The notes under the pieces: model-generated
The model's input: the letters and a program-made list of their open reading frames with translations, nothing else
Told to the model about the DNA's origin: nothing
Databases searched by the model: none
Shown: piece by piece, positions 1-64,000 of the stretch
How the letters are laid out: the number at the start of each line of letters is the position of its first letter
Numbering within the stretch: position 1 is the first letter of the stretch
NCBI GenBank assembly: GCA_021817045.1
Contig: JAKAWG010000002.1
Location: 37,501 to 101,500 of the forward strand
Direction: 5' to 3'
DNA: 64,000 bases
DNA from: Acidobacteriota bacterium
GTDB taxonomy: Bacteria > Acidobacteriota > Terriglobia > UBA7540
Translations under genes and position numbers: made by a program

Positions 1-453
1 GGTGGGCCAACGCTCTTTGCTGGCGGCCATTTTGCGACGACCGACGGCAAAGCGCATTTCACGCCGACAAACCCGGCCGGGCGACAAGTCCCACCCGGAT
101 CGTTTCGGCTCTCCACCCGCCGCGGTAAGCAGTTCAACTCGATGGTCTGGCGGACGACCGATCCTTTGACCGGTGCCGCGCGCGACCACATCCTGATCTC
201 GCCGGAGGATGCTGTGGGCCTCGCGATCAAAGATGGTGACACGATCCGCCTTGCTTCCAAGGCAGGAAGCTACACCGGGCGCGCCAAGATCGACCGCATC
301 AAGCCCGGCAACCTTGAGGTCTATTGGCCGGAAGGTAACAGCCTGCTGTCGCGAGAGGCAATTGATCTTGCTTCCCTGGAACCAGACTATAACGCCGTCG
401 TGAGTATCGAAAGAGTTCCCGTAACAGACGGGTCGGCCGGCAGGAAAGGCTAA
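1..453 (+). CDS. Molybdopterin oxidoreductase, C-terminal end (partial)
   Basis: The gene is open at the left edge; about 150 residues remain. The visible part is a molybdopterin-dinucleotide-binding domain: a GKAHF segment, then STRRGKQFN, DPLTGAARD and the PGNLEVYWPEGN stretch. This pattern is typical of the FdhF/YdeP-like oxidoreductase alpha subunits (formate-dehydrogenase-like, bis-MGD cofactor). The cofactor-coordinating N-terminal residues and any iron-sulfur site lie outside the window, so the substrate cannot be stated. The fdhD gene follows closely on the same strand, which fits because FdhD sulfurates the Mo cofactor of formate dehydrogenases. The stop is TAA at 451-453. Confidence 0.85.
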   Translation, partial: GGPTLFAGGHFATTDGKAHFTPTNPAGRQVPPGSFRLSTRRGKQFNSMVWRTTDPLTGAARDHILISPEDAVGLAIKDGDTIRLASKAGSYTGRAKIDRIKPGNLEVYWPEGNSLLSREAIDLASLEPDYNAVVSIERVPVTDGSAGRKG

Positions 454-513
454 AGCTTTATTCCGATGCGAACGGCGCTTGCACGATGGCCGATGCCTGG
501 TAGAAAAGAAACA

Positions 514-1422
514 ATGAGCTCCAGCAGACTTTTCCAGCGCACCCAACCGACTCAGCTTGTTGAGTGGCAGAACGGCGAGGAACGGCGGCTTCAAGATGAT
601 CTCGCGGCTGAAGAGCCGCTGCAAATCTGCCTGGGGGAGATGCCGTTGACCGTAACTCTACGGACCCCTGGCCACGATCTGGAACTGGCCGCAGGATTTC
701 TCTTCACCGAAGGCATCATCCAGAGCCGCGAGCAGATTCTTTCCCTCAAACAGTGCCGGCAGACCTCTCAAGGACTTGTCGCAATCAGGTTCCGCGACCA
801 GCCGAGCGGCTTATCAGACGAGGCACTCGGAAATGTGGTTCGCGTTGAACTTGCCGTAGACGTGGTTCCCGAGATTGAGCGGGGCAGACGAAATTTTTTT
901 GCAACCGCGAGTTGCGGAATTTGCGGCAAAGCTTCCATCGAATCCGTTCGTCTGCGCGGGATCCATTCACCGAATCCGGATTTTCGTATGGCACCGGAAA
1001 TTCTGATTCAGCTTGCAGAGAGAATGCGTGGCGCGCAAGATATTTTCTCGCGTACTGGCGGACTCCACGCGGCGGCGCTGTTTGATGAGCAAGGGAAACT
1101 TATCATGCTGCGTGAGGACATTGGGCGGCACAACGCCGTGGATCAATTGGTGGGCTGGGCGTTGCTTAACGGGAGCATTCCCCTTTCGAAATACACCATG
1201 ATGGTGAGCGGCCGAGGTGGGTTCGAAATCATACAGAAAGCGGCCGTTGCCGGAACGCCGGTCGTCGCCTCCGTGTCCGCCCCATCCAGCCTCGCGGTCA
1301 CGGTCGCCCGCGAACTTAACCTTACTCTGGTGGGATTCCTGCGAGGCTCGCGGTTTATGGTCTATTCCGGTCCTGAGCGCCTCGGCCTGGGCGGCAGAAA
1401 ATTATCGCGAGAGCTTAACTGA
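514..1422 (+). CDS. fdhD: FdhD, sulfurtransferase for formate dehydrogenase maturation
   Basis: FdhD passes sulfur from IscS to the molybdenum cofactor before insertion into formate dehydrogenase. The CGICG motif carries the two catalytic cysteines. DIGRHNAVDQLVG and the SGRGGFEIIQKA segment are also family signatures. Length (302 residues from this ATG) is normal. An in-frame ATG at 466 would add 16 residues; neither start has a strong Shine-Dalgarno, and I prefer 514 because the conserved part begins soon after it. It lies about 60 bases behind the oxidoreductase end, so the two are probably one transcript. Confidence 0.9.
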   Translation: MSSSRLFQRTQPTQLVEWQNGEERRLQDDLAAEEPLQICLGEMPLTVTLRTPGHDLELAAGFLFTEGIIQSREQILSLKQCRQTSQGLVAIRFRDQPSGLSDEALGNVVRVELAVDVVPEIERGRRNFFATASCGICGKASIESVRLRGIHSPNPDFRMAPEILIQLAERMRGAQDIFSRTGGLHAAALFDEQGKLIMLREDIGRHNAVDQLVGWALLNGSIPLSKYTMMVSGRGGFEIIQKAAVAGTPVVASVSAPSSLAVTVARELNLTLVGFLRGSRFMVYSGPERLGLGGRKLSRELN

Positions 1423-1549
1423 GTTGCTGACACATCTCGGAGCGATTTCAAGAGCAGAGAGGCCATGCGAGCGCACGACCGAGAGCTTCGGGATTTCTGA
1501 CGTCTGCTTGTCTCACAACAGGTCAGTTGACGCGATCAGCGTCCCGGCC

Positions 1550-3877
1550 TTATGACGATGAGACCTCAATTAAGCAAAGTGAACGAGGCTCGAGTTTTAT
1601 ATCGATCACGCTGGGGAGTTGCACCTCCCGTTCTTCTTTCCGGTCATCAAGGTGTATCACGAATCGCTTAGTTCCCTCTCCCTCCAGTTCCACCTGTGGG
1701 TTTTCCGGCAGGCAAGCGTAGTTGGCCAGCACCACGGCCACGCGCCCATCCTGCGCTTGCCAGGTGGCGGATGCCACAGCCGGCTCCTTGCCCCAGCCGA
1801 AGTCCCGCCACGTGACTCCGTTGACTTTCCAGGGACGCAACATGCGGCCATAGACGAGATAATCTCGAGCAAGACCGGCCCTAAAATGAGTGACCCTTCG
1901 GGTCCAGTCGAGAAATGCGGCCTGGTCAGGCACGGCGCGTGTCCACGTCTGGTCCCAGTCGTACTCGACAAGTCCCTTGTCTCGGAGTGTGAAATTGATG
2001 TAGTAACCACCCACCAACGCCCTCGCCACCGAAGCTCGAAGGGCCTCATCATTGATCCGATTGGTATAGAACCCCTGAAATCCATTCGCGTATTCGTGAT
2101 ACAAAAACGAATACAGAGGACACGTTCTGATGCGCGCATCCCAAACCTGAAGATGCTGAAGGAAAACCTCAGGGGGAGCGCCTTCGCAAGACATGGCGAT
2201 TGTCGGATTAATTGAGGTGGCCGTCGCCCTATCAGCCTTCAGCAGTGTCTCGAATGCCTCCGTCATCCATGGTCCAGGCACGGGCGGATGGCCGTGGTTG
2301 GTCGCATAACAGGCATAGGGGCCACATCCCTGATCGAACTGCTGCACGATGTCCGGTCCCAGTTGCGCCATCTTTCGTGTCATGTTCAGAATCATCTGGC
2401 GGCCCCGCTCCGTTCGTACGCAGACATAATAATTCTTACGCCACGCCCATACCCACTCAAAAGGTTTTCCGTCCCATTTTCGAACGACTGCCGCTTCTCC
2501 GTCGTGATTGCGAAAATAAGGCATGCCATCGTAGTTCGTGTTCTTTTGCCAGATCACCCAGCAGAGGCCATCGCCATAGATCATGGGATGCCAGCCGCGC
2601 GCTCTTGCCTTGATCATGAACTCGTGAAACGCAGCTTCCCCACCTAAAGGCGGATAAGCATCCGGCTGAACCCATGGCCCCGCGTGTTCCCAATTAAAAA
2701 CAATAGGCTGGATTGGACTCTTTAATGCCGAAGCCAGCTTCTCCAAATAAGGCAGGGCATTCGTCAAGGGCGTATATTCAGGATTCACGCCGTGCGGATC
2801 CCAATCCCCCTGGCCACGCATTGGGAACGCAATCGCGGGAGGAGAATCGGCAAGCCACTTGGGGATATCCGTCCTTTCAGCCAATTTGGTCGCACAAAAT
2901 GACTGTTTGGCGGCCCAATTCCGATACATCTCTGCCGCAGCATACCAGTCGCCGTGGAAAGTGCCGAGAACTACGTTGTAGGGAAGTTTTGTCACGCCCG
3001 GCCCGCGCGAGCCGGGATAGTGTCCCACACCCATTGTGACCCCATCCGTTTCCAGCAGGGGATCAATGAATTTGGGCGAGCCTTTCGAGTCGTCGCAAGC
3101 CACGTACAAGCCGCCTGCATCGTCATAGTAAGCCATTAACTGCGTCGTAGTCCAACCTGGATAATTGGTGGCGCGCCAGATTTCAGGCGAATTGGAACCT
3201 ACTGACATGGATGGTTCCACCGGGCCTGCCAACATCCCGTCAGCAAATGACCACAGGATGTGGCTCGTGCTTCGATCTTCGATCCTGTCAAAAGGGACCT
3301 CCACGACAGGGAACTGGATGTGCCCGATCCAGTCTGTCGTCCCGTTATTCAACTCCAGACTCCAATAAGTGAGTGTCTCTCGTTCCGGGCAGCGAATGGT
3401 CACGCGGGCATCAAGCGGCAATTGGGCGATCTCGTTGAAGTCGATGGTGACGGTTGTTCCATCCGGATTCGTGGCCAGGCTTACCCGCACCTGTTTGGCC
3501 TCCGAGGAAGTGACCGTCCGGAACTCCGAACGCTCGCTCATGAACTCGACTTTGAAAAGTGGCAGCCCCGCATGACCCGGCACGAGTAATTCGCGATTTA
3601 CGCCAAAGGTGGAGCAGAACGATGCCAGCGTGCCCTTTGTCCTGTCAATCAACAGCCGGTATCCTGGATTGATGATGATGACTGGTGACTGTTCGGAAAC
3701 CACACTCCGAACGGTGTCCGGCTTCGCAGGTGCCGCTGATCGAGTTTCCTTCGCGCGTGCGTCCTTCGCCAACGCTGTCGCCGGCGCGAACGCCGCCACC
3801 GGCACGCCGCCGATAACTTTCAGCAGGTCACGACGGTTGAGAGGGTTCCCTGTTTGCTTGGATTGATCCTTGTCCAA
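1550..3877 (-). CDS. Tat-exported DUF6259-like glycosidase-type protein
   Basis: This 775-residue protein begins with a twin-arginine signal (RRDLLKVIGG followed by an Ala-rich stretch), so folded export by Tat is expected. An AGGAGGT sits just upstream of the ATG and fixes the start. After a beta-rich N-terminal part (about 60-330) comes a region with WYAAAEMYRNWA, VFNWEH and DQGCGPYACY, resembling the TIM-barrel glycosidase-like proteins of the DUF6259 group. The C-terminus has a beta-sandwich look. Substrate is unknown. Its neighbours include a regulator and GH31 and GH27 enzymes, which suggests plant or microbial polysaccharide breakdown. The family name comes from memory of the sequence pattern; a search should confirm it. 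Confidence 0.65.
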   Translation of the reverse strand: MDKDQSKQTGNPLNRRDLLKVIGGVPVAAFAPATALAKDARAKETRSAAPAKPDTVRSVVSEQSPVIIINPGYRLLIDRTKGTLASFCSTFGVNRELLVPGHAGLPLFKVEFMSERSEFRTVTSSEAKQVRVSLATNPDGTTVTIDFNEIAQLPLDARVTIRCPERETLTYWSLELNNGTTDWIGHIQFPVVEVPFDRIEDRSTSHILWSFADGMLAGPVEPSMSVGSNSPEIWRATNYPGWTTTQLMAYYDDAGGLYVACDDSKGSPKFIDPLLETDGVTMGVGHYPGSRGPGVTKLPYNVVLGTFHGDWYAAAEMYRNWAAKQSFCATKLAERTDIPKWLADSPPAIAFPMRGQGDWDPHGVNPEYTPLTNALPYLEKLASALKSPIQPIVFNWEHAGPWVQPDAYPPLGGEAAFHEFMIKARARGWHPMIYGDGLCWVIWQKNTNYDGMPYFRNHDGEAAVVRKWDGKPFEWVWAWRKNYYVCVRTERGRQMILNMTRKMAQLGPDIVQQFDQGCGPYACYATNHGHPPVPGPWMTEAFETLLKADRATATSINPTIAMSCEGAPPEVFLQHLQVWDARIRTCPLYSFLYHEYANGFQGFYTNRINDEALRASVARALVGGYYINFTLRDKGLVEYDWDQTWTRAVPDQAAFLDWTRRVTHFRAGLARDYLVYGRMLRPWKVNGVTWRDFGWGKEPAVASATWQAQDGRVAVVLANYACLPENPQVELEGEGTKRFVIHLDDRKEEREVQLPSVIDIKLEPRSLCLIEVSSS

Positions 3878-4048
3878 TGTTACCTCCTGTTCGGTTAGCC
3901 CGGATATCTTGAAGTGGGCTCATGTGACGAATCTGAGTTGCGAGGTGATCTGGGTTACTCAAAGACGCCGACCCTCCGTTTAATGCTGAGCCAAGACTCC
4001 AGCCCATCCCTTCACCGGAGTAGGCCGAACCCGCAACAACTTAGAAAG

Positions 4049-6175
4049 CTATCGGGGGAGATCAACGAGCCAGATTTCGGACGAGAATTTCTCGCTATTA
4101 ATGTACGCGATGAATTGGCCGTCCAGAGAAAAATTAAAAGGTTCGTTGTCCCCGGAAAAATGAAGACGTTTGAGCTGCGCGACTTTACCGTCCAACGTCA
4201 CCGTCTCAATCTGCTGAGTTCCGTCCGGATTGAGCTTTCGAAACGCGATGCGCTTGCCGTCCGGCAGCCACGCCGGAAATCCACCCGAGGAGGTGAGTCG
4301 ACTCATAGCCCTTCCATCAGGACGGATGACGAAGACTCCTCTTTTAAGACTGTGATCAGGACTGAATGCGATCCAATTCCCGTGGGGCGACCAACGCGGC
4401 TCCGTCGAGGCGGAACGAACCAATTGACGCTCCGCCCCGTCCGTCATCTTTTTCAAGTAGATTCGCGAAATACCATTGTCAGTCCGCGCGTACGCGAGCG
4501 TGCGGCCATCCGGAGACAGGTCACCGTAAGCTGCGTTCTCTTTTGCGGGTGTCAGTGGTTCAGCCACGCCGCCGCCGCGAGGTATTCTCCAAATGCGGCT
4601 GGCCCCTGGAACGGACGTGAAGTAAATAAGCCACCGGCCATCGCGGCTGTATCGGCCATACACTTGCGGCGCGTCGCCCGATGTTAACGGACGAGGCTTT
4701 CCTCCGCCTAACTCGAGCGCCCAAATGCGCGACCCACCATCGTTTTCGGCTTGACTAAAGGCGATTTCCCGCCCGTCAGGCGATATGAAAGGAGCCCACA
4801 AGTGAGGTGAATGGTTTAACAGTCGCCGCGTGACGCCGGAATGTAGGTTGGTTAGGAAAAGGGCATCCTTCGATTGGACGCTCGAAAACACGACACGTCC
4901 CGTCCGGCTCACACTCGGCCATTCTTCCGGGCTGAGGCCCTGGGTGAGTTGGACCGCGCGTCGGCGCTTATCGAGGGAGTAGTACCACAACTCGGTGGCC
5001 CCTGCCTGGCTAGACGAGTAGATGATCCCCTTGCCGTCTGGTGTGAAAACAGGATGGTGCGCAAATACATCTGGACGAATTGCGTGCAGCCTGGAGGCCG
5101 GGCCGCCCTCATCCGGAACGATCCAGATCTCCCCCTCAACGCCACCGTTGCTGCGCTCGACGGCAACTGAACGGCCATCAGCAGACCACGACGGATCGCG
5201 AAGGAAAGGATAGGTGATGTTCGCGTTGAGAATAATCCGCAGGGCCGTCCCGTTGATCTTGGAGGTAGCTAAGGCTTCGCCGCCGCCAGGCTGCTCTACG
5301 ATGAAGGCCAGCCGCGATCCATCCGGCGACCATGCTGGGTCACGGGCGTTGTTTAATGGGCAATCCACTTCACCTCTGAAGACCGGTGCGATGCAAATCT
5401 GGGGGCGGTCAGAGCCAGATGGGTAACGAACAAAAGCGATACGCTCGTCATCTGGCGCGAAAGTCGGCTCCACTTCGCGGAGGTCCTCGTGAGATAGCCT
5501 TATCGCATCGCCGCCAGCCACTCGCCGCAAGTAAATCCGTGCGCTTCCCCCTTGGCCGCTTACATAGGCCAGCATCTTGCCATCATAAGAAATCGCGGGA
5601 TCAGAAAGATCGCCGTCTCCGGCCATCAGTCGAGTCAGCTTGGTGCCGTGCTGGGGCATACGGTCCGGCCTACGCCTCAAGCTGCTGACGGCTAATATGA
5701 TAAACGATCCGGCAACAGCAGCGAAAACCACGGCGAGAGCAAGCGGCATTTGCCACCCTTTGGGTCCCGATAACACTGGTGCTTGATTGGCTGTCCGGTT
5801 GCGTGAAGCGACCTGGACACCGATGGCTTCGACCTCGGCGGTCTCGACTGGAGCGATAAAGCGATACCCTCGCCGGGATAACGTTTCGATGAAGCGAGGT
5901 TTCGCCGCTGTGTCGCCTAGCGCGCGCCGCAGCCTTTTGATCGCGGCATTCAGGCTGTGCTCGAAATCGACAAACGTACCCTCCGGCCAGAGTTGGGCAC
6001 GCATCTCTTCGCGCGTCACGATCCTTCCAGGGCACTGGAGGAGGAGGTTCAATAGGTGGACAGGTTGGCCCACAAGCTTGATCTTATGGCCGCGACGCGA
6101 TAGCTCACCGGTGGCAGGATGGTATTCAAACGGCACGAAGCGCACCGTCTCTTCCCTGTTCCCGCGGTTGTTCAT
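4049..6175 (-). CDS. Winged-helix regulator with membrane anchor and TolB-like propeller
   Basis: A one-component regulator of 708 residues. Residues about 10-105 form an OmpR/CadC-type winged helix (TREEMRAQLWPEG, FVDFEHSLNAAIKRLRRALG, RRGYRFIAPV). A single membrane segment follows near residue 145-170 (MPLALAVVFAAVAGSFIILAV). The rest is made of PD40/TolB-type WD-like repeats (ISYDGKMLAY, WSPDGSRLAFI, FTPDGKGIIYSS and others), predicted to form an extracytoplasmic propeller. This CadC-like layout is abundant in Acidobacteriota. The DNA-binding half would be in the cytoplasm and the propeller would sense something outside. Lying between two glycosidase genes, it may control them; that is inference. 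Confidence 0.85.
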   Translation of the reverse strand: MNNRGNREETVRFVPFEYHPATGELSRRGHKIKLVGQPVHLLNLLLQCPGRIVTREEMRAQLWPEGTFVDFEHSLNAAIKRLRRALGDTAAKPRFIETLSRRGYRFIAPVETAEVEAIGVQVASRNRTANQAPVLSGPKGWQMPLALAVVFAAVAGSFIILAVSSLRRRPDRMPQHGTKLTRLMAGDGDLSDPAISYDGKMLAYVSGQGGSARIYLRRVAGGDAIRLSHEDLREVEPTFAPDDERIAFVRYPSGSDRPQICIAPVFRGEVDCPLNNARDPAWSPDGSRLAFIVEQPGGGEALATSKINGTALRIILNANITYPFLRDPSWSADGRSVAVERSNGGVEGEIWIVPDEGGPASRLHAIRPDVFAHHPVFTPDGKGIIYSSSQAGATELWYYSLDKRRRAVQLTQGLSPEEWPSVSRTGRVVFSSVQSKDALFLTNLHSGVTRRLLNHSPHLWAPFISPDGREIAFSQAENDGGSRIWALELGGGKPRPLTSGDAPQVYGRYSRDGRWLIYFTSVPGASRIWRIPRGGGVAEPLTPAKENAAYGDLSPDGRTLAYARTDNGISRIYLKKMTDGAERQLVRSASTEPRWSPHGNWIAFSPDHSLKRGVFVIRPDGRAMSRLTSSGGFPAWLPDGKRIAFRKLNPDGTQQIETVTLDGKVAQLKRLHFSGDNEPFNFSLDGQFIAYINSEKFSSEIWLVDLPR

Positions 6176-6530
6176 ACCCCAAACACTCGATATGGCATTT
6201 GGAAGATTGAGACAAATAGAGAATAACCGACTGAGTAATATGACTCAACTGCAACAGGAAGAAAAGCTTAATGGATCACCTTTGGGTCACCGAGATGTCA
6301 CCTCCAGCCCCTTGATGAGATCGTTAAGCTATGAAGAAATAGTGCGAGATTTTGGCCTATGTGGGCTCTATCTCCATGACTGGCTGGGGGTATTTGTGCG
6401 GCTCCTCCCACCTATGAAGTTGGCTTTGGGGATGGCGTCGGCATTTTGCCGGCCGTGAAAGAAGCCGCCGGGGCGGCGGCGCTACAACGATGGCTTGTCA
6501 CTAGATTTTGCAGCCATTGGTTAGAATGCC
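6176..6530. other. Intergenic region between divergent regulators
   Basis: This 355-base gap separates the membrane-anchored regulator from the AAA+ activator and must carry both promoters. I see no convincing -35/-10 pair and no -24/-12 sigma-54 site. A 72-residue open frame from ATG 6240 has no ribosome binding site and is not called. A GC-rich stem (GCCGCCGGGGCGGCGGC) lies near 6461-6480. Confidence 0.4.
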
Positions 6531-7580
6531 ATGATTTGGGATCAGGCAGACGGCGAACTGCGGCGAACCTTTGCGGAGCGCGGGTTTATTGCGTGTTCCG
6601 ATGCAATGATGGCGGTGTTGCGGCAAGCTAGTAAGGCGGCGCAGCTCAGCGATATTACCGTGCTGCTGGAAGGTGAGACAGGCACCGGAAAACAAGTGCT
6701 GGCACGTGCAATTCACCAATTGGATCAAAAGCGCCATTCACGCCCTTTCGTTACTGTACATTGCAGCACCATCAACGAAACATTGGCAGAAAGTGAGTTT
6801 TTTGGGCATGAGCGCGGCGCGTTTTCGGGAGCTGTGAGTCCGCGAAAGGGGCTTTTTCAAGCGGCGCAAGGTGGGACCGCTTTGCTTGACGACGTCAACG
6901 ATCTTCCCCTTCCGCTGCAGGCGAAGTTACTGGACGTCCTGCAAAGGCGCGTCGTCCGTGCTGTGGGCTCTGATCGTGAGACGGCTATCGATGTGCGCAT
7001 CATGGCCGCGTCCAACCGCCCGCTCGCCGAGCTGGTGCGGCAGAACACCTTTCGAGCAGACCTGTATTACCGCCTTAACGTGGTACACCTGTCACTGCCT
7101 CCGCTCCGCGAGCGATTCGCGGAGTTGTGTCCGCTGATCCTGGAATTTGCTCGCCGTCACCACGAAGTTTATCCTGGTATTACCCGCGTAGATGGTGAAT
7201 TGACCGCTCATCTCGCCTCCCAGCGGTTCGAAGGCAATGTCCGAGAGCTGGAGCACTGCGTCCAGCGGATGTTATTTGCCAAGACAGAGGGAACCTCGCT
7301 GGGAGTAGAGGACTGGATGTCACAATGTCAAGACAGCAGAAACGAGACAAGCCGTGAGATGGTGCGAGACGCGGCACATACACTATGGAGGGTTGTCTCT
7401 CGGGAAGGGTTGTCCTGTGCCGATGTCTTGCGCCTCACTGAAAGATACCTTCTGGAAATTGCCATGTCCAGCGGCCCGCAAACACGCCGTGACCTCGCTC
7501 AGCGCTTAAGGACGAGTGAGCGCACCCTCTACCACAAACTTCGATCTCACGCTCTGACGAGCCGGTCAGCCTCCGCCTGA
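6531..7580 (+). CDS. Sigma-54-type AAA+ activator with atypical motifs
   Basis: The 349-residue protein has an AAA+ sigma-54 interaction domain (about 20-255) and a C-terminal Fis-type helix-turn-helix (RDLAQRLRTSERTLYHKL). Walker A is GETGTGKQ. There is no receiver, PAS or GAF sensor domain, so activity must be set by expression, a partner protein or ligand binding to the AAA+ core. Two signatures differ from the norm: the sigma-54 contact loop reads GAFSGA rather than GAFTGA, and Walker B reads LLDDV where LDE is usual. Arginine-finger region FRADLYYRLNV is normal. It may still be a true activator with altered properties, or one that acts without sigma-54. The ribosome binding site is weak. 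Confidence 0.85.
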   Translation: MIWDQADGELRRTFAERGFIACSDAMMAVLRQASKAAQLSDITVLLEGETGTGKQVLARAIHQLDQKRHSRPFVTVHCSTINETLAESEFFGHERGAFSGAVSPRKGLFQAAQGGTALLDDVNDLPLPLQAKLLDVLQRRVVRAVGSDRETAIDVRIMAASNRPLAELVRQNTFRADLYYRLNVVHLSLPPLRERFAELCPLILEFARRHHEVYPGITRVDGELTAHLASQRFEGNVRELEHCVQRMLFAKTEGTSLGVEDWMSQCQDSRNETSREMVRDAAHTLWRVVSREGLSCADVLRLTERYLLEIAMSSGPQTRRDLAQRLRTSERTLYHKLRSHALTSRSASA

Positions 7581-7634
7581 TAACATTTGAACGTCAAACG
7601 CCGCGCATCGAGGGGACAATAAAAGATCCTTGGC

Positions 7635-10151
7635 CTATCCGCTCGTTCTCGACTTCCTGACCGTGACTTCCAAAGGAAAGTGCTGGTCAAGCGTCTTGAT
7701 CAGCACGGTCCGAACATCACTATCGTACGCCGCACCCTTATTCACGCTATCCAGCAAGTCCGGCGAAGCCAGAACGTTCAACTTTCTTCCGTTCAGATCC
7801 ACCCAGCGTGGAGGACATTGAAACCCATGAATCTCAAGGACCAAGGCGCGAGCCGGCGGGTTGTACGTGCCTTCCCTGCTCGGGATGGTTACTTTCACCG
7901 ACCCAGCCCGATCATCCACGCTGACGGTCTCGAGGAGGAAGACTCCCTTTTGGTAGTCGTAACTAATACCGTCGTCTTCGTAATATTGGCGTGACGAATG
8001 ACCTTCCGGGTAGATCTCGAACGTCAGAGGATCAATCGGAGCCTGGCTCGCATATTGAACGACTTGGCGCATCGGCACGATAGCTCCGCCTCGTGCGAAC
8101 ATGGGAAGACGATCGATCGGAGCATCCACCGTGATTGTTTTCGGACCGGTATAAACCTTGTCGCTCCAGAAATCGTACCAAGTACCTTTCGGAAGGTATA
8201 CGTTGCGCTGAAACTCGCCCTGCGTCACAACGGGAGCCACCAGCAAATCCTGGCCAAAAAGGAACTCGTTGTTCTCGCCCGCAGGGGTTGGGTTCATGGC
8301 CTTAGTGTCTGCCGCGTCGTAGAGGAACAAGGGCCTCATGATCGGAAGGCCGGTTTGGGTTTCCTGATAGAAGGCGTTGTAGAGATAGGGAAGCAGGCGA
8401 TAGCGCAGATCGATAATGCGCCGGTTGATGGCTTCATATTTCAGTCCGAATGACCAAGGATCAAGTGTTCGTATCGGGTCCTGCGTGTGCGTCCAGAAAT
8501 ATGGATGAAAGATGCCGGCTTCGAGCCAGCGAGTATATAACTCCGCACTCGGATAGCCGACAAATCCTCCCACGTCCGAGCCCACAAAAGGCAGACCTGA
8601 GACACCCATGCTCAAGACAATACGGATGCTGGCGCGCAAGTCCTCCCAGGTTGACATGTTGTCGCCCGTCCACTCAGCGGCATAGCGCTCGCCGCCCGCG
8701 TAAGTGGCACGAGTAATGACAAAGGGCCGCTCGTTCGGCCGAAACTTGAGCATCCCCTCGCGGGTTGCAGCGGTCTCGAGCATTCCATAAACATTGTGGT
8801 TTTTCGCCTCCGAACTTTTGAGACCATGATCGTAGAAGACGACGTGGTGGTCCAACCCTCCGGGCTCCCATCCTTGACTGAGAGGAATCTGGTCAGCCGT
8901 GGGTTCGTCCATATCCGTCAAGATGCCCGCCATGCCGACCCTCAGCTCGTGTTCGGTAAGCGAGGCCCACCAGTCTCGCGTTTTCGGCGCGGTGAAATCC
9001 GGCCAGACGCATTTTCCAGCCCAAAGGTAACCCACAAAAAGCGACCCATTTCTCTCTTTCAGAAAGTCATCGCCGGCAAGGCCCTCCTTATAGACCCAGT
9101 AGTTAGGATCAACTTTAGCGGTGGGCTGAATGTTTTCGACGGCGTGGAAGCCCTCCCGGCGTAACTTGGCAAGGAAGCCCTGCGGGTCCGGGAACGTTTT
9201 TGTGTTCCAGGTAAAGATGCGTTTTCCGTCCAAATGGTTAAGCGTGTCAATAAAGATCACATCGCAAGGAATGTGCCGGCGACGGAGGTTTTCGGCGACA
9301 AAGCGAAACGTGGCCTCATCCTCGTAATGGGCGCTACTTTGCGTGTAGCCGATCGACCACATCGGAGGCAACTCGGCCCGCCCCACCAGCTCGGTATAGC
9401 GGGCGATCACTTCTTTCGGAGACGGACCGTAAAAGAAGTAGTAGTTCATCTCACCGCCATCCGCACCAAAGGAGTACTCGTCGGGTGATTCTGCTCCCAT
9501 ATCGAAAGACGACCGGTAGGTGTTATCGAAGAAAATTCCGTAACCCTTGCCTTTGCGGAGGGCAATAAAAAAAGGGACGCTTTGGTACATCGGATCCGTG
9601 TTGGCATTGTAGCCGACCGGGTCGGTGTTCCACATGACGTAAGAGTGCCCCCGCTTGTCGAGCGCTCCTGCTTTTTCTCCTAAGCCGTAATATTGTTCGT
9701 CCGAAGGCATCCACTTCCAGCAACGCACCCGGTGGCCGTCCCAGGCCATTTCGCGCGTATCCTTTGAAACCAACTCACCCTTGGTGTTGTAAAACGCCAG
9801 ACGAAACGGAGCAAGGTCAACACGAACTTCCATCTCGGAGGTGCGAATGATTCGCGCGCCTTTGCTCTTCAAAAACTCGACAGGAACTTGCCGCCAGTGG
9901 GTCTTCACGACTGCCCAGGAGTAATCCGGCGGGAGAGTTTTTCCGCGGACCATCCGAACTCGGACGAGGTCCGGCGCCAGCACCGTAACCACGACGATCG
10001 TCTTGGAATTATGGAACTCGATTTCGTTAGCGTGCGGACGGCTGGCAGCCATTTTCCCGACCCCGTGCCATTCGGCAAACCCAGGAACAGCCACGGCAAG
10101 AAATATGAAAAAAAAGGCGTCGAGCAGAAGACAAGCGGTTCTTATAGACAT
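7635..10151 (-). CDS. Secreted GH31 alpha-glycosidase
   Basis: An 838-residue retaining glycosidase of family GH31 (alpha-glucosidase or alpha-xylosidase activities are both known). An N-terminal hydrophobic signal ends near AVPGFAEW. The catalytic nucleophile is expected in GILTDMDEP, although the usual Trp of the WxDMxE signature is Leu here. The acid/base lies in AEWTGDNMSTWEDL, followed by the GH31 block GVSGLPFVGSDVGGF. A beta-sandwich C-terminus ends the protein. It is transcribed away from the AAA+ activator. With the DUF6259-like protein and the GH27 enzyme it forms a degradation cluster. Whether it is an alpha-glucosidase or an alpha-xylosidase cannot be read from the sequence. Confidence 0.9.
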   Translation of the reverse strand: MSIRTACLLLDAFFFIFLAVAVPGFAEWHGVGKMAASRPHANEIEFHNSKTIVVVTVLAPDLVRVRMVRGKTLPPDYSWAVVKTHWRQVPVEFLKSKGARIIRTSEMEVRVDLAPFRLAFYNTKGELVSKDTREMAWDGHRVRCWKWMPSDEQYYGLGEKAGALDKRGHSYVMWNTDPVGYNANTDPMYQSVPFFIALRKGKGYGIFFDNTYRSSFDMGAESPDEYSFGADGGEMNYYFFYGPSPKEVIARYTELVGRAELPPMWSIGYTQSSAHYEDEATFRFVAENLRRRHIPCDVIFIDTLNHLDGKRIFTWNTKTFPDPQGFLAKLRREGFHAVENIQPTAKVDPNYWVYKEGLAGDDFLKERNGSLFVGYLWAGKCVWPDFTAPKTRDWWASLTEHELRVGMAGILTDMDEPTADQIPLSQGWEPGGLDHHVVFYDHGLKSSEAKNHNVYGMLETAATREGMLKFRPNERPFVITRATYAGGERYAAEWTGDNMSTWEDLRASIRIVLSMGVSGLPFVGSDVGGFVGYPSAELYTRWLEAGIFHPYFWTHTQDPIRTLDPWSFGLKYEAINRRIIDLRYRLLPYLYNAFYQETQTGLPIMRPLFLYDAADTKAMNPTPAGENNEFLFGQDLLVAPVVTQGEFQRNVYLPKGTWYDFWSDKVYTGPKTITVDAPIDRLPMFARGGAIVPMRQVVQYASQAPIDPLTFEIYPEGHSSRQYYEDDGISYDYQKGVFLLETVSVDDRAGSVKVTIPSREGTYNPPARALVLEIHGFQCPPRWVDLNGRKLNVLASPDLLDSVNKGAAYDSDVRTVLIKTLDQHFPLEVTVRKSRTSG

Positions 10152-10343
10152 GATGTTTTTTGAACCCCTAAGCCGAGGCCGGAATAGTTTTGGAAGTATA
10201 GGTTCGTTCAGGACTGGGAGTCAATGGGTAGGTGTAAGCGGGCACCGGTAGCCGCGGAACACTCCGTAACTCGGCGGGCTGATTCTTCTCGAATCGCTCA
10301 CCGCGCTCAGAGCGTGCCGCGGCTGCCGGCGGTTGATGGAGGA

Positions 10344-10634
10344 TTAGAAGTTGGCCTCAACGTTGTGCTGAGCGCACAGCAGCCTCGCCTTGAAGGTAGT
10401 GACGAAGGGATCGTCACTGATCTTCAACAGTGCGGAGCTGCCACGCGACTCCTTCACGATAGCTGGTGAAGCGCCAGGGATCAGAGCCTCCTTCGGAATC
10501 CTGTAGAGATCTCCGCTGCCCCGCTCAACGTACGCGCCGGGCTCACTGATCGACTCCCAGGTGGTTTCCAGTAGGATGGACCTCCGAGCTGGATGCACAG
10601 ATTGGGTTGACCCTTCTTCCGTCATTCTTGGCAT
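10344..10634 (-). CDS. Conserved-type small hypothetical protein
   Basis: A 96-residue soluble protein of unknown function. An excellent Shine-Dalgarno (AAGGAGGAG, minus strand, 10639-10647) precedes the ATG, which argues strongly that it is translated. It has no membrane segment, no cysteine cluster and no recognisable DNA-binding motif. The middle (EPGAYVERGSGDLYRIP) resembles small acidobacterial hypotheticals I have seen, but I can give no family name. It stands alone between GH31 and GH27 genes. Confidence 0.7.
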   Translation of the reverse strand: MPRMTEEGSTQSVHPARRSILLETTWESISEPGAYVERGSGDLYRIPKEALIPGASPAIVKESRGSSALLKISDDPFVTTFKARLLCAQHNVEANF

Positions 10635-11054
10635 AGCTCTCCTCCTTATTTAGTTTTTCTTACTGCCTGCGGCAACCAGCGGTCAAAATTGCTGGAAGGA
10701 AACTTCGTTGGTGGGAGGCGTAACCGTCACAGTTCCGGGAGGGGCCATCGTCACGTCCCCTCCATCGGATTTCAGGCAGCGCTTTCAGGCTCTCTCCATA
10801 TCCGCAGCCTGTCAAGATTTTTATTCGCAATTATTTCAGTAGTTTTCGTGTGCGAGAGGCCTGGACCCGCATCAATACAGGGTTTCAGCAGTTGCTAAAT
10901 TTTTTGTGGCGTGTTTCCAATCGCTTACAGACGACCCGAAAGAACTCTGGACTTTGCAGCGGGCGCGGGAGTAAACTGCCGTGGCCGCCCGAAGGTCGGA
11001 ACTCTGAAGGGGACTGACGCGCGGCTCAATTCCACGCACATGAGGAGGCAACCG
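10635..11054. other. Intergenic region before the alpha-galactosidase gene
   Basis: About 420 bases between the divergent small hypothetical and the GH27 gene. A TTGACA box on the minus strand near 10812 has no good -10 partner at 16-18 bases. Nothing else stands out, apart from the ribosome binding sites at each end. Confidence 0.4.
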
Positions 11055-12221
11055 ATGTCCCGTGGGGAACTCGTGCCCAGATTGCGATGGCTGCCAGCCA
11101 TCTTCTTAGGACTCTCGCTCGTCGGCCTAGCTGCTCCGCCGAAAGTTGCGCTCACTCCGCCTATGGGCTGGAACAGTTGGAACCACTTCGCCTGCCACGT
11201 GACGGAAGCCATCGTTCGCGCCCAAGCGCACGCCATGACGACGAACGGGATGAAGGCCGCTGGCTACCGCTACGTCAATATTGATGATTGCTGGCAAGGA
11301 CAGCGCGACGCCAAAGGCTTTATCCACCCAAACGCCAAGTTTCCGAACATGAAGGGGCTTGCCGACTACATCCATAGCCTGGGACTAAAGTTTGGCATCT
11401 ATTCTTCTCCCGGGCCGAAAACCTGCGGCGGCTACACCGGAAGTTACCAGCACGAAAAGCAGGATGCGAGCACGTATGCCTCGTGGGGCGTGGATTACCT
11501 GAAGTACGATTGGTGCAGCGCCAGCCGCGTTTACCGTCCGGACCAGATGCAGGCCGCTTACCGCAAAATGCACAACGCACTGGAAAGCACGGGACGCCCG
11601 ATCGTCTTCAGTCTTTGCCAATATGGCCTCGAGCAGGTGTGGAGATGGGGAGCGTCGGTGGGCGGAAACTTGTGGCGGACGACGGGAGACGTGCAACCTA
11701 ATTACGACCGCATTTCCGTCATCGGCTTTGACCAAAACGGCCTTCAGCGCTTCGCGGGCCCCGGACACTGGAACGACCCGGACATGCTCGAAATCGGCAA
11801 TGGCCACATGACGTTGGAGGAGGAGCGGACACAGATGAGCCTTTGGTGCATCTTGGCCGCGCCCCTGCTCGCCGGCAACGATTTGACCCACATGAGCCCG
11901 CAAACGCTTGAAATCCTCACCAATCCCGACGTGATCGCGGTCGATCAGGACCCGAAAGGAATTGAAGGCCATCGCGTGACGCAGGAAGGGCCGCTCGACG
12001 TCTGGATGAAACCACTGGCGCACGGCAGCGTGGCGGTGGGGCTATTCAACCGCAGCGAAGGCGTAGCGAAGATGGAGGTACGGTTCGCCGAGATCGGTAT
12101 CCACGGAAAAGCCGATGTGCGCGACTTGTGGGCGAGGAAGGATCTTGGCGCTTTTAACGATCGCTATTCTGCCGAAGTGCCCCGCCACGGGGTTGTTATG
12201 GTCAAAGTCAAGCCGGAATGA
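11055..12221 (+). CDS. Secreted GH27 alpha-galactosidase
   Basis: This enzyme cleaves terminal alpha-galactosyl (or related alpha-N-acetylgalactosaminyl or beta-L-arabinopyranosyl) residues. GH27 signatures are clear: PPMGWNSWNHF, VNIDDCW, the nucleophile in YLKYDWC and the acid/base region GHWNDPDMLEIG. A signal peptide (WLPAIFLGLSLVGLA) starts the protein. The start is set by a GAGGAGG at 11042-11048 in front of ATG 11055; an upstream frame is open to 10911 but has no such site. The mature enzyme is about 365 residues, a usual length. It is the third glycosidase of the cluster, on the opposite strand to the other two. Confidence 0.93.
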   Translation: MSRGELVPRLRWLPAIFLGLSLVGLAAPPKVALTPPMGWNSWNHFACHVTEAIVRAQAHAMTTNGMKAAGYRYVNIDDCWQGQRDAKGFIHPNAKFPNMKGLADYIHSLGLKFGIYSSPGPKTCGGYTGSYQHEKQDASTYASWGVDYLKYDWCSASRVYRPDQMQAAYRKMHNALESTGRPIVFSLCQYGLEQVWRWGASVGGNLWRTTGDVQPNYDRISVIGFDQNGLQRFAGPGHWNDPDMLEIGNGHMTLEEERTQMSLWCILAAPLLAGNDLTHMSPQTLEILTNPDVIAVDQDPKGIEGHRVTQEGPLDVWMKPLAHGSVAVGLFNRSEGVAKMEVRFAEIGIHGKADVRDLWARKDLGAFNDRYSAEVPRHGVVMVKVKPE

Positions 12222-12225
12222 GCCA

Positions 12226-12447
12226 TCAACCCTCGGCCTGGGCGTCTACGCCGGTCCCGTTTTCCGGCGGGGCATCCGGACCGTCGTAAGGAATGAGGTT
12301 TGCCTCCAGCTCGGCTACGGCAATCTTGGTGGTCTTCTTGTAAGGTGTTTGCACGAGCGGCTTCGCTCCGGCTTGTAACTGCCGGGCACGCTTGGCCGCA
12401 ATCAGAATAAAGCGAAACTTGCTGTCCATTCCCTGGGGTAACTCCAT
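12226..12447 (-). CDS. rpoZ: RNA polymerase omega subunit
   Basis: Omega helps fold and assemble beta-prime in RNA polymerase. The protein is 73 residues, with SKFRFILIAAKRARQLQ near the N-terminus and a KIAVAELEAN segment, both typical of RpoZ. The start is ATG 12447. Its GGAGG ribosome binding site lies inside the last codons of gmk, so the two genes are translationally close. A TTG six codons upstream is in frame, but it would place the Shine-Dalgarno inside the coding region. The order yicC-gmk-rpoZ is a common bacterial arrangement. Confidence 0.9.
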   Translation of the reverse strand: MELPQGMDSKFRFILIAAKRARQLQAGAKPLVQTPYKKTTKIAVAELEANLIPYDGPDAPPENGTGVDAQAEG

Positions 12448-12451
12448 GTGG

Positions 12452-13093
12452 TTACGATCCTCCAAATCTTTTCAAAATTCGTCCGATTTCGCGGCGCTGA
12501 TTTTCGCGCCGCAGCCGTGCGGCAGTCAGAATGGCGTTTAGCGCGCGCACGGCGCGCCGCACGTCGTCGTTCACGACGACGTAGTCATACTCGCTCCAGC
12601 ACCGTAGCTCCTGGTGAGCCGTCCGCAGTCGGCGGGCGATTGCCTCCGGCCCGTCGGACTTCCGCTGTTTCAGGCGTCGCGTAAGCTCCCTGTAAGAAGG
12701 AGGCATCAGAAAGACGCTCACCGCCTCAGGGCAGCGGCGGCGGACCTTGCGGTGGCCTTGCACGTCAATATCGAGCAGAATATTCCTGCCTGCTCGTCGT
12801 GCCACCTGCAGTGGGCGAAGCGGCGTTCCGTAGTAATTGCCGTAAACTTTCGCCCATTCCGCGAACCCTCTGCCGGCGACCATGCGCCGGAAGCGCTTCG
12901 GACCGACAAACACATAATCCTTTCCGTCTTTCTCCCCCGCGCGCGGCGCCCTCGTTGTATAAGAAACGGAGAACTCAAGCTCCGGCGATGCGGCCAGAAG
13001 GCGACGAATAATAGTCGATTTGCCGGAGCCGGACGGGGCAGAGAGGATTAAGATACTGCCTTCGCCCCCAGCTGAATCACGAAATCTACTCAC
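12452..13093 (-). CDS. gmk: Guanylate kinase
   Basis: Phosphorylates GMP to GDP with ATP. The P-loop is APSGSGKST. SVSYTTRAPRAGEKDGKDY is the GMP-binding stretch, and DIDVQGHRKVR is also characteristic. At 213 residues it has the usual bacterial size. The start is GTG at 13093, 14 bases after the stop of yicC, and its end carries the ribosome binding site of rpoZ, so all three are one operon. Confidence 0.95.
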   Translation of the reverse strand: MSRFRDSAGGEGSILILSAPSGSGKSTIIRRLLAASPELEFSVSYTTRAPRAGEKDGKDYVFVGPKRFRRMVAGRGFAEWAKVYGNYYGTPLRPLQVARRAGRNILLDIDVQGHRKVRRRCPEAVSVFLMPPSYRELTRRLKQRKSDGPEAIARRLRTAHQELRCWSEYDYVVVNDDVRRAVRALNAILTAARLRRENQRREIGRILKRFGGS

Positions 13094-13107
13094 ACCTATT
13101 ATATATA

Positions 13108-14004
13108 CTATTCAATGTTCTGCGCCTGCTCCCGAATTTTTTCCACTTCAACCTTCATTTCCACTGCACATTCGGAAACTCGCGCACCGGGTCCGGGGAC
13201 GTCGGTGGTCTTTGAGAGCACGGTGTTAGCTTCGCGGTTCATCTCCTGCAAGAGGAAATCAAGTTTCTTGCCGACTTCGCCGCCGGCCTCGATCAAGCCC
13301 TTCGCCTGCGCCACATGGCTACGCAGGCGCGTGACCTCCTCCGCGATGTCCGCCCGCAACGCCAACGTTGCGGCTTCCTGGGCGAGGCGGGCGGGATCGA
13401 GCGGCGGAGTGAGGGAGAATTCCCTTAGGCGCCGCTCGATCCGTTCCCGAAGGGCCGGCAGCACTTCGCTCGACAGCGCTTCGACTTCGCCGCCAAGCCG
13501 TTCTAATTTCTCAAGGCGGCTGCGGAGTTCAGCGGCGAGCGTCTCGCCTTCCCGAGCCCGCATTTCGTTGAGCCTCCCAATTGCTTCGCCCAGAACGCGC
13601 TCCGCAAGGCCCCGCACATTCTCCAATTCATCGTCCGGAAGAACTTCGAAGCCTAGCACAACGCCCGGAATGCGCAGCAGCGCGACGACGTCCGGCTCAC
13701 CAGAGAAGGTATAGTGCTCGCGAATCTCGCGACATGCATCAACGTACGACTTGAGCAGAGCCCGGTCCAGGCGCAGCGCGACGACGGCTTCAAGACGCTC
13801 CCAGCTGATGGCCAGCTCCACGTGTCCTCGGACGACGCCTTCCTTAACCAGCCGGCGAGCAAGAGGCTCCAGGAATTCCACGCCCGGCGCAAGGCGGATC
13901 TGAAGGTCGAGAAAGCGATGATTGGTGCTTTTCAGGGTGACAGCGAGCGCTACGCGCCCTCCATCAACTCGGCTCGAGCTATACCCTGTCATGCTGCGGA
14001 TCAT
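13108..14004 (-). CDS. yicC: YicC-family endoribonuclease
   Basis: This 298-residue protein opens with MIRSMTGYSSS and continues with STNHRFLDLQIRL, the hallmark N-terminus of YicC/YloC. YicC members are endoribonucleases implicated in small-RNA turnover in E. coli. The C-terminal part (GEVGKKLDFLLQEMNREANT, then KVEVEKIREQAQNIE) matches the DUF1732 half. It is first in the yicC-gmk-rpoZ set. Confidence 0.93.
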   Translation of the reverse strand: MIRSMTGYSSSRVDGGRVALAVTLKSTNHRFLDLQIRLAPGVEFLEPLARRLVKEGVVRGHVELAISWERLEAVVALRLDRALLKSYVDACREIREHYTFSGEPDVVALLRIPGVVLGFEVLPDDELENVRGLAERVLGEAIGRLNEMRAREGETLAAELRSRLEKLERLGGEVEALSSEVLPALRERIERRLREFSLTPPLDPARLAQEAATLALRADIAEEVTRLRSHVAQAKGLIEAGGEVGKKLDFLLQEMNREANTVLSKTTDVPGPGARVSECAVEMKVEVEKIREQAQNIE

Positions 14005-14061
14005 GGACTTGGATTATTGATCAAAATGATCGACGCCCGATGAGGGAGCGCGCCGGCAGGC

Positions 14062-15870
14062 TCACGGCTGGGCGTTCACGAATTGCAGTTCGTGCAGACG
14101 CTGATAGATGCCGCCGCGCCTCACCAAATCTTCGTGCGTGCCGATTTCCGAAATGGTGCCGTGGTCGAGCACGACAATGCGATCCGCCCGCCGGACAGTT
14201 GAGAGACGGTGTGCAATCACCAGCACGGTGCGGCCCGCCATCAGGTTGATGAGAGCCTTCTGAACGAGCATCTCCGACTCCGTGTCAAGCGCGGAGGTGG
14301 CTTCGTCGAGAATCAGAATGGGGGAATTTTTGAGCAGGGCGCGGGCGACGGCGAGGCGCTGGCGCTCACCGCCCGAAAGCCGCTCGCCGCGCTCGCCAAT
14401 CACGGTGTCGTATCCCTTCGGCAACTCCATGATGAATTCATGCGCCAGAGCCGCGCTCGCCGCTTCTTCCACCGCGCGGCGGTCCGTGTGCAGTTGGCCG
14501 TATGCGATGTTTTCGAGCACCGTGTCGTTAAAAAGCACGGTCTCCTGAGTCACAATGCCGATCTGCGACCGCAGCGAGCTCAGATTGACATCCCGGAGGT
14601 CGTAGCCGTCAATAAGGATGCGACCGCGCGTGATATCGAAGAAGCGAGGAATCAAATTAGCCAAAGTCGTTTTTCCCGCGCCACTCGAGCCGACGATGGC
14701 CACGACCTCGCCCTTCCGGATTGTCAGATTGACATCCTGAAGAATAACCGCCTCTCCGTATCGGAACTCCACGTCCTCGAATACCAGCTCTTTCCTAAAC
14801 GGTGGCAATTGGGTGGCGTGCCGCTTTTCGGGCACTTCAGATTCCGTACCCATAACTTCGAACACCCGCTCTGAAGCGCCTATTGCAAGCTGAAGAGAGT
14901 TGTTCGCCGTAGTCAGCCGCTTGATGGGCTCGTACATTTTAATAACACAGTACAGGAAGACAGCAAATCCGCCGAGAGTCTGGGCGTGATGAACAATCTC
15001 GTTGCGAGCGTAGATCAGCGTGCCCGCAATCGTGATTGCGCCGATTAGCTCCATCAGAGGCTGAGTCAACGCGTGCGCTCGCACCCATCGCAAGTTCACC
15101 CGGAGAAGCCGCCGGGTGGCGGCCTTGAACTTGCTGCCTTCAAAATCCTCCATACCGAACGCTTTTACGATACGGATGCCGCTGAACGTTTCCTGCAGAA
15201 TGTTCGTGAGGTCGGCCATCTTATCTTGGCTCTTGCGGCTGTGAGTGCGGATGTAGCGGCCAATGTTGGCTGCGGGGAAAACGACAAAAGGAATCAAAAC
15301 CATCGAGGCGAGAGCCAAACGCCAGTCGGCGTGGAAAACAACAATCAGCAACCCGATGAGTGTGAACGACTGCTTAAGGAAAGAGGCCGTAGTGTTCGAA
15401 AGCGCGTCTTGAACCCGCTCGATGTCGCTCACGACGGTGGACATCAACCGGCCCGTGGAATTCTCCGCAAAAAAAGCCATCGACTGCCTGACGATTTTGG
15501 AATAGAGCGCGTTGCGCAGATCACGCACTACGCACTGGCCGATGTAATTCACCGAATAGGTCCCGAAATATGCACAAATTCCTTTGACCAGAGTTACGCC
15601 CACGAGAGCAATCACGATCGCTGTAATTGGATCGCGAATGTGGCCGGGGAGCAAATTCTGAAGGTAGAGGGTGTGATGATAAAAAGGAACCGAGAACAGC
15701 TTAATGGGAGCTTCCGTGTAGTGCGTTGTCAGCACACGGTCGAAAATGGGCTTGATGAGAAGCGCGTAAATGGCCTCGCAAGTTCCGACGATTGCCATCA
15801 GGCAAATGGCGACCGCAAAGAGCGGGATATGGGGCCGGAGGAGGCTCGCGAGACGCCGAGAATCGTTCAT
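14062..15870 (-). CDS. MsbA-like ABC exporter (lipid A / lipid flippase type)
   Basis: A half-transporter of about 602 residues: six membrane helices (about 15-325), then an ATPase. Walker A is GSSGAGKTT, the signature is LSGGERQR and Walker B is ILILDEATSALD, with the H-loop IAHRLSTV. The layout and membrane-domain sequence (VYALLIKPIFDRVL-like start, FSGIRIVKAFGMED) match MsbA-type lipid exporters. Start is ATG 15870; a TTG two codons earlier is also possible. It may form an inner-membrane homodimer moving lipid A core. Another lipid or drug substrate cannot be excluded. Confidence 0.85.
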   Translation of the reverse strand: MNDSRRLASLLRPHIPLFAVAICLMAIVGTCEAIYALLIKPIFDRVLTTHYTEAPIKLFSVPFYHHTLYLQNLLPGHIRDPITAIVIALVGVTLVKGICAYFGTYSVNYIGQCVVRDLRNALYSKIVRQSMAFFAENSTGRLMSTVVSDIERVQDALSNTTASFLKQSFTLIGLLIVVFHADWRLALASMVLIPFVVFPAANIGRYIRTHSRKSQDKMADLTNILQETFSGIRIVKAFGMEDFEGSKFKAATRRLLRVNLRWVRAHALTQPLMELIGAITIAGTLIYARNEIVHHAQTLGGFAVFLYCVIKMYEPIKRLTTANNSLQLAIGASERVFEVMGTESEVPEKRHATQLPPFRKELVFEDVEFRYGEAVILQDVNLTIRKGEVVAIVGSSGAGKTTLANLIPRFFDITRGRILIDGYDLRDVNLSSLRSQIGIVTQETVLFNDTVLENIAYGQLHTDRRAVEEAASAALAHEFIMELPKGYDTVIGERGERLSGGERQRLAVARALLKNSPILILDEATSALDTESEMLVQKALINLMAGRTVLVIAHRLSTVRRADRIVVLDHGTISEIGTHEDLVRRGGIYQRLHELQFVNAQP

Positions 15871-15981
15871 GCGCAATGGTGTGGAAACGATTTGACCTGC
15901 CTAATCCGGGATGCCGCGAGGAAACGCGGAGGGCACCTTCAAAACTTTGTACGCCCCCGCTCGTCTCGCTCCTCACCCTCT

Positions 15982-17286
15982 TCAGGCAGCCTCGTGATGG
16001 TCATCGGGCGGCCGGAGTAAGTTGCCTTCCGCATCGAACTGAGGTAAGAAGCGCCTTTCGGAAACCGTCCACCCACCGCGCCTTGCCGCCTCTTCGGCGA
16101 GCGGCTCCGATGCAGCGACCCGGACCAGGTCCAGTGTGTTGCGGACCCAAGCCAAGCGCTGGCGAGCCGGCTCCGGGGATCCCACGCTGCCCAAAGCGAA
16201 GCCCAACGCCTCGCGGTCGGAAGGAAGCGACATCGGTAGACGCACCCCGTCCGGATTGAGAGCCGTTCTGGCGTTCACGTAAGTCTTTTGAAGCTCGACC
16301 TTGTGGTAAAGCCTTTCGTGAATCAGGTCTGCATAACCCATCCCAAGGGCGTTACCACCGCTTTCCATGGTGAGGTCGCGCACGTAAATCATCTGGATGA
16401 CCGGCGCCTCTCCAGGCTCCGTCTCAACGCCGCGCCCAATAACCTTCGTGTCCATTCCCGTGCCGCTGATGTTCTTCCCAAGCTCATCCACAATGAGTAC
16501 CTGAGCGCTTTCAAATGGCAGACGCGGCACCAGACGCCTCGCCGTTTGGAGCAGCGCTTCCTCCTGAACCACGAGTCCCGGGGGAAGCGATGCCTGCACC
16601 TGGCAAATTTGGTGAAATTCGTTCTCCACCACGCCGACACCGGCCAGAATTTTGCCGCTGGCAAGCGCCACCTGCGAAATGGGCCGGATCACCGATTCGT
16701 AACCGTATCGCTGGGCCCATCGGTGGACTTCCTCGGCGCCGTCGCGCTTGCCGAGGCCGACTGCAATCATCTTCAATCGCCCGCTTTCGATCTTGCCGCG
16801 AAAGTTGGTGTGCGGCTTCACCCGGTTCATCACCAGCACGCCGTCGGATTCCCACGCCAGCCGGTCCATAAACACACGGATGCCGGCGTCCGTCTTGCCG
16901 ATCTCAACCGTATCCATCGAGGCGAGAACTTTGGCGCCAATGTAGTCGGGCCGCACGCCATATTCTTCAAGAATCCCTCGCTGACCTTCAGCCGTCGCGC
17001 CGCCGTGACTGCCCATGGCCGGGACGACAAACGGCTGTGCGCCATGTCCGCGAAGCCACTGACAAAGGGTGCGAACGATGTCTTTGAGCCCGGCGATGCC
17101 GCGGCTGCCCACCGTGACAGCAATGCGGCGACCCGCCAGCCGTTCGGCAGGGAGCCCAAGCCCGTCCATGCTACGGCTTATCTCTCCGGCAATGTCCGCG
17201 ATTTCCGACACGCTGGGAGAAGTTCGGCTAACCCATTGAAAAGGCGAAAGTTGCATGTGGTTCGTTTGACTCAATACGCTCTCCAC
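15982..17286 (-). CDS. LarA-like (lactate racemase domain) protein
   Basis: A 434-residue protein with the DUF2088/LarA-like pattern: VPAMGSHGGATAEGQ, VKPHTNFRGKIESG and a KMIAVGLGKR stretch. True LarA is a lactate racemase using a nickel-pincer cofactor made by LarB, LarC and LarE. None of those genes is in the window, and several LarA residues cannot be matched with confidence, so this may be a different 2-hydroxyacid racemase or epimerase. The start may be GTG 17286 or ATG 17256; no clear ribosome binding site decides. It begins just after the BON-domain gene, so they may be cotranscribed. Confidence 0.7.
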   Translation of the reverse strand: MESVLSQTNHMQLSPFQWVSRTSPSVSEIADIAGEISRSMDGLGLPAERLAGRRIAVTVGSRGIAGLKDIVRTLCQWLRGHGAQPFVVPAMGSHGGATAEGQRGILEEYGVRPDYIGAKVLASMDTVEIGKTDAGIRVFMDRLAWESDGVLVMNRVKPHTNFRGKIESGRLKMIAVGLGKRDGAEEVHRWAQRYGYESVIRPISQVALASGKILAGVGVVENEFHQICQVQASLPPGLVVQEEALLQTARRLVPRLPFESAQVLIVDELGKNISGTGMDTKVIGRGVETEPGEAPVIQMIYVRDLTMESGGNALGMGYADLIHERLYHKVELQKTYVNARTALNPDGVRLPMSLPSDREALGFALGSVGSPEPARQRLAWVRNTLDLVRVAASEPLAEEAARRGGWTVSERRFLPQFDAEGNLLRPPDDHHEAA

Positions 17287-17292
17287 TTTGAG

Positions 17293-18348
17293 TTATTGTC
17301 CCGAACCGGAGGATCCCTCGGGCGGCAATGTGACGGTTAGCGGATTCTGCAACGTGAAATTGATTTGAGCTTCGGACGGAACCGCCACTTGCTGTCCTTT
17401 TGTAACGCCTTGCGCGACCGTCCCACCAGCGGCTCCAATGACGGCGCCAATGCCGGCGCCCTTGCCATGGCCGATTAATCCGCCGAGCAGCGCGCCAAGG
17501 CCGGCTCCGCCGCCAATCTTCTCAGCGCTGTTCTTTCCGCGAGAGGCACCCCGCTTGACGTAATCTCCGCTCTTAACGGGATAACTTTGCCCGTTGATCG
17601 TTAGGTCTGCCAGCTCGAGCTTCAACTCGGACGCGCCGCGGTAATGCCCGGCGCTCTTTACCTCCACAACCCGCACTCGGGCATTCGCTCCCTGGTCAAC
17701 TACCACCTTGTTCCCGACCACGACCGGAGAAAAAACAGAAGCGGCGTAAAATTGGTCTGGCTGGGCAGTGGCCGAGCTGATCGAGTCGATCATTCGAACA
17801 ATCACTGGCGTCCCCGAAGGAATGGTTACCGTCACCGGCTGCGGCTCGGGAGGAGGTTCGGGAGCCGGCTGCGGCGCGGCAGCAGGCGGCGCTGAATCGG
17901 CTTCCTGGACCGGCGGAACGCTGTCCGGCGAGTCCGCCGGGCGTTGCGAGCTTCCGTTACGCGCGATGCGGCGCCGCTCGTGGCGGCGAACCGCCCGGCG
18001 AGCCGGATAAGTCTGCTCAGGAGGCAAGGCGGCGGCCTGCGGCGAGGCTGGCTGCTGAGCCGTGAGGTTGTCGATCACCTGCGTCACCCCAGGTGTGCTG
18101 CGGGCCAGATCCTCCACGGCCAGTTTTTCAACAGGAGTGTTCACAGCTCCGGACAGTGTAACCACGCCCTGATTCGAGGCAACGTTCACAGAAAGTTTCC
18201 TCAAATCGGGATTTTGATAAAGCTTGGCCTGAATCGCCGAAGTGATGGCACCATCGTTGGGGGCATTAGCGTTGTGGCCGCACGCTCCGGCAATCAAAAC
18301 CAGCGCAAGCGAGGCGACCAGCCCGTAGAGGGTAGCTTTTTGCTTCAT
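17293..18348 (-). CDS. BON-domain lipoprotein with glycine-zipper segment
   Basis: A 351-residue envelope protein. A lipoprotein-like signal (ALVLIAGAC) is followed by a BON domain (about 35-110, DLRKLSVNVASNQGVVTLSGAV), a Pro/Ala-rich linker with basic residues, then a beta-rich domain (VTIPSGTPVIVRM onward). A glycine-zipper run (GLGALLGGLIGHGKGAGIGAV) comes near the C-terminus. BON domains bind phospholipid surfaces, so an outer-membrane or periplasmic stability role is likely. The start is ATG 18348, preceded by GGAGGGAGG; an upstream in-frame extension has no such site. Confidence 0.85.
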   Translation of the reverse strand: MKQKATLYGLVASLALVLIAGACGHNANAPNDGAITSAIQAKLYQNPDLRKLSVNVASNQGVVTLSGAVNTPVEKLAVEDLARSTPGVTQVIDNLTAQQPASPQAAALPPEQTYPARRAVRRHERRRIARNGSSQRPADSPDSVPPVQEADSAPPAAAPQPAPEPPPEPQPVTVTIPSGTPVIVRMIDSISSATAQPDQFYAASVFSPVVVGNKVVVDQGANARVRVVEVKSAGHYRGASELKLELADLTINGQSYPVKSGDYVKRGASRGKNSAEKIGGGAGLGALLGGLIGHGKGAGIGAVIGAAGGTVAQGVTKGQQVAVPSEAQINFTLQNPLTVTLPPEGSSGSGQ

Positions 18349-18589
18349 GACAACCTCCCTCCTCCAGAAAAACAAGAGACTAAACCCGCCTCTTTGATTC
18401 AACGGATTCTCAATAAGTTACCCTGAGCATACTATAGTCTGTTGCGAGCCCATCTTCAATTCGCAAGCGTGCAAACTTACCTGATTTGAGCTTCGCCCTT
18501 CAGCGAACATCGCCTCGCGTGGCTTCGCTCTTTCCGGCGTGCGGGCTCCTCAAGGAAAATCCACAGGATCACCCTGCCAGGCAACCTTG

Positions 18590-19510
18590 TCAGCGTGATG
18601 CACCTGCTAAAGCTCGTTCCAGACGGAATTCCAGAACCATGTCGTCGCTGAAATTCCGAATCAGCAACCTTTTCGGCGAGATTGCGTTGAGCGCACCAGC
18701 AGGGATCAGACCCACAATTTCGCTTTCAGCTACGGCGGCTCCTCGCGACTTCGCCTGTTTCGAGACTTCTTCAAAAACGAGGTCAAGAGGGGTGACAGTG
18801 TAGTCGGTGAGGTTCATGGAAACTTGCGCCCGCGCCCTGCTCGCTAAAAACAAACCGATCGCCTTGACGCAGGCAAGGCCTCCGTTGGACGCGCGGATGG
18901 CGCGAGCAACATCGCGTGCGATTTCCACGTCCTCCGTGTCAAGGTTCACGTTGAAGGCGATCAGCACCTTGCGCGCACCCACCGCTGTCGCTCCAGCAGT
19001 TGGATTGAGCCGCGCCTCGCCGAAGTCTGGGCGCCGATTTTGATCCTCCTGGACCTCTCTGCGCAGGCCCTCAAACTGCCCGCGGCGGATCGCAGCCAGG
19101 TTGCGGCGTTCCGCGCTCAGTGCCGCTTCTTCGTAAAGATACGTCGGGATGCGAAAGCGCCGCCAGATTTCCTCGGCTGTCCAGCGGGCGATGCGGGCGC
19201 AATCCGCCAGGCCTGAACCTTCGAGCGGCACGAACGGAACCACATCCGTGGCCCCGATGCGGGGGTGGACGCCATGATGAAGGTTCATGTCGATGAGTTC
19301 CGCCGCGCGCTTCACGCCACGAAGCGCCGCCTCCCCAACGCTGGCCGGGCTGGCAGCAAACGTGATGACAGACCGGTTATGGTCCGCGTCCATCGTCACA
19401 CCGAGTTCATAAACGTCGGAGCCTGAGCGGATTGCCGCCGCAATCTCACGGACCTTGCCGACATCACGCCCTTCGCTGAAATTGGGAACGCACTCGATGA
19501 GGCGGCGCAT
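18590..19510 (-). CDS. ftcD: Glutamate formimidoyltransferase
   Basis: Transfers the formimino group from N-formimino-L-glutamate to tetrahydrofolate, the last step of one branch of histidine breakdown. The start MRRLIECVPNFSEGRD is diagnostic, with DADHNRSVITF, GVHPRIGATDVVPFVP and the ADFGEARLNPTAG-like region further on. It is about 306 residues, so only the transferase part is present and not the fused cyclodeaminase of animal FTCD. No other hut gene is in the window. The frame is open upstream to 19672, but that part overlaps the YHS gene and is not conserved-looking. Confidence 0.9.
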   Translation of the reverse strand: MRRLIECVPNFSEGRDVGKVREIAAAIRSGSDVYELGVTMDADHNRSVITFAASPASVGEAALRGVKRAAELIDMNLHHGVHPRIGATDVVPFVPLEGSGLADCARIARWTAEEIWRRFRIPTYLYEEAALSAERRNLAAIRRGQFEGLRREVQEDQNRRPDFGEARLNPTAGATAVGARKVLIAFNVNLDTEDVEIARDVARAIRASNGGLACVKAIGLFLASRARAQVSMNLTDYTVTPLDLVFEEVSKQAKSRGAAVAESEIVGLIPAGALNAISPKRLLIRNFSDDMVLEFRLERALAGASR

Positions 19511-19547
19511 CGCCTTGCCAAGGGCCGATTTCGCCGGAGGGCGGCTT

Positions 19548-19850
19548 CTACGCCGAGTTTTTTGCCGCGCCGCTCTTGCGAAACTTTTGCCGGCATTCCT
19601 CCGAGCAGAAGTAAAACGTCTTTCCGTGCCATTCAAGCCGGTGCGCAAGTTCGGTCGAGACGAAGATGCCACATACCGGGTCGCGCACCGTTTCTCCCTC
19701 CACAGTTTTGTGATTTGCTTCTTGGCGCGGTGAAGCAGCCGTGTGGGGAGAGTGGACGCCCCTGAAAAAACGCTGAAAGGCTATAGCCAGCGTCCGTGCC
19801 ACCACGGCCACCATGACCAGGTCGAGAATGATATCCAAGAGGCGTGCCAT
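19548..19850 (-). CDS. Membrane-anchored YHS-domain protein
   Basis: A 100-residue protein with an N-terminal membrane segment (about 3-25) and a C-terminal YHS domain: RDPVCGIFVS, then HGKTFYFCSEECRQKF. The three cysteines of the YHS motif suggest metal binding. Such proteins often accompany metal transport or folate/one-carbon genes, but the partner is unknown. The ATG at 19850 is preceded by a TTG in frame. It sits between a TPR protein and ftcD on the same strand. Confidence 0.8.
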   Translation of the reverse strand: MARLLDIILDLVMVAVVARTLAIAFQRFFRGVHSPHTAASPRQEANHKTVEGETVRDPVCGIFVSTELAHRLEWHGKTFYFCSEECRQKFRKSGAAKNSA

Positions 19851-19893
19851 CAATCGAGTGCGCCTGCTCCCGTTCCGGCCAAAAAGCAGCTTC

Positions 19894-20520
19894 CTAACGG
19901 GCAGTCGGCTGCTCGGAGGCGGCCCCGGCCTGGTTCAGCAGCGTCTTGAGGCGCTCAAGTTCAGGATAACCCGGATTAATGGCGTAGAGGCTCTTCCATG
20001 CTTTCCAAGCGGCCTGCAGGTTGTGGGTTCCTTCAAGATTCACGACGGTCAGGTTAAACAGCGTGGCTTCGTGGTGCGGATCGATACGCAACGCCTCGTG
20101 CAGCTCTGCCAGAGCCTGGTTCGTCTGTCCGACGTTGAAGTAGCAGGTTGCCAAATCCGTTCGCGCATCCACATTGTTCGAGTCCCGGGCGAGAGCCTGT
20201 TCGTACCACGGAATGGCCTCGGCATAGCGGTGCCGGTCGTAAAAGAAATTGGCCAGCTTGACTCGCGGCCCGGCATCGGCCGGATTCCGCGCCGCCGCAT
20301 CTTTGAAGAACCGGATCACCTCGGCGCTGTTGAGCGGAGGGTGGCCCTTGGGGAGTTCGGACGCGAGATCCCCGGGCGCGTTTGTCTCGGCCTGCGCGCT
20401 TGCGGCGGGTACACGCGGAGCCGGCTTTGAGGATGGAACTCTGCGGGCGCTATAGACGTAACCGGCCAGGAAGCCCACACCCAAAAAAACGACGGCCGTG
20501 AGCAGTGTCTCTCTCTTCAT
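19894..20520 (-). CDS. Membrane-anchored TPR protein
   Basis: A 208-residue protein with one N-terminal membrane helix (TLLTAVVFLGVGFLAGYVY), a linker and three or so tetratricopeptide repeats (about 85-195: AAARNPADAGPRVKLANFFY, YEQALARDSNNVDARTDLAT, LHEALRIDPHHEATLFNL). TPRs mediate protein contacts. An alternative GTG start at 20559 overlaps the stop of the M13 peptidase gene as GTGA, which would add 13 residues and imply translational coupling. The gene follows the peptidase closely, so they are likely an operon. Confidence 0.8.
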   Translation of the reverse strand: MKRETLLTAVVFLGVGFLAGYVYSARRVPSSKPAPRVPAASAQAETNAPGDLASELPKGHPPLNSAEVIRFFKDAAARNPADAGPRVKLANFFYDRHRYAEAIPWYEQALARDSNNVDARTDLATCYFNVGQTNQALAELHEALRIDPHHEATLFNLTVVNLEGTHNLQAAWKAWKSLYAINPGYPELERLKTLLNQAGAASEQPTAR

Positions 20521-20555
20521 GCCCTCAGAGCCCCCCGCTTTCGGTTCCTTCTCGC

Positions 20556-22673
20556 TCACCAAATCTTGCACTGCTTGACGGGCGGACGCACCATCGGTTC
20601 GCCGGGTTTGCAGCCGAAGGCGCGCGCGAAGGCGGGCGTGTTTGAAAGCGGCCCCACCACCCGAAAGTGCGGGATGGGGTGTGGATCGGTTGAAACGAGC
20701 AGCCGGGCGAACTGCGGACGCACGTTTGTCGCCCACATTTGCGCGTAACTCAAAAAGAAGCGCTGATCAGGGGTGTATCCGCCGATTTTCACCGTCGATT
20801 TCGCCTCCGCCGTTCGCTGAAACGCCGCGTAGGCGATGGTAAGGCCGCCCAGGTCCGCAATACTCTCGCCCTCGACCAGCTTTCCGTTCTCGTGGAGGTT
20901 GTCTTCGACCAGGTAGCCGTCAAACTGGTTCACAATGCACCCGGCGCGCTGGTTAAAGCGCTTCAGATCTCCGGGTGTCCACCAGTTGCGTAAATTCCCA
21001 TGAGCGTCGAATTGGCGGCCTTCGTCATCATAACCGTGCGTCATCTCGTGACCGATCACCACTCCCATGGCACCGTAATTGGAAGCGTCGTCCGCCTTCG
21101 GATTGAAGAACGGTGGCTGCAAGATGCCCGCGGGAAAAACAATCTCGTTCTTTGTGGGATCATAATACGCGTTCACGGTGGGCGGCGTCATTTCCCATTC
21201 TTTGCGGTTCACCGGCTTGCCGATCTTGCTCACCTCGCGATGGTATTCAAACTCGTTCGCCCGGAAGACGTTTTCGACATAGGGCACAGGCCCAATGTTT
21301 AATGCGGAATAGTCTCGCCACTTCGAGGGATATCCAATCTTCTTCATCAACAGTTGTAGCTTGGCGAGGGCGTGTTGCCGCGTTGGCGGACTCATCCATG
21401 CGAGTGTCGAAATATCACTGCGCAGTGTCGCAATCAGGTCGTTCACCATCGTCATCGCCCGCGCCTTCGCCTCGGGCGGAAATTCCTGTTCCACATATTC
21501 CTTGCCAAGTGCAAAGCCCATGCCGTTGTCGACTTCCGCGACACATCGCTTCCAGCGCGGCAGAATCTGCTGAGTGCCCTCAAGCACTCGTCCGTAAAAG
21601 TTGAAGCTCGCCTCCACAAAGGGATGGGAAAGATAAGGCGCCGCCTCGTTGATAAGCTGCCAGCGCAGGTACGTCTTCCAGTCGGCGAGCGGCAGGCTGG
21701 TGAGTTCCTTGTTCATTTCCTTAAAGAACTCCGGTTCGCCCACGTTGATCGCGTCGATTTCCGGCCGCCCTGCTTCGCGCAAGTAGTTTTGCCAGGAGAA
21801 TGCTGGCGTCAGCAACTGAAGCTGGGTGAGATTCATTTTGTGGTAAACAGCATTCGGATTGCGCAGCGCGACCGGGGTAAGCGAAGCCTCCGCCAGGCTC
21901 GTCTCGATGGACATCACCGTCTTTGCGTCCTTTGCGGCTGCGGCCGGCCTGTCGCCCAACAGCTCGAACATCTTGGCAATGTGCTGCACGTACTTGACGC
22001 GGATCTGCTTGGATTTCGCGTCTTGCTTCGTGTAATAGTTTCGGTTGGGCAGTCCGAGCCCTCCCTGCTCCGCGTCGCCAATTTCCATCTTGCTGTCCTT
22101 GAAGTCCGGCTCGTCACCGAAGCCGAACAGCGCGTTGGCTCCCAGCTTCTGCAGGCGCACAATTTCCGCCTCGAGACCGGTTGAGTCGTGAATCTCATCA
22201 ATGCGCCGGAGCTCCGGCTCAATCGGCTTTTCTCCCTCGGCTTGGACTACCTTGGTATTCATGCAACTGGCATATAACTCACCCAGCTTCCCCTTGTTCG
22301 AGCCGGGCGGCGCGCTTCGGTCCGCAGCATCCCTTTCCAGGATCTCTCGCAGAATCGACCGGTTCCGTTCTGCAAGTTCGCTGAACTGGCTCCATTCGGG
22401 ATACGCCGCGGGAATCGGGTTGTTCGCGAGCCAGTTGCCGTCCGCGTACTGGTAGAAGTTCGTACACGGCTTGGCCTTCAGGTCGATGTTTTTTAAGTTG
22501 ATGCCTCCTGTCGCTGTGCCCTCCGCCTGGCCAGCGGAGCCCGACCCATGTAGAAAGAGCTGTCGCACGGCTGGCACTGCCAGCCCATGCCACCGCGACG
22601 CGCCAACGAAGGCCACAACCCCCAGCGCGAGCGCACCACTCCCGGCGCCCACCCATCGCCTCATGCCCCGCAT
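20556..22673 (-). CDS. M13-family zinc metallopeptidase (neprilysin/PepO type)
   Basis: A 705-residue peptidase with an N-terminal signal or anchor (ALALGVVAFVGASRW). The zinc site is VIGHEMTHGYDDEG (HExxH) and the third ligand lies in EGESIADLGG. VNAYYDPTKNEIVFPAG is the M13 substrate-pocket block, and the ending CKIW matches the family's CxxW-type C-terminus. It probably degrades peptides in the periplasm. The ATG at 22673 has GGAGGG about ten bases upstream. Confidence 0.93.
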   Translation of the reverse strand: MRGMRRWVGAGSGALALGVVAFVGASRWHGLAVPAVRQLFLHGSGSAGQAEGTATGGINLKNIDLKAKPCTNFYQYADGNWLANNPIPAAYPEWSQFSELAERNRSILREILERDAADRSAPPGSNKGKLGELYASCMNTKVVQAEGEKPIEPELRRIDEIHDSTGLEAEIVRLQKLGANALFGFGDEPDFKDSKMEIGDAEQGGLGLPNRNYYTKQDAKSKQIRVKYVQHIAKMFELLGDRPAAAAKDAKTVMSIETSLAEASLTPVALRNPNAVYHKMNLTQLQLLTPAFSWQNYLREAGRPEIDAINVGEPEFFKEMNKELTSLPLADWKTYLRWQLINEAAPYLSHPFVEASFNFYGRVLEGTQQILPRWKRCVAEVDNGMGFALGKEYVEQEFPPEAKARAMTMVNDLIATLRSDISTLAWMSPPTRQHALAKLQLLMKKIGYPSKWRDYSALNIGPVPYVENVFRANEFEYHREVSKIGKPVNRKEWEMTPPTVNAYYDPTKNEIVFPAGILQPPFFNPKADDASNYGAMGVVIGHEMTHGYDDEGRQFDAHGNLRNWWTPGDLKRFNQRAGCIVNQFDGYLVEDNLHENGKLVEGESIADLGGLTIAYAAFQRTAEAKSTVKIGGYTPDQRFFLSYAQMWATNVRPQFARLLVSTDPHPIPHFRVVGPLSNTPAFARAFGCKPGEPMVRPPVKQCKIW

Positions 22674-23030
22674 AATCTAATTACCCTCCAAGACAGGAAT
22701 CGAGCCGCCAAGCCGGTCGAGGCGGCAACAGATAGGCTACCACAATTAGGGCCTTGCGCGGCAGCTACACCGCTGCCGTCTAACTGACACGCCCCAGTGC
22801 CTCGCTGTTGTTCTGCGCCCGTTCTCCCATTTCGCGGGATCGGAAGGGCCATCCTCCCCCGCGCGCCACGTATGCAACCTGCTTCTGAGGTACAACGCAA
22901 GTGCTCACGCTCAAATCTCCTACATTTTTTGGACAAACAATTTCGGCCTTCTAGCCCGATTCTCCTTCTAGGCTTCTTGTTTTCTATGACTTCCAGTTTT
23001 ACCAACAATTTGCTCAAGTCGGTCCTTTAG
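22674..23030. other. Non-coding DNA upstream of the M13 peptidase gene
   Basis: A minus-strand frame through this stretch has no family-like features and no ribosome binding site, so I do not call a gene. The right part is richer in A+T than the flanks. It runs into the hairpin-rich region described next. Confidence 0.4.
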
Positions 23031-23330
23031 AATCAGCGGGATACGCTGCCTCCGGGAGTTTGTTGGTAATTAGCCGTTCTAATTATCATTTGCTTTCAAT
23101 GGGTTAGATGATGTTTGTTCGTCAAAGAACAATCTTTTACGCCTATTACTAAGCTCCGAAGCGACCAGAAGCCGAGCTTTACTCGCCCTAAGTCCGCCGG
23201 ACTCTTAGGGTTGAAGACCCTATTCGTGGGTAAAAACCTTCTTCCAGGGGAAGTTCAAGCAACCGCGCCTGGTGAGGGCAAGCAGCTAAGTTTAGCCTAG
23301 TATAGTAGGTTTAGCCACCAAGGTCAAGGG
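23031..23330. other. Hairpin-rich non-coding region, possible structured RNA
   Basis: In under 300 bases there are at least six perfect or near-perfect inverted repeats. They are CAGCG/CGCTG near 23035, TAATTAG/CTAATTA near 23065, TTGTTC/GAACAA near 23112 (followed by TCTTTT), AGCTC/GAGCT near 23152, a long CCCTAAGTCCG / CGGACT(C)TTAGGG stem near 23188-23212, and CTTCC/GGAAG near 23243. A direct repeat GTTTAGCC flanks TAGTATAGTAG near 23290-23317. No known RNA family (tmRNA, RNase P, SRP, 6S) is recognised. Confidence 0.4.
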
Positions 23331-23361
23331 GACGCCCACTGCCACGTCAAATCCCGGGATA

Positions 23362-23505
23362 TGGAGTGCGGCGGCTTGCCTCTGCTTTGGGCGCCGCAAA
23401 CTCGCTCGCAGCGTCACAGAATATTCGGCGGCCTGCGTGCTGGCACGCGATGGGCCGGAGGCAAGCCTCCGGCGCAATAAAGCGGGAGCGAGCTCCCGCA
23501 CTCCA
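23362..23505. repeat. REP-like palindromic element with terminal inverted repeats
   Basis: The element starts with TGGAGTGCGG and ends with CCGCACTCCA, a perfect ten-base terminal inverted repeat. Inside are two perfect hairpins: GCCGGAGGC-AA-GCCTCCGGC (23454-23473) and GCGGGAGC-GA-GCTCCCGC (23482-23499). The end sequence TGGAGTGCGGCGGC occurs again at 44635. This is the look of REP/BIME or small MITE-type elements common in acidobacterial intergenic DNA. Confidence 0.65.
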
Positions 23506-23584
23506 AAACCGGCCCCGCAAATACGTAAAAGAATTTATGACGCACTACAACGGAGGAGGGCGGCGTACGGGAGGTGAGCTAAGA

Positions 23585-24097
23585 TCAGGCGGAGACTTCG
23601 GCCGGCTCAGCCTGCGTTTTGGCCAGACTGGCGGGACGAGGCAAATTCAGGTAAACGGTCTTTTCGTGGCAGTGAAAGTAGCGCTCACAGCGAAGGCAGT
23701 CTCGCCATACCTTCATTGGGAAACGCTCGCGGGCAGTCTCCCGGAAACCGCATTTGAAGAAAAAATCGGGCGCCAGCGTGAGCGCAAAAACCGTCTTCAG
23801 GCCGTAACGCTCGGCTTCGGCCAGCAGCGTTTCGGCGAGCGCCCGGCCGCAGCCGTGGTTCTGGCTTCCGGGTGCGACGCACAACGAGCGAATCTCCGCC
23901 AGTTCGACGTTGTAAAACTTCAGCGCTCCGCAACCTGTCACTTGTCCTTCCTCATCCTCGGCAACCAGAAATTCGCGGACGCACTCATATAGATCTGTCA
24001 ACGGACGCGGCAGCATCACCCGCTCGGCGGCGTAATGATTGATCATTTCGAATATCGCCGGAACGTCACGTAATTCGGCTTTACGGATCTTTGCCAC
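23585..24097 (-). CDS. argA: Short GNAT-type N-acetylglutamate synthase
   Basis: A 170-residue GNAT acetyltransferase. LAEIRSLCVAPGSQNHGCGR holds the acetyl-CoA loop, and the KTVFALTLAPDFFFKCGF block is typical of the acetyltransferase part of N-acetylglutamate synthases. It lacks the amino-acid-kinase domain of classical ArgA, like the short NAGS of mycobacteria. It would make N-acetylglutamate from acetyl-CoA and glutamate, the first step of arginine synthesis. Its place 134 bases behind argF at the end of argCBDF supports this role. The last 20 residues are an unconserved tail. Confidence 0.8.
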   Translation of the reverse strand: MAKIRKAELRDVPAIFEMINHYAAERVMLPRPLTDLYECVREFLVAEDEEGQVTGCGALKFYNVELAEIRSLCVAPGSQNHGCGRALAETLLAEAERYGLKTVFALTLAPDFFFKCGFRETARERFPMKVWRDCLRCERYFHCHEKTVYLNLPRPASLAKTQAEPAEVSA

Positions 24098-24230
24098 GAA
24101 CTATTCCCCAACTACTGCCATCGTATCAGATTAGCGGCAAACCGGCCCACTTACAGGGACGGGACCGTCTTGCGGCCTTCGCGAGAGCAGACTTCGCTCC
24201 CGGAGTAAATCGCCAATTCGGCTGCGGAAG

Positions 24231-25190
24231 TCAATTTTGGAGGAGTAGCATCAGAAGAGCCTTCTGCACGTGCAGCCGGTTTTCAGCTTGGTCGTAAACG
24301 ATGGACCTCGGCGAGTCAATGACCGCGTCCGTCACTTCCTGGCCGCGGTGGGCCGGAAGGCAGTGCATGAAGACGGCGTCCGGAGCGGCATCCGACATAA
24401 GTTCTTCCGTCACGCGATAAGGAGCGAACACCTGGGCGCGCAGATGCGCGGCGTATTCCTGGCCCATGCTCGCCCAAACATCCGTATACACCGCATGGGC
24501 GCCGGCAACGGCCTCTGCCGGATCACGGAAAAATTGCAGCCGGGCACCGGTGTCTCTCGCGCATGCTTCCGCCTCCGCCACAATCTCCGGCTTGGGATCG
24601 AAGCCTGCCGGGGTAGCCACGCGCATCGAGACGCCGAGCTTGGCTGCGACGACCGTCAGTGAATGGCAGACGTTGTTGCCGTCGCCCACAAAGGCCACCT
24701 CAAGGCCGCGCAAACGTCCGAACTTCTCTTCCAGCGTGAAAAAATCGGCAAGCGCCTGGCACGGATGTAGCAGATCCGTGAGGGCGTTGATCACCGGGAT
24801 CGAGGCATACTCCGCCAACTCAATCACGGAGGAGTGAGAAAAGGTACGCGCGACGATGCCGTGTACCCAGCGATCCAGATTCTTCGCCACATCCTTGATG
24901 CTTTCCCGTTCGCCGAGACGCGGCTTGGTGTGGTCCAGGTAAACGGCGTGCCCTCCCAGGCTCGTCATGCCCACTTCGAAGGCAACGCGCGTGCGCAAGG
25001 AAGGCTTTTCGAAAATCATCGCCAGTTGTTTGCCGGCCAGGGCTCGCGCGAATGATCCGGGCGAGCTTTTCATCCGCTCCGCCAGACGGAAGATGAGCTC
25101 GATGTCGCCGCGCGTCAGGTCACGCTCGGCGACAAGGTCTTGCACACTCAACCTTTCCTGCGTTTCAATCACCGTCAATACGGGTGTCAT
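24231..25190 (-). CDS. argF: Ornithine carbamoyltransferase
   Basis: Makes citrulline from ornithine and carbamoyl phosphate. The phosphate loop reads EKPSLRTR (the more common form has STRTR). HPCQALAD binds carbamoyl phosphate. DVWASMGQE is the ornithine SMG loop, and HCLPAHRGQEV carries the catalytic cysteine. The SMG loop argues for ornithine rather than acetylornithine as substrate. The 319-residue length is normal. Its ATG overlaps the argD stop as ATGA, so translation is coupled. Confidence 0.93.
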   Translation of the reverse strand: MTPVLTVIETQERLSVQDLVAERDLTRGDIELIFRLAERMKSSPGSFARALAGKQLAMIFEKPSLRTRVAFEVGMTSLGGHAVYLDHTKPRLGERESIKDVAKNLDRWVHGIVARTFSHSSVIELAEYASIPVINALTDLLHPCQALADFFTLEEKFGRLRGLEVAFVGDGNNVCHSLTVVAAKLGVSMRVATPAGFDPKPEIVAEAEACARDTGARLQFFRDPAEAVAGAHAVYTDVWASMGQEYAAHLRAQVFAPYRVTEELMSDAAPDAVFMHCLPAHRGQEVTDAVIDSPRSIVYDQAENRLHVQKALLMLLLQN

Positions 25191-26416
25191 GCATTGACCT
25201 CCTGATGGGACTCAACGGCCAAACCCGCCAACATCGGGCGCAAAGCGGCGATCAACTCATCGACGTGCCGCCGCTCGATGATGTAGGGAGGCAAGAAGCG
25301 GAGAACCTTTTCCTGGGTGCAGTTGATTAAGAATCCGGCTTCGAGCGCCTGCTGCACCACGCCTTTACCGGGCACGGTTAGCTCCGCCGCGAGCATCAAT
25401 CCTTCGCCGCGGACCTCGCGGATGACGGGAAATTCGAGCTGCAGTTCCCGCAGCCGGCCTTTGAAGTACCTGCCGACCTCGCGCACATGATCGAGGAATC
25501 CTGGCCGGTCAAGGATTTCAAGCACCTTCATCGCCAGCCGGCATTGCAGCGGGCCACCGCCGAAGGTTGTGCCGTGAAAGCCGGGAGAAAACGCCTGTGC
25601 CGCGCGCTCGCTGGCAATGAGCGCCGCAAGCGGCAAACCCGCGGCAAGCGGCTTGGCTACGAGGACAACGTCCGGATGCAGTCCGTAATGCTCAAAGGCA
25701 AATCGCCGTCCCGTCCGGCCCAGGCCGCATTGGATCTCGTCACAGATGAAGAGCGCGTCGTGGCGATGGCAAAGTTCCTGCGCCGTCCGTAGAAATTCTT
25801 CACGGATCTCCACCACGCCGCCTTCGCCTTGAATTACTTCCACCATAAAGGCCGAGACGCGCCGCGTCAGACAGTCGCGCAGGTGACCCACATCGTTGAG
25901 CCGGACAAAGCGGAACCCGGGCACGAGCGGCTCGAAGGGTTCGCGATAGTGTTCCGGCCATGTGGCCGAAAGCGCGCCGAGCGTGCGTCCGTGAAACGAG
26001 TTCTCAACCGCAAGCACCTCATATTTCTCAAACGGCTGGGCGGGGTGAAACTTCCGGGCATAGGCGCGCGCCAGCTTCATTGCCGCCTCGTTCACTTCCG
26101 TCCCGGAATTGGCAAAAAAGACGCGGTCAAGCCCGGCCCAGCGCGCGAGCGTCTGTGCCAGGGGCGCCTGGTAAGGGTGATAGATCAGGTTCGAGACGTG
26201 CAGCAGCGTTTCGGACTCATCCCGCAGCACTGCCAGGATCTCGGGGTGGGCATAACCAAGCGCGTTCACGGCAAGGCCGCCGAGAAAGTCCACGTAGCGC
26301 CGGCCGCGATCGTCGTAGATCTCGCAGCCCTCGCCGCGCACCGCCAGCAGCGGCAGCCGCTGGTAAGTCGGCACCAGGACCTCGCTTTCCTCTTTGCGGA
26401 CTTGTTCGTAGTTCAT
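25187..26416 (-). CDS. argD: Acetylornithine aminotransferase
   Basis: A PLP-dependent class III aminotransferase of 409 residues that converts N-acetylglutamate semialdehyde to N-acetylornithine. FANSGTEVNEAAMKLARAY is the cofactor phosphate block, FICDEIQCGLGRTG the Asp that holds the pyridine, and VLVAKPLAAGLP has the Schiff-base lysine. ArgD enzymes also often serve lysine synthesis (succinyl-DAP). It starts 7 bases after the argB stop and overlaps argF by 4. Confidence 0.93.
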   Translation of the reverse strand: MNYEQVRKEESEVLVPTYQRLPLLAVRGEGCEIYDDRGRRYVDFLGGLAVNALGYAHPEILAVLRDESETLLHVSNLIYHPYQAPLAQTLARWAGLDRVFFANSGTEVNEAAMKLARAYARKFHPAQPFEKYEVLAVENSFHGRTLGALSATWPEHYREPFEPLVPGFRFVRLNDVGHLRDCLTRRVSAFMVEVIQGEGGVVEIREEFLRTAQELCHRHDALFICDEIQCGLGRTGRRFAFEHYGLHPDVVLVAKPLAAGLPLAALIASERAAQAFSPGFHGTTFGGGPLQCRLAMKVLEILDRPGFLDHVREVGRYFKGRLRELQLEFPVIREVRGEGLMLAAELTVPGKGVVQQALEAGFLINCTQEKVLRFLPPYIIERRHVDELIAALRPMLAGLAVESHQEVNA

Positions 26417-26423
26417 CGTCCCG

Positions 26424-27200
26424 TCACTTCACGATGCGCGTTCCGTGTTCTCCGCGGCCTTCGATAACGCGCAGCAGAGCCTCGGGTGCGACCATGTCAA
26501 TTTCAGTCACCGGCCCCCGCAATGCCTTCGCGCACGAAAGCAGCTTGGGGATCATCCCGTTGCGCACAATTCCCTTGCGGATCATCGGGCGGATCGCGTT
26601 CACGCGCACTTCGCGCAGCAACCGCTGCTCGGCATCCCACACACCCCCGGATTCGGTGACGTAAATCAGGCGGTCGGCCGGCAAAGCGTTGGCGAGCGCT
26701 ACGGCGAAATCGTCGGCATTGACGTTGTAGTATTCGCCGCGCGGACCGAGCGCCACACTCGCCACGACCGGCACCATGCGCCGCGCAAAGGCCATCTCGA
26801 GCAGCCCCGTGTTGACGCGGCTCGGCCGGCCTACGTATCCAAGGTCACGCCGCCCGCCGCCTGTGGGTTTGCGCACTTCAACCAGCCTGCCGTCCCCGCC
26901 GCAAACGCCTAGCGCCGCCTGGCCTTGCCCTTCGATTTCCGCAACCCATTCCTTGTTGACGATCCCGGCCAGTACCATCACCGCCACGTCGCGCGTGGCT
27001 TGGTCGGTCACCCGCAAACCGTTTTCAAATTCCGTAGGGATGCCAAGCCGCGCCAGCGCTTCCGTAAGCCGTTTCCCGCCGCCATGCACCATCAGCACGT
27101 CGTGTCCGGACCGGCGAAGCGCAGCAATCTGCCGCGCGAGTCCGCGCCGCACCTTCGCATCGTCGGCAGCCTGTCCACCGGCTTTTACAACCAGTTTCAT
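26424..27200 (-). CDS. argB: N-acetylglutamate kinase
   Basis: Phosphorylates N-acetylglutamate. VVKAGGQA and the VHGGGKRLTEAL loop bind ATP and substrate, and YNVNADDFAVALA and VTESGGVWD complete the amino-acid-kinase fold. The protein is 258 residues and begins directly at the first beta strand, without the N-terminal helix that arginine-sensitive NAGKs use to form hexamers. I infer that it is not feedback-inhibited by arginine, as in E. coli. Its ATG overlaps the argC stop (ATGA). Confidence 0.93.
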   Translation of the reverse strand: MKLVVKAGGQAADDAKVRRGLARQIAALRRSGHDVLMVHGGGKRLTEALARLGIPTEFENGLRVTDQATRDVAVMVLAGIVNKEWVAEIEGQGQAALGVCGGDGRLVEVRKPTGGGRRDLGYVGRPSRVNTGLLEMAFARRMVPVVASVALGPRGEYYNVNADDFAVALANALPADRLIYVTESGGVWDAEQRLLREVRVNAIRPMIRKGIVRNGMIPKLLSCAKALRGPVTEIDMVAPEALLRVIEGRGEHGTRIVK

Positions 27201-28222
27201 TTCAGCGCCGTGTCCTGCGGATAGCCCAGCATCAGGTTCAGGTTCTCCACCGCCTGGCTTGCCGCGCCCTTCCCCAGGTTGTCGAGCGCTGAGACCACCA
27301 CCAGCCGTTGCCCGGATGCATCCAGCGCAAAGCCCAGATCGGCGTAAGCCGTGTTCGCCACCGCCCGAATTTCCGGCAGCCTTCCGTCTTCGTAAATCCT
27401 CACGAGCGGGGCACTGGCGTAAGAGCGCGCGAAAATCTCCCTCACCTCATCACTGGTCAGCGGACGAGTGAGTCGCACATAAATCGTGCTCAGAATGCCG
27501 CGCGTCAGCGGCAACAGGTGAGGCGTGAAGATAAAAGATTCCTCAGCTAACTGAAGCGCCTGCAAAGATTCGGGCACGTGCCGATGCCTGAATAAACCGT
27601 AAGCCCGGCAATTCTCATTTACGTTTGCAAACAGCAACTCATCCTTCGCCGAGCGCCCGGCGCCGCTTGCACCGGACTTCGCGTCGCAGATGATGCCGCT
27701 CGTCGCATTCACAACCTCTGCCTTCAGCAGCGGAGCCAGCGCTAAGATGATGGAGGTTGCATAACAGCCTGGATTTGCCACGAGGCGCGCCGTGCGAACG
27801 GCTTCCGCGTTTAATTCCGGCAAGCCGTATACTGCTTGCGCGAGCGCGGCGGGCTCGCGATGCTCAAACCCGTACCAGCGCGGATAGGCGGCGGCATCCT
27901 TCAGCCGGAATGCGCCGCTGAGGTCGATGACTCGCAGCCCGCGCTCAACCAGCCGGGGCGCCAGGTCATGTGAAACTTCGTGCGGCGTGGCGAGAAACAC
28001 AATTTCCGCTTCGGGCGGCGCCAACTCTTCCGCGTCCAGTGGGCGCACCGTGAGCTCGCTCACGGTGCGCAGAACGGGATGCGCGTCACTCAGCAAAATC
28101 TGCTCCCGGCCCGGGTGCTTCGACGACATCAGCGCCTTCAGCCGCACGCCCGGATGACGCGCCAAGATGGCAACCAGTTCCCGGCCAACGTAGCCCGTAG
28201 CGCCCACTATCGCGACGCGCAC
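27197..28222 (-). CDS. argC: N-acetyl-gamma-glutamyl-phosphate reductase
   Basis: NADPH-dependent reduction of N-acetylglutamyl phosphate, third step of arginine synthesis. VAIVGATGYVGRELV is the nucleotide fold and VANPGCYATS carries the catalytic cysteine. I choose GTG 28222: it has GAAGG five bases upstream and yields a typical 341-residue ArgC that starts just before the beta strand. The frame stays open to GTG 28300, but that codon has no ribosome binding site and lies only about 28 bases from the predicted transcription start. The extra 26 residues there look unstructured. First gene of argCBDF. Confidence 0.9.
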   Translation of the reverse strand: MRVAIVGATGYVGRELVAILARHPGVRLKALMSSKHPGREQILLSDAHPVLRTVSELTVRPLDAEELAPPEAEIVFLATPHEVSHDLAPRLVERGLRVIDLSGAFRLKDAAAYPRWYGFEHREPAALAQAVYGLPELNAEAVRTARLVANPGCYATSIILALAPLLKAEVVNATSGIICDAKSGASGAGRSAKDELLFANVNENCRAYGLFRHRHVPESLQALQLAEESFIFTPHLLPLTRGILSTIYVRLTRPLTSDEVREIFARSYASAPLVRIYEDGRLPEIRAVANTAYADLGFALDASGQRLVVVSALDNLGKGAASQAVENLNLMLGYPQDTALK

Positions 28223-28303
28223 AGGAGCCTTCGCCGCCCGCCCGCTGACCTCCCGGACCTGCTGTTCAATCACCGCTCCCACAGTTCCGTCGCGCTCCAC
28301 CCA

Positions 28304-28363
28304 GTATATTTATGCAAAGTGCGCATAAATATACTTTATGCGCGTAATTCCTTGTCCTGTCAA
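28304..28363 (-). promoter_or_regulatory. argC promoter with overlapping ArgR-like operator
   Basis: On the minus strand a perfect TTGACA (28358-28363) is followed after 17 bases by CATAAA (28335-28340). Over the -10 and start site lies a perfect 12-base inverted repeat, GTATATTTATGC (28304-28315) and GCATAAATATAC (28323-28334). A third half site TTTATGC (28335-28341) forms a second palindrome GCATAAA-TATAC-TTTATGC. These TGCATAAA-like half sites resemble ARG boxes of ArgR/AhrC, so arginine-dependent repression is likely. No argR gene is in the window. Confidence 0.75.
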
Positions 28364-28881
28364 GGGAAATTTGCCCTTTTCCACTTCGCGCCTGCCTGCT
28401 CCAGGGCGTCTATTACCCGCCGGAGGTGGTTGTTTCCTTGTCCGCTCCGTTCAGTATCTTTCACGGCGACGGTTGAATATGAGCGCGACGTAGAGCCGAG
28501 CTTCAGCCCGGCAGGTGCCCTTTCACTTGGCAGGGACTCTTATTTACCATATAGTGATAGCCGTCATAGGCCGTTTTCCCTCGGCGGTCCCACCGGTTCT
28601 CTATGTCCCTTCGCAAGCCGCCGACACGCACTCCGGCCTTCCTGGGCACCAACCGCGCCAATTTCAGGAAATCCGCCACCCAGCAACCCGAAATCGAGCA
28701 GCTTGCCATGGCGGAATGCTGCGGGGTCTCGGAGCGGTCACAGCCCAAGCCGGAATGTCATTTAGATTCAGTGGAAAACGGGCTGAGGGTGTACCAGATC
28801 CCGATTCGATTCGAGGATTGCCAGCGCCCGACCGTGTTAAAATTGCGCCTTTTGGCAGGAGGGCAGGCTAGAATTGACTTC
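28364..28881. other. Non-coding region between argC promoter and glycosyltransferase
   Basis: About 500 bases with no supported gene. A plus-strand frame from 28603 joins the glycosyltransferase but its N-terminal 93 codons show no family features. An AGGAGGG lies near 28857, about 20 bases before the ATG. A promoter for the downstream genes must be here, but I cannot fix one. Confidence 0.4.
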
Positions 28882-29658
28882 ATGGAAGAAGTCGCGCTGA
28901 GCGTCATCATCCCAGTCTTTAACGAGGCAGAGAACATCCCGCCGCTCGCGGAGCGCCTCCGGACAGCCCTTGCGCGCGTCCCCGGCAGCGTCGAAATTCT
29001 TTTTATCGACGATGGCAGCACCGACGGCACGCTACACGAGCTGAAAGCCGTTCAGCAGACCGATGCCAGGATTCGCGTGCTTCATTTCGCGCGCAATTTC
29101 GGTCAAACCGCTGCCATGGCCGCCGGGTTTCAGCATTCCCGTGGCAGTGCGGTGGTCACGCTTGACGGAGATCTGCAAAACGACCCGGAGGATGTTGCCG
29201 GACTGGTGGAGAAGCTGCGGGATTGGGATGTGGTTTGCGGCGTGCGCCTGCGCCGGCACGATTCATGGTGGAAGCGCATGTCCTCGCGCATTGCCAACGG
29301 CGTTCGCAATTGGGCTACTGGTGACGACATCGTGGACACTGGCTGCACACTGAAAGCTTATCGCGGGACTTGTGTTCGTAACATCGAGCTCTATAAGGGG
29401 ATGCACCGCTTTCTCCCCACCTTGCTCAAAATGAGAGGCTACCGCGTCACCCAGGTTCCCGTCTCCCACCACCCGAGATGGCGGGGAAAGACGAAGTACG
29501 GGACGTGGGGAAGGCTGGTGAAAGGCCTCGCGGATCTTTACGCCGTGCGCTGGATGAAGAAGAATCGCCTGGACTACTTGCACAGCCTCGTGATTTACGA
29601 AAGCGAAGACGCGGCCGCTTCCCCGTCCGTGCGCGGCCCGGCTGGTAACGCACTCTGA
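28882..29658 (+). CDS. Family 2 glycosyltransferase (DPM1/ArnC-like)
   Basis: A 258-residue GT-A glycosyltransferase: SVIIPVFNEAENIPPL, FIDDGSTDGT, and the DxD site in LDGDLQNDPED. It resembles enzymes that move a sugar from a nucleotide donor to polyprenyl phosphate (dolichyl- or undecaprenyl-phosphate mannose/glucose/aminoarabinose type). No membrane helix is evident, unlike ArnC or GtrB. It ends one base into the next gene (TGATG), and that gene encodes a GT39/GT83-type transferase that would use such a lipid-linked sugar. Confidence 0.88.
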   Translation: MEEVALSVIIPVFNEAENIPPLAERLRTALARVPGSVEILFIDDGSTDGTLHELKAVQQTDARIRVLHFARNFGQTAAMAAGFQHSRGSAVVTLDGDLQNDPEDVAGLVEKLRDWDVVCGVRLRRHDSWWKRMSSRIANGVRNWATGDDIVDTGCTLKAYRGTCVRNIELYKGMHRFLPTLLKMRGYRVTQVPVSHHPRWRGKTKYGTWGRLVKGLADLYAVRWMKKNRLDYLHSLVIYESEDAAASPSVRGPAGNAL

Positions 29659-31457
29659 TGCCTGCTCCTCTCGCTCGCCTCCGCGCATTTTTTTCCCCAT
29701 CACGCTCCTGGGTGCTCTTGCTCGCGGTGGGCGCCTGCCTCTTTTTTATCGGACTCGGCCGCCTGCCTCTGCTTGAGCCGGACGAGGGGCGCAACGCTGA
29801 AGTGGCGCGCGAAATGCTCCTCGCGCGCGATTGGATCACGCCACATTTCAACGGGCTTCCGTATCTCGACAAGCCCGTGCTTCTGTTCTGGGCCATCGCC
29901 GGCTCGTTCCGCGTTTTTGGTCTTTCGGCATGGGCGGCCCGCGTTCCTGAGGCTTGCGCAGCGCTAGCCACGCTGTTTTTGACATGGCTGATGGCTGCCC
30001 GCATGTTCGGCGAACGAACGGGCTTGCTCGCCGGCATCATTCTCGCTACCTCGCCGTTGTTTTTTGGCTTTGCCCGTTTCGTGATCTTTGATATGCCGCT
30101 GACGTTGCTTGTCACCCTTGCTGTTTTCTGCTTCTGGCTGAACAGCGAGCGTGGGTTTGCCAGTCACGCTCTCGACGCCGTGGCATTCGCGGCTATGGGC
30201 CTCGCCACGCTAGACAAAGGACCGGTGGGTTTCCTCCTGCCTCTGATCACGCTCGTCGTCTATGCAGCGGCAGCAGGCAGGTTGCGAGAGCTCAAGAAGC
30301 CGCACTGGCTCACGGGCTGGCTGCTGCTGTTTGCCATAGTCCTGCCGTGGTTCATCGCCGTTTCGCTTCGCCACCCCCACTTTCCCAAATACGCTTTGTG
30401 GGAGGAGTCGCTGCTGAGGTTCACAACGGGCGCCCACCTGAACAGGTCGGAGAGCGCCTTTTATTACATCCCCGTCTTTCTCGCCGGTTTTTTCCCGTGG
30501 AGCTTATTCCTGCTTTTCGCAGCCTGGAACCGTCGGAAGCGGTGGCGTGAACTGCGGCAGTCGTCAAATGACGCGGTGTTGTTCTTGCTTGCGTGGGCGA
30601 TGACGATCTTTGTCTTTTTTTCTATTTCCCATTCAAAGCTTCCCGGATATGTCGTGCCCGCATTCGTCCCGCTCAGCCTGCTTCTGGCCGCGGTATGGCG
30701 CGAGGCGGACCCGACGCCCGGGTCGAGTCCACCAGACTGGCTGACGGCGGGCCTCGCAGCGATGATTCTAAGCGGCTTGCTGATGGTTTTCTCCAGCGGA
30801 TTTCTCCAAACGCACAGCGTTCACGCGCGCCTTGCGGCTAAGCTGCCGTCCTCCGTGCTGTTCCAGTTGAAGCCCGCTCTGCTGTTTGGCGGGCTGATCG
30901 TCGCGGCGCTCGGGTTTCTCGGACGCAACCTGGCCATGGCCCGCCGCCGACGCGCACTTCGCGCCCTCGTGCTTTTCGTGCCCGCCTGCGCCCTTCCACT
31001 CCTTGTGCTGCGCTGGTACGCACCGATCAGAAATTACTACTCGGTCTTCTCTAGTCGGACCCTGGCAGACACGATTCTTTCCAGCCGTGAGCGCGCCCTG
31101 CCGCTTTATGGCTACTTTTATTTCCGCACTGGCCTTCCCTTTTATCTACGTCGCCCCGTCGGACTTGTCACGGCCGACGCGGGTGAGATGACCAGCAATT
31201 ACGTGGTCTCACAATTCTCTGTTCTGCGCCGCGTCACCCGGGGCTCTCTGGCCATTGCCGATCCCTCCGCAACGGACGGCTGGCGGGACGAGCCGCTACT
31301 CATCCGCGCCAGGCGCCTTCAGGCACTTGGCCGCGCTGCTCCCGGGCCTTTTATGGTTTTAGTGAGAAATAACGAGGCGAATCAGGCACTTGCTGTGGCG
31401 GGGCCCATGGTTCCGCTCTGGCAGGGCTGGCGGTTTTCCGTCTGGGAAAAGAAGTGA
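29658..31457 (+). CDS. ArnT/PMT-type membrane glycosyltransferase
   Basis: A 599-residue polytopic protein with about twelve hydrophobic helices. The first periplasmic loop LLEPDEGRNAEVAREML holds the acidic pair typical of GT-C enzymes, followed by YLDKPVLLFW. Such enzymes transfer a sugar from polyprenyl phosphate to lipid A, protein or glycan at the outer face of the inner membrane. The preceding GT2 probably makes its donor; start and stop overlap (TGATG). The acceptor is unknown. Confidence 0.85.
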   Translation: MPAPLARLRAFFSPSRSWVLLLAVGACLFFIGLGRLPLLEPDEGRNAEVAREMLLARDWITPHFNGLPYLDKPVLLFWAIAGSFRVFGLSAWAARVPEACAALATLFLTWLMAARMFGERTGLLAGIILATSPLFFGFARFVIFDMPLTLLVTLAVFCFWLNSERGFASHALDAVAFAAMGLATLDKGPVGFLLPLITLVVYAAAAGRLRELKKPHWLTGWLLLFAIVLPWFIAVSLRHPHFPKYALWEESLLRFTTGAHLNRSESAFYYIPVFLAGFFPWSLFLLFAAWNRRKRWRELRQSSNDAVLFLLAWAMTIFVFFSISHSKLPGYVVPAFVPLSLLLAAVWREADPTPGSSPPDWLTAGLAAMILSGLLMVFSSGFLQTHSVHARLAAKLPSSVLFQLKPALLFGGLIVAALGFLGRNLAMARRRRALRALVLFVPACALPLLVLRWYAPIRNYYSVFSSRTLADTILSSRERALPLYGYFYFRTGLPFYLRRPVGLVTADAGEMTSNYVVSQFSVLRRVTRGSLAIADPSATDGWRDEPLLIRARRLQALGRAAPGPFMVLVRNNEANQALAVAGPMVPLWQGWRFSVWEKK

Positions 31458-31518
31458 GGCCCGGCACCTTGCTGCCGATAAAAGAAAAGGCGAAAGCCAA
31501 GGCTTTCATTTTGCGACG

Positions 31519-33432
31519 ATGTGTGGCATCTGCGGCATCCTAAATCTCGCTCTCGACCCTGCGCCACACCTCGCTGCCATCGACTCCATGTCCGCTCGCA
31601 TCGCACACCGCGGACCAGACAGCCATGGCAAATTCGAACTTCCCTACCTGGCCCTCGCCATCCGCCGCTTGAGCATCATCGACCTCGAGACGGGTGACCA
31701 GCCGCTCGCGAATGAGGCAGGCGACGTGACCGTAGTCTTCAACGGTGAGATTTACAACCATCTGGAGTTGGCGCGCGGCTTGCAAGCCCGGGGCCACCGT
31801 CTTCACACGCATTCTGACGGCGAGGTCATCGCCCACCTCTATGAAGAGCGGGGGCCCGGCTTCGTGCGCGAGTTGAATGGCATGTTCGCTATCGCGCTCT
31901 GGGACGCGAACCGCAAGCGCCTGCTCCTGACCCGCGATCGCGCCGGCGAGAAGCCGCTCTATTATTGCCAGGGCGGGCGAACTCTCGTCTTCGGATCTGA
32001 AGTTAAGGCTTTGCTCGAATACCCAGAAGTTTCGCGCGAGCTGGATGAGCAGGCTGTGCGCGAGTATCTGTTTTACGGCTACGTTCCCGCGCCGCGCAGC
32101 ATCTTTGCCGCTATACGGAAGCTTCCGGCAGGTTGCACGATGGTCGTGGAGCGGGGTGAAACCCACATCGAGCCTTACTGGCAGCTCCGCGACCACCTTC
32201 GTCCTCCCGGTGAGCCTCCCCTCACACGCCGGCAGGAAAAAGAGCTCGTCAACGGGTTGCGCGCGCGGCTCCGCGAGGCAGCAATCTCCCGCTTGATGAG
32301 CGATGTGCCTCTCGGCGTGTTTTTGAGCGGAGGCGTCGATTCTTCCACCATCGTTGCCCTGATGAGCAAGCTTGCCCCCGGCCAAGTGAAGACGTTTTCG
32401 GTTTCGTTCCCGGACAAGTCTTTCAGCGAAGAGGAATATTCGACCTTTGTTGCCCGCCATTTTCACACCCAGCACCACGTGCTCACCGCGGACCAGCGCA
32501 GCCTGCGAGAGGGGCTGGAGATACTTGCTGGCGTGCTCGACGAGCCGCTCGCGGACCCGGCCGTGATCCCGACGTATCTTCTCTCGCGCTTCGCGCGTCC
32601 CCACATCAAGGTGGCTCTGAGCGGAGAAGGCGCCGATGAGCTTTTCGGTGGCTACCCTACCTACCTCGGTATCCAACTCTCGCGATATTACTTGCGCCTG
32701 CCTAGGGCCCTGCGACGCCAACTCTTCGACCGCCTGAGTGCGCGGCTGCCCGTCTCGCAGGGTGCGGTTCCAGTCGGCTTGTTTTTGCGGCGGTTCTTCG
32801 CTTACGCCGAGGAGTACTGCGCCGTGCGCCACGCCATCTGGTTCGGAATGTTTTCACCTGAAGAACTGGACCGCGTCTTCCCGGCCGGCGCAAATGGATC
32901 TGTACCACCGGACCGCCGCGCGCTTGAGCCAGTTGAGCGCGTGATCGAGAGCGCACGCTTTGAAAACGATTTGGCTGAGGCGCTCTATCTCGATTTCTGC
33001 CTCTACCTCGCCGACGATCTGCTGGTAAAAGTGGATCGCGCCAGCATGGCTTGCTCGCTCGAACTGCGCACGCCGATGCTCGATCATCGCCTCATCGAGT
33101 TCGCCGCTTACCTGCCCGCACGTCTGCGCGTGCGCGGCTTCCGGCTTAAGGATCTGCTCAAGAAGGCAGTGGAGCCTTGGCTGCCGCGCCGTATCGTCTA
33201 CCGCCAGAAACGCGGATTCTCCGTGCCGACCGCAGCCTGGCTCCGCTCCGGGTTACTACCGCTTGCAAACGACTTGCTCTCGGAGAGCCGACTCGCGAAG
33301 GAAGGTTTGTTTGACCCGCGGTTTGTTCGCCGACTGCTGGAAGAGCATAAACAAGGCAAAGCCGATCATCGCAAGCCGCTGTGGACGCTACTCTGCTTCG
33401 AGCTGTGGCGAGAGAACTGGGCGAGAAACTAG
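31519..33432 (+). CDS. asnB: Asparagine synthase (glutamine-hydrolysing)
   Basis: A 637-residue protein with an N-terminal glutaminase (MCGICG, catalytic Cys2; AHRGPDS; VFNGEIYNH) and a C-terminal synthetase (PP-loop VFLSGGVDSS, SGEGADELFGGYP). It forms asparagine from aspartate, ATP and glutamine. Several paralogs of this architecture instead amidate sugars or other acceptors in surface-glycan clusters. The position next to two glycosyltransferases leaves that possibility open. The start is fixed by the need for Cys2; upstream in-frame codons are not part of the protein. Confidence 0.92.
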   Translation: MCGICGILNLALDPAPHLAAIDSMSARIAHRGPDSHGKFELPYLALAIRRLSIIDLETGDQPLANEAGDVTVVFNGEIYNHLELARGLQARGHRLHTHSDGEVIAHLYEERGPGFVRELNGMFAIALWDANRKRLLLTRDRAGEKPLYYCQGGRTLVFGSEVKALLEYPEVSRELDEQAVREYLFYGYVPAPRSIFAAIRKLPAGCTMVVERGETHIEPYWQLRDHLRPPGEPPLTRRQEKELVNGLRARLREAAISRLMSDVPLGVFLSGGVDSSTIVALMSKLAPGQVKTFSVSFPDKSFSEEEYSTFVARHFHTQHHVLTADQRSLREGLEILAGVLDEPLADPAVIPTYLLSRFARPHIKVALSGEGADELFGGYPTYLGIQLSRYYLRLPRALRRQLFDRLSARLPVSQGAVPVGLFLRRFFAYAEEYCAVRHAIWFGMFSPEELDRVFPAGANGSVPPDRRALEPVERVIESARFENDLAEALYLDFCLYLADDLLVKVDRASMACSLELRTPMLDHRLIEFAAYLPARLRVRGFRLKDLLKKAVEPWLPRRIVYRQKRGFSVPTAAWLRSGLLPLANDLLSESRLAKEGLFDPRFVRRLLEEHKQGKADHRKPLWTLLCFELWRENWARN

Positions 33433-33490
33433 CCGGGCATTTCGGCCAAGTGCGTTGGAAGGCGGGAAGCTCGTGAATAGTCCGAATCGC

Positions 33491-34105
33491 TTAGTGAGGA
33501 ACTTTGTGGATAAAAGCCGCGGCGATACCGAGAATAAAGAGAATGACAATGATCCACAGCAGCGCCCGCATGAACAGGCTGGGTTCCGCCTCCATTAGCG
33601 GGCAAGGAACTTCGGGAGCGCGCCGCCGAGACACATACCACGGAAACACGACGATCCACAAAAGCAGCGAACTGATTCCCCACCGAAAGGCATGCGGGAC
33701 ACGGCGCAGGCGGGCGTCATAAAACACCCAAGCTGAAGATCCCAGCAAGATTCCGCCTAAGAATAACTGGCATTGGGAGACGCTCAAATAACGCTCGACA
33801 ACCATCACCAACGCAAGATAAATGCCGAGGACGGCGAGAAAAATTTGCCAGGAAAACTGCATACCCCCTGGACTTTCGCTGGTGGGTTCTTCCTTTGTCC
33901 CAACCTGCTCCCACGAGGTTTCCGCTCTCTGGAGCTTGCTGAAGTCAACCGGGGTATGGCACGCAACACAAACGCGGCAGCTGGGCGCCAGCATCTGGCC
34001 GCAATTCGGGCAGGCGAAAGGTTCGGACGGAAACATTGTGTCCGGGCTCGCGGTTTCCGGAATCTCCCTCGAAGCCAGACCCGGGTTCATAGTGTCCTCA
34101 CTCAT
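33491..34105 (-). CDS. Zinc-ribbon membrane protein of unknown function
   Basis: A 204-residue protein. Near the N-terminus two CxxC pairs (CPNCGQ and CRVCVAC) form a zinc ribbon. A polar linker follows, then four hydrophobic segments (about 87-105, 113-130, 142-157 and 178-198). I recognise no family. ATG 34090, with GAGGA five bases before it, is an alternative start that would remove five residues. Confidence 0.7.
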   Translation of the reverse strand: MSEDTMNPGLASREIPETASPDTMFPSEPFACPNCGQMLAPSCRVCVACHTPVDFSKLQRAETSWEQVGTKEEPTSESPGGMQFSWQIFLAVLGIYLALVMVVERYLSVSQCQLFLGGILLGSSAWVFYDARLRRVPHAFRWGISSLLLWIVVFPWYVSRRRAPEVPCPLMEAEPSLFMRALLWIIVILFILGIAAAFIHKVPH

Positions 34106-34229
34106 TAGGTTTGATCGATCCGTCCCGCACGCCGGTCACGGAATCTCATCTTCCGCCAGGCCCAAGCACATGTCCACTTACTTCAATTTTATGATTAACC
34201 GCACCGCTTTGTACAGGATTCATCGCCTT

Positions 34230-34901
34230 CTACCGAGCTTTCCATGCAGAAAGGAACGTCAACGTACCAAACGCCGTCATCCGCTTTTTCACTTCCCGCA
34301 CCCCAGCGAATCCAGCGCCGCTGAGCAACGCGGGAAGTCTTCCTGCAAAATTGTCCCTCGTTCGTTCCAGCCCGTCCGCTCTCTGAACGAGTTTGCTCAT
34401 AAGACCCATCAGCCGGTTCTGCGGCTTTCCGAAGTCCGCGACGAGGAAGGTTCCGCCAGGGCGCAGAACCCGCCGAATTTCCTGAAAAGCCTGCACCTTT
34501 TCCTCGCACTTCAGGTGGTGAAAAACCAGGGTGGAAAAGACGAAATCGAACACTTCTCCCGGAAATGGAAGCTGCTCAAGCGTGCCACGCAGGAGTGGGA
34601 CCCCAGTCTTGACGCGGGCTAGGTGCAATATCCGCGCGTCGAGGTCGATTCCCGTCAGACGCGCGTCTGGACAAGCCTCCTCGGTGAGCTTCAGGAGGGT
34701 CCCCGTCCCGCAACCAGCGTCCAGAGCGCGCGCTCCACGGCCCGGGGCTGCAAGCCGGATGAGTTCCCGCTTGAAAACGTGGTCGCGAAGGAAGGCACGG
34801 AGCAGCGGGTCGTAAAAGCGCAAGCCGAAGCCGTCTTTTACCGCTGGCAGAAAATCCGGCGCGGTGTGCGGTCTCAAGTTAGCGTTCACGTGTCCGGCCA
34901 C
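34230..34901 (-). CDS. Class I SAM-dependent methyltransferase
   Basis: A 223-residue Rossmann-fold methyltransferase: ALDAGCGTGTLLKL binds SAM, GIDLDARIL is motif II, FDFVFSTLVFHH motif IV, and RVLRPGGTFLVADFG the post-motif strand. This resembles the UbiE/MenG-like group (Methyltransf_11), but the substrate is not evident. Start appears to be GTG. It stands alone, with a divergent small-protein promoter to its right. Confidence 0.85.
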   Translation of the reverse strand: MAGHVNANLRPHTAPDFLPAVKDGFGLRFYDPLLRAFLRDHVFKRELIRLAAPGRGARALDAGCGTGTLLKLTEEACPDARLTGIDLDARILHLARVKTGVPLLRGTLEQLPFPGEVFDFVFSTLVFHHLKCEEKVQAFQEIRRVLRPGGTFLVADFGKPQNRLMGLMSKLVQRADGLERTRDNFAGRLPALLSGAGFAGVREVKKRMTAFGTLTFLSAWKAR

Positions 34902-34964
34902 CTAAACTTACTGGAGATTGCCTCGGCATCGCGAGGGCACTCTTCAAAATTTCTTACATGGCGC

Positions 34965-34992
34965 TTGACTTTTGAAGGGGAAGCGATACAGT
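34965..34992 (+). promoter_or_regulatory. Sigma-70-type promoter before small membrane protein
   Basis: TTGACT (34965-34970), 16-base spacer, TACAGT (34987-34992). It leaves a leader of about 170 bases before ATG 35170. That leader has a GC hairpin (CCGGCC-CCGGCAA-GGCCGG) near 35080-35103 but no known riboswitch. Confidence 0.55.
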
Positions 34993-35169
34993 GAAGTCAG
35001 CTAAGACAGTGTCCCCGGTGCCAAGCGCGCAGTTGTATTGATAAACGGTCTTTTATCGCACCGGGGTGAGCATGAGAATTTGTTCCGGCCCCGGCAAGGC
35101 CGGTTGTGAGTAACTTTTGGCATGCGACTCTAGGACCTCGTGATTCCGATCCCTCGGCAGGAGGGCGAT

Positions 35170-35313
35170 ATGTTCCAAATGATCGACGAGGAGAAACCGA
35201 GTGAACAGGACCGGAAGATGCTGTTTTACAAGGTCGGCGTCTTCATCGCGGCCATGGGCACGCTTGGTGCGGTCCTGTACTTTCTGGTGACTTCGCACTA
35301 TTTGAAAGGTTGA
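35170..35313 (+). CDS. Small single-pass membrane protein (47 aa)
   Basis: A 47-residue protein: a charged N-terminus (MIDEEKPSEQDRK), one hydrophobic helix (about 23-42, GVFIAAMGTLGAVLYFLV) and a short basic end. GGAGGG stands four to five bases upstream of the ATG, and a promoter with a leader lies in front. The amphipathic layout and good translation signals support a real gene; function is unknown. Its stop is 7 bases from the end of the convergent cca gene. Confidence 0.7.
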   Translation: MFQMIDEEKPSEQDRKMLFYKVGVFIAAMGTLGAVLYFLVTSHYLKG

Positions 35314-35319
35314 CGACGG

Positions 35320-36657
35320 TCACGGCACGGATTGAGGGAATTTGCTCTCGACCAGGGTGAGTGCTTCTGTGCGCGTCCTAACGGTTCCCTCCAGCTGGGC
35401 GTCTTCGACCGCTCGAAGGATTTCTTTGAAGCGGGGGCCTGGCGTATATCCGCGTGCGATTAGGTCATCACCTCGCAGCAGTGGCGCAGGTCGGATTTGG
35501 TCGAGAGGCGTTTCCTGCAAAAGGCGCTGTGCAAGTTTGTAATGACTAAGGTTGCCGTGGCTCGCAAGGCAATCCAAGCGGTGTAGTTCCAGGTGCTCGT
35601 CAAACCCCTCCATTTGCAAGAACCGTAATTGCGTCGAGCGACGCATCTGGGGCAAATCCTTAAAGCGCAGGTGCTCTCGCACCAGGTCCGTCACCCGCTG
35701 GGTTTGCCGCAACGGCAGCCGCAGCCGGGAGCAAATGTTCTCTGCCATGCGCGCGCCTACTTCGGCATGATGATCGAACCGGATACGGTCTCGCACCGAA
35801 AGGGTGGACGGCTTGCCGACGTCGTGCAGCAAGACGCCCAGCGCGAGACTGGCCGAAGGGTTCTTAAGGCCGTCGAGCATGATCATCGTGTGAGTCCAGA
35901 CGTCGCCCTCGGGATGGAATTGAGGCGGCTGAGGAACACCTTGTAGCGCCTTGACCTCCGGCAAAACGACTTCCAGCAGCCCAAGGTCGTCGAGGAGCTC
36001 GAAGCCGCGACGGGCTCCTCCGTCGGTAAGTATCTTCAGCAACTCATCCCGCACCCGCTCGCGGCTGACTTCGCGAACAAGCGCTCCCAATTCGTGCGCG
36101 GCTTCTTGGAGGCGAGCGTCCAGCCCAAAGGCAAATCTCGCAGCGAACCGCACGGCGCGCAGCATGCGCAGGTGATCTTCCCGAAAGCGCGCGTAAGGAT
36201 CACCGATCGTCCGGATGCGGCGAGCCCGGATATCCTCCTGGCCGCCCACGAAGTCGATCACTCGACGCGTCGCCGGATCGAAAAGCAGGCCGTTGATGGT
36301 GAAATCTCGCCGCCGGACGTCTTCGCTGGCGGCCTCCGCATACCGCACTGCGGCAGGATGACGACCGTCGGCGTACTCGCTATCACTGCGAAACGTGGCC
36401 ACTTCGACCGGCCCACCTTCGGCCGGCACAATCACCACTCCGAACTGGGCCCCTACGCGGAGTGCCTCCGGAAACAGCGTCAGCACCTGATCGGGATGCG
36501 CGCGGGTTGCGATATCGTAATCCTTCGGCTCCAGCCCCATCACCAGATCGCGCACGCAGCCGCCAACAAAATAGGCCTCAAAGCCCGCTCCTCGCAAACG
36601 CTCGAGGATTTCCCTGGCCACCTTCTGCTTGGAGTCCAACATGACGGCATGGTTCAA
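35320..36657 (-). CDS. cca: tRNA nucleotidyltransferase / poly(A) polymerase family
   Basis: A 445-residue class II nucleotidyltransferase. YFVGGCVRDLVMG and KDYDIAT provide the active site, and RRDFTINGLLFD is the next conserved block. The middle RFREDHLRMLRAVRFAARF is the head-neck segment. A C-terminal HD domain carries LLHDVGKP. It adds or repairs the CCA end of tRNA, or acts as a poly(A) polymerase; the two are hard to separate by eye. An alternative start is at the sixth codon (MLDSKQK). It follows ylxP by 18 bases and ends the translation operon. Confidence 0.88.
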   Translation of the reverse strand: MNHAVMLDSKQKVAREILERLRGAGFEAYFVGGCVRDLVMGLEPKDYDIATRAHPDQVLTLFPEALRVGAQFGVVIVPAEGGPVEVATFRSDSEYADGRHPAAVRYAEAASEDVRRRDFTINGLLFDPATRRVIDFVGGQEDIRARRIRTIGDPYARFREDHLRMLRAVRFAARFAFGLDARLQEAAHELGALVREVSRERVRDELLKILTDGGARRGFELLDDLGLLEVVLPEVKALQGVPQPPQFHPEGDVWTHTMIMLDGLKNPSASLALGVLLHDVGKPSTLSVRDRIRFDHHAEVGARMAENICSRLRLPLRQTQRVTDLVREHLRFKDLPQMRRSTQLRFLQMEGFDEHLELHRLDCLASHGNLSHYKLAQRLLQETPLDQIRPAPLLRGDDLIARGYTPGPRFKEILRAVEDAQLEGTVRTRTEALTLVESKFPQSVP

Positions 36658-36675
36658 GGCTTCTTCAGCGTCCGG

Positions 36676-36957
36676 CTAGAAAATTTCCACGGTATAGTTC
36701 GCTACGTCCTGGCCCAGGACTTTCTCGGTTTCCGCGAGTGCCTGCCGCAGCGAGGATTCGAGTAACGTCTCGCTGCTCGATACCGAAGCGACAGCAAGCG
36801 TCGCCCGTTGCCAGACGTCCTGGTGATCCAGCTCGGCCACCGCGACGTTGAAGCGGGCGCGAAGCCGCCCAAGCACTTTGCGTACAACAGCCCGCTTTTC
36901 CTTAAGGGAATGAGCGTGAGGGATCTGAATCTCGAACGTGAGCAAACCCAGAGGCAT
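36676..36957 (-). CDS. ylxP: YlxP/DUF503 family protein
   Basis: A 93-residue protein with GLLTFEIQIPHAHSLKEKR, the mark of DUF503/YlxP, commonly next to infB. Its role is unclear; a link to ribosome assembly has been proposed from gene context. In many bacteria rbfA and truB come next; here cca follows instead. Confidence 0.9.
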   Translation of the reverse strand: MPLGLLTFEIQIPHAHSLKEKRAVVRKVLGRLRARFNVAVAELDHQDVWQRATLAVASVSSSETLLESSLRQALAETEKVLGQDVANYTVEIF

Positions 36958-36987
36958 GGTCTAAGCGTGGATGGAGCCGCAGATGCG

Positions 36988-39516
36988 TCAGGCGATCGCC
37001 TCTTCGGTGATCTTCTTGGTAACATAGGCTTCAATCACGTCGCCTATTTTGACGTCGCTGAAATTTTCCAACGTGACGCCGCATTCCATGCCGGACCGCA
37101 CCTCGGGCACATCTTCTTTGAAGCGCCTGAGCGAGTGTACACGGCCTTCGTAAACCACCACGTTATCGCGCAGCAGGCGTACCTTAGCCTCGCGGGTGAG
37201 TTTGCCGTCCTGAACATAGCATCCAGCCACCGCTCCCACCTTGGCGATATGGAAGGTCTCGCGCACCTCGACGCGGCCGAGCGACGTTTCCTCGTACCTC
37301 GCCTCCAGCAGCCCCGCCTTGGCCTTGCGGATTTCATCCACCAGCTCATAAATAATGGTGTGCAGCCGAATATCCACTTTCTCAAGCGCAGCCAGCTCCG
37401 CCGCCTTTCGCTCCGGCCTGATGTTGAACCCGATAATGACGGCATTTGAAGCCGTGGCCAGCAAGACGTCCGTCTCCGTGACGGCGCCCACGCCGGCGTG
37501 GATAACCTTCACCTTAACGCGTTCGTCGCTGAGCTTGGAAACGGTTTCGGCCACCACCTCGACCGAGCCCTGCACGTCCGCCTTGATGATGACCGGCAAC
37601 TCCTTCACATCGCCGGCGGCAAGTTGCTGGTGCAGGTGGTCGAGCGTCAGACGCGAGCTTTTTGCCAGGGCGGCTTCGCGCGCTTTCGCCTGGCGGTGCA
37701 GGGCGATCTGGTGCGCTTTGGCCGTGTCCTCGATCACCTGGAACTTGTCGCCCGCTTGGGGAACGTCCTCCAGGCCCAGCACTTCCACAGGCGTCGCCGG
37801 CATGGCTTGCGACGTTGGCTCCATCTGGTCGTTCAGCATGGCGCGGACCTTGCCGTAGATCGAACCGACAATGAAGCTGTCGCCCACCCGCAGCGTCCCA
37901 TTCTCAACCAGAACCGTGGCCACCGGGCCGCGTCCGCGATCGAGTTTAGCCTCCAGGACCGTGCCGACACCCGGCCGATTGGGATTCGCCTTAAGGCCTT
38001 GCATATCAGCGACCAGCAAAATCATCTCGAGCAACAGCTCCAGGTTTTTCTTCTGCTTGGCGGAAACCTCCACCGTCACCGTGTCACCGCCCCAGTCTTC
38101 GGGCATCAGGTTCAGGTCAGCCAACTGCCTCTTCACCCGCTCCGGGTTGGCGTCCGGCTTGTCGATCTTGTTGATCGCAACGAGAATGGGCACCTTCGCG
38201 GCACGGGCATGGTTAATCGCTTCGATCGTCTGAGGCATCACGCCGTCGTCGGCGGCCACGACCAGCACAACCACGTCGGTTACCTTCGCGCCGCGTGCGC
38301 GCATCAAGGTAAATGCCTCGTGGCCCGGAGTGTCGAGGAAAACCACCTTGCGCCCGCTCACCGCCACGTGGTAGGCGCCGATATGCTGGGTGATTCCACC
38401 GGCTTCGCGCGCCGTGACGTTGGTTTCGCGGATCGCATCCAGGAGCGAAGTCTTGCCGTGGTCGACATGCCCCATCACCGTGACCACCGGCGGCCGCGCT
38501 CGTAAGTCCTCCGGCTTGTCCACCTCGGCCACTTCCTGCGCGATCTCTTCTTCAAAAGTGATGACGTCAGCTTCCGCTCCGAAATCACGCGCCACTTCCT
38601 GAGCCATCTGGCTGTCGAGCGTTTGATTGATAGTTAAGAGAATGCCCTTTTCAAACAGCCGCTTGATCACGTCTTTGGCGCGGACTTCCAGCTTCTCGGA
38701 AAGTTCCTTGACGCTGATACCCTCCGTGATCGTAATTTTGCGGGTGACGGCGATTTCCTTGGGAACGGGTGCTTGTGGGACCTGTGGCTGTGGACGTGGA
38801 GGCGCAAGTGTCGCCCGTGCGCTGGGACGCTGAGGGGCGAGACGAGCCGCTGCGCCACGCGCCGCGCGCGCGCCAGGAACCGGCGCAGAAGGGCGCGCCG
38901 TCGGGTGCATGGGACGGTGCTCGCCGGGACGCCGCGACGGCGTCGGTCGTGTCGCCACTCCACGAACGCTGGCCACACCCGGATAAATCGGTTGGTTGGA
39001 AGCGGGGCTCTTCTTGAGCGGCGCTCCCCGGGCCGTTTTTCCTGTTGCCGCGGCCGGCGTCGCAGCCGCCGGCTGGCTGGCAGCGGGTGCAACTGCTGGT
39101 CCTGCAGCCACGGCGCGGGGCGGAGAGGGAGAAGTGGCAGGCGGCAGTGGTTTCAATGGGTGCGCGGGCGGAGGTGGCGGAGGAAGCGGCCGAGGCGCAA
39201 CAGCCCTCCGCGCGTCCTCTTTGATCTGGGCGATCGTTCGCGTGATCGGAGCCTGTTCGTGATAATGAATGACCGGCTTCGAGAGCTTAGGAGATTCCGG
39301 TGACACCTCCGGAGGCTGCGCAGGTCCGGCCGGAGTTTCTGCCTCCGTTTGAACCGCCTGGAAATGCTTCCGCACCTGGTCGGCGAGATCGCCCTCAATC
39401 GCGCTTGAGTGCGACTTTTTGTCGGTGTGGCCAAGCTCGTGAAGATAGTCCAGGACGGCCTTGCTCTTCACCTCCAACTCGCGCGCCAGATCGTTGATGC
39501 GAATCTTATCACCCAC
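36988..39516 (-). CDS. infB: Translation initiation factor IF-2
   Basis: An 842-residue GTPase that places initiator tRNA on the small subunit. The N-terminus has an IF2_N motif ([16 protein letters not shown]), then a Pro/Ala-rich linker (about 60-260) and a second IF2_N segment ([16 protein letters not shown]). The G domain has [19 protein letters not shown] and [10 protein letters not shown]. Domains II to IV follow. Start is GTG with GGGAGG nine to ten bases upstream. It lies 148 bases behind nusA. Confidence 0.96.
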
Positions 39517-39664
39517 TCCGTGTAGCCTCCCGAAAAGCCGGTTTGGTGTTAGGGCCGCCGCTCCTGCCCGGCTTCAAATTGCGCAATCCCCACAGCACCG
39601 GCAGTCGCCGCCCGTCGGCTGACGAGCAGCTCGGCCCGCCCGGAACCGCAGAGTCGATTCGGGA

Positions 39665-41146
<1,482 letters not shown>

Positions 41147-41215
41147 AGATTTTCCCTCAATAGTTCCGAATCACTCATTCGCCGCAGCGCCGTCCGGGCA
41201 GCGGGATTCCACGAC

Positions 41216-41674
41216 TCAGTTTTCCAACACCAGCCGCGCCTTGGCGATATTAGCCAATTCAATCTCCCGAACCTCTCCGTCCCCCAAGTCCAGCCGGACG
41301 CGCCCGGCTTCAAAACCTGCCAGCCGCCCTTCCATCACCTTGCCGCTTTCAGTCGCCTCTCGCACCACCAAGCGGGCTCGCCGGCCGATAAAGTGCTGGT
41401 AATCGCTCGGCTTCACCAGTTTCCGTTCCAGGCCCGGTGACGAAACTTCCAGCGTGTAAGGCCCCGGAAACAGATCCTCCACGTCAAACAGGGCGCTGAT
41501 CTGCTCGCTGACCAGCGCGCAATCGGCGTGCGAAACGCCCTCCGGCTTGTCAATATAAACGCGGAGAAGCTGGTTGCGACCGCCGCCTTTCAATTCGACG
41601 TCGACCAGCGTCATCCCTTCCGACTCTACCACCCGCTCCGCCAAGCCGCGGATCTTGTCGAGATCAACCGTCAT
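41216..41674 (-). CDS. rimP: Ribosome maturation factor RimP
   Basis: Helps assemble the 30S subunit. From ATG 41674 it is 152 residues: DKIRGLAERVVESEGMTLVDVEL, LLRVYIDKPEGVSHADC, PYTLEVSSPGLERKL and the C-terminal SH3-like part ending KARLVLEN. An in-frame codon at 41788 would extend the protein across the promoter and terminator hairpin, so I reject it. First gene of rimP-nusA-infB-ylxP-cca. Confidence 0.92.
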   Translation of the reverse strand: MTVDLDKIRGLAERVVESEGMTLVDVELKGGGRNQLLRVYIDKPEGVSHADCALVSEQISALFDVEDLFPGPYTLEVSSPGLERKLVKPSDYQHFIGRRARLVVREATESGKVMEGRLAGFEAGRVRLDLGDGEVREIELANIAKARLVLEN

Positions 41675-41738
41675 GACCGTTGGGTGCGTTACCGGCGGCC
41701 GAAACCTGAACTGGTGTCTGACCGGAGCGTGCTTCAAC

Positions 41739-41760
41739 AAAAAAGTGGGCTTTCGCCCAC
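41739..41760 (-). terminator. Promoter-proximal terminator-like hairpin before rimP
   Basis: On the minus strand GTGGGC-GAAA-GCCCAC is followed at once by TTTTTT. It begins only about eight bases after the predicted transcription start and ends about 65 bases before the rimP ATG. A GTGGGC...GCCCAC-T6 hairpin at this site resembles rimP-leader attenuators known from Proteobacteria, which makes an operon-control role more likely than the end of another gene. Confidence 0.75.
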
Positions 41761-41774
41761 TCCTCACCTTCATC

Positions 41775-41803
41775 AGTATATGCCCCAATTACCCCTAGCG
41801 CAA
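41775..41803 (-). promoter_or_regulatory. rimP-nusA-infB promoter
   Basis: On the minus strand TTGCGC (41798-41803), spacer of 17, TATACT (41775-41780). The predicted start is near 41768, immediately before the terminator-like hairpin. Confidence 0.65.
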
Positions 41804-42133
41804 GGCAGCGTTTTCCCTGCGGCCGAATGGTTAAGAGAGCTGACTCGTTTTTTCAGGTCGAGTCGCGCCCGCGGCGAAGGTCTATACGGCACTGCAAAGG
41901 CGGGCCCTGCGCTACAAAAGCTCCCGCAGGCATCCGCGCGGCGGCAGACATCGTTTTTCGATGTCTGCGAGTTTTCCAAGTCGCATACCTGCCAAAAATC
42001 GGCATGTATGCCCACCCAGCGAATACGAGCGAAAAACCGCAGGCTCAAAAGCAGGGACACGCTATCCGCTCGGCGGCCGAGTAGCTCCAACGGCCCGCCC
42101 AACTCCCGCGGGCGCTCGGCAGTCGGCATTTAT
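41804..42133. other. Non-coding DNA upstream of the rimP operon
   Basis: No gene is supported here. A perfect ten-base inverted repeat GCAGACATCG-TTTTT-CGATGTCTGC lies at about 41946-41970. A tRNA-like phrase (GGCCGAATGGTTAAGAGAGC) near 41822 has no matching anticodon or T arm. Confidence 0.4.
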
Positions 42134-43125
42134 TCACGTGTTTCCCTGTTCCACCTGCGAGGCAGCAGACCGTCGCGAGGTCGTGCTTCCCGATTCCGTC
42201 TCCGCCTCATTCTGTCTCTGTCTCAAGTCCATGATCGGTTCGAGTATAAGGAGGTAGAAGAATGGCAACGACGCCGCACCGAACAGCACTTTTTGCGCAG
42301 GTGGTACCGGAAGATAGGGCACCCACCGCCAAGTGAGGACGACAACGTCGGAGCAGATTATAAGTATTCCCCCAAAGATTTCGAGCCGCGCATCGAGCCG
42401 AACGCTGCGAGGCGGCCGGCAGCCCAGACATCGGAACGCGCTACTCTCGAGTGCATAGAGTGATGCCGCGGATTCCTGAGGGTCAGACGGCGCAATCTCT
42501 AGTTCTAGAACGAGATGTTTGATTCTGGCCGCGCGACCTGCCACTGCCAGGCAAAAGCTCAGGAGTATGGAAGACAAATACCAGGGCCATCTCGCTTTTT
42601 CCAGAAACCCAGACCGACAAGGAAGCTCACAATGATCGTCGGCAAGCCAAGCATATTTGGTATTGTTAGCTTCGGTGGGAGACTGTCCCTCAGCGCGACC
42701 GTATCCTCCGCGCACCTTACCAGCGTCGCCTCCTCATTGGCGGAAAACGTCCGGGCGGCGATTTCCGCGCGATAAAGGAGAAGCAGATACTCCAGACGAG
42801 AGCGAATGTGGCGCCTTATTGCCATCGCGCCAAGTTTCGCGAGAGCCGGTCGGCTCGGGCGACGCCCGAGCCACGACCTGCTGCGCCGCGGGGCTAAGCG
42901 TGCGAGTACCTTATTTGAAGGCGGTTGGCCTACCGGCCAAATGTCCAGGGGGTCAAGCATCCAGTAGGCGGTGACAGCGAACATCAGAGGGATGAAAATT
43001 AAGACAACATCCACTTCTGAACCCAAGACCGGGGGCACTCTCGTCGGGATCGTGAGAGATGACAATCTCACGACCATACCTTCAACGAAAAGAATGCCAA
43101 TAAACAGCAGCAAGAGTTGAGCCAA
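42134..43125 (-). pseudogene. Frameshifted multi-pass membrane protein
   Basis: Two overlapping minus-strand frames (43125 to 42559 and 42715 to 42134) look like one membrane protein split by a frame change. The first carries helices LLLLFIGILFVEGMVV, VLIFIPLMFAVTAYW and PTIIVSFLVGLGFW. The second continues with YLSSILLSFCLAVAG, IFGGILIICSDVVVLTW and FFYLLILEPIMDL. The frames cross near 42598 at a run of five A (TGGAAAAAGCG); one extra base would restore a single frame. The family is not recognised. It could be a real mutation or a homopolymer sequencing error. The upstream limit is uncertain: the frame opens with TTG beside an eight-G run. Confidence 0.5.
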
Positions 43126-43431
43126 AGCCCCCCCCGCCTTCGGACGAACTGGGGAAAGGGCCTAGCCCCTTTGAGCCAAGCAAAACCCGCCATCCTGAGT
43201 GTTGGGCCTGCTGGCGCTTTTCCTATGGACTGCCACGAGTAGGGAGGGAACGCGGCGTGTTTAAGCACAACGCGGTACGCCCGCATCAGCGCTAAATGCG
43301 CAGACACAAGAGGGCGCATGCCGTCCTCCGCGAATATACCGGAGCGAGTAGCGCAGAGTCTCTGCACTTGAGACTCAGCGGCTCGTCACCCATTTTCAAA
43401 TCAACGACCTCAGAGTCTGAGAGCGGGGTAG
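43126..43431. other. Non-coding DNA with no supported gene
   Basis: Open frames here on both strands lack ribosome binding sites and family features. The plus-strand sequence leads into a strong terminator at 43432. Confidence 0.35.
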
Positions 43432-43464
43432 CGCGGACCGCAAGAACAGCGGTCCGCGTCTTTT
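43432..43464 (+). terminator. Strong intrinsic terminator without an evident gene
   Basis: CGCGGACCGC-AAGAACA-GCGGTCCGCG is a perfect ten-base stem, followed by TCTTTT. It points in the plus direction. No plus-strand gene is recognised directly upstream, so it may end a small RNA or be left over from a lost gene. Confidence 0.65.
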
Positions 43465-43502
43465 CCGCAGCCATCATTGTCACCGCGCGCTATTCTATCG
43501 CC

Positions 43503-43640
43503 GTGTCGAAGTTGCGCCGGCCTTTTCTTTCCGATCAGTTTTTCTTTATTACCGTACCCCTGCGCGAAGAAAGCGTGACGATTGCTGCCGGCTTGCTTGA
43601 CATCGACGCCTGGCTCTCCTACATTTGGATTCGACATGGC
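43503..43640 (+). pseudogene. RAYT (REP-associated transposase) N-terminal remnant
   Basis: From GTG 43503 the frame reads VSKLRRPFLSDQFFFITVPL. This closely resembles the beginning of IS200-like REP-associated tyrosine transposases in Acidobacteria (pattern LRRxFLxDxxFFxT). The following 25 residues lose similarity, and neither the HxH metal site nor the catalytic Tyr is present before hicB begins. REP-like palindromes lie at 23.4 and 44.5-44.7 kb in this window, the kind of element RAYTs mobilise. The short length of the match limits certainty. Confidence 0.45.
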
Positions 43641-43878
43641 AGCCTCCAAAAAATCGGCGCGGGAAAAGGCTCCGGCAGAACTGATTTTCATGGTGGAAGA
43701 ATCGCCCGAAGGCAGGTATACGGCGCGCGCCCTGGGAGAGTCCATCTTCACCGAAGCTGAGGACCTTGCCAGCCTTCACCGGCAGGTGCGCGACGCCGTG
43801 CGCTGCCACTTTGAAGAGGGCCGGCAACCCAGGACCGTCCGCCTTCACTTTGTTAGGGAAGAAGTAATTGCGGCATGA
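43636..43878 (+). CDS. HicB-like antitoxin
   Basis: An 80-residue protein with LIFMVEESPEGRYTARALGE, the partial RNase-H-like fold of HicB antitoxins, and a VRDAVRCHFEEG helix. No C-terminal DNA-binding domain is visible. Its stop overlaps the ATG of the hicA-like frame by four bases (ATGA), the standard layout for such modules. The start at ATG 43636 lacks a clear ribosome binding site. The antitoxin is intact although its partner is broken. Confidence 0.8.
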   Translation: MAASKKSAREKAPAELIFMVEESPEGRYTARALGESIFTEAEDLASLHRQVRDAVRCHFEEGRQPRTVRLHFVREEVIAA

Positions 43879-44112
43879 GGCTCCCGCGTAACCTCTCGGG
43901 AGCGGAGCTTGCCAAATCGCTTCAACCACTCGGATACGAAGTCACCCGCCAAACGGGAAGCCACATTCGCCTCACAACTCGGCGAACATCACGTGACCGT
44001 TCCGAAACACTCCGGCCTGAAAACAGGCACAGTCGCTGGAATCCTTTCGGATGTTGCTGGCCATTTCGGACTTTCCCGCGAGGACCTTCTCAAGCGACTG
44101 TTTTCCAGGTAA
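43875..44112 (+). pseudogene. HicA-like mRNA interferase, frame-broken
   Basis: The frame from ATG 43875 gives SGAELAKSLQPLGYEVTRQ and GSHIRLTT, the N-terminal half of HicA with the catalytic-His GSHIR motif. The second half, GEHHVTVPKHSGLKTG and GILSDVAGHFGLSREDLLKRL, is read one base over, in the frame running to 44112. The change lies between about 43970 and 43983. Full-length HicA would be about 78 residues. Either the toxin is inactivated or there is a small sequencing or assembly error. Confidence 0.75.
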
Positions 44113-44325
44113 GAACACCGCCAAGCCCACGACTGAACACATTTCGGATTTTTCCGGCCAACCCGCAAGCCTTTCGGTGCGCAATGGCCTCTTGGTGATC
44201 CGGCTCTGTGCCGGCGCTGCCGCTACCCTCTGTTCCGTTCCTTGGACTCCAGTGAAATCCGAGAGGTCAAAGTGTGTCTCAGCCTCGATTCCCGGCAAAC
44301 CATAGCTGATATTTGTCCGTATGGC

Positions 44326-44451
44326 CGGCTGGGCTTCGTTCGTAACGACGGTATTCTCAGCGTTATGGAGGCCGCGTACTTTCAAGAAGCGCTGACGCAA
44401 GGCATCGGGCTTGGTAAGGCCGTTGGCTTCGGCCTGCTCTCCGTAACCCAA
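44326..44451 (+). pseudogene. Remnant resembling the Cas6e (CasE) C-terminus
   Basis: One frame reads FVRNDGILSVMEAAYFQEAL, then TQGIGLGKAVGFGLLSVT. This matches the end of type I-E Cas6e/CasE: a strand-turn with a GxLxV pattern, a helix, and the glycine-rich loop GIGxxKAxGxGLL that closes the protein in E. coli CasE. Nothing upstream in this frame or the others looks like the rest of Cas6e. A palindromic repeat lies right behind the match. No CRISPR repeats or other cas genes are visible. Confidence 0.5.
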
Positions 44452-44455
44452 CACG

Positions 44456-44508
44456 CTGTAGCGGCGATCCCTCCGACCGCCGTCGTCGATCGGAGATCGA
44501 CGCTACAG
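44456..44508. repeat. Short palindromic element
   Basis: A 53-base element with ends CTGTAGCGGCGATC and GATCGACGCTACAG (one mismatch between arms) and a nested CTCCGA/TCGGAG pair. It could fold into one long hairpin. It abuts the Cas6e-like remnant. Confidence 0.55.
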
Positions 44509-45199
44509 TCCCGCGCAGTTCCACGATGGTCGCCGCAGGCGCAAAAAAGTGTCTCATCTGTCTCACGCGTCTCCACCGTCTCATTCGGGTGTGGCACGAT
44601 AAACGCCATGGACGCTTGGGGCAAGCCCACAGCCTGGAGTGCGGCGGCCACCGCCTTTCTGTTTAGAGTCGCGCCGGCCTTCACAGCATGCCCTGAGAAA
44701 AACGAAGGGCCGGCCTGCAGAGACGGGCGGCGGATCCGCTGCCTGATTCCAAAGGAAGGGCGTTCTTGTCCGCCTCCACCGGCTCGAAAGGCAGAAAATT
44801 CGCAAAAGATGTTATCATGCGGAACGAACCTCATCCAAGCCATTGAAAACAAAAGATGAAAATTCGGCTCTAATGGGAACGAACTCGCACGGTCGATCTA
44901 TATTATTGATTCTAAAGGCAAATACTCCAAGTTCGTTCCCAAAGATTAAAGTTATACAAAACAGGGGAGTTAGACGAATTTTTAGAGAAAAAACCGGGTT
45001 CGTTTCGTCAAACCCTGCTTCCTTGGCATCGCATTGGTTGACTTCACGATCCGCGAATGATAGGTTCGACTGGCTTTGCGCCGCGCTGGCGGGTGTTGCG
45101 CGGCTAACGCTTCTTTGCCTTGGAGCGCGGCGTCGTCAGAATGGACTCCCGGCACGCTCGGTAAGAGGCAAGTCAGAAAGACAACCCGGAGGAGAAGCG
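44509..45199. other. Repeat-rich intergenic DNA without an intact gene
   Basis: At 44635 begins TGGAGTGCGGCGGC, the end sequence of the REP-like element at 23362, followed by GC-rich DNA with GGCCGGC-type palindromes to about 44754. An AT-rich part (44860-45000) holds a perfect inverted repeat described separately. No coding region is supported until ATG 45200, although a frame stays open from 44843. Confidence 0.45.
44874..44941. repeat. Perfect 12-base inverted repeat
   Basis: TGGGAACGAACT (44874-44885) and AGTTCGTTCCCA (44930-44941), 44 bases apart. The core GGAACGAAC also occurs at 44821 and a similar GGGTTCGTTTCG at 44997. It could be a set of regulator sites upstream of the 45200 gene or ends of a small element. 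Confidence 0.5.
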
Positions 45200-45958
45200 A
45201 TGCACGCCCGTCGTCGCGGGCTTCAGGTTTCAGCGCTCGCATTGCTGGCGCTTGTTCTTGATCCCGGTCTTCTCGCTGCAAAGACTTCAACCGCAGCCCG
45301 GCAGGCGCTCGTCAAGCTGTTGCTCGGAAAAGAAGTGAAAGCCTTGATCCCGCTTCCGGCAACGAAGGAAGGAGTGGATGTGTACCACGCGCCTGCGCGC
45401 GGCAAGTTCCTCGATGAGCGCGGGATCGACATGCGACGGCTGACGAAGTGGTTAAAGTCAAAGGGCGTTGGTGTTGACCAGGGGCAGTGGGCCATGATTA
45501 CTAACGTCAAGGTCGACGCGAGGCGCGTGGAAGTCCATCTCGGAGGAGGCGGCGAAGGCAGGCGAGGCAGCAGGCACGCCAACAAGGCGAACCCGAGCTA
45601 TCTGAGAGCCGGCGGATCGCGCGTCAACTTCGTGTACCGCAATGACGTGATCGACAGCGACCTCGATCCGCAAACGTTCCTCGCCTTTATGTCCCGCGTC
45701 CTGGACGTCAGCCGCATCCGGGCTGAGTTGGCGGAAAAAAGTATGCCTGCCGAGTTCCAGCAAGCCATCGCGGAGAAGACCGTTTGCGAAGGCATGACTT
45801 ATCAAATGGTTCAATTGGCCTTCGGCGACCCGGAAGAAAAGAAGCTCGGCGGCGCGAGCGGCGGCAGCTTTTCCGAAACCTGGTATTACATGAGGCAGGG
45901 GCGCCGATGGGTCATCAAATTCGTCAACGGCAAGGTGGTGAAAGCGGAGGTCTTTTAG
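45200..45958 (+). CDS. Secreted protein with SmpA/BamE-like C-terminus
   Basis: A 252-residue protein. GGAGGAG precedes ATG 45200, and a signal peptide (ALALLALVLDPGLLAAK) follows. The middle is unfamiliar and contains a glycine/arginine patch (GGGGEGRRGSRH). The last 60 residues (CEGMTYQMVQLAFGDPEEK, ETWYYMRQGRRWVIKFVNGKV) have the helix-strand pattern of SmpA/OmlA-type small domains. Probably periplasmic; role unknown. The in-frame extension to 44843 crosses the repeat zone and is not used. Confidence 0.75.
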   Translation: MHARRRGLQVSALALLALVLDPGLLAAKTSTAARQALVKLLLGKEVKALIPLPATKEGVDVYHAPARGKFLDERGIDMRRLTKWLKSKGVGVDQGQWAMITNVKVDARRVEVHLGGGGEGRRGSRHANKANPSYLRAGGSRVNFVYRNDVIDSDLDPQTFLAFMSRVLDVSRIRAELAEKSMPAEFQQAIAEKTVCEGMTYQMVQLAFGDPEEKKLGGASGGSFSETWYYMRQGRRWVIKFVNGKVVKAEVF

Positions 45959-45965
45959 ACCACCG

Positions 45966-46676
45966 TTACGATTGGGTGTAGTGGTGCGCTAGGTCCTGTT
46001 CCGTGTCCGTGAGGTGCCGGTTCATGGACTTGCGTGCCCCCTCCGCGTCACCGCGCCGAATGAATTCCATAACCTCTTCGTGTTGTTTCCTGCGAACCTC
46101 AACCACCTGCGGGCCGGAGAAAGTGGCCACGCGGCTTTCGCGAAGGAGTTCCGCGAGAGGGCCGAGAATAATCGAAAAAGTCGGGTTCTGCGTGGCGCGC
46201 GCGATTTCAGCGTGGAATCCGATGTCTGCATCGATGTATCCTGCCGGCGTGCCCGGCTTCTCGCGCATGACTTTGAGGAATTGTTCCATCGCCTCGAGGT
46301 TCTCCTCGGTGCGACGCTGGGCCGCCAGGCCGGCCATGGCTACTTCAAGGATTTTCCGGAATTCCAGCAGGTGCCGCACGAGCTGAGTCTTGCGCCTGAG
46401 CAGAATCTTGAGAGGCTGCGAAACCGTTTCGTTGCGCGCCTCCAACACCGTTGTGCCCAAGCCACGCCGTATGGCGACGAAGCCGGTGCTTTCGAGCAGC
46501 TTCATCGCCTCGCGGATGACCGTCCGGCTGACGCCCAACGATTCGCACAACTCCCGCTCAGGCGGCAAGAAACTGTTTGGCGGATAATGCCCTTCGATGA
46601 TCTTTTCGGAAATGATATCCGCCACTTCCTTATGGAGAGGCGGCCGGGGACGAAGCGTTCGCAGTGGAGTTCTCAT
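45966..46676 (-). CDS. FadR-type GntR transcriptional regulator
   Basis: A 236-residue regulator: winged helix (LHKEVADIISEKIIEG, PPERELCESLGVSRTVIREA) and a C-terminal all-helical FCD ligand domain with likely metal ligands (DIGFHAEIARAT and NRHLTDTEQDLAHH). This subfamily usually senses sugar acids or related carboxylates. It starts 95 bases behind the MtlD-like gene and probably regulates the surrounding catabolic genes. The start at ATG 46676 is chosen because the frame further up overlaps the neighbour. Confidence 0.88.
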   Translation of the reverse strand: MRTPLRTLRPRPPLHKEVADIISEKIIEGHYPPNSFLPPERELCESLGVSRTVIREAMKLLESTGFVAIRRGLGTTVLEARNETVSQPLKILLRRKTQLVRHLLEFRKILEVAMAGLAAQRRTEENLEAMEQFLKVMREKPGTPAGYIDADIGFHAEIARATQNPTFSIILGPLAELLRESRVATFSGPQVVEVRRKQHEEVMEFIRRGDAEGARKSMNRHLTDTEQDLAHHYTQS

Positions 46677-46770
46677 TCTCAAATCAACCTCGGAATTCAG
46701 AGTGCGCGCGGGTTCCAGCTTTCCCGCCTCCTGCCAGGAGGCCGTGGCTCGTGGCGCCCGGCCGGGAGAA

Positions 46771-47964
46771 TCAGGCGTGCTCGCCCGTAACAAGCTTTTC
46801 GGTCACCTCAGAGTACGCCTCCGCAATAAGCTTCCCCAGTTCGCTATCTTCCTTGATCCCGCAGACCGTCTGAAGGGCGTACCCCAACCCGTTGTTGCGT
46901 ATCATGGCCTGCAACTTCACGGCGGCTGGATCGCCTGGGAAATCATAATGGAGGGCAGCTCCAATGGCAGAAGAAAGCGCCTTGGGCCGGATTCCCTCTT
47001 CCAGCGCAAGCCGCGCCGGACCCACCAGGCGATCATTCGGAGCGAGTTTGCGGATGGGGTCGCGGGCATTTCGCTCGATCGGATCGACGATTTCGGGGCG
47101 CTGATACTTGGCCAAGGCAGAGGCCGCAAACGCGCGCTGATCGTTGGGATCGAATCCATAGCGCTTAATTAAACCGGCCCCGGCCTCCCTGCTGGCCTCG
47201 GAAACAAGCTCGATGATTACCGGGTCATTCGCCGCCTCGCTGAGCAGTTTGTAGCCCTTGAAGTACCCAGGGTACACGATAACCGCATTAATGGCGTTGT
47301 AGGTGAAGAGCTTCCGGATCAGCGCGTGCTGGAAATTCGGCTGGGGAGATAGGCCGGTAATCGGCGGAATGCCGCCTACGAACGCCTGGCGGTCACAAGG
47401 CAATTCCCACAGATCCTGCGTTTTCAGACTCAATGGGTCTTCGGCCCGCATCTCTTCTGTCGGCTCGATGGTCGAACGAAGGACCATCGTTTCTATCAAT
47501 CCCACGCGATCCCGGAACCACTGCCGTCCGTCCGGCGTCAGCGCCGGCTCAATCAATTTGCGGAGCAGTTCAGCGGGCTGGAAGTAGTTCTCGCAAATGA
47601 GAATGTTGAGCGCTTCCTGCCGGTTTCGAGCAAAGGCGCGGCCAATACCAGCCGAGAGCAGCAGGACGATTTCCGGCAGATTAGGGCCGCCGATTGAAAT
47701 GAAGACCACGCCAGCGTCGGCCACGGCATCCGCGACGGCATCCGCGTCACGAGAAAGCAGCACGTCGAAGTCCCCAATCGTCGTGCTCTTGTCCGGCGCG
47801 CCCAGGACTTCAACCCGGTATTTGCGCCGCTCGCGTAACAGGTTGACCAGAGGCTCAGACTTTTCGACGAACCGAATGTGGTAACCGGAAAGCGCGAGCA
47901 GGTGCGCAATAAAGCCTCTCGCAATCTTACCCGCTCCAAAGACAACGGCATTCTTAGTCTGCAC
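46771..47964 (-). CDS. Mannitol-1-phosphate 5-dehydrogenase-like protein
   Basis: A 397-residue long-chain polyol dehydrogenase. AVVFGAGKIARGFIAHLL is the NAD-binding start, and KLFTYNAINAVIVYPGY carries the Lys/Asn catalytic pattern (KLxxxNxxHxxxxY-like) of MtlD enzymes. It likely oxidises a sugar-alcohol or its phosphate. With the TIM-barrel isomerase, the zinc dehydrogenase and the GntR regulator around it, a polyol or inositol-type pathway is plausible. The exact substrate is unknown. Confidence 0.8.
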   Translation of the reverse strand: MQTKNAVVFGAGKIARGFIAHLLALSGYHIRFVEKSEPLVNLLRERRKYRVEVLGAPDKSTTIGDFDVLLSRDADAVADAVADAGVVFISIGGPNLPEIVLLLSAGIGRAFARNRQEALNILICENYFQPAELLRKLIEPALTPDGRQWFRDRVGLIETMVLRSTIEPTEEMRAEDPLSLKTQDLWELPCDRQAFVGGIPPITGLSPQPNFQHALIRKLFTYNAINAVIVYPGYFKGYKLLSEAANDPVIIELVSEASREAGAGLIKRYGFDPNDQRAFAASALAKYQRPEIVDPIERNARDPIRKLAPNDRLVGPARLALEEGIRPKALSSAIGAALHYDFPGDPAAVKLQAMIRNNGLGYALQTVCGIKEDSELGKLIAEAYSEVTEKLVTGEHA

Positions 47965-48417
47965 GAAGGTTCCTCAATTCCAGGAAATTTGAACGAAGGC
48001 CAAGGACGTCAGCCTGGATGTGCTTCCTGAGTGCCACTCGCGCGGCACCTCCCAAGATTGTAATCAAATTGCCGTTTACAGAGCAATTGCTCGCCATCTT
48101 CGAACTCTCACAATCAGCGCGTAACTTGAAGCATAAGGCCCTTCTTCGGGTGGCCGCAATGAATATGACATCCTACCAAAGTATGCTTGCGGAACCAATG
48201 CCGAGCATCTGGAGACCTGCCATTTTGCCGATTCATCAGCGCGACGGTCGTCGCCTCGTGCGCCTCATTCGCTGCCCGCACAGATCGTGTTGAAGTGTTA
48301 CCATTGTCGTTTGCGCGCGCGGGTCGCCCGGGTGCGTGCGGGAACCGATCCACTAGAATCAGCGGGTCAAAGTTCCGACCTTACGAGCAAAACAAGGGTC
48401 GCAACAGGAGATTAGGA
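47965..48417. other. Divergent intergenic region of the polyol cluster
   Basis: About 450 bases between the MtlD-like gene and the divergent TIM-barrel gene. It should hold both promoters and any GntR operator, but I see no clear -35/-10 pair or FadR-type palindrome. An AGGAG precedes ATG 48418. Confidence 0.4.
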
Positions 48418-49314
48418 ATGCTCTCGCGAAGACAGTTCTTTGGCGATGCTGTATCCGGTCTGCTTTCTCTCGGCTGGGCCGCGAGCGGCGGCTGGGCAGC
48501 CTCAAACCCTTGCGGCCCGCTGTGCTGGCCACATCCCATCGGTTTGCAACTCTACACAGTCCGAGATGTGCTGAAAGCCGATCCGCTAAAAACCTTGAAG
48601 GACGTGGCCGTGATCGGCTACAAGGAAGTAGAGCTTGGAGGTTCCGCCACTGACATCCCTGCCTCGACGCTCACCCAGTATTTGCGCGAGTCCCGCCTGC
48701 CTGCCGTAAGCGGGCACTTCCCTCTTGAAAGCGCCGGCTCCAAGTGGCAGAAGTCGATCGCATATTCCCGCGCTGTCGGCTTGCGATACATGGTGTGCCC
48801 TTTCGCCAACGCCTCTACCGTGGACGGCTGGAAGCGTGTCGCTGATCTCTTCAATCGTGCCGGAAAAGAGTGCAAGGAGGCCGGCATCCAGTTCGCCTAT
48901 CATAACCATCTTCAAGAATTCCGTCCCGTGGGGAACACAACCGGCTATGAAATCATGGCCACGCACACCGACCCCGCGCTCGTTGAATTCGAGATGGACG
49001 TATTCTGGATGGTCTATGGCGGCCAAAACCCACTCGAATATTTTCGGCGTTTTCAGGGCCGGTACACCCTTCTGCACATTAAGGACATGAAGAAGAAAGT
49101 CGGCTATGCGTGGAATCCGCGGCAATTCCCACCGCACGGGACCATTCCGTTCACCGAGGTCGGCCGCGGCCGGATTAATTGGCGAGACATTTTCGCCCAG
49201 GTGAAAGAAGCCGGGACGAGGCACATTTTTGTCGAGCAGGACGTGTGCGAAGTGCCTACGCTGGAAGCCGCGTGCATCAGCTACGACTACTTGAAACATC
49301 TGCGACGGATCTGA
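48418..49314 (+). CDS. Tat-exported xylose-isomerase-like TIM-barrel protein
   Basis: A 298-residue protein of the sugar phosphate isomerase/epimerase fold (AP_endonuc_2). It opens with a Tat-like signal (LSRRQFFGDAVSG). Barrel strands include IGLQLYTVRD, KEVELGG and FAYHNHLQEF, and metal ligands are expected in EMDVFW, LHIKDMK and FVEQDV. Such secreted members are common in Acidobacteria and Planctomycetes, and their substrates are mostly unknown. AGGAG is eight to nine bases before the ATG. It precedes the dehydrogenase by 31 bases. Confidence 0.85.
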   Translation: MLSRRQFFGDAVSGLLSLGWAASGGWAASNPCGPLCWPHPIGLQLYTVRDVLKADPLKTLKDVAVIGYKEVELGGSATDIPASTLTQYLRESRLPAVSGHFPLESAGSKWQKSIAYSRAVGLRYMVCPFANASTVDGWKRVADLFNRAGKECKEAGIQFAYHNHLQEFRPVGNTTGYEIMATHTDPALVEFEMDVFWMVYGGQNPLEYFRRFQGRYTLLHIKDMKKKVGYAWNPRQFPPHGTIPFTEVGRGRINWRDIFAQVKEAGTRHIFVEQDVCEVPTLEAACISYDYLKHLRRI

Positions 49315-49345
49315 CGGCGGAAAGCACGAAGAGGAGAACATTGCA

Positions 49346-50371
49346 GTGAAGGCGGTTGTTGTCTCAGAACCCATGAAGTTCGGCGTGGCGACGGTCCCGC
49401 AGCCATCTTGCGGCGCAGGCGAAGTTCTGATCCGTACCTCGCACTGCGGCGTTTGCGGAACGGATTTGGAAATTCTCCGTGGGACGATGCCGCGTGGTTT
49501 TGTCCGCTACCCTCTTATTCCAGGCCACGAATGGACGGGCACTGTTGTCGAGACAGGCGCGGGCGTAGACAACTGTAAACCAGGCGACCGAGTCTCTGTG
49601 GAAGGTTATCTGACTTGCGGAAAGTGCTTCTATTGCCGTATGGGTGCAACAAATCTTTGCACGACTCACGAGCAAATGGGGCTCACCCATAGCGGCGGCT
49701 TTGCCGAGTACGTGGCGGCGCCCGGCCGGTCCTGTCATCGTCTGCCCGACCACGTGACCCTGGAAGAAGCCGTGCTCGTCGAGCCGGCGGCAACCGTTGT
49801 CCGGGCAATCGGACGAGTCCAATTCAAACCCGGGTATGCCGTTGCGGTAATTGGATGCGGGACGATCGGCGAGATTACCATGCGTGTTCTCTCGCTCTAT
49901 CGCCCTTCAAGCGTGCTCGCCATCGACCTTTCCGAAGGGCAGCGTTCACTCGCCATGCGGGCTGGTGCCACTCTCTTTACATCAACCTCAGACGCGAAGG
50001 AGCTTATCGACTTGAGCGGGACCGAAGGGTGGGACGTTGTGATCAACTGTGCCGGCGGCACTGGAGCTCTCGATCTGGCGCTGGCCATTGTGAGGCGCGG
50101 GGGAAACGTTGTGGCGATTGGTGCAGCGCACGGGGAAGAGCGCTTGGCGACCGACGCCAACCTCCTCGTGATGAAAGATTTGCGCATTGACGGCGTTTGC
50201 GGCTATACGACCCAGTCCTGGGTGCAAACGCTCGAGCTCGTTGCGTCAGGGAGGCTACAATTGCGAGACCTGGTCACCCACACTCGTCCGCTCGACGAAT
50301 TCCTAGAAGCGTTAAGGCTTTTGGAATCCCGGACGGAGCCGGTGGGAAAGATCGTCATCCGTTGCGCCTGA
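49346..50371 (+). CDS. Zinc-binding medium-chain dehydrogenase
   Basis: A 341-residue MDR dehydrogenase of the sorbitol/threonine dehydrogenase type. HCGVCGTDLEILRG and GHEWTGTVVETG hold catalytic zinc ligands. CGKCFYCRMGATNLC is the four-cysteine structural zinc loop. VIGCGTIGEITMRVL binds NAD(P). The likely job is oxidation of a secondary alcohol of a polyol or sugar. It lies behind the TIM-barrel gene in one operon. Confidence 0.9.
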   Translation: MKAVVVSEPMKFGVATVPQPSCGAGEVLIRTSHCGVCGTDLEILRGTMPRGFVRYPLIPGHEWTGTVVETGAGVDNCKPGDRVSVEGYLTCGKCFYCRMGATNLCTTHEQMGLTHSGGFAEYVAAPGRSCHRLPDHVTLEEAVLVEPAATVVRAIGRVQFKPGYAVAVIGCGTIGEITMRVLSLYRPSSVLAIDLSEGQRSLAMRAGATLFTSTSDAKELIDLSGTEGWDVVINCAGGTGALDLALAIVRRGGNVVAIGAAHGEERLATDANLLVMKDLRIDGVCGYTTQSWVQTLELVASGRLQLRDLVTHTRPLDEFLEALRLLESRTEPVGKIVIRCA

Positions 50372-50379
50372 TCCGCATT

Positions 50380-50853
50380 TCAGATCGGTTGAGTGAACCT
50401 GGTGAGCAATCGCGCAAAGTCCCGGCAATCCCGATCTGGCCAATTCTCCATCAGCCGTGAAAAGAATGCTGTTCGGAACGCGCGGGCCTCGAGGGCGCAT
50501 CGGAACCCCTTCTTGGAGAGACAAAGTAAAATGCTGCGTCCGTCTTTCTGGGATGCTACGCGCTTCACGTAGCCTGCCTTGACGGCGGCCGCCACCATGC
50601 GGCTGGCCCGCGAGGGATCAACGCCCAGCCGCGCAGCGACGGTCCTGACCGTCGGCTGCTCGTCTCCATCCTCGGTGGCGTCTTCAAGTGCGTCAACAAC
50701 GAAGACGTGAGACGTCGCGAGGCGGCGCCCCGTTTCCCGCTCCATTAAGCGGCCCAGCGCGCGTCGCGTCTGACTCCGCCGTATGCGCACCATCGCCCGC
50801 TCAATCATCGCCATCGCCTCTTGTCTACTCATCGATACGTTTTGCGACTTCAT
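50380..50853 (-). CDS. MarR-family regulator
   Basis: A MarR-type winged-helix protein of about 157 residues from ATG 50853: VRTVAARLGVDPSRASRMVA is the recognition helix region, and YVKRVASQKDGRSILLCLSKKG the wing. In-frame codons at 50874 and 50913 would lengthen it, the latter starting inside the operator. The divergent methyltransferase gene shares its upstream region, where three overlapping palindromes lie, so it probably represses itself and the methyltransferase. Ligand unknown. Confidence 0.85.
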   Translation of the reverse strand: MKSQNVSMSRQEAMAMIERAMVRIRRSQTRRALGRLMERETGRRLATSHVFVVDALEDATEDGDEQPTVRTVAARLGVDPSRASRMVAAAVKAGYVKRVASQKDGRSILLCLSKKGFRCALEARAFRTAFFSRLMENWPDRDCRDFARLLTRFTQPI

Positions 50854-50883
50854 ACTTCCGAACTCTACCAACATACGTGCCCG

Positions 50884-50934
50884 TTGACAATCTTTATATA
50901 ATGCTAATAGCATATAGATGCTATACGCATCTAT
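50884..50934 (+). promoter_or_regulatory. Promoter and stacked palindromic operators (MarR-like)
   Basis: A perfect TTGACA (50884-50889) faces the methyltransferase; TAGCAT (50908-50913) is a possible -10 at 18 bases. Overlapping it are ATGCTA-A-TAGCAT (50901-50913), ATAGCAT-ATAG-ATGCTAT (50907-50924) and ATAGATGC-TATAC-GCATCTAT (50914-50934), all perfect. Alternating ATGCTA/TAGCAT half sites suggest binding of more than one dimer. Confidence 0.7.
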
Positions 50935-50954
50935 CTTATAGAGGTGAGAATGCG

Positions 50955-51587
50955 ATGGTTAAGACCGCACAGGCATTCGACAAACTGTATCGGCGTGGCG
51001 TACCCTTGCCCTGGAATGTGGACGGCCCCACGCCTTTCGTCCGAGAGCTGGAACAACAAGGTCAGATTCGCGGAAAGGTTCTCGACGCGGGCTGCGGCAC
51101 GGGCGAGAACGCGTTGTTCTTGGCGGAGCGCAAACATTACGTTGTTGGGTTCGACGGGGCGCCGGCGGCGATCGAGATGGCGCGGGCTAAGGCTGCGGCG
51201 CGCGAACTTCCGGTCGACTTTCGGGTTGCCGACGCGCGGGACCTTCGAGGCTTCGAAGGGCCTTTCGATACCATCGTCGATTCCGGACTCTTTCACGTTT
51301 TTGACAGAAAAGCGGACCGCCTGCACTATGCCGCTTCCTTGCGGCGCGTCTGCGGGCCGGGCAGCACCCTCCACCTGTTGGCTTTTAGGGCTGACGAAAG
51401 ACCACGTCTCGTGGGGGCGAACCAGCTTCGCTTTAGGTTGCAGCGCTTGCTGACCGGTTTTGGCACCCACGGCGTAAGCGAAGCCGAGCTGCGGGAAGCT
51501 TTCTCTGAAGGCTGGGCCGTCGACTCACTGACCGCCCGCGTTGACGGGAACCATCATTTCTACCTTGCGCAAATCCGTTGCGTTTGA
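50955..51587 (+). CDS. SAM-dependent methyltransferase (TehB/TPMT-like)
   Basis: A 210-residue methyltransferase. VLDAGCGTGENALFLAER binds SAM, VVGFDGAPAAIEMA is motif II and FDTIVDSGLFHVF motif IV. The opening FDKLYRRGVPLPWNVDGP is shared with small-molecule methyltransferases resembling thiopurine methyltransferase or TehB. These modify toxic thiols, tellurite or metabolites. GAGGTGAG is about seven bases upstream of ATG 50955. Divergent MarR control suggests a detoxification role, which is inference. Confidence 0.85.
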   Translation: MVKTAQAFDKLYRRGVPLPWNVDGPTPFVRELEQQGQIRGKVLDAGCGTGENALFLAERKHYVVGFDGAPAAIEMARAKAAARELPVDFRVADARDLRGFEGPFDTIVDSGLFHVFDRKADRLHYAASLRRVCGPGSTLHLLAFRADERPRLVGANQLRFRLQRLLTGFGTHGVSEAELREAFSEGWAVDSLTARVDGNHHFYLAQIRCV

Positions 51588-51764
51588 ACCTTCCCTTGCT
51601 CATGCGGATTTTGCAGCAGGAGGACAAAAAACAAAGCCTCCGGCCTGAATCGTCACAAGTCAGTTGCTGCTAAACCGGAACTTTGACTGGCTCGCCTCCT
51701 TCTCACAGTGGGCCTCCTGGACGAGGTGAAACCGACCAGCGGGCGCCAAGCGGCCCAAAGACGC

Positions 51765-51792
51765 TTGACGCACATCGTCTGAGGACTAGACT
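51765..51792 (+). promoter_or_regulatory. Probable egt operon promoter
   Basis: TTGACG (51765-51770), 16-base spacer, TAGACT (51787-51792). The leader to ATG 51861 would be about 60 bases. Bases 51588-51764 hold nothing else I recognise. Confidence 0.55.
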
Positions 51793-51860
51793 AGAAAGGA
51801 GTGGAGACGTCCGGTACGGAATCCAGGGCTGTCGATTGTGCTATCGTGCGGAGAGCCAAA

Positions 51861-53204
51861 ATGAATACAACGAGGGATGCTGCGGCGCATCACATATTGC
51901 TTGCCCGCCTTGCGAACGCCCGCGCCCTAACGGATCAACTTTTCGAAATTGTGAAGTCGGAATGTCTTTACGAACGGCCGATCCCCGAGCGGCACCGGAT
52001 CGTCTTTTATCTCGGGCACCTCGAAGCGTTTGACTGGAATCTCCTGCGCGACCGGCTTCCTGGCCTTCATCCGTTCCACAAAGCGTTTGACAGGCTCTTC
52101 GCTTTTGGGATTGATCCCGTGAGCGGTGGTTTGCCCTCCGATCAACCGCGTGATTGGCCAAGCATCGAGGAGATTCGTCGCTACAATCACAAGGTTCGTG
52201 AGAGTCTGGCGCCCGCTCTAGAAGGAGTGCCCGCGTCCGAAGTGGCGCGGCACAACAGCGAGCCTTATCCTTCAATGAGCGTGCTCCTGAACGTGGCCAT
52301 CGAACATCGCCTAATGCACGCGGAGACATTCGCGTACATGCTGCACCAGTTGCCGCTCGGGCAGAAGGTTAGGCCAGGAGGCGCGCAGGCTGTGGCGTCT
52401 TCGGCCTCCACCGTCACAGCGCGAATGGTGGAGATCCCGGCGGGTCTCACAACTCTGGGTCTTCCCAGAGAAGGCGGCGCCTTCGGGTGGGATAATGAAT
52501 TCGAGCAACATTGCGTATCCGTGCCCCAATTTGCGATTGACCAACACAAAGTTACGAACGGTCAGTACCTAAACTTTCTCTCGGAAGGTGGGTACGAGAA
52601 CCAAAGCCTTTGGACGGAAGACGGGTGGAATTGGAAGACGCACAGCGGCATCACGCATCCCGTTTTCTGGAAACGCTCCGGCGATGCCTGGAATTTCCGG
52701 ACAATGTTCGCGGAGATTCCGCTTCCTATGGATTGGCCGGTTTACGTCAGCCACGCGGAGGCAAGCGCGTATGCGCGGTGGACTGGAAAAGTGCTTCCGA
52801 CAGAGGAACAGTGGCATCGCGCAGCTTACAGCACTCCGGAAAAGAGGGAAAGAGATTACCCATGGGGAGCTGAGGATCCAACATGGCAGCGCGGAAACTT
52901 TAACTTTGTTAGCTGGGATCCTGCTCCTGTTAACTCCCACCCGGCAGGCGCCAGCGGCTTCGGCATCTCAGACGTTTTGGGAAACGGCTGGGAATGGACA
53001 TCCAGTTCGTTTGGGCCTCTTCCGGGCTTTCAGCCGTTTGCCTTTTACACCGGCTATTCGGCAAACTTCTTCGACCGCAAGCATTTCGTCCTCAAAGGCG
53101 GGTCTTCTCGCACCGCCGCGTGCATGTTGCGGCGCTCTTTCCGCAACTGGTTTCAGCCGCACTACCCATACATTTACGCCGGATTTCGCTGCGTAAGCAT
53201 TTGA
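51861..53204 (+). CDS. egtB: EgtB-type ergothioneine sulfoxide synthase
   Basis: A 447-residue non-heme iron enzyme joining trimethylhistidine (hercynine) to a thiol with O2. N-terminal DinB-like domain: FYLGHLEAFDW and AIEHRLMHAETF supply the three-His iron site. C-terminal FGE-sulfatase domain: VEIPAGLTTLGLP, SHAEASAYARWTGKVLPTEE, DVLGNGWEWTSS and GGSSRTAACMLRRSFRNW. No EgtA or EgtC is nearby, so it may use cysteine directly, as reported for EgtB of the acidobacterium Chloracidobacterium. GGAGAG lies before ATG 51861; an upstream in-frame start at 51801 is less likely. Confidence 0.9.
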   Translation: MNTTRDAAAHHILLARLANARALTDQLFEIVKSECLYERPIPERHRIVFYLGHLEAFDWNLLRDRLPGLHPFHKAFDRLFAFGIDPVSGGLPSDQPRDWPSIEEIRRYNHKVRESLAPALEGVPASEVARHNSEPYPSMSVLLNVAIEHRLMHAETFAYMLHQLPLGQKVRPGGAQAVASSASTVTARMVEIPAGLTTLGLPREGGAFGWDNEFEQHCVSVPQFAIDQHKVTNGQYLNFLSEGGYENQSLWTEDGWNWKTHSGITHPVFWKRSGDAWNFRTMFAEIPLPMDWPVYVSHAEASAYARWTGKVLPTEEQWHRAAYSTPEKRERDYPWGAEDPTWQRGNFNFVSWDPAPVNSHPAGASGFGISDVLGNGWEWTSSSFGPLPGFQPFAFYTGYSANFFDRKHFVLKGGSSRTAACMLRRSFRNWFQPHYPYIYAGFRCVSI

Positions 53205-53226
53205 CCTGAATACCCGGGAGGAGTCG

Positions 53227-54198
53227 GTGCCAATAACTACTGGTGTTGCGTTCGAAACCGTCGCCCGGTTTGCCGCGGACGTCCGCGCAGGCCTCTCTCA
53301 GCCGGAACAAAAGCAATTACCTTTCAAATATTTTTATGACGATGTTGGATCGGCTCTCTTTGAGGTGATCAGCGTCCTTCCAGAATACGGCCTAACGCGC
53401 GCTGACGAGCGGCTCCTGAAGAAATACGCTAACCGGATTGCCACAAGCATCCCGGCCTCCGTCGTTGTGGCCGAACTCGGAAGCGGTTCCGGAAAAAAAG
53501 CGCGCTGGCTTTTAGAAGCGCTTTCCCGGCTGGAGCCAGTTACCTACTGTCCAGTCGAACTCTCGTCCGCCGCCCTCGCCGTCTGCGCGCGAGAACTCAG
53601 TGACCTGGATTCAGTCCGCGTCATCGCTCTTGAGCGCGACTTCCTGGAAGGCCTCTCCGAGGTGGCCACGCGCCGCGAAGACGGACAACATTTGCTGGTG
53701 CTGTTTCTCGGAAGCAGCATCGGCAATTTTGAGTGTGAAAACGCGGTGAGCCTGCTCACAAGCATACGGGCGACGATGAAAGCTGGCGACGCGCTGCTTC
53801 TTGGGACCGACCTCGAAAAGGAGGTAGCGCGCATCATAGCAGCGTATGACGATCCCCTTGGCGTCACGGCTGCCTTCAACCTGAACCTGCTGGCCCGCAT
53901 TAACCGCGAACTCGACGCCGATTTCAATCTTCAGAATTTCAAACATCATGTGAAGTTCAATCGTCAAACGCGTGATGTCGAGATGTACCTTCAATCCACC
54001 TGCAGACAAACGGTGAGAATCAACAAGGCCGGCTTTTCCACTGTGCTCTCAGCAGGTGAGAGCATTTTGACCGAGCGCAGCCACAAATATTCCCTCGACG
54101 AAGTGTCGGCAATCATCCAGGAGGGTGGCTTCCGGTGCCAGGAGCAGTTTGTAGACCGCGAATGGCCGTTCGCGGAAAGCCTGATGTTTGCGGAATGA
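53227..54198 (+). CDS. egtD: Histidine N-alpha-methyltransferase EgtD
   Basis: Trimethylates histidine to hercynine. LPFKYFYDDVGSALFE is the family opening. VAELGSGSGKKARWLLEAL binds SAM, LVLFLGSSIGNFE and LLGTDLEKE follow, and AFNLNLLARINRELDADF lines the substrate site. The 323-residue length is normal. The start is GTG, with GGAGGAG four bases upstream, 22 bases after egtB. Together the two supply both main steps of ergothioneine synthesis; the final C-S lyase may be unlinked. Confidence 0.93.
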   Translation: MPITTGVAFETVARFAADVRAGLSQPEQKQLPFKYFYDDVGSALFEVISVLPEYGLTRADERLLKKYANRIATSIPASVVVAELGSGSGKKARWLLEALSRLEPVTYCPVELSSAALAVCARELSDLDSVRVIALERDFLEGLSEVATRREDGQHLLVLFLGSSIGNFECENAVSLLTSIRATMKAGDALLLGTDLEKEVARIIAAYDDPLGVTAAFNLNLLARINRELDADFNLQNFKHHVKFNRQTRDVEMYLQSTCRQTVRINKAGFSTVLSAGESILTERSHKYSLDEVSAIIQEGGFRCQEQFVDREWPFAESLMFAE

Positions 54199-54205
54199 GC
54201 TTACC

Positions 54206-55000
54206 ATGACCAACTCGGCCGCCGAGGGGCCCGCCGTCGGGTTCCAAGGAGTCCACTTTCGCGTCAACGGCCGCTCTCTGATAACCGGTCTTAGCATGGA
54301 AATCCATCGCGGCGAAACGATGGTCCTGTTGGGCCGCAGCGGTTCCGGCAAGACGACCGTTGTGAAGCTGATCAACGGATTGCTCCATCCCTCCGAAGGC
54401 GCGGTGATGGTGGAAGATCGCACCACATCGGCCTGGGACCCCGTCCAATTGCGGCGGCGCACGGGCTACGTCATCCAGGAGGGAGGACTGTTCCCGCATT
54501 TCACCGTTGAGCGCAATGTGGGGCTGATCCCGCGCCTGGAAGGATGGCCGAAGGAGCGGATAAAGGCCCGAGTTGACGAAGTGCTTTCCATGGTCGGCCT
54601 CGACCCGAACGAATTTCGCGGACGCTACCCGCACGAGCTCTCCGGAGGTCAGCGCCAGTTGGTGGGTGTGGCGCGCGCGCTGGCCGGCGATCCTCCCCTC
54701 TTGCTGATGGATGAGCCCTTTGGATCTCTTGATCCGATCACGCGCGACGAGATTCAGCACGAATTTCTTGGGCTGCTCCGAAGGGTCCGCAAAACGACCA
54801 TCCTTGTAACCCACGATGTGCGCGAGGCTCTGTTGCTTTCCACTCGAATCGCCTTGCTCGATCTCGGAAAACTCGTAGGCGTCTATTCCCCGCAGGGTTT
54901 CCTTCATTCCAATGACACGGTGGCAAGGCAATACGCCGGCGCGCTCCGTACCGGCAAAGAAAAAATGCGCCTGTCTGGTGATTCCAATGAGCCTTCTTGA
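54206..55000 (+). CDS. ABC importer ATPase, osmoprotectant/EgtV type
   Basis: A 264-residue ATPase: GRSGSGKTT (Walker A), LSGGQRQLVGVARAL, LLLMDEPFGSLDP and VTHDVREAL. It resembles the OpuCA/ProV family but has no C-terminal CBS pair. The ATG is 7 bases after egtD stops, so it reads as part of the egt operon. The EgtV ATPases of ergothioneine importers belong to this family. Glycine betaine or choline remains the alternative substrate. Confidence 0.88.
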   Translation: MTNSAAEGPAVGFQGVHFRVNGRSLITGLSMEIHRGETMVLLGRSGSGKTTVVKLINGLLHPSEGAVMVEDRTTSAWDPVQLRRRTGYVIQEGGLFPHFTVERNVGLIPRLEGWPKERIKARVDEVLSMVGLDPNEFRGRYPHELSGGQRQLVGVARALAGDPPLLLMDEPFGSLDPITRDEIQHEFLGLLRRVRKTTILVTHDVREALLLSTRIALLDLGKLVGVYSPQGFLHSNDTVARQYAGALRTGKEKMRLSGDSNEPS

Positions 55001-55625
55001 ATATTTTCTGCAGCACCACAACGAAATCCTGGAGCTTACGATGGAGCATCTCTGGCTGGTCGGCATGTCCATGCTGCTGGCGGTAGCCATTGGCGTGCCG
55101 CTGGGCATTTTGTTGTCCCGGCGGCCAGGTCTGAGCAAGCCGATTTTAGGCGTCGCCAACATTGTCGAGACAATTCCCAGTCTTGCGCTGTTCGGCTTCC
55201 TTCTTCCCGCGCCGTGGCTGGGCGCGCGCGCCAGTCGGCTGGCGGTGACGGCGTTGGCCCTTTACGCCTTGCTTCCCATCATACGCAACACCTTCACGGG
55301 AATCGCGAGCGTCGATCCGGCGGTACGGACGGCAGCGCTCGGTATGGGCATGACGGGACGGCAGTTGCTTTTTCAAGTCGAGCTTCCGCTCGCGTCAGGC
55401 GTGATTCTTGCGGGGATTCGTGTGGCCACCGTGCTGACCGTGGGAATTGCGACCATCGCGGCGGCTATCGGAGCAGGTGGCCTGGGCGAATTCATCTTTC
55501 GCGGCCTCGCGATGGTTGATAATCAGGTGATCCTGGCGGGAGCTATTCCTGCCGCGTTCATGGCGCTCTTCGCGGACCTAGCCCTCGGCGCTCTCGAGCG
55601 GCGGCTCCAATTCCCTCGCTCATGA
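54987..55625 (+). CDS. ABC importer permease, osmoprotectant/EgtU type
   Basis: A 212-residue permease with five to six membrane helices and the EAA-type loop (AALGMGMTGRQLLFQVELPLA). GVANIVETIPSLALFGFLLP is typical of OpuCB-like permeases. It overlaps the ATPase gene by 14 bases and the binding-protein gene by four, so all three are coupled. In the known EgtU the permease and binding domain are fused; here they are separate. Confidence 0.88.
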   Translation: MSLLEYFLQHHNEILELTMEHLWLVGMSMLLAVAIGVPLGILLSRRPGLSKPILGVANIVETIPSLALFGFLLPAPWLGARASRLAVTALALYALLPIIRNTFTGIASVDPAVRTAALGMGMTGRQLLFQVELPLASGVILAGIRVATVLTVGIATIAAAIGAGGLGEFIFRGLAMVDNQVILAGAIPAAFMALFADLALGALERRLQFPRS

Positions 55626-56506
55626 AACCCGCCGCCGCCGTTCTTGTCTGCCTCGTGACCGTTGCCTGTTCGGTGCGACCGCACGACACGATCGTGATCG
55701 GATCGAAGAACTTCACCGAACAAGTGATCCTTGCAGAACTGCTGGCCCAGCGCATCGAAGATACAACTCCGCTCAAGGTCGAGCGGAGATTTTATCTTGG
55801 CGGGACTTATGTCTGCCAGCAGTCACTTCTGGCTGGGCGCATCGACGCCTACGTCGAATACACGGGAACGGCGCTGACGGCGATTCTCAAGGAGCGGCCC
55901 CGAGGGAGCGCACAAAACGTCTACAATCGCGTGAAAAAAGAGTATGCTGCGCGATTTGGCCTAGCCGTGATGAAGCCGTTGGGATTCAACAACAGCTTTG
56001 CGGTCATCATTCGTGGCAGTACCGCCCGGCGACTCCACCTGCACACCATCTCTCAAGCTGCGAAATTCACCCCTCACTGGCGCGCTGCTTTTGGATATGA
56101 GTTTATGGACCGCCCCGACGGATACAAGGGACTGGCCCGGACCTACCGTTTGAAATTCACCAGCCCGCCCCTCCCGATGGACCTCGGCTTAATCTATCGC
56201 GCGTTGATTTCCAAACAGGTTGACCTGATCGTGGGAAACACAACCGACGGCCAGATACAGGCCTATCACCTCGTCGTCTTACGAGACGACCGGCACTACT
56301 TTCCGCCCTACGAGGCAGTTTCAATTGTCCGCGAGCAGATTCTCCGGCGTTATCCCGTGTTGAAAAACGCTATCGACGGCTTGACCGGAAGCATTTCCGA
56401 TAGCGAGATGAGGGAGATGAATTACGACGTCGTCGGCCTGCACGAGGACTCCGCACGCGTGGCTCGCGAGTTCCTGCGGTCCAAGCATCTCAACGTGCGG
56501 CCGTAA
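55622..56506 (+). CDS. Substrate-binding lipoprotein, OpuAC/EgtU-domain type
   Basis: A 294-residue binding protein. A lipoprotein-type signal ends at VTVAC. IVIGSKNFTEQVILAELLAQ and YVEYTGTALTAIL are OpuAC/YehZ family blocks, and LIVGNTTDGQIQAYHLVVL is the second-lobe hinge region. It would deliver a quaternary ammonium compound to the permease. In this context ergothioneine or hercynine, both trimethylammonium betaines, are reasonable candidates. Start ATG overlaps the permease stop. Confidence 0.88.
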   Translation: MKPAAAVLVCLVTVACSVRPHDTIVIGSKNFTEQVILAELLAQRIEDTTPLKVERRFYLGGTYVCQQSLLAGRIDAYVEYTGTALTAILKERPRGSAQNVYNRVKKEYAARFGLAVMKPLGFNNSFAVIIRGSTARRLHLHTISQAAKFTPHWRAAFGYEFMDRPDGYKGLARTYRLKFTSPPLPMDLGLIYRALISKQVDLIVGNTTDGQIQAYHLVVLRDDRHYFPPYEAVSIVREQILRRYPVLKNAIDGLTGSISDSEMREMNYDVVGLHEDSARVAREFLRSKHLNVRP

Positions 56507-56552
56507 CGGTTTGCTGAAAAAGTCGGTTTCGTCATGGTTAGGTGGATTTTTG

Positions 56553-56582
56553 TTGACACAGTTGCAGACGAGGTGCTAATAA
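56553..56582 (+). promoter_or_regulatory. Promoter before the M-box
   Basis: A perfect TTGACA (56553-56558) and a weak TAATAA (56577-56582) 18 bases on. The start would fall near 56589, about 45 bases before the riboswitch. Confidence 0.45.
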
Positions 56583-56632
56583 AAGTAGTTGTTGCACGAT
56601 TGCGACGTTGAATCGTGCATTAACTTAAACGG

Positions 56633-56800
56633 ATCCTCGGTAGGCGAGGCGTCCGCGCGACATATAAGCCACTGCCCAGCCAGCATCCAAAGATACCGGC
56701 AGATGGGTAGAACAGGCGCTCCCGGATTAAGGGTTTGCCTAAGGTGGCTGATCTCGTTAGGTGGGATCTCACGGCGCGCGGTGCTGAAGCTTGGGCGAGT
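56633..56800 (+). promoter_or_regulatory. M-box magnesium riboswitch (ykoK leader)
   Basis: The strand carries the conserved M-box blocks in order: GGTAGGCGAGGCGTCC, GCCACTGCCCAGCCAGC, TCCAAAGATACCGGCAGA, TGGGTAGAACAGG, TTAAGG, GGTGGCTGAT, GTTAGGTGGGATC and GGTGCTGAAGCTTGGGCGAG. This follows the Bacillus mgtE leader almost block by block. CTCG near 56635 and CGAG near 56797 close P1. M-boxes sense Mg2+ and usually terminate transcription when it is plentiful. Confidence 0.92.
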
Positions 56801-56858
56801 GGGGATATGCGGTGGTGCACAGGCCGCAACGAAGCCTTTTGTAGTCGGTCCTCAGTAT

Positions 56859-56893
56859 TAGCCCTTTCTCCGTCACCGGGGAGGGGCTATTTT
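56859..56893 (+). terminator. Intrinsic terminator, expression platform of the M-box
   Basis: TAGCCC-TTTCTCC, a six-base loop, GGGGAG-GGGCTA, then TTTT. It lies about 60 bases after the riboswitch, where high Mg2+ would favour it. Confidence 0.8.
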
Positions 56894-57154
56894 AGTTTCC
56901 CTCCTCTGGCGTCACGCCTCACCTCAGAAAGGTATATGACAGACAGCGACGACAAGCCTGCGGATAGTAGCGCGCACTGTACAGCGTGTTAGAGCCAGTT
57001 GTGACCAGGAAGCCTTGATTTTCGTTCCTGCCTGATCACACCGTTTCTCTTCCCGCCTTCGCGCTTCAATCCCGACAAATAATACGCGGCTTATGCGGCG
57101 GTAGCTTGCGCCTCGCACGTGCAAGTTGCCGTGGGCACCGCAAAGAGGCCTGCG

Positions 57155-57268
57155 ATGCCAGAGTTCTGTGCGAACTGCAAGCTGTGGCGCGCTTATGCAG
57201 GGGCGAACGGCGGTATCCGCCTTTGGCGGCCGATTGAACGCACCTCACGCCGGAGATGGACGGAGTGA
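57155..57268 (+). CDS. Possible 37-residue leader peptide
   Basis: An open frame with AGAGG six bases before the ATG, beginning MPEFCANCKLW, with a CxxC pair and an Arg-rich end. It stops three bases before the transporter GTG, so its translation could influence that start. There is no homology argument, and it may be chance; the rest of the 380-base leader shows GC hairpins only. Confidence 0.25.
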   Translation: MPEFCANCKLWRAYAGANGGIRLWRPIERTSRRRWTE

Positions 57269-57271
57269 ATT

Positions 57272-58546
57272 GTGAACTTCCTCGCTAAACTGTTTTACAA
57301 GTACAAGAAATTTCTCAAGGTTGCCAGGCTATACCTGCTGATTGCCGGTCCCGGCATCATTGTCATGATGGCCGACAACGATGCTGGTGGTATTACCACC
57401 TACACTGTCACAGGAGCTCAGTACAAGTTCTACTTGATCTGGTTCCTCATATTGCTCGGGCCGGTTGCCTACTTCGTCCAGGAGATGACCGTGCGCCTGG
57501 GCTCAGTAACCAAGCGCGGCCACGCCGAGGCCATCTTCCACTCCTTCGGAGCATTCTGGGGCTGGCTCTCTCTCCTGGACCTCGTCCTCGTAGACTGGCT
57601 GACCATGATCACGGAGTTCGTCGGCATGACGGCGGCGCTGAGCATCTTCGGCGTACCGCGCCTCGTGACGGTGATTTTGAGCTGGATTGTGATGGGAGCT
57701 ATGGTCATCCAGGGACGCTACTGGACGTGGGAGAAGATTGCGCTCGTATTCTGTGCGCTCAATCTGATTTACATCCCCGCCGCTTTTATGATCAATCCTC
57801 CCGTTCACGAAGTCCTGCGTGGCAGCTTCATACCGCAGCTTCCACCAGGCGGATTCACCAACGCGCTGTTTTTCCTGCTGATGGCCAACATCGGCACCAC
57901 GATCGCCCCGTGGATGGTTTTCTTTCAGCAAAGCGCGGTGGTGGACAAGGGCATGCAGGAAAAGGACATGTTGTGGGGGCAGATCGACACTGCCGTAGGC
58001 TCGTTTCTGACGGTTGTGGTGGCCGCTGGTTGCGTGATCTTGACCGGAACGCTGATCCCGGGCCAGAACATCACCGACGCCGCCACTGCCGCCATTCGCT
58101 TCATGGGGATCAACAAGTACGTGGGTGCGTTTCTCGCAATCGGGCTATTCGACGCTGGATTCCTTGGCGCGATCTGCATCTCCCTCGCCAGCTCGTGGGC
58201 CTTCGGAGAGGTATTCGGGTGGGCTCATTCTTTGAACAAAAAGGTCAAGGAGGCGCCATGGTTCTACGCGTACTACTTCTTTGACCTGATGCTGGCAGGA
58301 ACCGTTGTGCTGATTCCGCGCGCACCCTTGGTCCTTATCACTTTGTTCGTCCAGGTCGTCGCGGTCACGTTGCTGCCCGCGGCCTTGGTCTTCCTCATCC
58401 TGCTGCTTAACGACAGCGAGACCATGGGTGAGTACAAGAACACGCGATTTCAGAACTTCGCAAATATTTCAATCGTCGTAATGATCATCGTAGTCTCTAC
58501 CGTCTACAGCATCAGTGCGCTTTTCCCCAATATTCTTGGGGGCTAA
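57272..58546 (+). CDS. NRAMP-related transporter, probable Mg2+ type
   Basis: A 424-residue protein with about eleven helices. The first helix begins GPGIIVMMADNDAGG, aligning with NRAMP GPGxxxxxxxxDPGN, so the DPGN motif is DAGG. In helix 6, ATVMPHN of Mn/Fe NRAMPs is replaced by TTIAPWM: the soft methionine ligand is Ala. NRAMP-related Mg transporters (NRMT) of SLC11 are known to lack this methionine. An M-box upstream and an MgtE-like sensor downstream point the same way, so Mg2+ uptake is my best call. GTG start with GGAG six bases upstream. Confidence 0.85.
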   Translation: MNFLAKLFYKYKKFLKVARLYLLIAGPGIIVMMADNDAGGITTYTVTGAQYKFYLIWFLILLGPVAYFVQEMTVRLGSVTKRGHAEAIFHSFGAFWGWLSLLDLVLVDWLTMITEFVGMTAALSIFGVPRLVTVILSWIVMGAMVIQGRYWTWEKIALVFCALNLIYIPAAFMINPPVHEVLRGSFIPQLPPGGFTNALFFLLMANIGTTIAPWMVFFQQSAVVDKGMQEKDMLWGQIDTAVGSFLTVVVAAGCVILTGTLIPGQNITDAATAAIRFMGINKYVGAFLAIGLFDAGFLGAICISLASSWAFGEVFGWAHSLNKKVKEAPWFYAYYFFDLMLAGTVVLIPRAPLVLITLFVQVVAVTLLPAALVFLILLLNDSETMGEYKNTRFQNFANISIVVMIIVVSTVYSISALFPNILGG

Positions 58547-58568
58547 AAAATCGTATGGAGGAACAACC

Positions 58569-58748
58569 ATGATCTTCAACTTCTTTCGGAACACAAGCGC
58601 GGCATTCAAGGCAATCAACCGGAAGTATTCAACGCCGCGCATCAAGATGACGCCGTTGGCCAGGCTGTCTCTCGGAGTACTGCGGTTCTATCTTCTCTTC
58701 CTGGTTGGGATCCTGGTCTACAAGTTTGTCATGACGCTTCACAAGTAG
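58569..58748 (+). CDS. Small single-pass membrane protein (59 aa)
   Basis: A 59-residue protein with a basic N-terminal half (FKAINRKYSTPRIKMT) and one membrane helix (about 33-54, LGVLRFYLLFLVGILVYKF). TGGAGG precedes ATG 58569 by seven bases. It sits between the transporter and the MgtE-like gene with short gaps (22 and 8 bases), so it is part of the operon. It may be a subunit or regulator of the transporter. No family is recognised. Confidence 0.8.
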   Translation: MIFNFFRNTSAAFKAINRKYSTPRIKMTPLARLSLGVLRFYLLFLVGILVYKFVMTLHK

Positions 58749-58756
58749 GAGGGCCT

Positions 58757-60034
58757 ATGAACACAACAGTCCAAGCGAAGAATTCAATCGAGAGGACCTT
58801 CTTCCTGACGGAACTTTTGGGCGCGCGGGTCTATGCCAACGGGCGGAAGCTCGGAAAGCTTAAGGACCTGGTCGCCATCGACCAGGGGAAATTGGCTGAA
58901 GTCACGCATATCCAGATCGGTCGCCCGTTTGGTGAACCCGACTTGCTCGTTCCGCGGCAGAGGGTCCAATCGTTCGACCCGCGGGAAATCATAATCAATG
59001 TCGAGGATGTCAAGACCTACGTGCGAGAGCTTGCGCCCGGAGAGGTGCTGCTCAGAGATTATCTTCTGGACAAAAAGGTGCTCGACATGGAGGGTCGCGA
59101 GGTTGAAGTGGTCTATGACATTCGACTGGCCTTGACCGGCGATAAGGTCTACGTCAGCGATGTCGATATCAGCCGTCACGGTTTGCTCCGCCGCTTGGGC
59201 CTGGCAGCCCTCGCCAACCACTTGTCCAAAAAGAATGACGACGCCGAAAAGAATATCGTCCCTTGGTCTTATGTCCAGCCATTGCCGTCGCAGTTGGGAG
59301 CGCTTAAAGGGAACATAAAGCTCAGCGTTCTGAGGGAAAGACTCGCCGAGATTCATCCCGTCGATCTGGCTGACATTCTGGAAGAACTCGACAGTGCTCA
59401 GAGGGCGACCATCTTGGAAGGCATGGATATCGAACATGCGTCCGATACCCTGGAGGAGATTGAGCCGGCCGTACAACGCGACATCGTGCGCTCTCTCAAG
59501 AAAGACCGCGTAGCCGAACTGATCCGCGAAATGACGCCCGGGCAAGCGGCGGATGTCCTCTCGGTGCTTCCCGCCGAGGACAAGAAAGCCATCTTGACAC
59601 TGCTCGATCCATCCCAGGTGGAAAAGATCGAGCGGATCTTGAAGAAGCAAGACATCAGCATCATCAGCTTCGCCACTACTCGTCTCTTCAAGTTTCCGCC
59701 CGATATCAGTGTCGAGCAAGCTCAGGTGAAATGCCGCGAAATGGCTAAGCATATTGACGTCGTCATGTACCTCTACATCGTGAATTCAAGGGACGAGCTC
59801 TTGGGAGTAGCGGATATCCAGCGCCTTTTCATGGCCAATGACGATGAGTTGCTCCGCGCTCTGATGGTCGAAATCGTCGTCGCCCTAAGCCCTGACAGCA
59901 CGCTCAAAGAGGCGGTGGACTTGTTCAACCGATACCACTTCGATGCGCTGCCCGTGGTCGGGATGAACAATGTTCTATTGGGGGCCGTGCCTTACCGTGA
60001 CGTGATGAACGTCAAGGATCGGGCTTTCGACTAA
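58757..60034 (+). CDS. Soluble PRC-barrel/MgtE-N/CBS protein
   Basis: A 425-residue cytoplasmic protein. Residues about 14-90 are a PRC-barrel (LLGARVYANGRKLGKLKDLV), with a second PRC-like unit to about 160. Residues 190-300 form the MgtE_N superhelix (HPVDLADILEELDSAQR, TPGQAADVLSVLPAEDK). A CBS pair follows (about 300-425; NSRDELLGVADIQRLF, HFDALPVVGMNNVLLG). In MgtE these N and CBS domains bind Mg2+ and gate the channel, but here the channel domain is absent. It probably senses Mg2+ and acts on the NRAMP-like transporter or on the small proteins. Confidence 0.88.
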   Translation: MNTTVQAKNSIERTFFLTELLGARVYANGRKLGKLKDLVAIDQGKLAEVTHIQIGRPFGEPDLLVPRQRVQSFDPREIIINVEDVKTYVRELAPGEVLLRDYLLDKKVLDMEGREVEVVYDIRLALTGDKVYVSDVDISRHGLLRRLGLAALANHLSKKNDDAEKNIVPWSYVQPLPSQLGALKGNIKLSVLRERLAEIHPVDLADILEELDSAQRATILEGMDIEHASDTLEEIEPAVQRDIVRSLKKDRVAELIREMTPGQAADVLSVLPAEDKKAILTLLDPSQVEKIERILKKQDISIISFATTRLFKFPPDISVEQAQVKCREMAKHIDVVMYLYIVNSRDELLGVADIQRLFMANDDELLRALMVEIVVALSPDSTLKEAVDLFNRYHFDALPVVGMNNVLLGAVPYRDVMNVKDRAFD

Positions 60035-60083
60035 GAGTATCGAGGATTTGGTCGCGCTCGCATTCGCGTGTCGGGAGATGACT

Positions 60084-60233
60084 ATGGAAGTCTCCCTGAA
60101 GATCATTCGCGTCGCGTTTGCAGCTTTTTACGTTGCTGGATTGCTGCTGTTTCTGCTAGCGCCAACTATAAGCAAGCGCTTCAGACCAAGATGGGGAGAT
60201 AAGGATCGTTTCCCATCGAGCCGTAAGAAATGA
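60084..60233 (+). CDS. Small single-pass membrane protein (49 aa)
   Basis: MEVSLKIIRVAFAAFYVAGL opens a 49-residue protein with one membrane helix (about 8-30) and a strongly basic C-terminus (RFRPRWGDKDRF...RKK). GGGAG seven bases before ATG 60084 supports it; an ATG two codons earlier overlaps the Shine-Dalgarno. It comes 49 bases after the MgtE-like gene and is probably cotranscribed. Function unknown. Confidence 0.7.
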   Translation: MEVSLKIIRVAFAAFYVAGLLLFLLAPTISKRFRPRWGDKDRFPSSRKK

Positions 60234-60735
60234 CGGGCTCGAACGGCGAAGAGATGGAAGTCGGGCGGGAGCCCGAATCGCTTGGCACGCGATCGTCACC
60301 GGCGAGGTTTTGACCCCGGCAAAGAACATGCTGGTTATGCGGTGGAAGTTTGCGGCCCTGACGTGGGCGCCGGACAGCAGCACTGTGAAACCCGGAGGCT
60401 GATTTGTGTGCAACGTCGTGGCACAGAGGTCTCGCCCGCGGAAAACACGGTCAGGATGACCATGCCACGAAACGATGGAAATTGAACCATGTGAGAGGAG
60501 CCACCAACAATGAACCGGCGAACGAGAGAAAGAACCGTGAAAGGGGAATACGACCATGCTGACCATGAAATGGACGATGGACAACGAGGGCCGCCTGGTG
60601 GCCAGGTGGGTCGAAGCGCAGGAGATTCCCCGCACAGTGTTTTCTGCCGAGACGGCGAATCCGGCTATGGGTCACCCGGAGGAGAAGGAGTTGGGCCACT
60701 CATCCTCGCGTAATATATCGCGGGTATGTTTAGCC
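60234..60735. other. Region between the Mg module and the porin
   Basis: About 500 bases. A frame from ATG 60556, with AAAGGGGA before it, reads KWTMDNEGRLVARWVEAQEI and runs without a stop into the porin gene. It could be a small separate protein whose stop was lost, or an odd extension. CGCGTAATATATCGCG near 60708 is a palindrome near the porin start. Confidence 0.35.
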
Positions 60736-62061
60736 ATGCCCACGCGGGTCAGACGATGGCTTAGGGGTGCGTGGATTGGAGCACTTATGTTGCTCGCCTG
60801 CCTGCCCCTTTGCGCTCAAAATGGCGGCCAGGACCCGCCAGGCTCAGCCCACCGATTCTTGGACCTGCACTTCCAGTCCACTCTCATTGGGCAGGGCGTT
60901 TTGCCTTTTCCCGCCCTATATTCGGGCATCAACAGCTTGGACCCTAATGGTCAGGTGAAGGACACATTTTCGTTTGACGCTACCGGTGACGTGCGTCCAT
61001 GGCGGGGAGGCGAGTTCTATGTAGACGGTCTGTCGTGGCAAGGCTATGGCCTCAGCAAAACCACCGGGCTTGCAGCTTTCCCCAACGGCGAAGCCTACCG
61101 GGTGGGCAAAACCTTTCCGGACGCCGTCGTTGCGCGCGCCTACTTCCGCCAGACGCTCTATTTCGGCGGGGATCCTGGAAAGGGCCACAACGCCGCGGGC
61201 GGACGGGGGCGGCGCTTGATCTTTACGGTGGGCCATTTCGCAGCCACTGATATCTTTGACCAGAACGCTTACGCGAACGATCCGAGAACGCAGTTCATGA
61301 ACTGGGCGTTTGTCAACAATCTGGCGTGGGACTACCCGGCAAACTCCCTCGGTCTCACAAATGGCGTAGCGGCGGAACTCGACTTGGGTCTATGGGCGGC
61401 ACGGGCGGGCATCTTCCAAGTCTCGCAGGTCGCTAACGGCATAAGGATGGACTGGAATCTAGCACACGCGTGGTCCGTCGCCGGGGAACTCGAGCGCCAG
61501 TATTCGTTTGGAGGGCATTCCGGCGCCGTGAGGCTGATCGCGTGGAAGGAACACGCGCACATGGGAAGCTATCAGGAATCGCTGAGCGATCCGCAGAACA
61601 TCGCACTTAACGGCCAGCTCCAATATCGTTCGAAATACGGCTTCGGAATCAACGCGGAGCAGGAAATCCGGAAAGATCTCGGAGCATTTATGCGCCTGGG
61701 CTGGAGCAACGGCAGGACTCAGGCTTGGGAGTTTACGGACGTGGATCGCACTGCCTCGCTGGGCCTCAGCTTAAAAGGTGACGCGTGGCGGCGGCCCGGA
61801 GATACGGTGGGCGTCGCTGGCGTGGTTGACGGCATCAGCGCCGTGCATCGGCAGTTCCTCGCTAATGGTGGGCTTGGAATCACGGTCGGCGACGGTGCTC
61901 TCGACTACCGCTCCGAACGGGTTGGCGAAGCTTACTACAACTGGAAAATGACAAAGCACTTTTGGTTTACCTTCGACTATCAACTTGCCATCAACCCCGC
62001 TTATAATCACGCCCGCGGACCGGCTAACATTTTTGCGACGCGGCTGCACTGGGAGTTCTGA
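60736..62061 (+). CDS. OprB-type carbohydrate porin
   Basis: A 441-residue outer-membrane protein with a signal peptide (WIGALMLLACLPLCAQN), many alternating hydrophobic strands and a terminal aromatic residue (LHWEF), as expected for a beta barrel. FTVGHFAATDIFDQNAYAND and INAEQEIRKDLGAFMRLGWS are OprB family blocks. Such porins pass sugars; in this neighbourhood passage of metal ions is also conceivable. I start at ATG 60736 because the signal peptide begins there; the frame is open upstream. Confidence 0.85.
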   Translation: MPTRVRRWLRGAWIGALMLLACLPLCAQNGGQDPPGSAHRFLDLHFQSTLIGQGVLPFPALYSGINSLDPNGQVKDTFSFDATGDVRPWRGGEFYVDGLSWQGYGLSKTTGLAAFPNGEAYRVGKTFPDAVVARAYFRQTLYFGGDPGKGHNAAGGRGRRLIFTVGHFAATDIFDQNAYANDPRTQFMNWAFVNNLAWDYPANSLGLTNGVAAELDLGLWAARAGIFQVSQVANGIRMDWNLAHAWSVAGELERQYSFGGHSGAVRLIAWKEHAHMGSYQESLSDPQNIALNGQLQYRSKYGFGINAEQEIRKDLGAFMRLGWSNGRTQAWEFTDVDRTASLGLSLKGDAWRRPGDTVGVAGVVDGISAVHRQFLANGGLGITVGDGALDYRSERVGEAYYNWKMTKHFWFTFDYQLAINPAYNHARGPANIFATRLHWEF

Positions 62062-62092
62062 AGGGCTTTCTACAATATGCCGGCCCAAATCG

Positions 62093-62767
62093 TCAAACTG
62101 CTTTCGGCGCCTTCAATGCTGCTGAAACCCACACTCTTCTTGCCGCGGTTTCACTCAAGCTTGCAGACCCGCTGGAAAGGTGCAAGCTAATGGTCCCATC
62201 GTAATTGCGGCTGATAATTTTGGCTCGCACACCGGGGCGAATTCCCAGTTTGTCGAAATATTCCAGCAGTTGCCTGTCGCGCTCGTGCATGCTCTCAATC
62301 CTGAGAGCTACGCCTGGGGGCGACTCCCACAACGGGTGCAGCCCAAGCCTCCGCCGCTCGGCGGCGCTCTCATTGACCTGGTTGCCGTAAGGACAGGGGC
62401 CCTTTCGCCCGAGCTTTTCAATGAGCTTCCGTTCCAGATCCTCCGAAACCGAGTGCTCCAAGCGCTCCGCTTCCTGGTGTACCTTGTACCACTCGACTCC
62501 CAGCATCTCGTGCAACATTCTCTCAATCAAGTGGTGGCGCAGGCGCAATTTGTCGGAAATGGCCCGGCCCGCCGGGGTGAGCGAGATCCCACCCTTCCGG
62601 TCCACATACACCAATTTATCTCTGCGCAACCTGCGGAGAGCAAGGGTGACGGCGGGGGGGGTTACGCCAAGCCATCGGCCGACGGTTGCGGCAATCACCG
62701 GCTCCTCTTCCGCACCGGCTTCCGCGATGGCCTTCAGGTAATCCTCTTTTGACACCGTCAGTTCCAT
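62093..62767 (-). CDS. MntR-like DtxR-family metalloregulator
   Basis: A 224-residue regulator: winged helix (SKEDYLKAIAE, VTPPAVTLALRRLRRD), a metal/dimer domain (RLRHHLIERMLHEMLGVEW, VHQEAERLEHSVSEDL) and a C-terminal FeoA/SH3-like domain (LGIRPGVRAKIISRNYDG). Where DtxR has a Cys in HxxxCxxEH, this protein has Glu, as in MntR, and an Asp sits in the N-terminal KEDY, so Mn2+ is the likelier co-repressor. It is transcribed divergently from the CDF-like gene and may control the transporters here. Confidence 0.87.
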   Translation of the reverse strand: MELTVSKEDYLKAIAEAGAEEEPVIAATVGRWLGVTPPAVTLALRRLRRDKLVYVDRKGGISLTPAGRAISDKLRLRHHLIERMLHEMLGVEWYKVHQEAERLEHSVSEDLERKLIEKLGRKGPCPYGNQVNESAAERRRLGLHPLWESPPGVALRIESMHERDRQLLEYFDKLGIRPGVRAKIISRNYDGTISLHLSSGSASLSETAARRVWVSAALKAPKAV

Positions 62768-62897
62768 GATTCCTCAGTCCGCCTTCAAATGACCTTACTC
62801 CCAAGCTCTCCAAATCATCGCAGCAATCATAAACGGAGGCAACACTCAAAGAAATAGGAAACGAAAGATAGGTCTTGATATAGAGTAACGTTTTAGT

Positions 62898-62910
62898 GTT
62901 AACTATAGTT
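62898..62910. promoter_or_regulatory. Palindromic site between mntR-like and CDF-like genes
   Basis: GTTAAC (62898-62903) overlaps a perfect ten-base palindrome AACTATAGTT (62901-62910). AACxATAG resembles half of an MntR box. The surrounding DNA is A+T rich and contains a TTGATA, but no well-spaced -10. Confidence 0.4.
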
Positions 62911-62940
62911 TCTTTTTATCTCATAGTATCAGTACATTCA

Positions 62941-63573
62941 ATGGAACGTCGAACGAGTAGCATCGCAATGTCTGAGGATTCACAGGTCCTTCGGCGTATT
63001 ATGCGTCTTCAAATCCTGACGATCGCATGGATGACTGTTGAGGCCATCGTTGGACTTGGAGCCGCTTGGACTGCTCACAGTCCGGCGCTTCTGGGTTTTG
63101 GTGGCGACAGTGTTGCCGAGCTCCTCTCAGCGATCATCGTCTTCTGGCGATTTCGTGTTGGCTCGGATTCCGAGCAATCCGAGAGGCTAGCGGCCCGTGT
63201 GACCGGAGCTTTGCTCTTCGCGGTTGCAGGTCTTGTCATCATTAGCTCGGGACTGGCTCTTCTTGGCGATCGTAGACCTCAGCCGAGCCTCATTGGAATC
63301 GGCTTGTTGATCGTGGCATCCATCGGGATGCCCTGGCTGGCGGCTCAGAAACGCAGATTGGGCGGGCAGCTCGCAAGCGCGGCGTTGACGGCCGATGCGG
63401 CCGAATCATCGGTTTGTGGATACTTGTCCGTTATCGCGTTGGCTGGGCTGTTGATAAACGCAATCGTTCACGCGCCCTGGGCAGATCCAATATCAGCCTT
63501 GGCCCTCCTACCGCACATTGTGAGGGAAGGGTGGGAGGCGGTGAGCGCTTCGCGAAGTTGCTGTGAGGTGTGA
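62941..63573 (+). CDS. CDF-like cation efflux protein, membrane domain only
   Basis: About 210 residues with six predicted helices. GFGGDSVAELLSAIIVFWRF and ALTADAAESSVCGYLS occupy the places of the CDF metal-site helices 2 and 5. In each the expected HxxxD or DxxxD pattern is altered, keeping DSVAE and ADAAE acidic residues. No C-terminal cytoplasmic domain follows. It may be a divergent efflux protein or a member that has changed function. Starts at 62968 or upstream GTG 62896 are possible. It faces the MntR-like gene, so Mn-responsive expression is plausible. Confidence 0.7.
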   Translation: MERRTSSIAMSEDSQVLRRIMRLQILTIAWMTVEAIVGLGAAWTAHSPALLGFGGDSVAELLSAIIVFWRFRVGSDSEQSERLAARVTGALLFAVAGLVIISSGLALLGDRRPQPSLIGIGLLIVASIGMPWLAAQKRRLGGQLASAALTADAAESSVCGYLSVIALAGLLINAIVHAPWADPISALALLPHIVREGWEAVSASRSCCEV

Positions 63574-63709
63574 TGCAGACCAAAGATCTCGATGAAGTCT
63601 GGCATCCGAGCCAAAAGGCTTCCGGTTGGCAAGCGCTTTCACGAAAAGCCAATCATGGTCCACGGCGGGATACGCGCCGGCCGGAGTGCAAGGGTCAGTG
63701 AGAGTAGAC

Positions 63710-64000
63710 ATGGATCATCCGCAAGACAACCCTGAGACGGTACGTCGCCGGCCCGCGGATGCCAGCATCGAGCTCGCTCGGGTGGCTGTGGCGGAACGGG
63801 ATCTGACTGATCTTTTGACGCACGAAGACATCGACCGAGCTCAAGACCGATGGAAAGTAGCCACGGCGCGCGTTGAAGGAAAGCGAGTCATGCCGTTCGG
63901 CGGGCTTCGCGTGCTTTGGCTTCTGGTTGGGCCGGGCATTCTCGTTTTTCTGGGCGAAAACGATGCTCCGAGCATGCTGTCTTATGCAGCCACGGGTTCA
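63710..64000 (+). CDS. Second NRAMP-like transporter, N-terminus (partial)
   Basis: The first 97 residues are seen and the gene runs off the window. A hydrophilic N-tail of about 65 residues precedes the first helix, LLVGPGILVFLGENDAPSML. This aligns with NRAMP helix 1, with DPGN changed to DAPS, so it is again not a standard Mn/Fe NRAMP. The long charged tail (DLTDLLTHEDIDRAQDRWK) is unusual. No strong ribosome binding site is seen before ATG 63710. Helix 6 lies outside the window, so ion preference cannot be judged. Confidence 0.75.
   Translation, partial: MDHPQDNPETVRRRPADASIELARVAVAERDLTDLLTHEDIDRAQDRWKVATARVEGKRVMPFGGLRVLWLLVGPGILVFLGENDAPSMLSYAATGS

What the first reader, a model, noticed from the sequence alone, without database searches (positions are those of the whole stretch)
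41739..41803. Terminator-like hairpin only about 8 bases from the rimP-nusA-infB start site
GTGGGC-GAAA-GCCCAC-T6 lies directly behind a good promoter and before rimP. rimP leader attenuators exist in Proteobacteria, and NusA, encoded in the operon, promotes termination at hairpins. Feedback control by NusA would follow. The extreme closeness to the start site is unusual for an intrinsic terminator.
Basis: partly seen in the sequence, partly recalled or inferred. Interest (0 to 1): 0.55.

Follow-up and report, generated by a model that had tools for sequence, protein, structure and literature searches.

The report
NusA-operon attenuator hugging its promoter
A short RNA stop signal sits a few bases after the predicted start of the operon for the transcription factor NusA; it belongs to a known kind of switch found in many bacteria, probably lets NusA limit its own production, and sits at the same place near the promoter in nearly all the close relatives examined.

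Summary
The hairpin is real. On the minus strand a promoter (TTGCGC-17-TATACT) is followed after 14 nt by GTGGGC-GAAA-GCCCAC-T6-GTTG, then rimP-nusA-infB. It matches the 'rimP-leader' that Naville and Gautheret described in 2010 (GGGc...gCCC stem, U-stretch). Rfam's RF01770 covers only Gammaproteobacteria and does not match here. In the window's class the stem is letter-identical in 49 of 49 leaders with usable upstream DNA. A -10 lies within 5-44 nt of it in 48 of 49, with a TTG-type -35 at 16-18 nt spacing in 44 of those 48. The tail is T5-7, purine, TT in 47 of 49. It occurs about once per genome, at rimP (54 of 56 sites). An open scan of public genomes finds rimP behind 89 of 116 testable sites. 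Closeness to the start is therefore the rule for this leader in the class, not an oddity; termination 31 nt after the start of this operon has been measured in Streptococcus agalactiae. Best reading: an intrinsic attenuator giving an RNA of about 30 nt, set by NusA feedback as shown in B. subtilis. NusA control is inferred here, not tested. New member of a known kind.

The parts
41798..41803 (-). -35 element TTGCGC
   Evidence: sequence; in the class set TTG at 16-18 nt spacing in 44 of the 48 leaders with a -10, offset controls mean 1.5
41775..41780 (-). -10 element TATACT
   Evidence: sequence; -10 within 5-44 nt of the stem in 48 of 49 class leaders
41768..41768 (-). predicted transcription start (+1), 7 nt after the -10
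   Evidence: inference from -10 position only; not measured
41755..41760 (-). 5' arm GTGGGC (one more A-T pair at 41761/41744)
   Evidence: letter-identical in 49 of 49 class leaders
41751..41754 (-). GAAA loop (GNRA type)
   Evidence: GNRA in 43 of 49 class leaders, 6 different GNRA sequences
41745..41750 (-). 3' arm GCCCAC
   Evidence: letter-identical in 49 of 49 class leaders
41739..41744 (-). T6 tract; predicted RNA 3' end near +30
   Evidence: at least 6 T of 8 after the 3' arm in 49 of 49; A-tract before the 5' arm in 0 of 49
41735..41738 (-). GTTG: purine interruption of the U-tract followed by TT
   Evidence: T5-7, purine, TT in 47 of 49 class leaders; position 7 is G in 42, A in 7, positions 8-9 TT in 49 of 49
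41216..41674 (-). rimP (152 aa, ATG 41674)
   Evidence: Pfam RimP_N 6e-24 and DUF150_C
39665..41146 (-). nusA (493 aa; NusA_N, S1, KH, HHH)
   Evidence: Pfam, ORF
36988..39516 (-). infB (842 aa)
   Evidence: Pfam IF-2, IF2_N, GTP_EFTU, ORF

Best explanation
A promoter-proximal member of the rimP-leader family of transcription attenuators. RNA polymerase starts about 8 nt before the stem, makes GTGGGC-GAAA-GCCCAC, pauses on U6 with a purine interruption, and part of the polymerases release an RNA of about 30 nt; the rest read through into rimP-nusA-infB. There is no room for a sensor domain, leader peptide or upstream antiterminator, so the switch must be set by something acting on the polymerase or the hairpin itself. 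Most likely this is NusA: when NusA is plentiful it stimulates hairpin formation and pausing, and less of its own operon is transcribed. Shown here: anatomy, conservation, promoter-like sites, operon, specificity. Shown elsewhere: NusA autoregulation by leader termination in B. subtilis; a +31 termination site in S. agalactiae. Inferred: termination and NusA response in this organism. My probabilities: RNA attenuator of the rimP-leader type 0.92; NusA as the main regulator 0.7.
For: Stem identical in 49 of 49 class leaders, terminator hairpin in 81 of 90 phylum leaders, 73 with a GTGGG arm. About one copy per genome, 54 of 56 sites upstream of RimP. Public-genome scan: 89 of 116 testable sites upstream of RimP. 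RNA rather than DNA element: GNRA loops 43 of 49, one G-U wobble in 16 of 73 phylum stems, changes on both sides such as AAGCGGCC/GGCCGCTT (L067, L071, L097) and GTGAGG/CCTCAC (L051), T-tract on one side only. Promoter at close distance: 48 of 49, median 14 nt from +1 to stem. Full-leader minimum-energy fold keeps the stem in 49 of 49. Literature: PMC2965389 section 7, PMC12288461, PMC4448216, PMC8060035 passages.
Against: No transcription start, 3' end or NusA data for this organism. 9 of 90 phylum leaders show no terminator-like hairpin and 8 of the 81 lack the GTGGG arm (one of these, L089, is probably a chance hairpin). With only about 8 nt of RNA before the stem the NusA S1-KH domains have little RNA to hold. 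The letter-for-letter invariance of the stem is more than a NusA-stimulated terminator should need and stays unexplained. The hairpin (-12.6 kcal/mol for the 7-pair stem) is not obviously weak, while NusA-dependent terminators in B. subtilis tend to be suboptimal (PMC8060035 passages).
Confidence: 0.72

Rival explanations
1. A DNA operator: the palindrome GTGGGC-N4-GCCCAC just after the start site binds a repressor and blocks early elongation.
For: Near-perfect palindrome with invariant arms next to the promoter; PMC2965389 section 17 (passage) notes that terminators and operators can interconvert.
Against: Loop restricted to GNRA in 43 of 49; G-U wobbles tolerated in 16 of 73; T-tract only on the 3' side (49 of 49 against 0 of 49). 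A DNA site needs none of these.
Confidence: 0.05
2. A constitutive, factor-independent attenuator that simply lowers operon output by a fixed fraction, with no feedback.
For: Complete stem and U6 could terminate unaided; no antiterminator is visible.
Against: Deep conservation and single use at the NusA operon; interrupted U-tract of the type reported for NusA- and NusG-dependent terminators (PMC8060035 passages); NusA feedback shown in B. subtilis.
Confidence: 0.15
3. A 5'-terminal stem that protects the mRNA from 5'-end-dependent decay and does not terminate transcription.
For: The stem begins about 8 nt from the predicted 5' end.
Against: The T-tract, purine, TT has no role in this model yet is conserved in 47 of 49; the stem-to-start distance varies (5 to 36 nt).
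Confidence: 0.05

Closest known systems
rimP-leader (Naville and Gautheret 2010, PMC2965389; section 7 read)
   Same: Upstream of rimP-nusA-infB; G-rich 5' arm and C-rich 3' arm with GGGc...gCCC; U-stretch; 64 nt from the T-tract to the start codon (published range 4-130); no antiterminator.
   Different: Acidobacteriota are not discussed as members in the text read; the promoter-hugging position, invariant GTGGGC/GCCCAC, GNRA loop and T6-purine-TT tail are not described there.
Streptococcus agalactiae rimP (gbs0413) leader (PMC4448216, passage read)
   Same: Short and long RNA share one start; termination measured 31 nt after the start at a predicted intrinsic terminator; NusA feedback proposed.
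   Different: Firmicute; I did not compare its hairpin sequence.
B. subtilis nusA autoregulatory attenuator (Mondal 2016, not held; via PMC12288461 passage)
   Same: Terminator in the 5' leader of the nusA operon; no antiterminator (the latter recalled).
   Different: Leader of about 180 nt by the account in PMC2965389, so geometry differs or is unknown; NusA control tested there, not here.
Rfam RF01770 rimP (Gammaproteobacteria rimP leader)
   Same: Same gene, same GGGC-loop-GCCC hairpin next to rimP in E. coli.
   Different: 102-nt structure next to rimP and behind metY in E. coli; no match to the window at E up to 10.

Membership tests
rimP-leader (Naville and Gautheret 2010) | Lies upstream of rimP, first gene of rimP-nusA-infB | tested here: met
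   ORFs and Pfam
rimP-leader (Naville and Gautheret 2010) | Stem with GGGc(...)gCCC, G-rich 5' arm | tested here: met
   GTGGGC/GCCCAC
rimP-leader (Naville and Gautheret 2010) | U-stretch directly after the stem | tested here: met
   T6 41744-41739
rimP-leader (Naville and Gautheret 2010) | 4-130 nt from gene start | tested here: met
   64 nt between the last T (41739) and ATG 41674
rimP-leader (Naville and Gautheret 2010) | No alternative antiterminator | tested here: met
   Full-leader fold keeps the stem in 49 of 49; a further GTGGG between start and RimP domain in 9 of 49, before the stem in 1 of 49; none seen by eye in the window's leader
rimP-leader (Naville and Gautheret 2010) | Termination at the hairpin in vivo | not testable with these tools
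   needs 3'-end mapping
Rfam RF01770 (Gammaproteobacteria rimP leader) | Covariance-model match | tested here: not met
   No match at E up to 10 in 41600-41900; the E. coli leader does match, 102 bits
NusA-autoregulated attenuator (B. subtilis type) | Termination stimulated by NusA | not testable with these tools
   needs in vitro transcription or NusA depletion
NusA-autoregulated attenuator (B. subtilis type) | Distal U-tract interruption | tested here: met
   T6-G-TT; T5-7, purine, TT in 47 of 49; only a tendency of such terminators in PMC8060035
NusA-autoregulated attenuator (B. subtilis type) | Weak hairpin | tested here: inconclusive
   -12.6 kcal/mol for 7 pairs; no comparison set of NusA-dependent terminators

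The most novel reading that the evidence does not exclude
The nusA-operon attenuator is placed, as a conserved rule in several phyla, at about the first point where a nascent RNA can form a terminator (about +30 to +45). It would then read how fast NusA replaces sigma on the polymerase just after promoter escape, and terminated polymerases that keep sigma could return to the adjacent promoter. The invariant GTGGGC/GCCCAC stem would be read by the polymerase-NusA complex itself.
Probability: 0.25. Interest if true: 0.6.

Novelty: new member of a known kind. Interest (0 to 1): 0.35.

Why it matters
[quoted passage not shown] The data here give a clean definition for the window's class (49 of 49), show that the promoter-hugging position recurs beyond it, and supply a minimal system (predicted RNA of about 36 nt at the median) in which NusA-stimulated termination, sigma release and the sequence demand of the stem can be tested without sensor domains or ribosomes.

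Tried and rejected
Rfam: no family at gathering score covers the leader; a permissive search gave only chance hits plus a weak antisense hit to RF02420, which led to the side finding below. tRNA upstream, as metY in E. coli: none in the window. A promoter downstream of the hairpin: -10-like sites there in only 8 of 49. Antiterminator from a second GTGGG copy before the stem: 1 of 49 (L008 by eye), so not general. Control set of other terminators in the DNA held: only 20 found in 1.2 Mb, too few for a firm comparison of tails; 4 of 20 have a -10 within 5-44 nt against 149 of 211 rimP-type sites (those 211 hold duplicate loci and may hold both strands of symmetric sites).

Errors of mine, corrected: one search used a wrong pattern; one search read minus-strand loci unreversed; both replaced. 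One search picked wrong hairpins for L011 and L050; replaced. differ slightly (47 and 48 of 49) because of different background frequencies.

Rows dropped: L037 (contig ends 67 nt before RimP) is the one class leader of 50 not counted; of the 56 kin genomes with a RimP match, leaders of the last few in its table were not cut out. Of the 127 phylum genomes with a RimP match I used 90 leaders: the 30 returned as loci and 60 of the other places picked by hand, leaving out mostly near-duplicates. In one search, 7 of 123 sites have under 500 nt downstream and are not in the 116; the 27 of 116 not at rimP include reverse-strand readings of symmetric sites and unknown contexts that I did not resolve. 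One search used 69 of the phylum leaders (68 distinct) and 88 of the 89 linked public sites, those with 120 nt upstream.

Full report
Observation. The minus strand of the window carries TTGCGC-17 nt-TATACT, 14 nt, then GTGGGC-GAAA-GCCCAC-TTTTTT-GTTG. With a start 7 nt after the -10, 8 nt precede the stem and the T-tract ends at about +30. The pattern is found once in the window and in none of 100 shuffles; the 31-nt RNA folds far better than shuffles. The ready-made promoter and terminator scan lists neither element; the reason I give (G-T extension of the stem, weak -35) is my reading. Downstream are rimP, nusA and infB with clear Pfam matches.

Conservation in the class. RimP was sought in 61 genomes of the window's kin and found in 56; 50 leaders were cut out and 49 have enough upstream DNA. 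All 49 carry GTGGGC/GCCCAC letter for letter. Loops are GNRA in 43 of 49 with six different sequences. After the stem come T5-7, a purine and TT in 47 of 49; columns 8 and 9 are T in all 49. A -10 lies within 5-44 nt of the stem in 48 of 49; in 44 of these 48 a TTG sits 16-18 nt further up, against a mean of 1.5 at two offset control spacings. The predicted RNA before the stem is 14 nt at the median (5 to 36), the predicted terminated RNA about 36 nt; the window, with 8 and about 30, is at the short end. The exact pattern with T4 occurs 56 times in 54 of 61 genomes, 54 of the 56 sites upstream of RimP on the same strand; the two others are one antisense reading of the same palindrome and one unrelated site. 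Its reversed control has no match in any of the 61. Of the genomes with a RimP match only G031 (one T changed) and G036 (RimP fragment) lack it. That the class is Terriglobia (Acidobacteriota) follows from L148, titled 'Terriglobia bacterium isolate JOPF024', whose contig has the same length and leader as that of G024, a member of the window's family.

Phylum and beyond. In 90 phylum leaders, 81 have a terminator hairpin and 73 of these the GTGGG arm. 16 of the 73 contain one G-U wobble, and others have changed both arms (AAGCGGCC/GGCCGCTT, GTGAGG/CCTCAC, GGGGGC/GCCCTC), which speaks for an RNA stem. The -10 is within 5-44 nt of the stem in 50 of 73. Titles shown for 80 of the 119 include, among rimP-linked ones, Acidobacteriota, Alpha-, Beta- and Deltaproteobacteria, Nitrospira, Rokubacteria, Latescibacterota and Solirubrobacterales. 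Among the linked sites a -10 stands within 5-44 nt in 43 of 88, against 10 of 88 at 60-99 nt; for the class and phylum sets the same comparison gives 47 against 5 of 49 and 40 against 9 of 68. So the promoter-hugging position is the rule in the window's class and frequent elsewhere; where no consensus -10 was seen I cannot tell whether the promoter is far or merely different. E. coli is an exception: its GGGC-loop-GCCC hairpin lies next to rimP behind metY and another terminator-like hairpin.

What it is. The features match the rimP-leader of Naville and Gautheret (PMC2965389, section 7 read), who proposed NusA as the regulator. NusA autoregulation through termination in its own leader is reported for B. 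subtilis (PMC12288461, passage; Mondal 2016 itself not held). For S. agalactiae, RNA-seq found a short and a long RNA from one start of the rimP-nusA operon, with termination 31 nt downstream (PMC4448216, passage): the geometry noted here, already measured in a Firmicute. It is not a member of Rfam RF01770, which is gammaproteobacterial.

How it works. The leader has no room for an aptamer, leader peptide or upstream antiterminator, and its full fold keeps the stem in 49 of 49. Control must act on polymerase or hairpin. NusA is the best candidate: encoded in the operon, known to stimulate intrinsic termination, and associated with terminators whose U-tract is interrupted distally (PMC8060035 passages). 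RimP and IF2, the other products, are less likely; no ORF of 80 aa or more was listed inside the 148-nt gap between nusA and infB on that strand that could be a YlxR. NusG could act as well. A DNA operator is disfavoured by GNRA loops, wobbles and the one-sided T-tract (0 of 49 have an A-tract before the 5' arm).

Open points. Nothing here measures transcription. The invariance of the stem letters is unexplained: a terminator needs stability, not this sequence. Whether the early position matters for NusA loading, for sigma release or for polymerase reuse at the promoter (reinitiation after termination is shown for E. coli polymerase in vitro, PMC6978380 passages) is speculation worth testing.

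Print status. The searches, in an open-licence library only, turned up no account that I saw of this leader in Acidobacteriota or of the promoter distance as a general rule; of most listed papers I saw only the listing. [quoted passage not shown]

Noticed in passing
L172:4810-4907 (Caballeronia glebae); window 41738-41814 +: Rfam RF02420 (Bp1_162, 'Burkholderia sRNA Bp1_Cand612_SIPHT') matches the rimP leader on the strand opposite to rimP (82 bits), and weakly the window's plus strand. The family is probably the reverse complement of the betaproteobacterial rimP leader; the source paper used oligo(dT)-primed RT-PCR (PMC3521395 passages), which as I read it does not fix the strand.
   Followed up: partly
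window 56629-56810: M-box (magnesium) riboswitch, RF00380, 112 bits, plus strand.
   Followed up: no
L147, L177, L227: Three sites of the public scan share a similar 5' flank (ATAGGCRAGYARCTTCGA) before GTGGGCGTTGCCCACTTTTTT, without rimP found nearby (L147 and L177 are the same Oscillospiraceae genome): perhaps another leader or terminator family.
   Followed up: no
L008, 16 nt upstream of the stem: A second GTGGGC copy stands before the hairpin, a possible alternative 5' arm; by count the only such case among 49 class leaders.
   Followed up: no
window 42134-43125 -: Two overlapping minus-strand ORFs upstream of the promoter (193 and 188 aa) have no Pfam match.
   Followed up: no

Follow-up and report, generated by a model that had tools for sequence, protein, structure and literature searches.

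A candidate Mg2+-import operon from an Acidobacteriota genome combining an NRAMP-related carrier, a conserved single-helix protein, and a detached MgtE-type sensor

The balance of evidence leans modestly toward a Mg2+-starvation import operon in the window (the 64,000-nucleotide stretch of an Acidobacteriota contig, JAKAWG010000002.1, that was analysed here), which would comprise an NRMT-type carrier, a small subunit, a damping sensor, and a porin, and would have undergone a cassette swap. More broadly, we regard it as an even call whether one NRAMP-related clade, found in many phyla and some archaea, consists of carriers with an obligate one-helix subunit and an MgtE-derived sensor acting in trans, accompanied in some Gram-negatives by an M-box-controlled OprB porin. 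The core of the finding is already known, since Shin et al. 2014 (PMC4072509) described M-box, nrmT, and MgtE-like fragment and proposed the feedback; the remark in an earlier note on this DNA that it knew of no described system of such make-up therefore fails for the core. The new element relative to that literature is the small protein, which we did not find described there. The earlier note also lacked two points, namely the conservation of the 59-residue gene across multiple phyla and the OprB porin in the module.

A cmscan search of the whole window against Rfam returned a single match, the M-box (ykoK leader) Mg2+ riboswitch aptamer RF00380 (56629–56810, forward strand). The full-length covariance score of 112.2 bits (gathering score 44; E = 3e-24), with 169 of 169 model positions covered, bears out the M-box that had been recognised from the letters alone. 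Its own intrinsic terminator was likewise present (56859–56899, forward strand) as a 12-pair stem with a T-rich tail (stem 56859–56889, then TTTTAGTTT), giving −19.6 kcal/mol when folded alone, and the RNA between terminator and carrier gave no second riboswitch or other family at E values up to 1. At high Mg2+, M-boxes allow a terminator to form and transcription is off, while at low Mg2+ transcription is on. The window M-box was 88.5% identical to that ahead of an NRMT-small protein pair in an own-family locus (L182) and only 63–66% identical to M-boxes from other phyla. M-boxes were present in 29 of 40 genomes of the window's order and 54 of 77 Geobacterales genomes, which overturned the idea of an M-box restricted to the window's genome (1 of 37 genomes). 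They lie directly 5′ of the module in the window and in loci from Aminicenantes, the Geobacter group, and the window's own family; for most cassette copies from other phyla, none was found at the search sensitivity used. In Geobacterales (L229–L268), M-boxes precede sensor–carrier pairs without the small protein, carrier–small protein–sensor cassettes, and long genes (~900 aa) that may encode P-type ATPases.

The carrier, 59-residue protein, and sensor genes lie on one strand with gaps of 8–22 nt, and the tight same-strand spacing previously noted is borne out for these three. The carrier (57272–58546, forward strand; 424 aa, GTG start) is an NRAMP-related transporter of the NRMT/NrmT type, and its PF01566 match (222 bits) confirms the NRAMP-like gene of the earlier reading. 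The best solved relative was EleNRMT from Eggerthella lenta (7QIA; E = 6e-60), which, against a model of the relative L116, gave Z 41.7 and rmsd 2.7 Å over 395 residues at 32% identity. By alignment, EleNRMT site residues D55, G58, T224, A227, and Q379 correspond to D37, G40, T209, A212, and Q361 of the window carrier, i.e., 5/5 ion-site residues are the same, and the site motifs read DAGG and GTTIAPW. The structure of EleNRMT has been solved; it carries Mg2+ without protons, and its Thr224-to-Ala mutant showed no detectable Mg2+ transport (PMC8806188). Mg2+ is the likeliest substrate of the window carrier because these residues are kept, the Thr224 equivalent above all, and the ion-site residues together with the M-box point to Mg2+ import across the inner membrane. 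Scanning an alignment of the carrier subclade against 84,980 species genomes yielded >573 relatives, of which the best 80 loci were analysed; the record titles of these 80 covered about 15 phyla including archaea, mostly as metagenome-assembled genomes. Groups among the relatives included Chlorobiaceae, Geobacter, Omnitrophota, Elusimicrobia, Nitrospirae, Chloroflexi, Patescibacteria, Planctomycetota, and Methanomicrobiales archaea.

The sensor gene (58757–60034, forward strand; 425 aa) encodes a soluble protein. Domain matches and an AF2 model (pLDDT 78) gave a PRC barrel, a second PRC-like part, an MgtE_N superhelix, and a CBS pair, after which the chain ends, with no membrane part and no channel domain, in agreement with the channel-less PRC/MgtE_N/CBS protein proposed earlier. 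The best Foldseek matches of the model were MgtE cytoplasmic domains, and TIGR00400 aligned only over 19–251 of 450, below its cut-off. With the MgtE cytoplasmic domain (2YVY), the sensor shares MgtE_N, the CBS pair, and part of the Mg2+-site acids, but it differs in having no channel, no plug helix, and extra N-terminal PRC domains. Among the six MgtE Mg2+-site acids compared (E59, D91, D95, D226, D247, and D250; PMC5882242), three are kept: sensor D230, D266, and D415 correspond to E59, D95, and D247 and are retained as Asp in 24–27 of 27 relatives, whereas the acids at D91, D226, and D250 are absent. Mg2+ sensing by this protein is plausible, and the loss of these three acids and of the plug helix means that the gating geometry of MgtE is not transferable unchanged. 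Such sensors are associated with NRMT carriers of two types. The strong M-box, the five retained EleNRMT residues, and the carrier–small protein–sensor order in 75/75 loci with enough DNA (best 80 of >573 relatives) support the earlier proposal that the sensor part of MgtE has been detached and paired with an NRAMP-type transporter in a Mg2+ module. The module offers a clean place to examine how a detached MgtE sensor may act on an unrelated carrier.

Parts of this arrangement were found in the NrmT operons described by Shin et al. 2014 (PMC4072509). In that study, M-boxes occur ahead of NRAMP-related genes, Mg2+ transport was shown for the C. acetobutylicum member, and an M-box-controlled nrmT adjoins an MgtE-like fragment for which cytoplasmic feedback was proposed. 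Clostridium acetobutylicum Ca_c0685 has an M-box, as in the window, and both Ca_c0685 and Acidobacterium capsulatum Acp2976/Acp2977 comprise an NRAMP-related carrier with an adjoining MgtE-like fragment, as here. The available text names no small membrane protein in these operons, whereas the window has one, and the sensor of the A. capsulatum pair lies upstream of its carrier, as in the clade without the small protein and opposite to the window order. The same text reports that A. capsulatum NrmT fully rescued a Mn2+ defect but rescued a Mg2+ defect only at millimolar Mg2+, and that co-expression of the MgtE-like fragment, in a single test of this pair, did not improve rescue.

The 59-residue single-helix membrane protein (58569–58748, forward strand) belongs to a conserved unnamed family. 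A relative lies directly 3′ of the carrier on the same strand in 80/80 loci (best 80 of >573; worst E = 5e-7). Relative pairs of the small gene gave dN/dS of about 0.1–0.4, with synonymous change roughly 2.5 to 13 times higher, which indicates that the protein is translated and under purifying selection; a chance or overlapping ORF was ruled out by conservation and selection. The 59-residue membrane protein of the earlier note is thus strongly supported. In 41 aligned members, the length ranged from 55 to 71 residues, and N17, Y20, P23, L35, L38, R39, Y41, L42, K52, and F53 were invariant or nearly so. The positively charged N-terminal part leads into one hydrophobic stretch, and the N-side was more positive in 40/41 members, which suggests an N-inside orientation. 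None of the 41 members matched Pfam or NCBIfam, the family profile found nothing among PDB sequences, and a literature search lying mostly outside subscription journals found no small protein paired with NRAMP carriers. To our knowledge, SLC11/NRAMP-type carriers are treated as single-polypeptide machines. If the small partner is as constant as the carrier, the whole branch would be a two-subunit transporter, the small protein would have to enter its expression, structure, and transport assays, and the subunit would so far have been missed owing to its size.

The occurrence of the small protein followed that of the carrier subclade. Among 77 Geobacterales genomes, its occurrence was confined to six, and precisely these six hold the subclade; the others mostly contained only other NRAMP-type carriers, and none had the small protein. 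In 396 genomes of the window's phylum, the credible matches were again the carrier-subclade set, and two further weak matches fell inside long unrelated frames. A maximum-likelihood tree of 80 carriers, including EleNRMT and the sensor-then-carrier type, placed all small-protein-bearing carriers on one side of one branch (support 98/92). EleNRMT and the sensor-then-carrier type fell on the side without the small protein, in which respect EleNRMT differs from the window carrier, and one locus (L185) lies in the small-protein clade, yet has no recognisable small ORF. Three gene orders were observed: carrier–small protein–sensor, as in the window and most phyla; carrier–sensor–small protein, with shortened small-protein copies, in part of the window's phylum; and carrier–small protein without a sensor, in groups at 42–45% identity. 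In a large part of the phylum (L035–L048), the small protein is cut to about 37 residues and placed behind the sensor.

Because some relatives have the carrier and small protein without a sensor, the partner of the small protein is probably the carrier. The small protein also accompanies altered-site carriers beside MntR (L054 and the second copy in the window's genome) and is thus tied to the carrier clade, not to Mg2+ as such. A different reading, in which it serves the sensor by anchoring this soluble protein to the membrane, gains from the position of the small gene, which in the window and 75/75 long loci is flanked by carrier and sensor and often lies only a few bases from where the sensor gene starts. 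We consider it distinctly unlikely, as the groups at 42–45% identity have carrier and small protein with no sensor adjoining, and the sensor–carrier pairs of the other NrmT type do without the small protein. As a carrier subunit, the protein would have its charged N-terminal part inside, P-R-I-x-M-T at the membrane face, and its helix packed on the carrier. In a fused L116 model (carrier, linker, and small protein; pLDDT 71), 12-helix NRAMP alignments ran into the last helix, from which came the idea that the small protein stands in for NRAMP helix 12; this is inconclusive, as the read-through fusion forces the geometry, just one model in five was good, and the pattern of charges favours the opposite direction. 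MgtS and MntS are small one-helix proteins that act on transporters. AcrZ, which pairs with AcrB (PMC7267776), resembles the 59-residue protein in being small, single-helix, and transporter-paired. No sequence relation of AcrZ, MgtS, or MntS to the family is known, and what sets the family apart from all three is its constant presence, across phyla, in the operon of an SLC11/NRAMP-type carrier.

Downstream of the sensor, a 49-residue hydrophobic open frame (60084–60233, forward strand) was not supported as a gene or part of the module. It had no relative in 80 related loci (best 80 of >573), its matches in 40 genomes of the window's order did not exceed chance level, and the closest relative (L102) leaves no room for it. 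The second small membrane protein of the earlier note was accordingly dropped as a subunit; of the four-gene order it envisaged, carrier–small protein–sensor stood in 75/75 long loci and the 49-residue frame in 0/80.

The next gene encodes an OprB-family outer-membrane porin (60556–62061, forward strand; PF04966), with a start probably near 60736. An own-family genome (G421, locus L187) has a tight array of M-box (111 bits), carrier, small protein, and OprB without a sensor, and the gene neighbours are the same in L186 and L183. The OprB gene of Geobacteraceae L178 is preceded by a separate M-box, and that of L235 is situated 76 bases 3′ of the sensor. These loci tie OprB to the Mg2+ regulon in two lineages, and in the window's family the porin probably belongs to the Mg2+ module, which points to a Mg2+-regulated outer-membrane porin. 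In L035, L036, and L037, OprB precedes the carrier. The window leader (56595–57116) was 82% identical to own-family L182 and the window OprB 74% identical to L186, whereas the carrier was 85% identical to that of L102 and only 42–46% identical to own-family copies; L102 itself has no M-box, and its OprB is distant (31%). A foreign carrier–small protein–sensor cassette appears to have replaced a resident carrier–small protein pair between the old M-box leader and the porin, this being the simplest reading of an own-family-like leader and OprB around an L102-like carrier. A natural carrier swap behind one M-box would indirectly point to a shared function of the two carriers.

Beyond the porin, a DtxR/MntR-type regulator (62093–62767, reverse strand) is followed by a 225-residue membrane protein (62896–63573, forward strand) that looks like a cation-efflux type and, at the window end, by another NRAMP-related carrier belonging to the same clade as the first (from 63626, with homology from 63908). 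The whole gene of this second carrier is in L033:9127–10644; it has the altered motifs DAPS and GATVTPW, and a weak small-protein relative lies behind it. In L054, MntR is directly upstream of an altered-site carrier. The second carrier and MntR probably form a Mn2+ system beside the Mg2+ one.

In the import operon as we read it, high cellular Mg2+ would let the M-box terminator form and switch the operon off, and low Mg2+ would allow transcription. The NRMT-type carrier would then take Mg2+ across the inner membrane; the small protein would serve it as a dedicated auxiliary subunit of one helix, presumably bound to the carrier and needed for its stability or activity. The detached MgtE sensor would bind cytoplasmic Mg2+ and damp the carrier, as Shin et al. 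(PMC4072509) proposed earlier, and the OprB porin may pass Mg2+ across the outer membrane. Counting for this reading are the M-box (112 bits), the site residues, the 75/75 and 80/80 orders, the 6/77 Geobacterales genomes, the tree support (98/92), the occurrence of the small protein without the sensor, the 40/41 charge bias, dN below dS, and the OprB arrays. Counting against it are the Mn2+ preference of the A. capsulatum pair, which is of the other NrmT type, and the lack of effect of its fragment (PMC4072509); the absence of D91, D226, D250, and the plug helix from the sensor; the lack of a detected M-box at most other-phylum cassettes; and the small protein beside altered-site carriers near MntR (L054 and the own second copy). 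The main doubt lies in the Mn2+ precedent and in the latter carriers.

In a rival reading, what the carrier chiefly imports is Mn2+ or a different transition metal, with the M-box as only a secondary control and the sensor reading that metal. The A. capsulatum NrmT with its adjoining MgtE-like gene favoured Mn2+ rescue (PMC4072509), Mn2+ is carried by EleNRMT as well (PMC8806188), some 30 bp beyond the porin there is an MntR-like gene on the opposite strand, and one plasmid copy of the cassette adjoins an ArsR gene and a heavy-metal P-type ATPase. We nevertheless judge a mainly Mn2+-importing carrier unlikely, given that an M-box immediately precedes the module in the window and in loci from Aminicenantes, the Geobacter group, and the window's own family, and that 5/5 Mg2+-site residues are retained; moreover, the MntR gene more likely belongs to the second NRMT (DAPS and GATVTPW versus DAGG and GTTIAPW). 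The role of the sensor-like protein may also differ from the damping one preferred here, in that it could stabilise the carrier, activate it, or buffer metal for it rather than inhibit it. Half of the compared MgtE Mg2+-site acids and the plug helix are lost, and the single published co-expression had no effect (PMC4072509), but D230, D266, and D415 (MgtE E59, D95, and D247) are kept in 24–27 of 27 sequences and such sensors are very strongly associated with two types of NRMT carrier, so that we find a non-inhibitory role rather unlikely.

Just upstream of the module, on the same strand, is a glycine-betaine/choline-type ABC transporter (ATPase, permease, and OpuAC binding protein; 54188–56506). 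The carrier–small protein–sensor cassette was also observed on conjugative plasmids of Citrobacter freundii (pPSV, L269:9001–11713) and Serratia marcescens (L270), where the carrier is 67.5% identical and the neighbours of the cassette are an ArsR regulator and a P-type ATPase for heavy metals. At the DNA level, no close match to this Citrobacter cassette was found in complete genomes of E. coli. The small gene of L269 (about 10283–10453) falls in a gap of the gene table.
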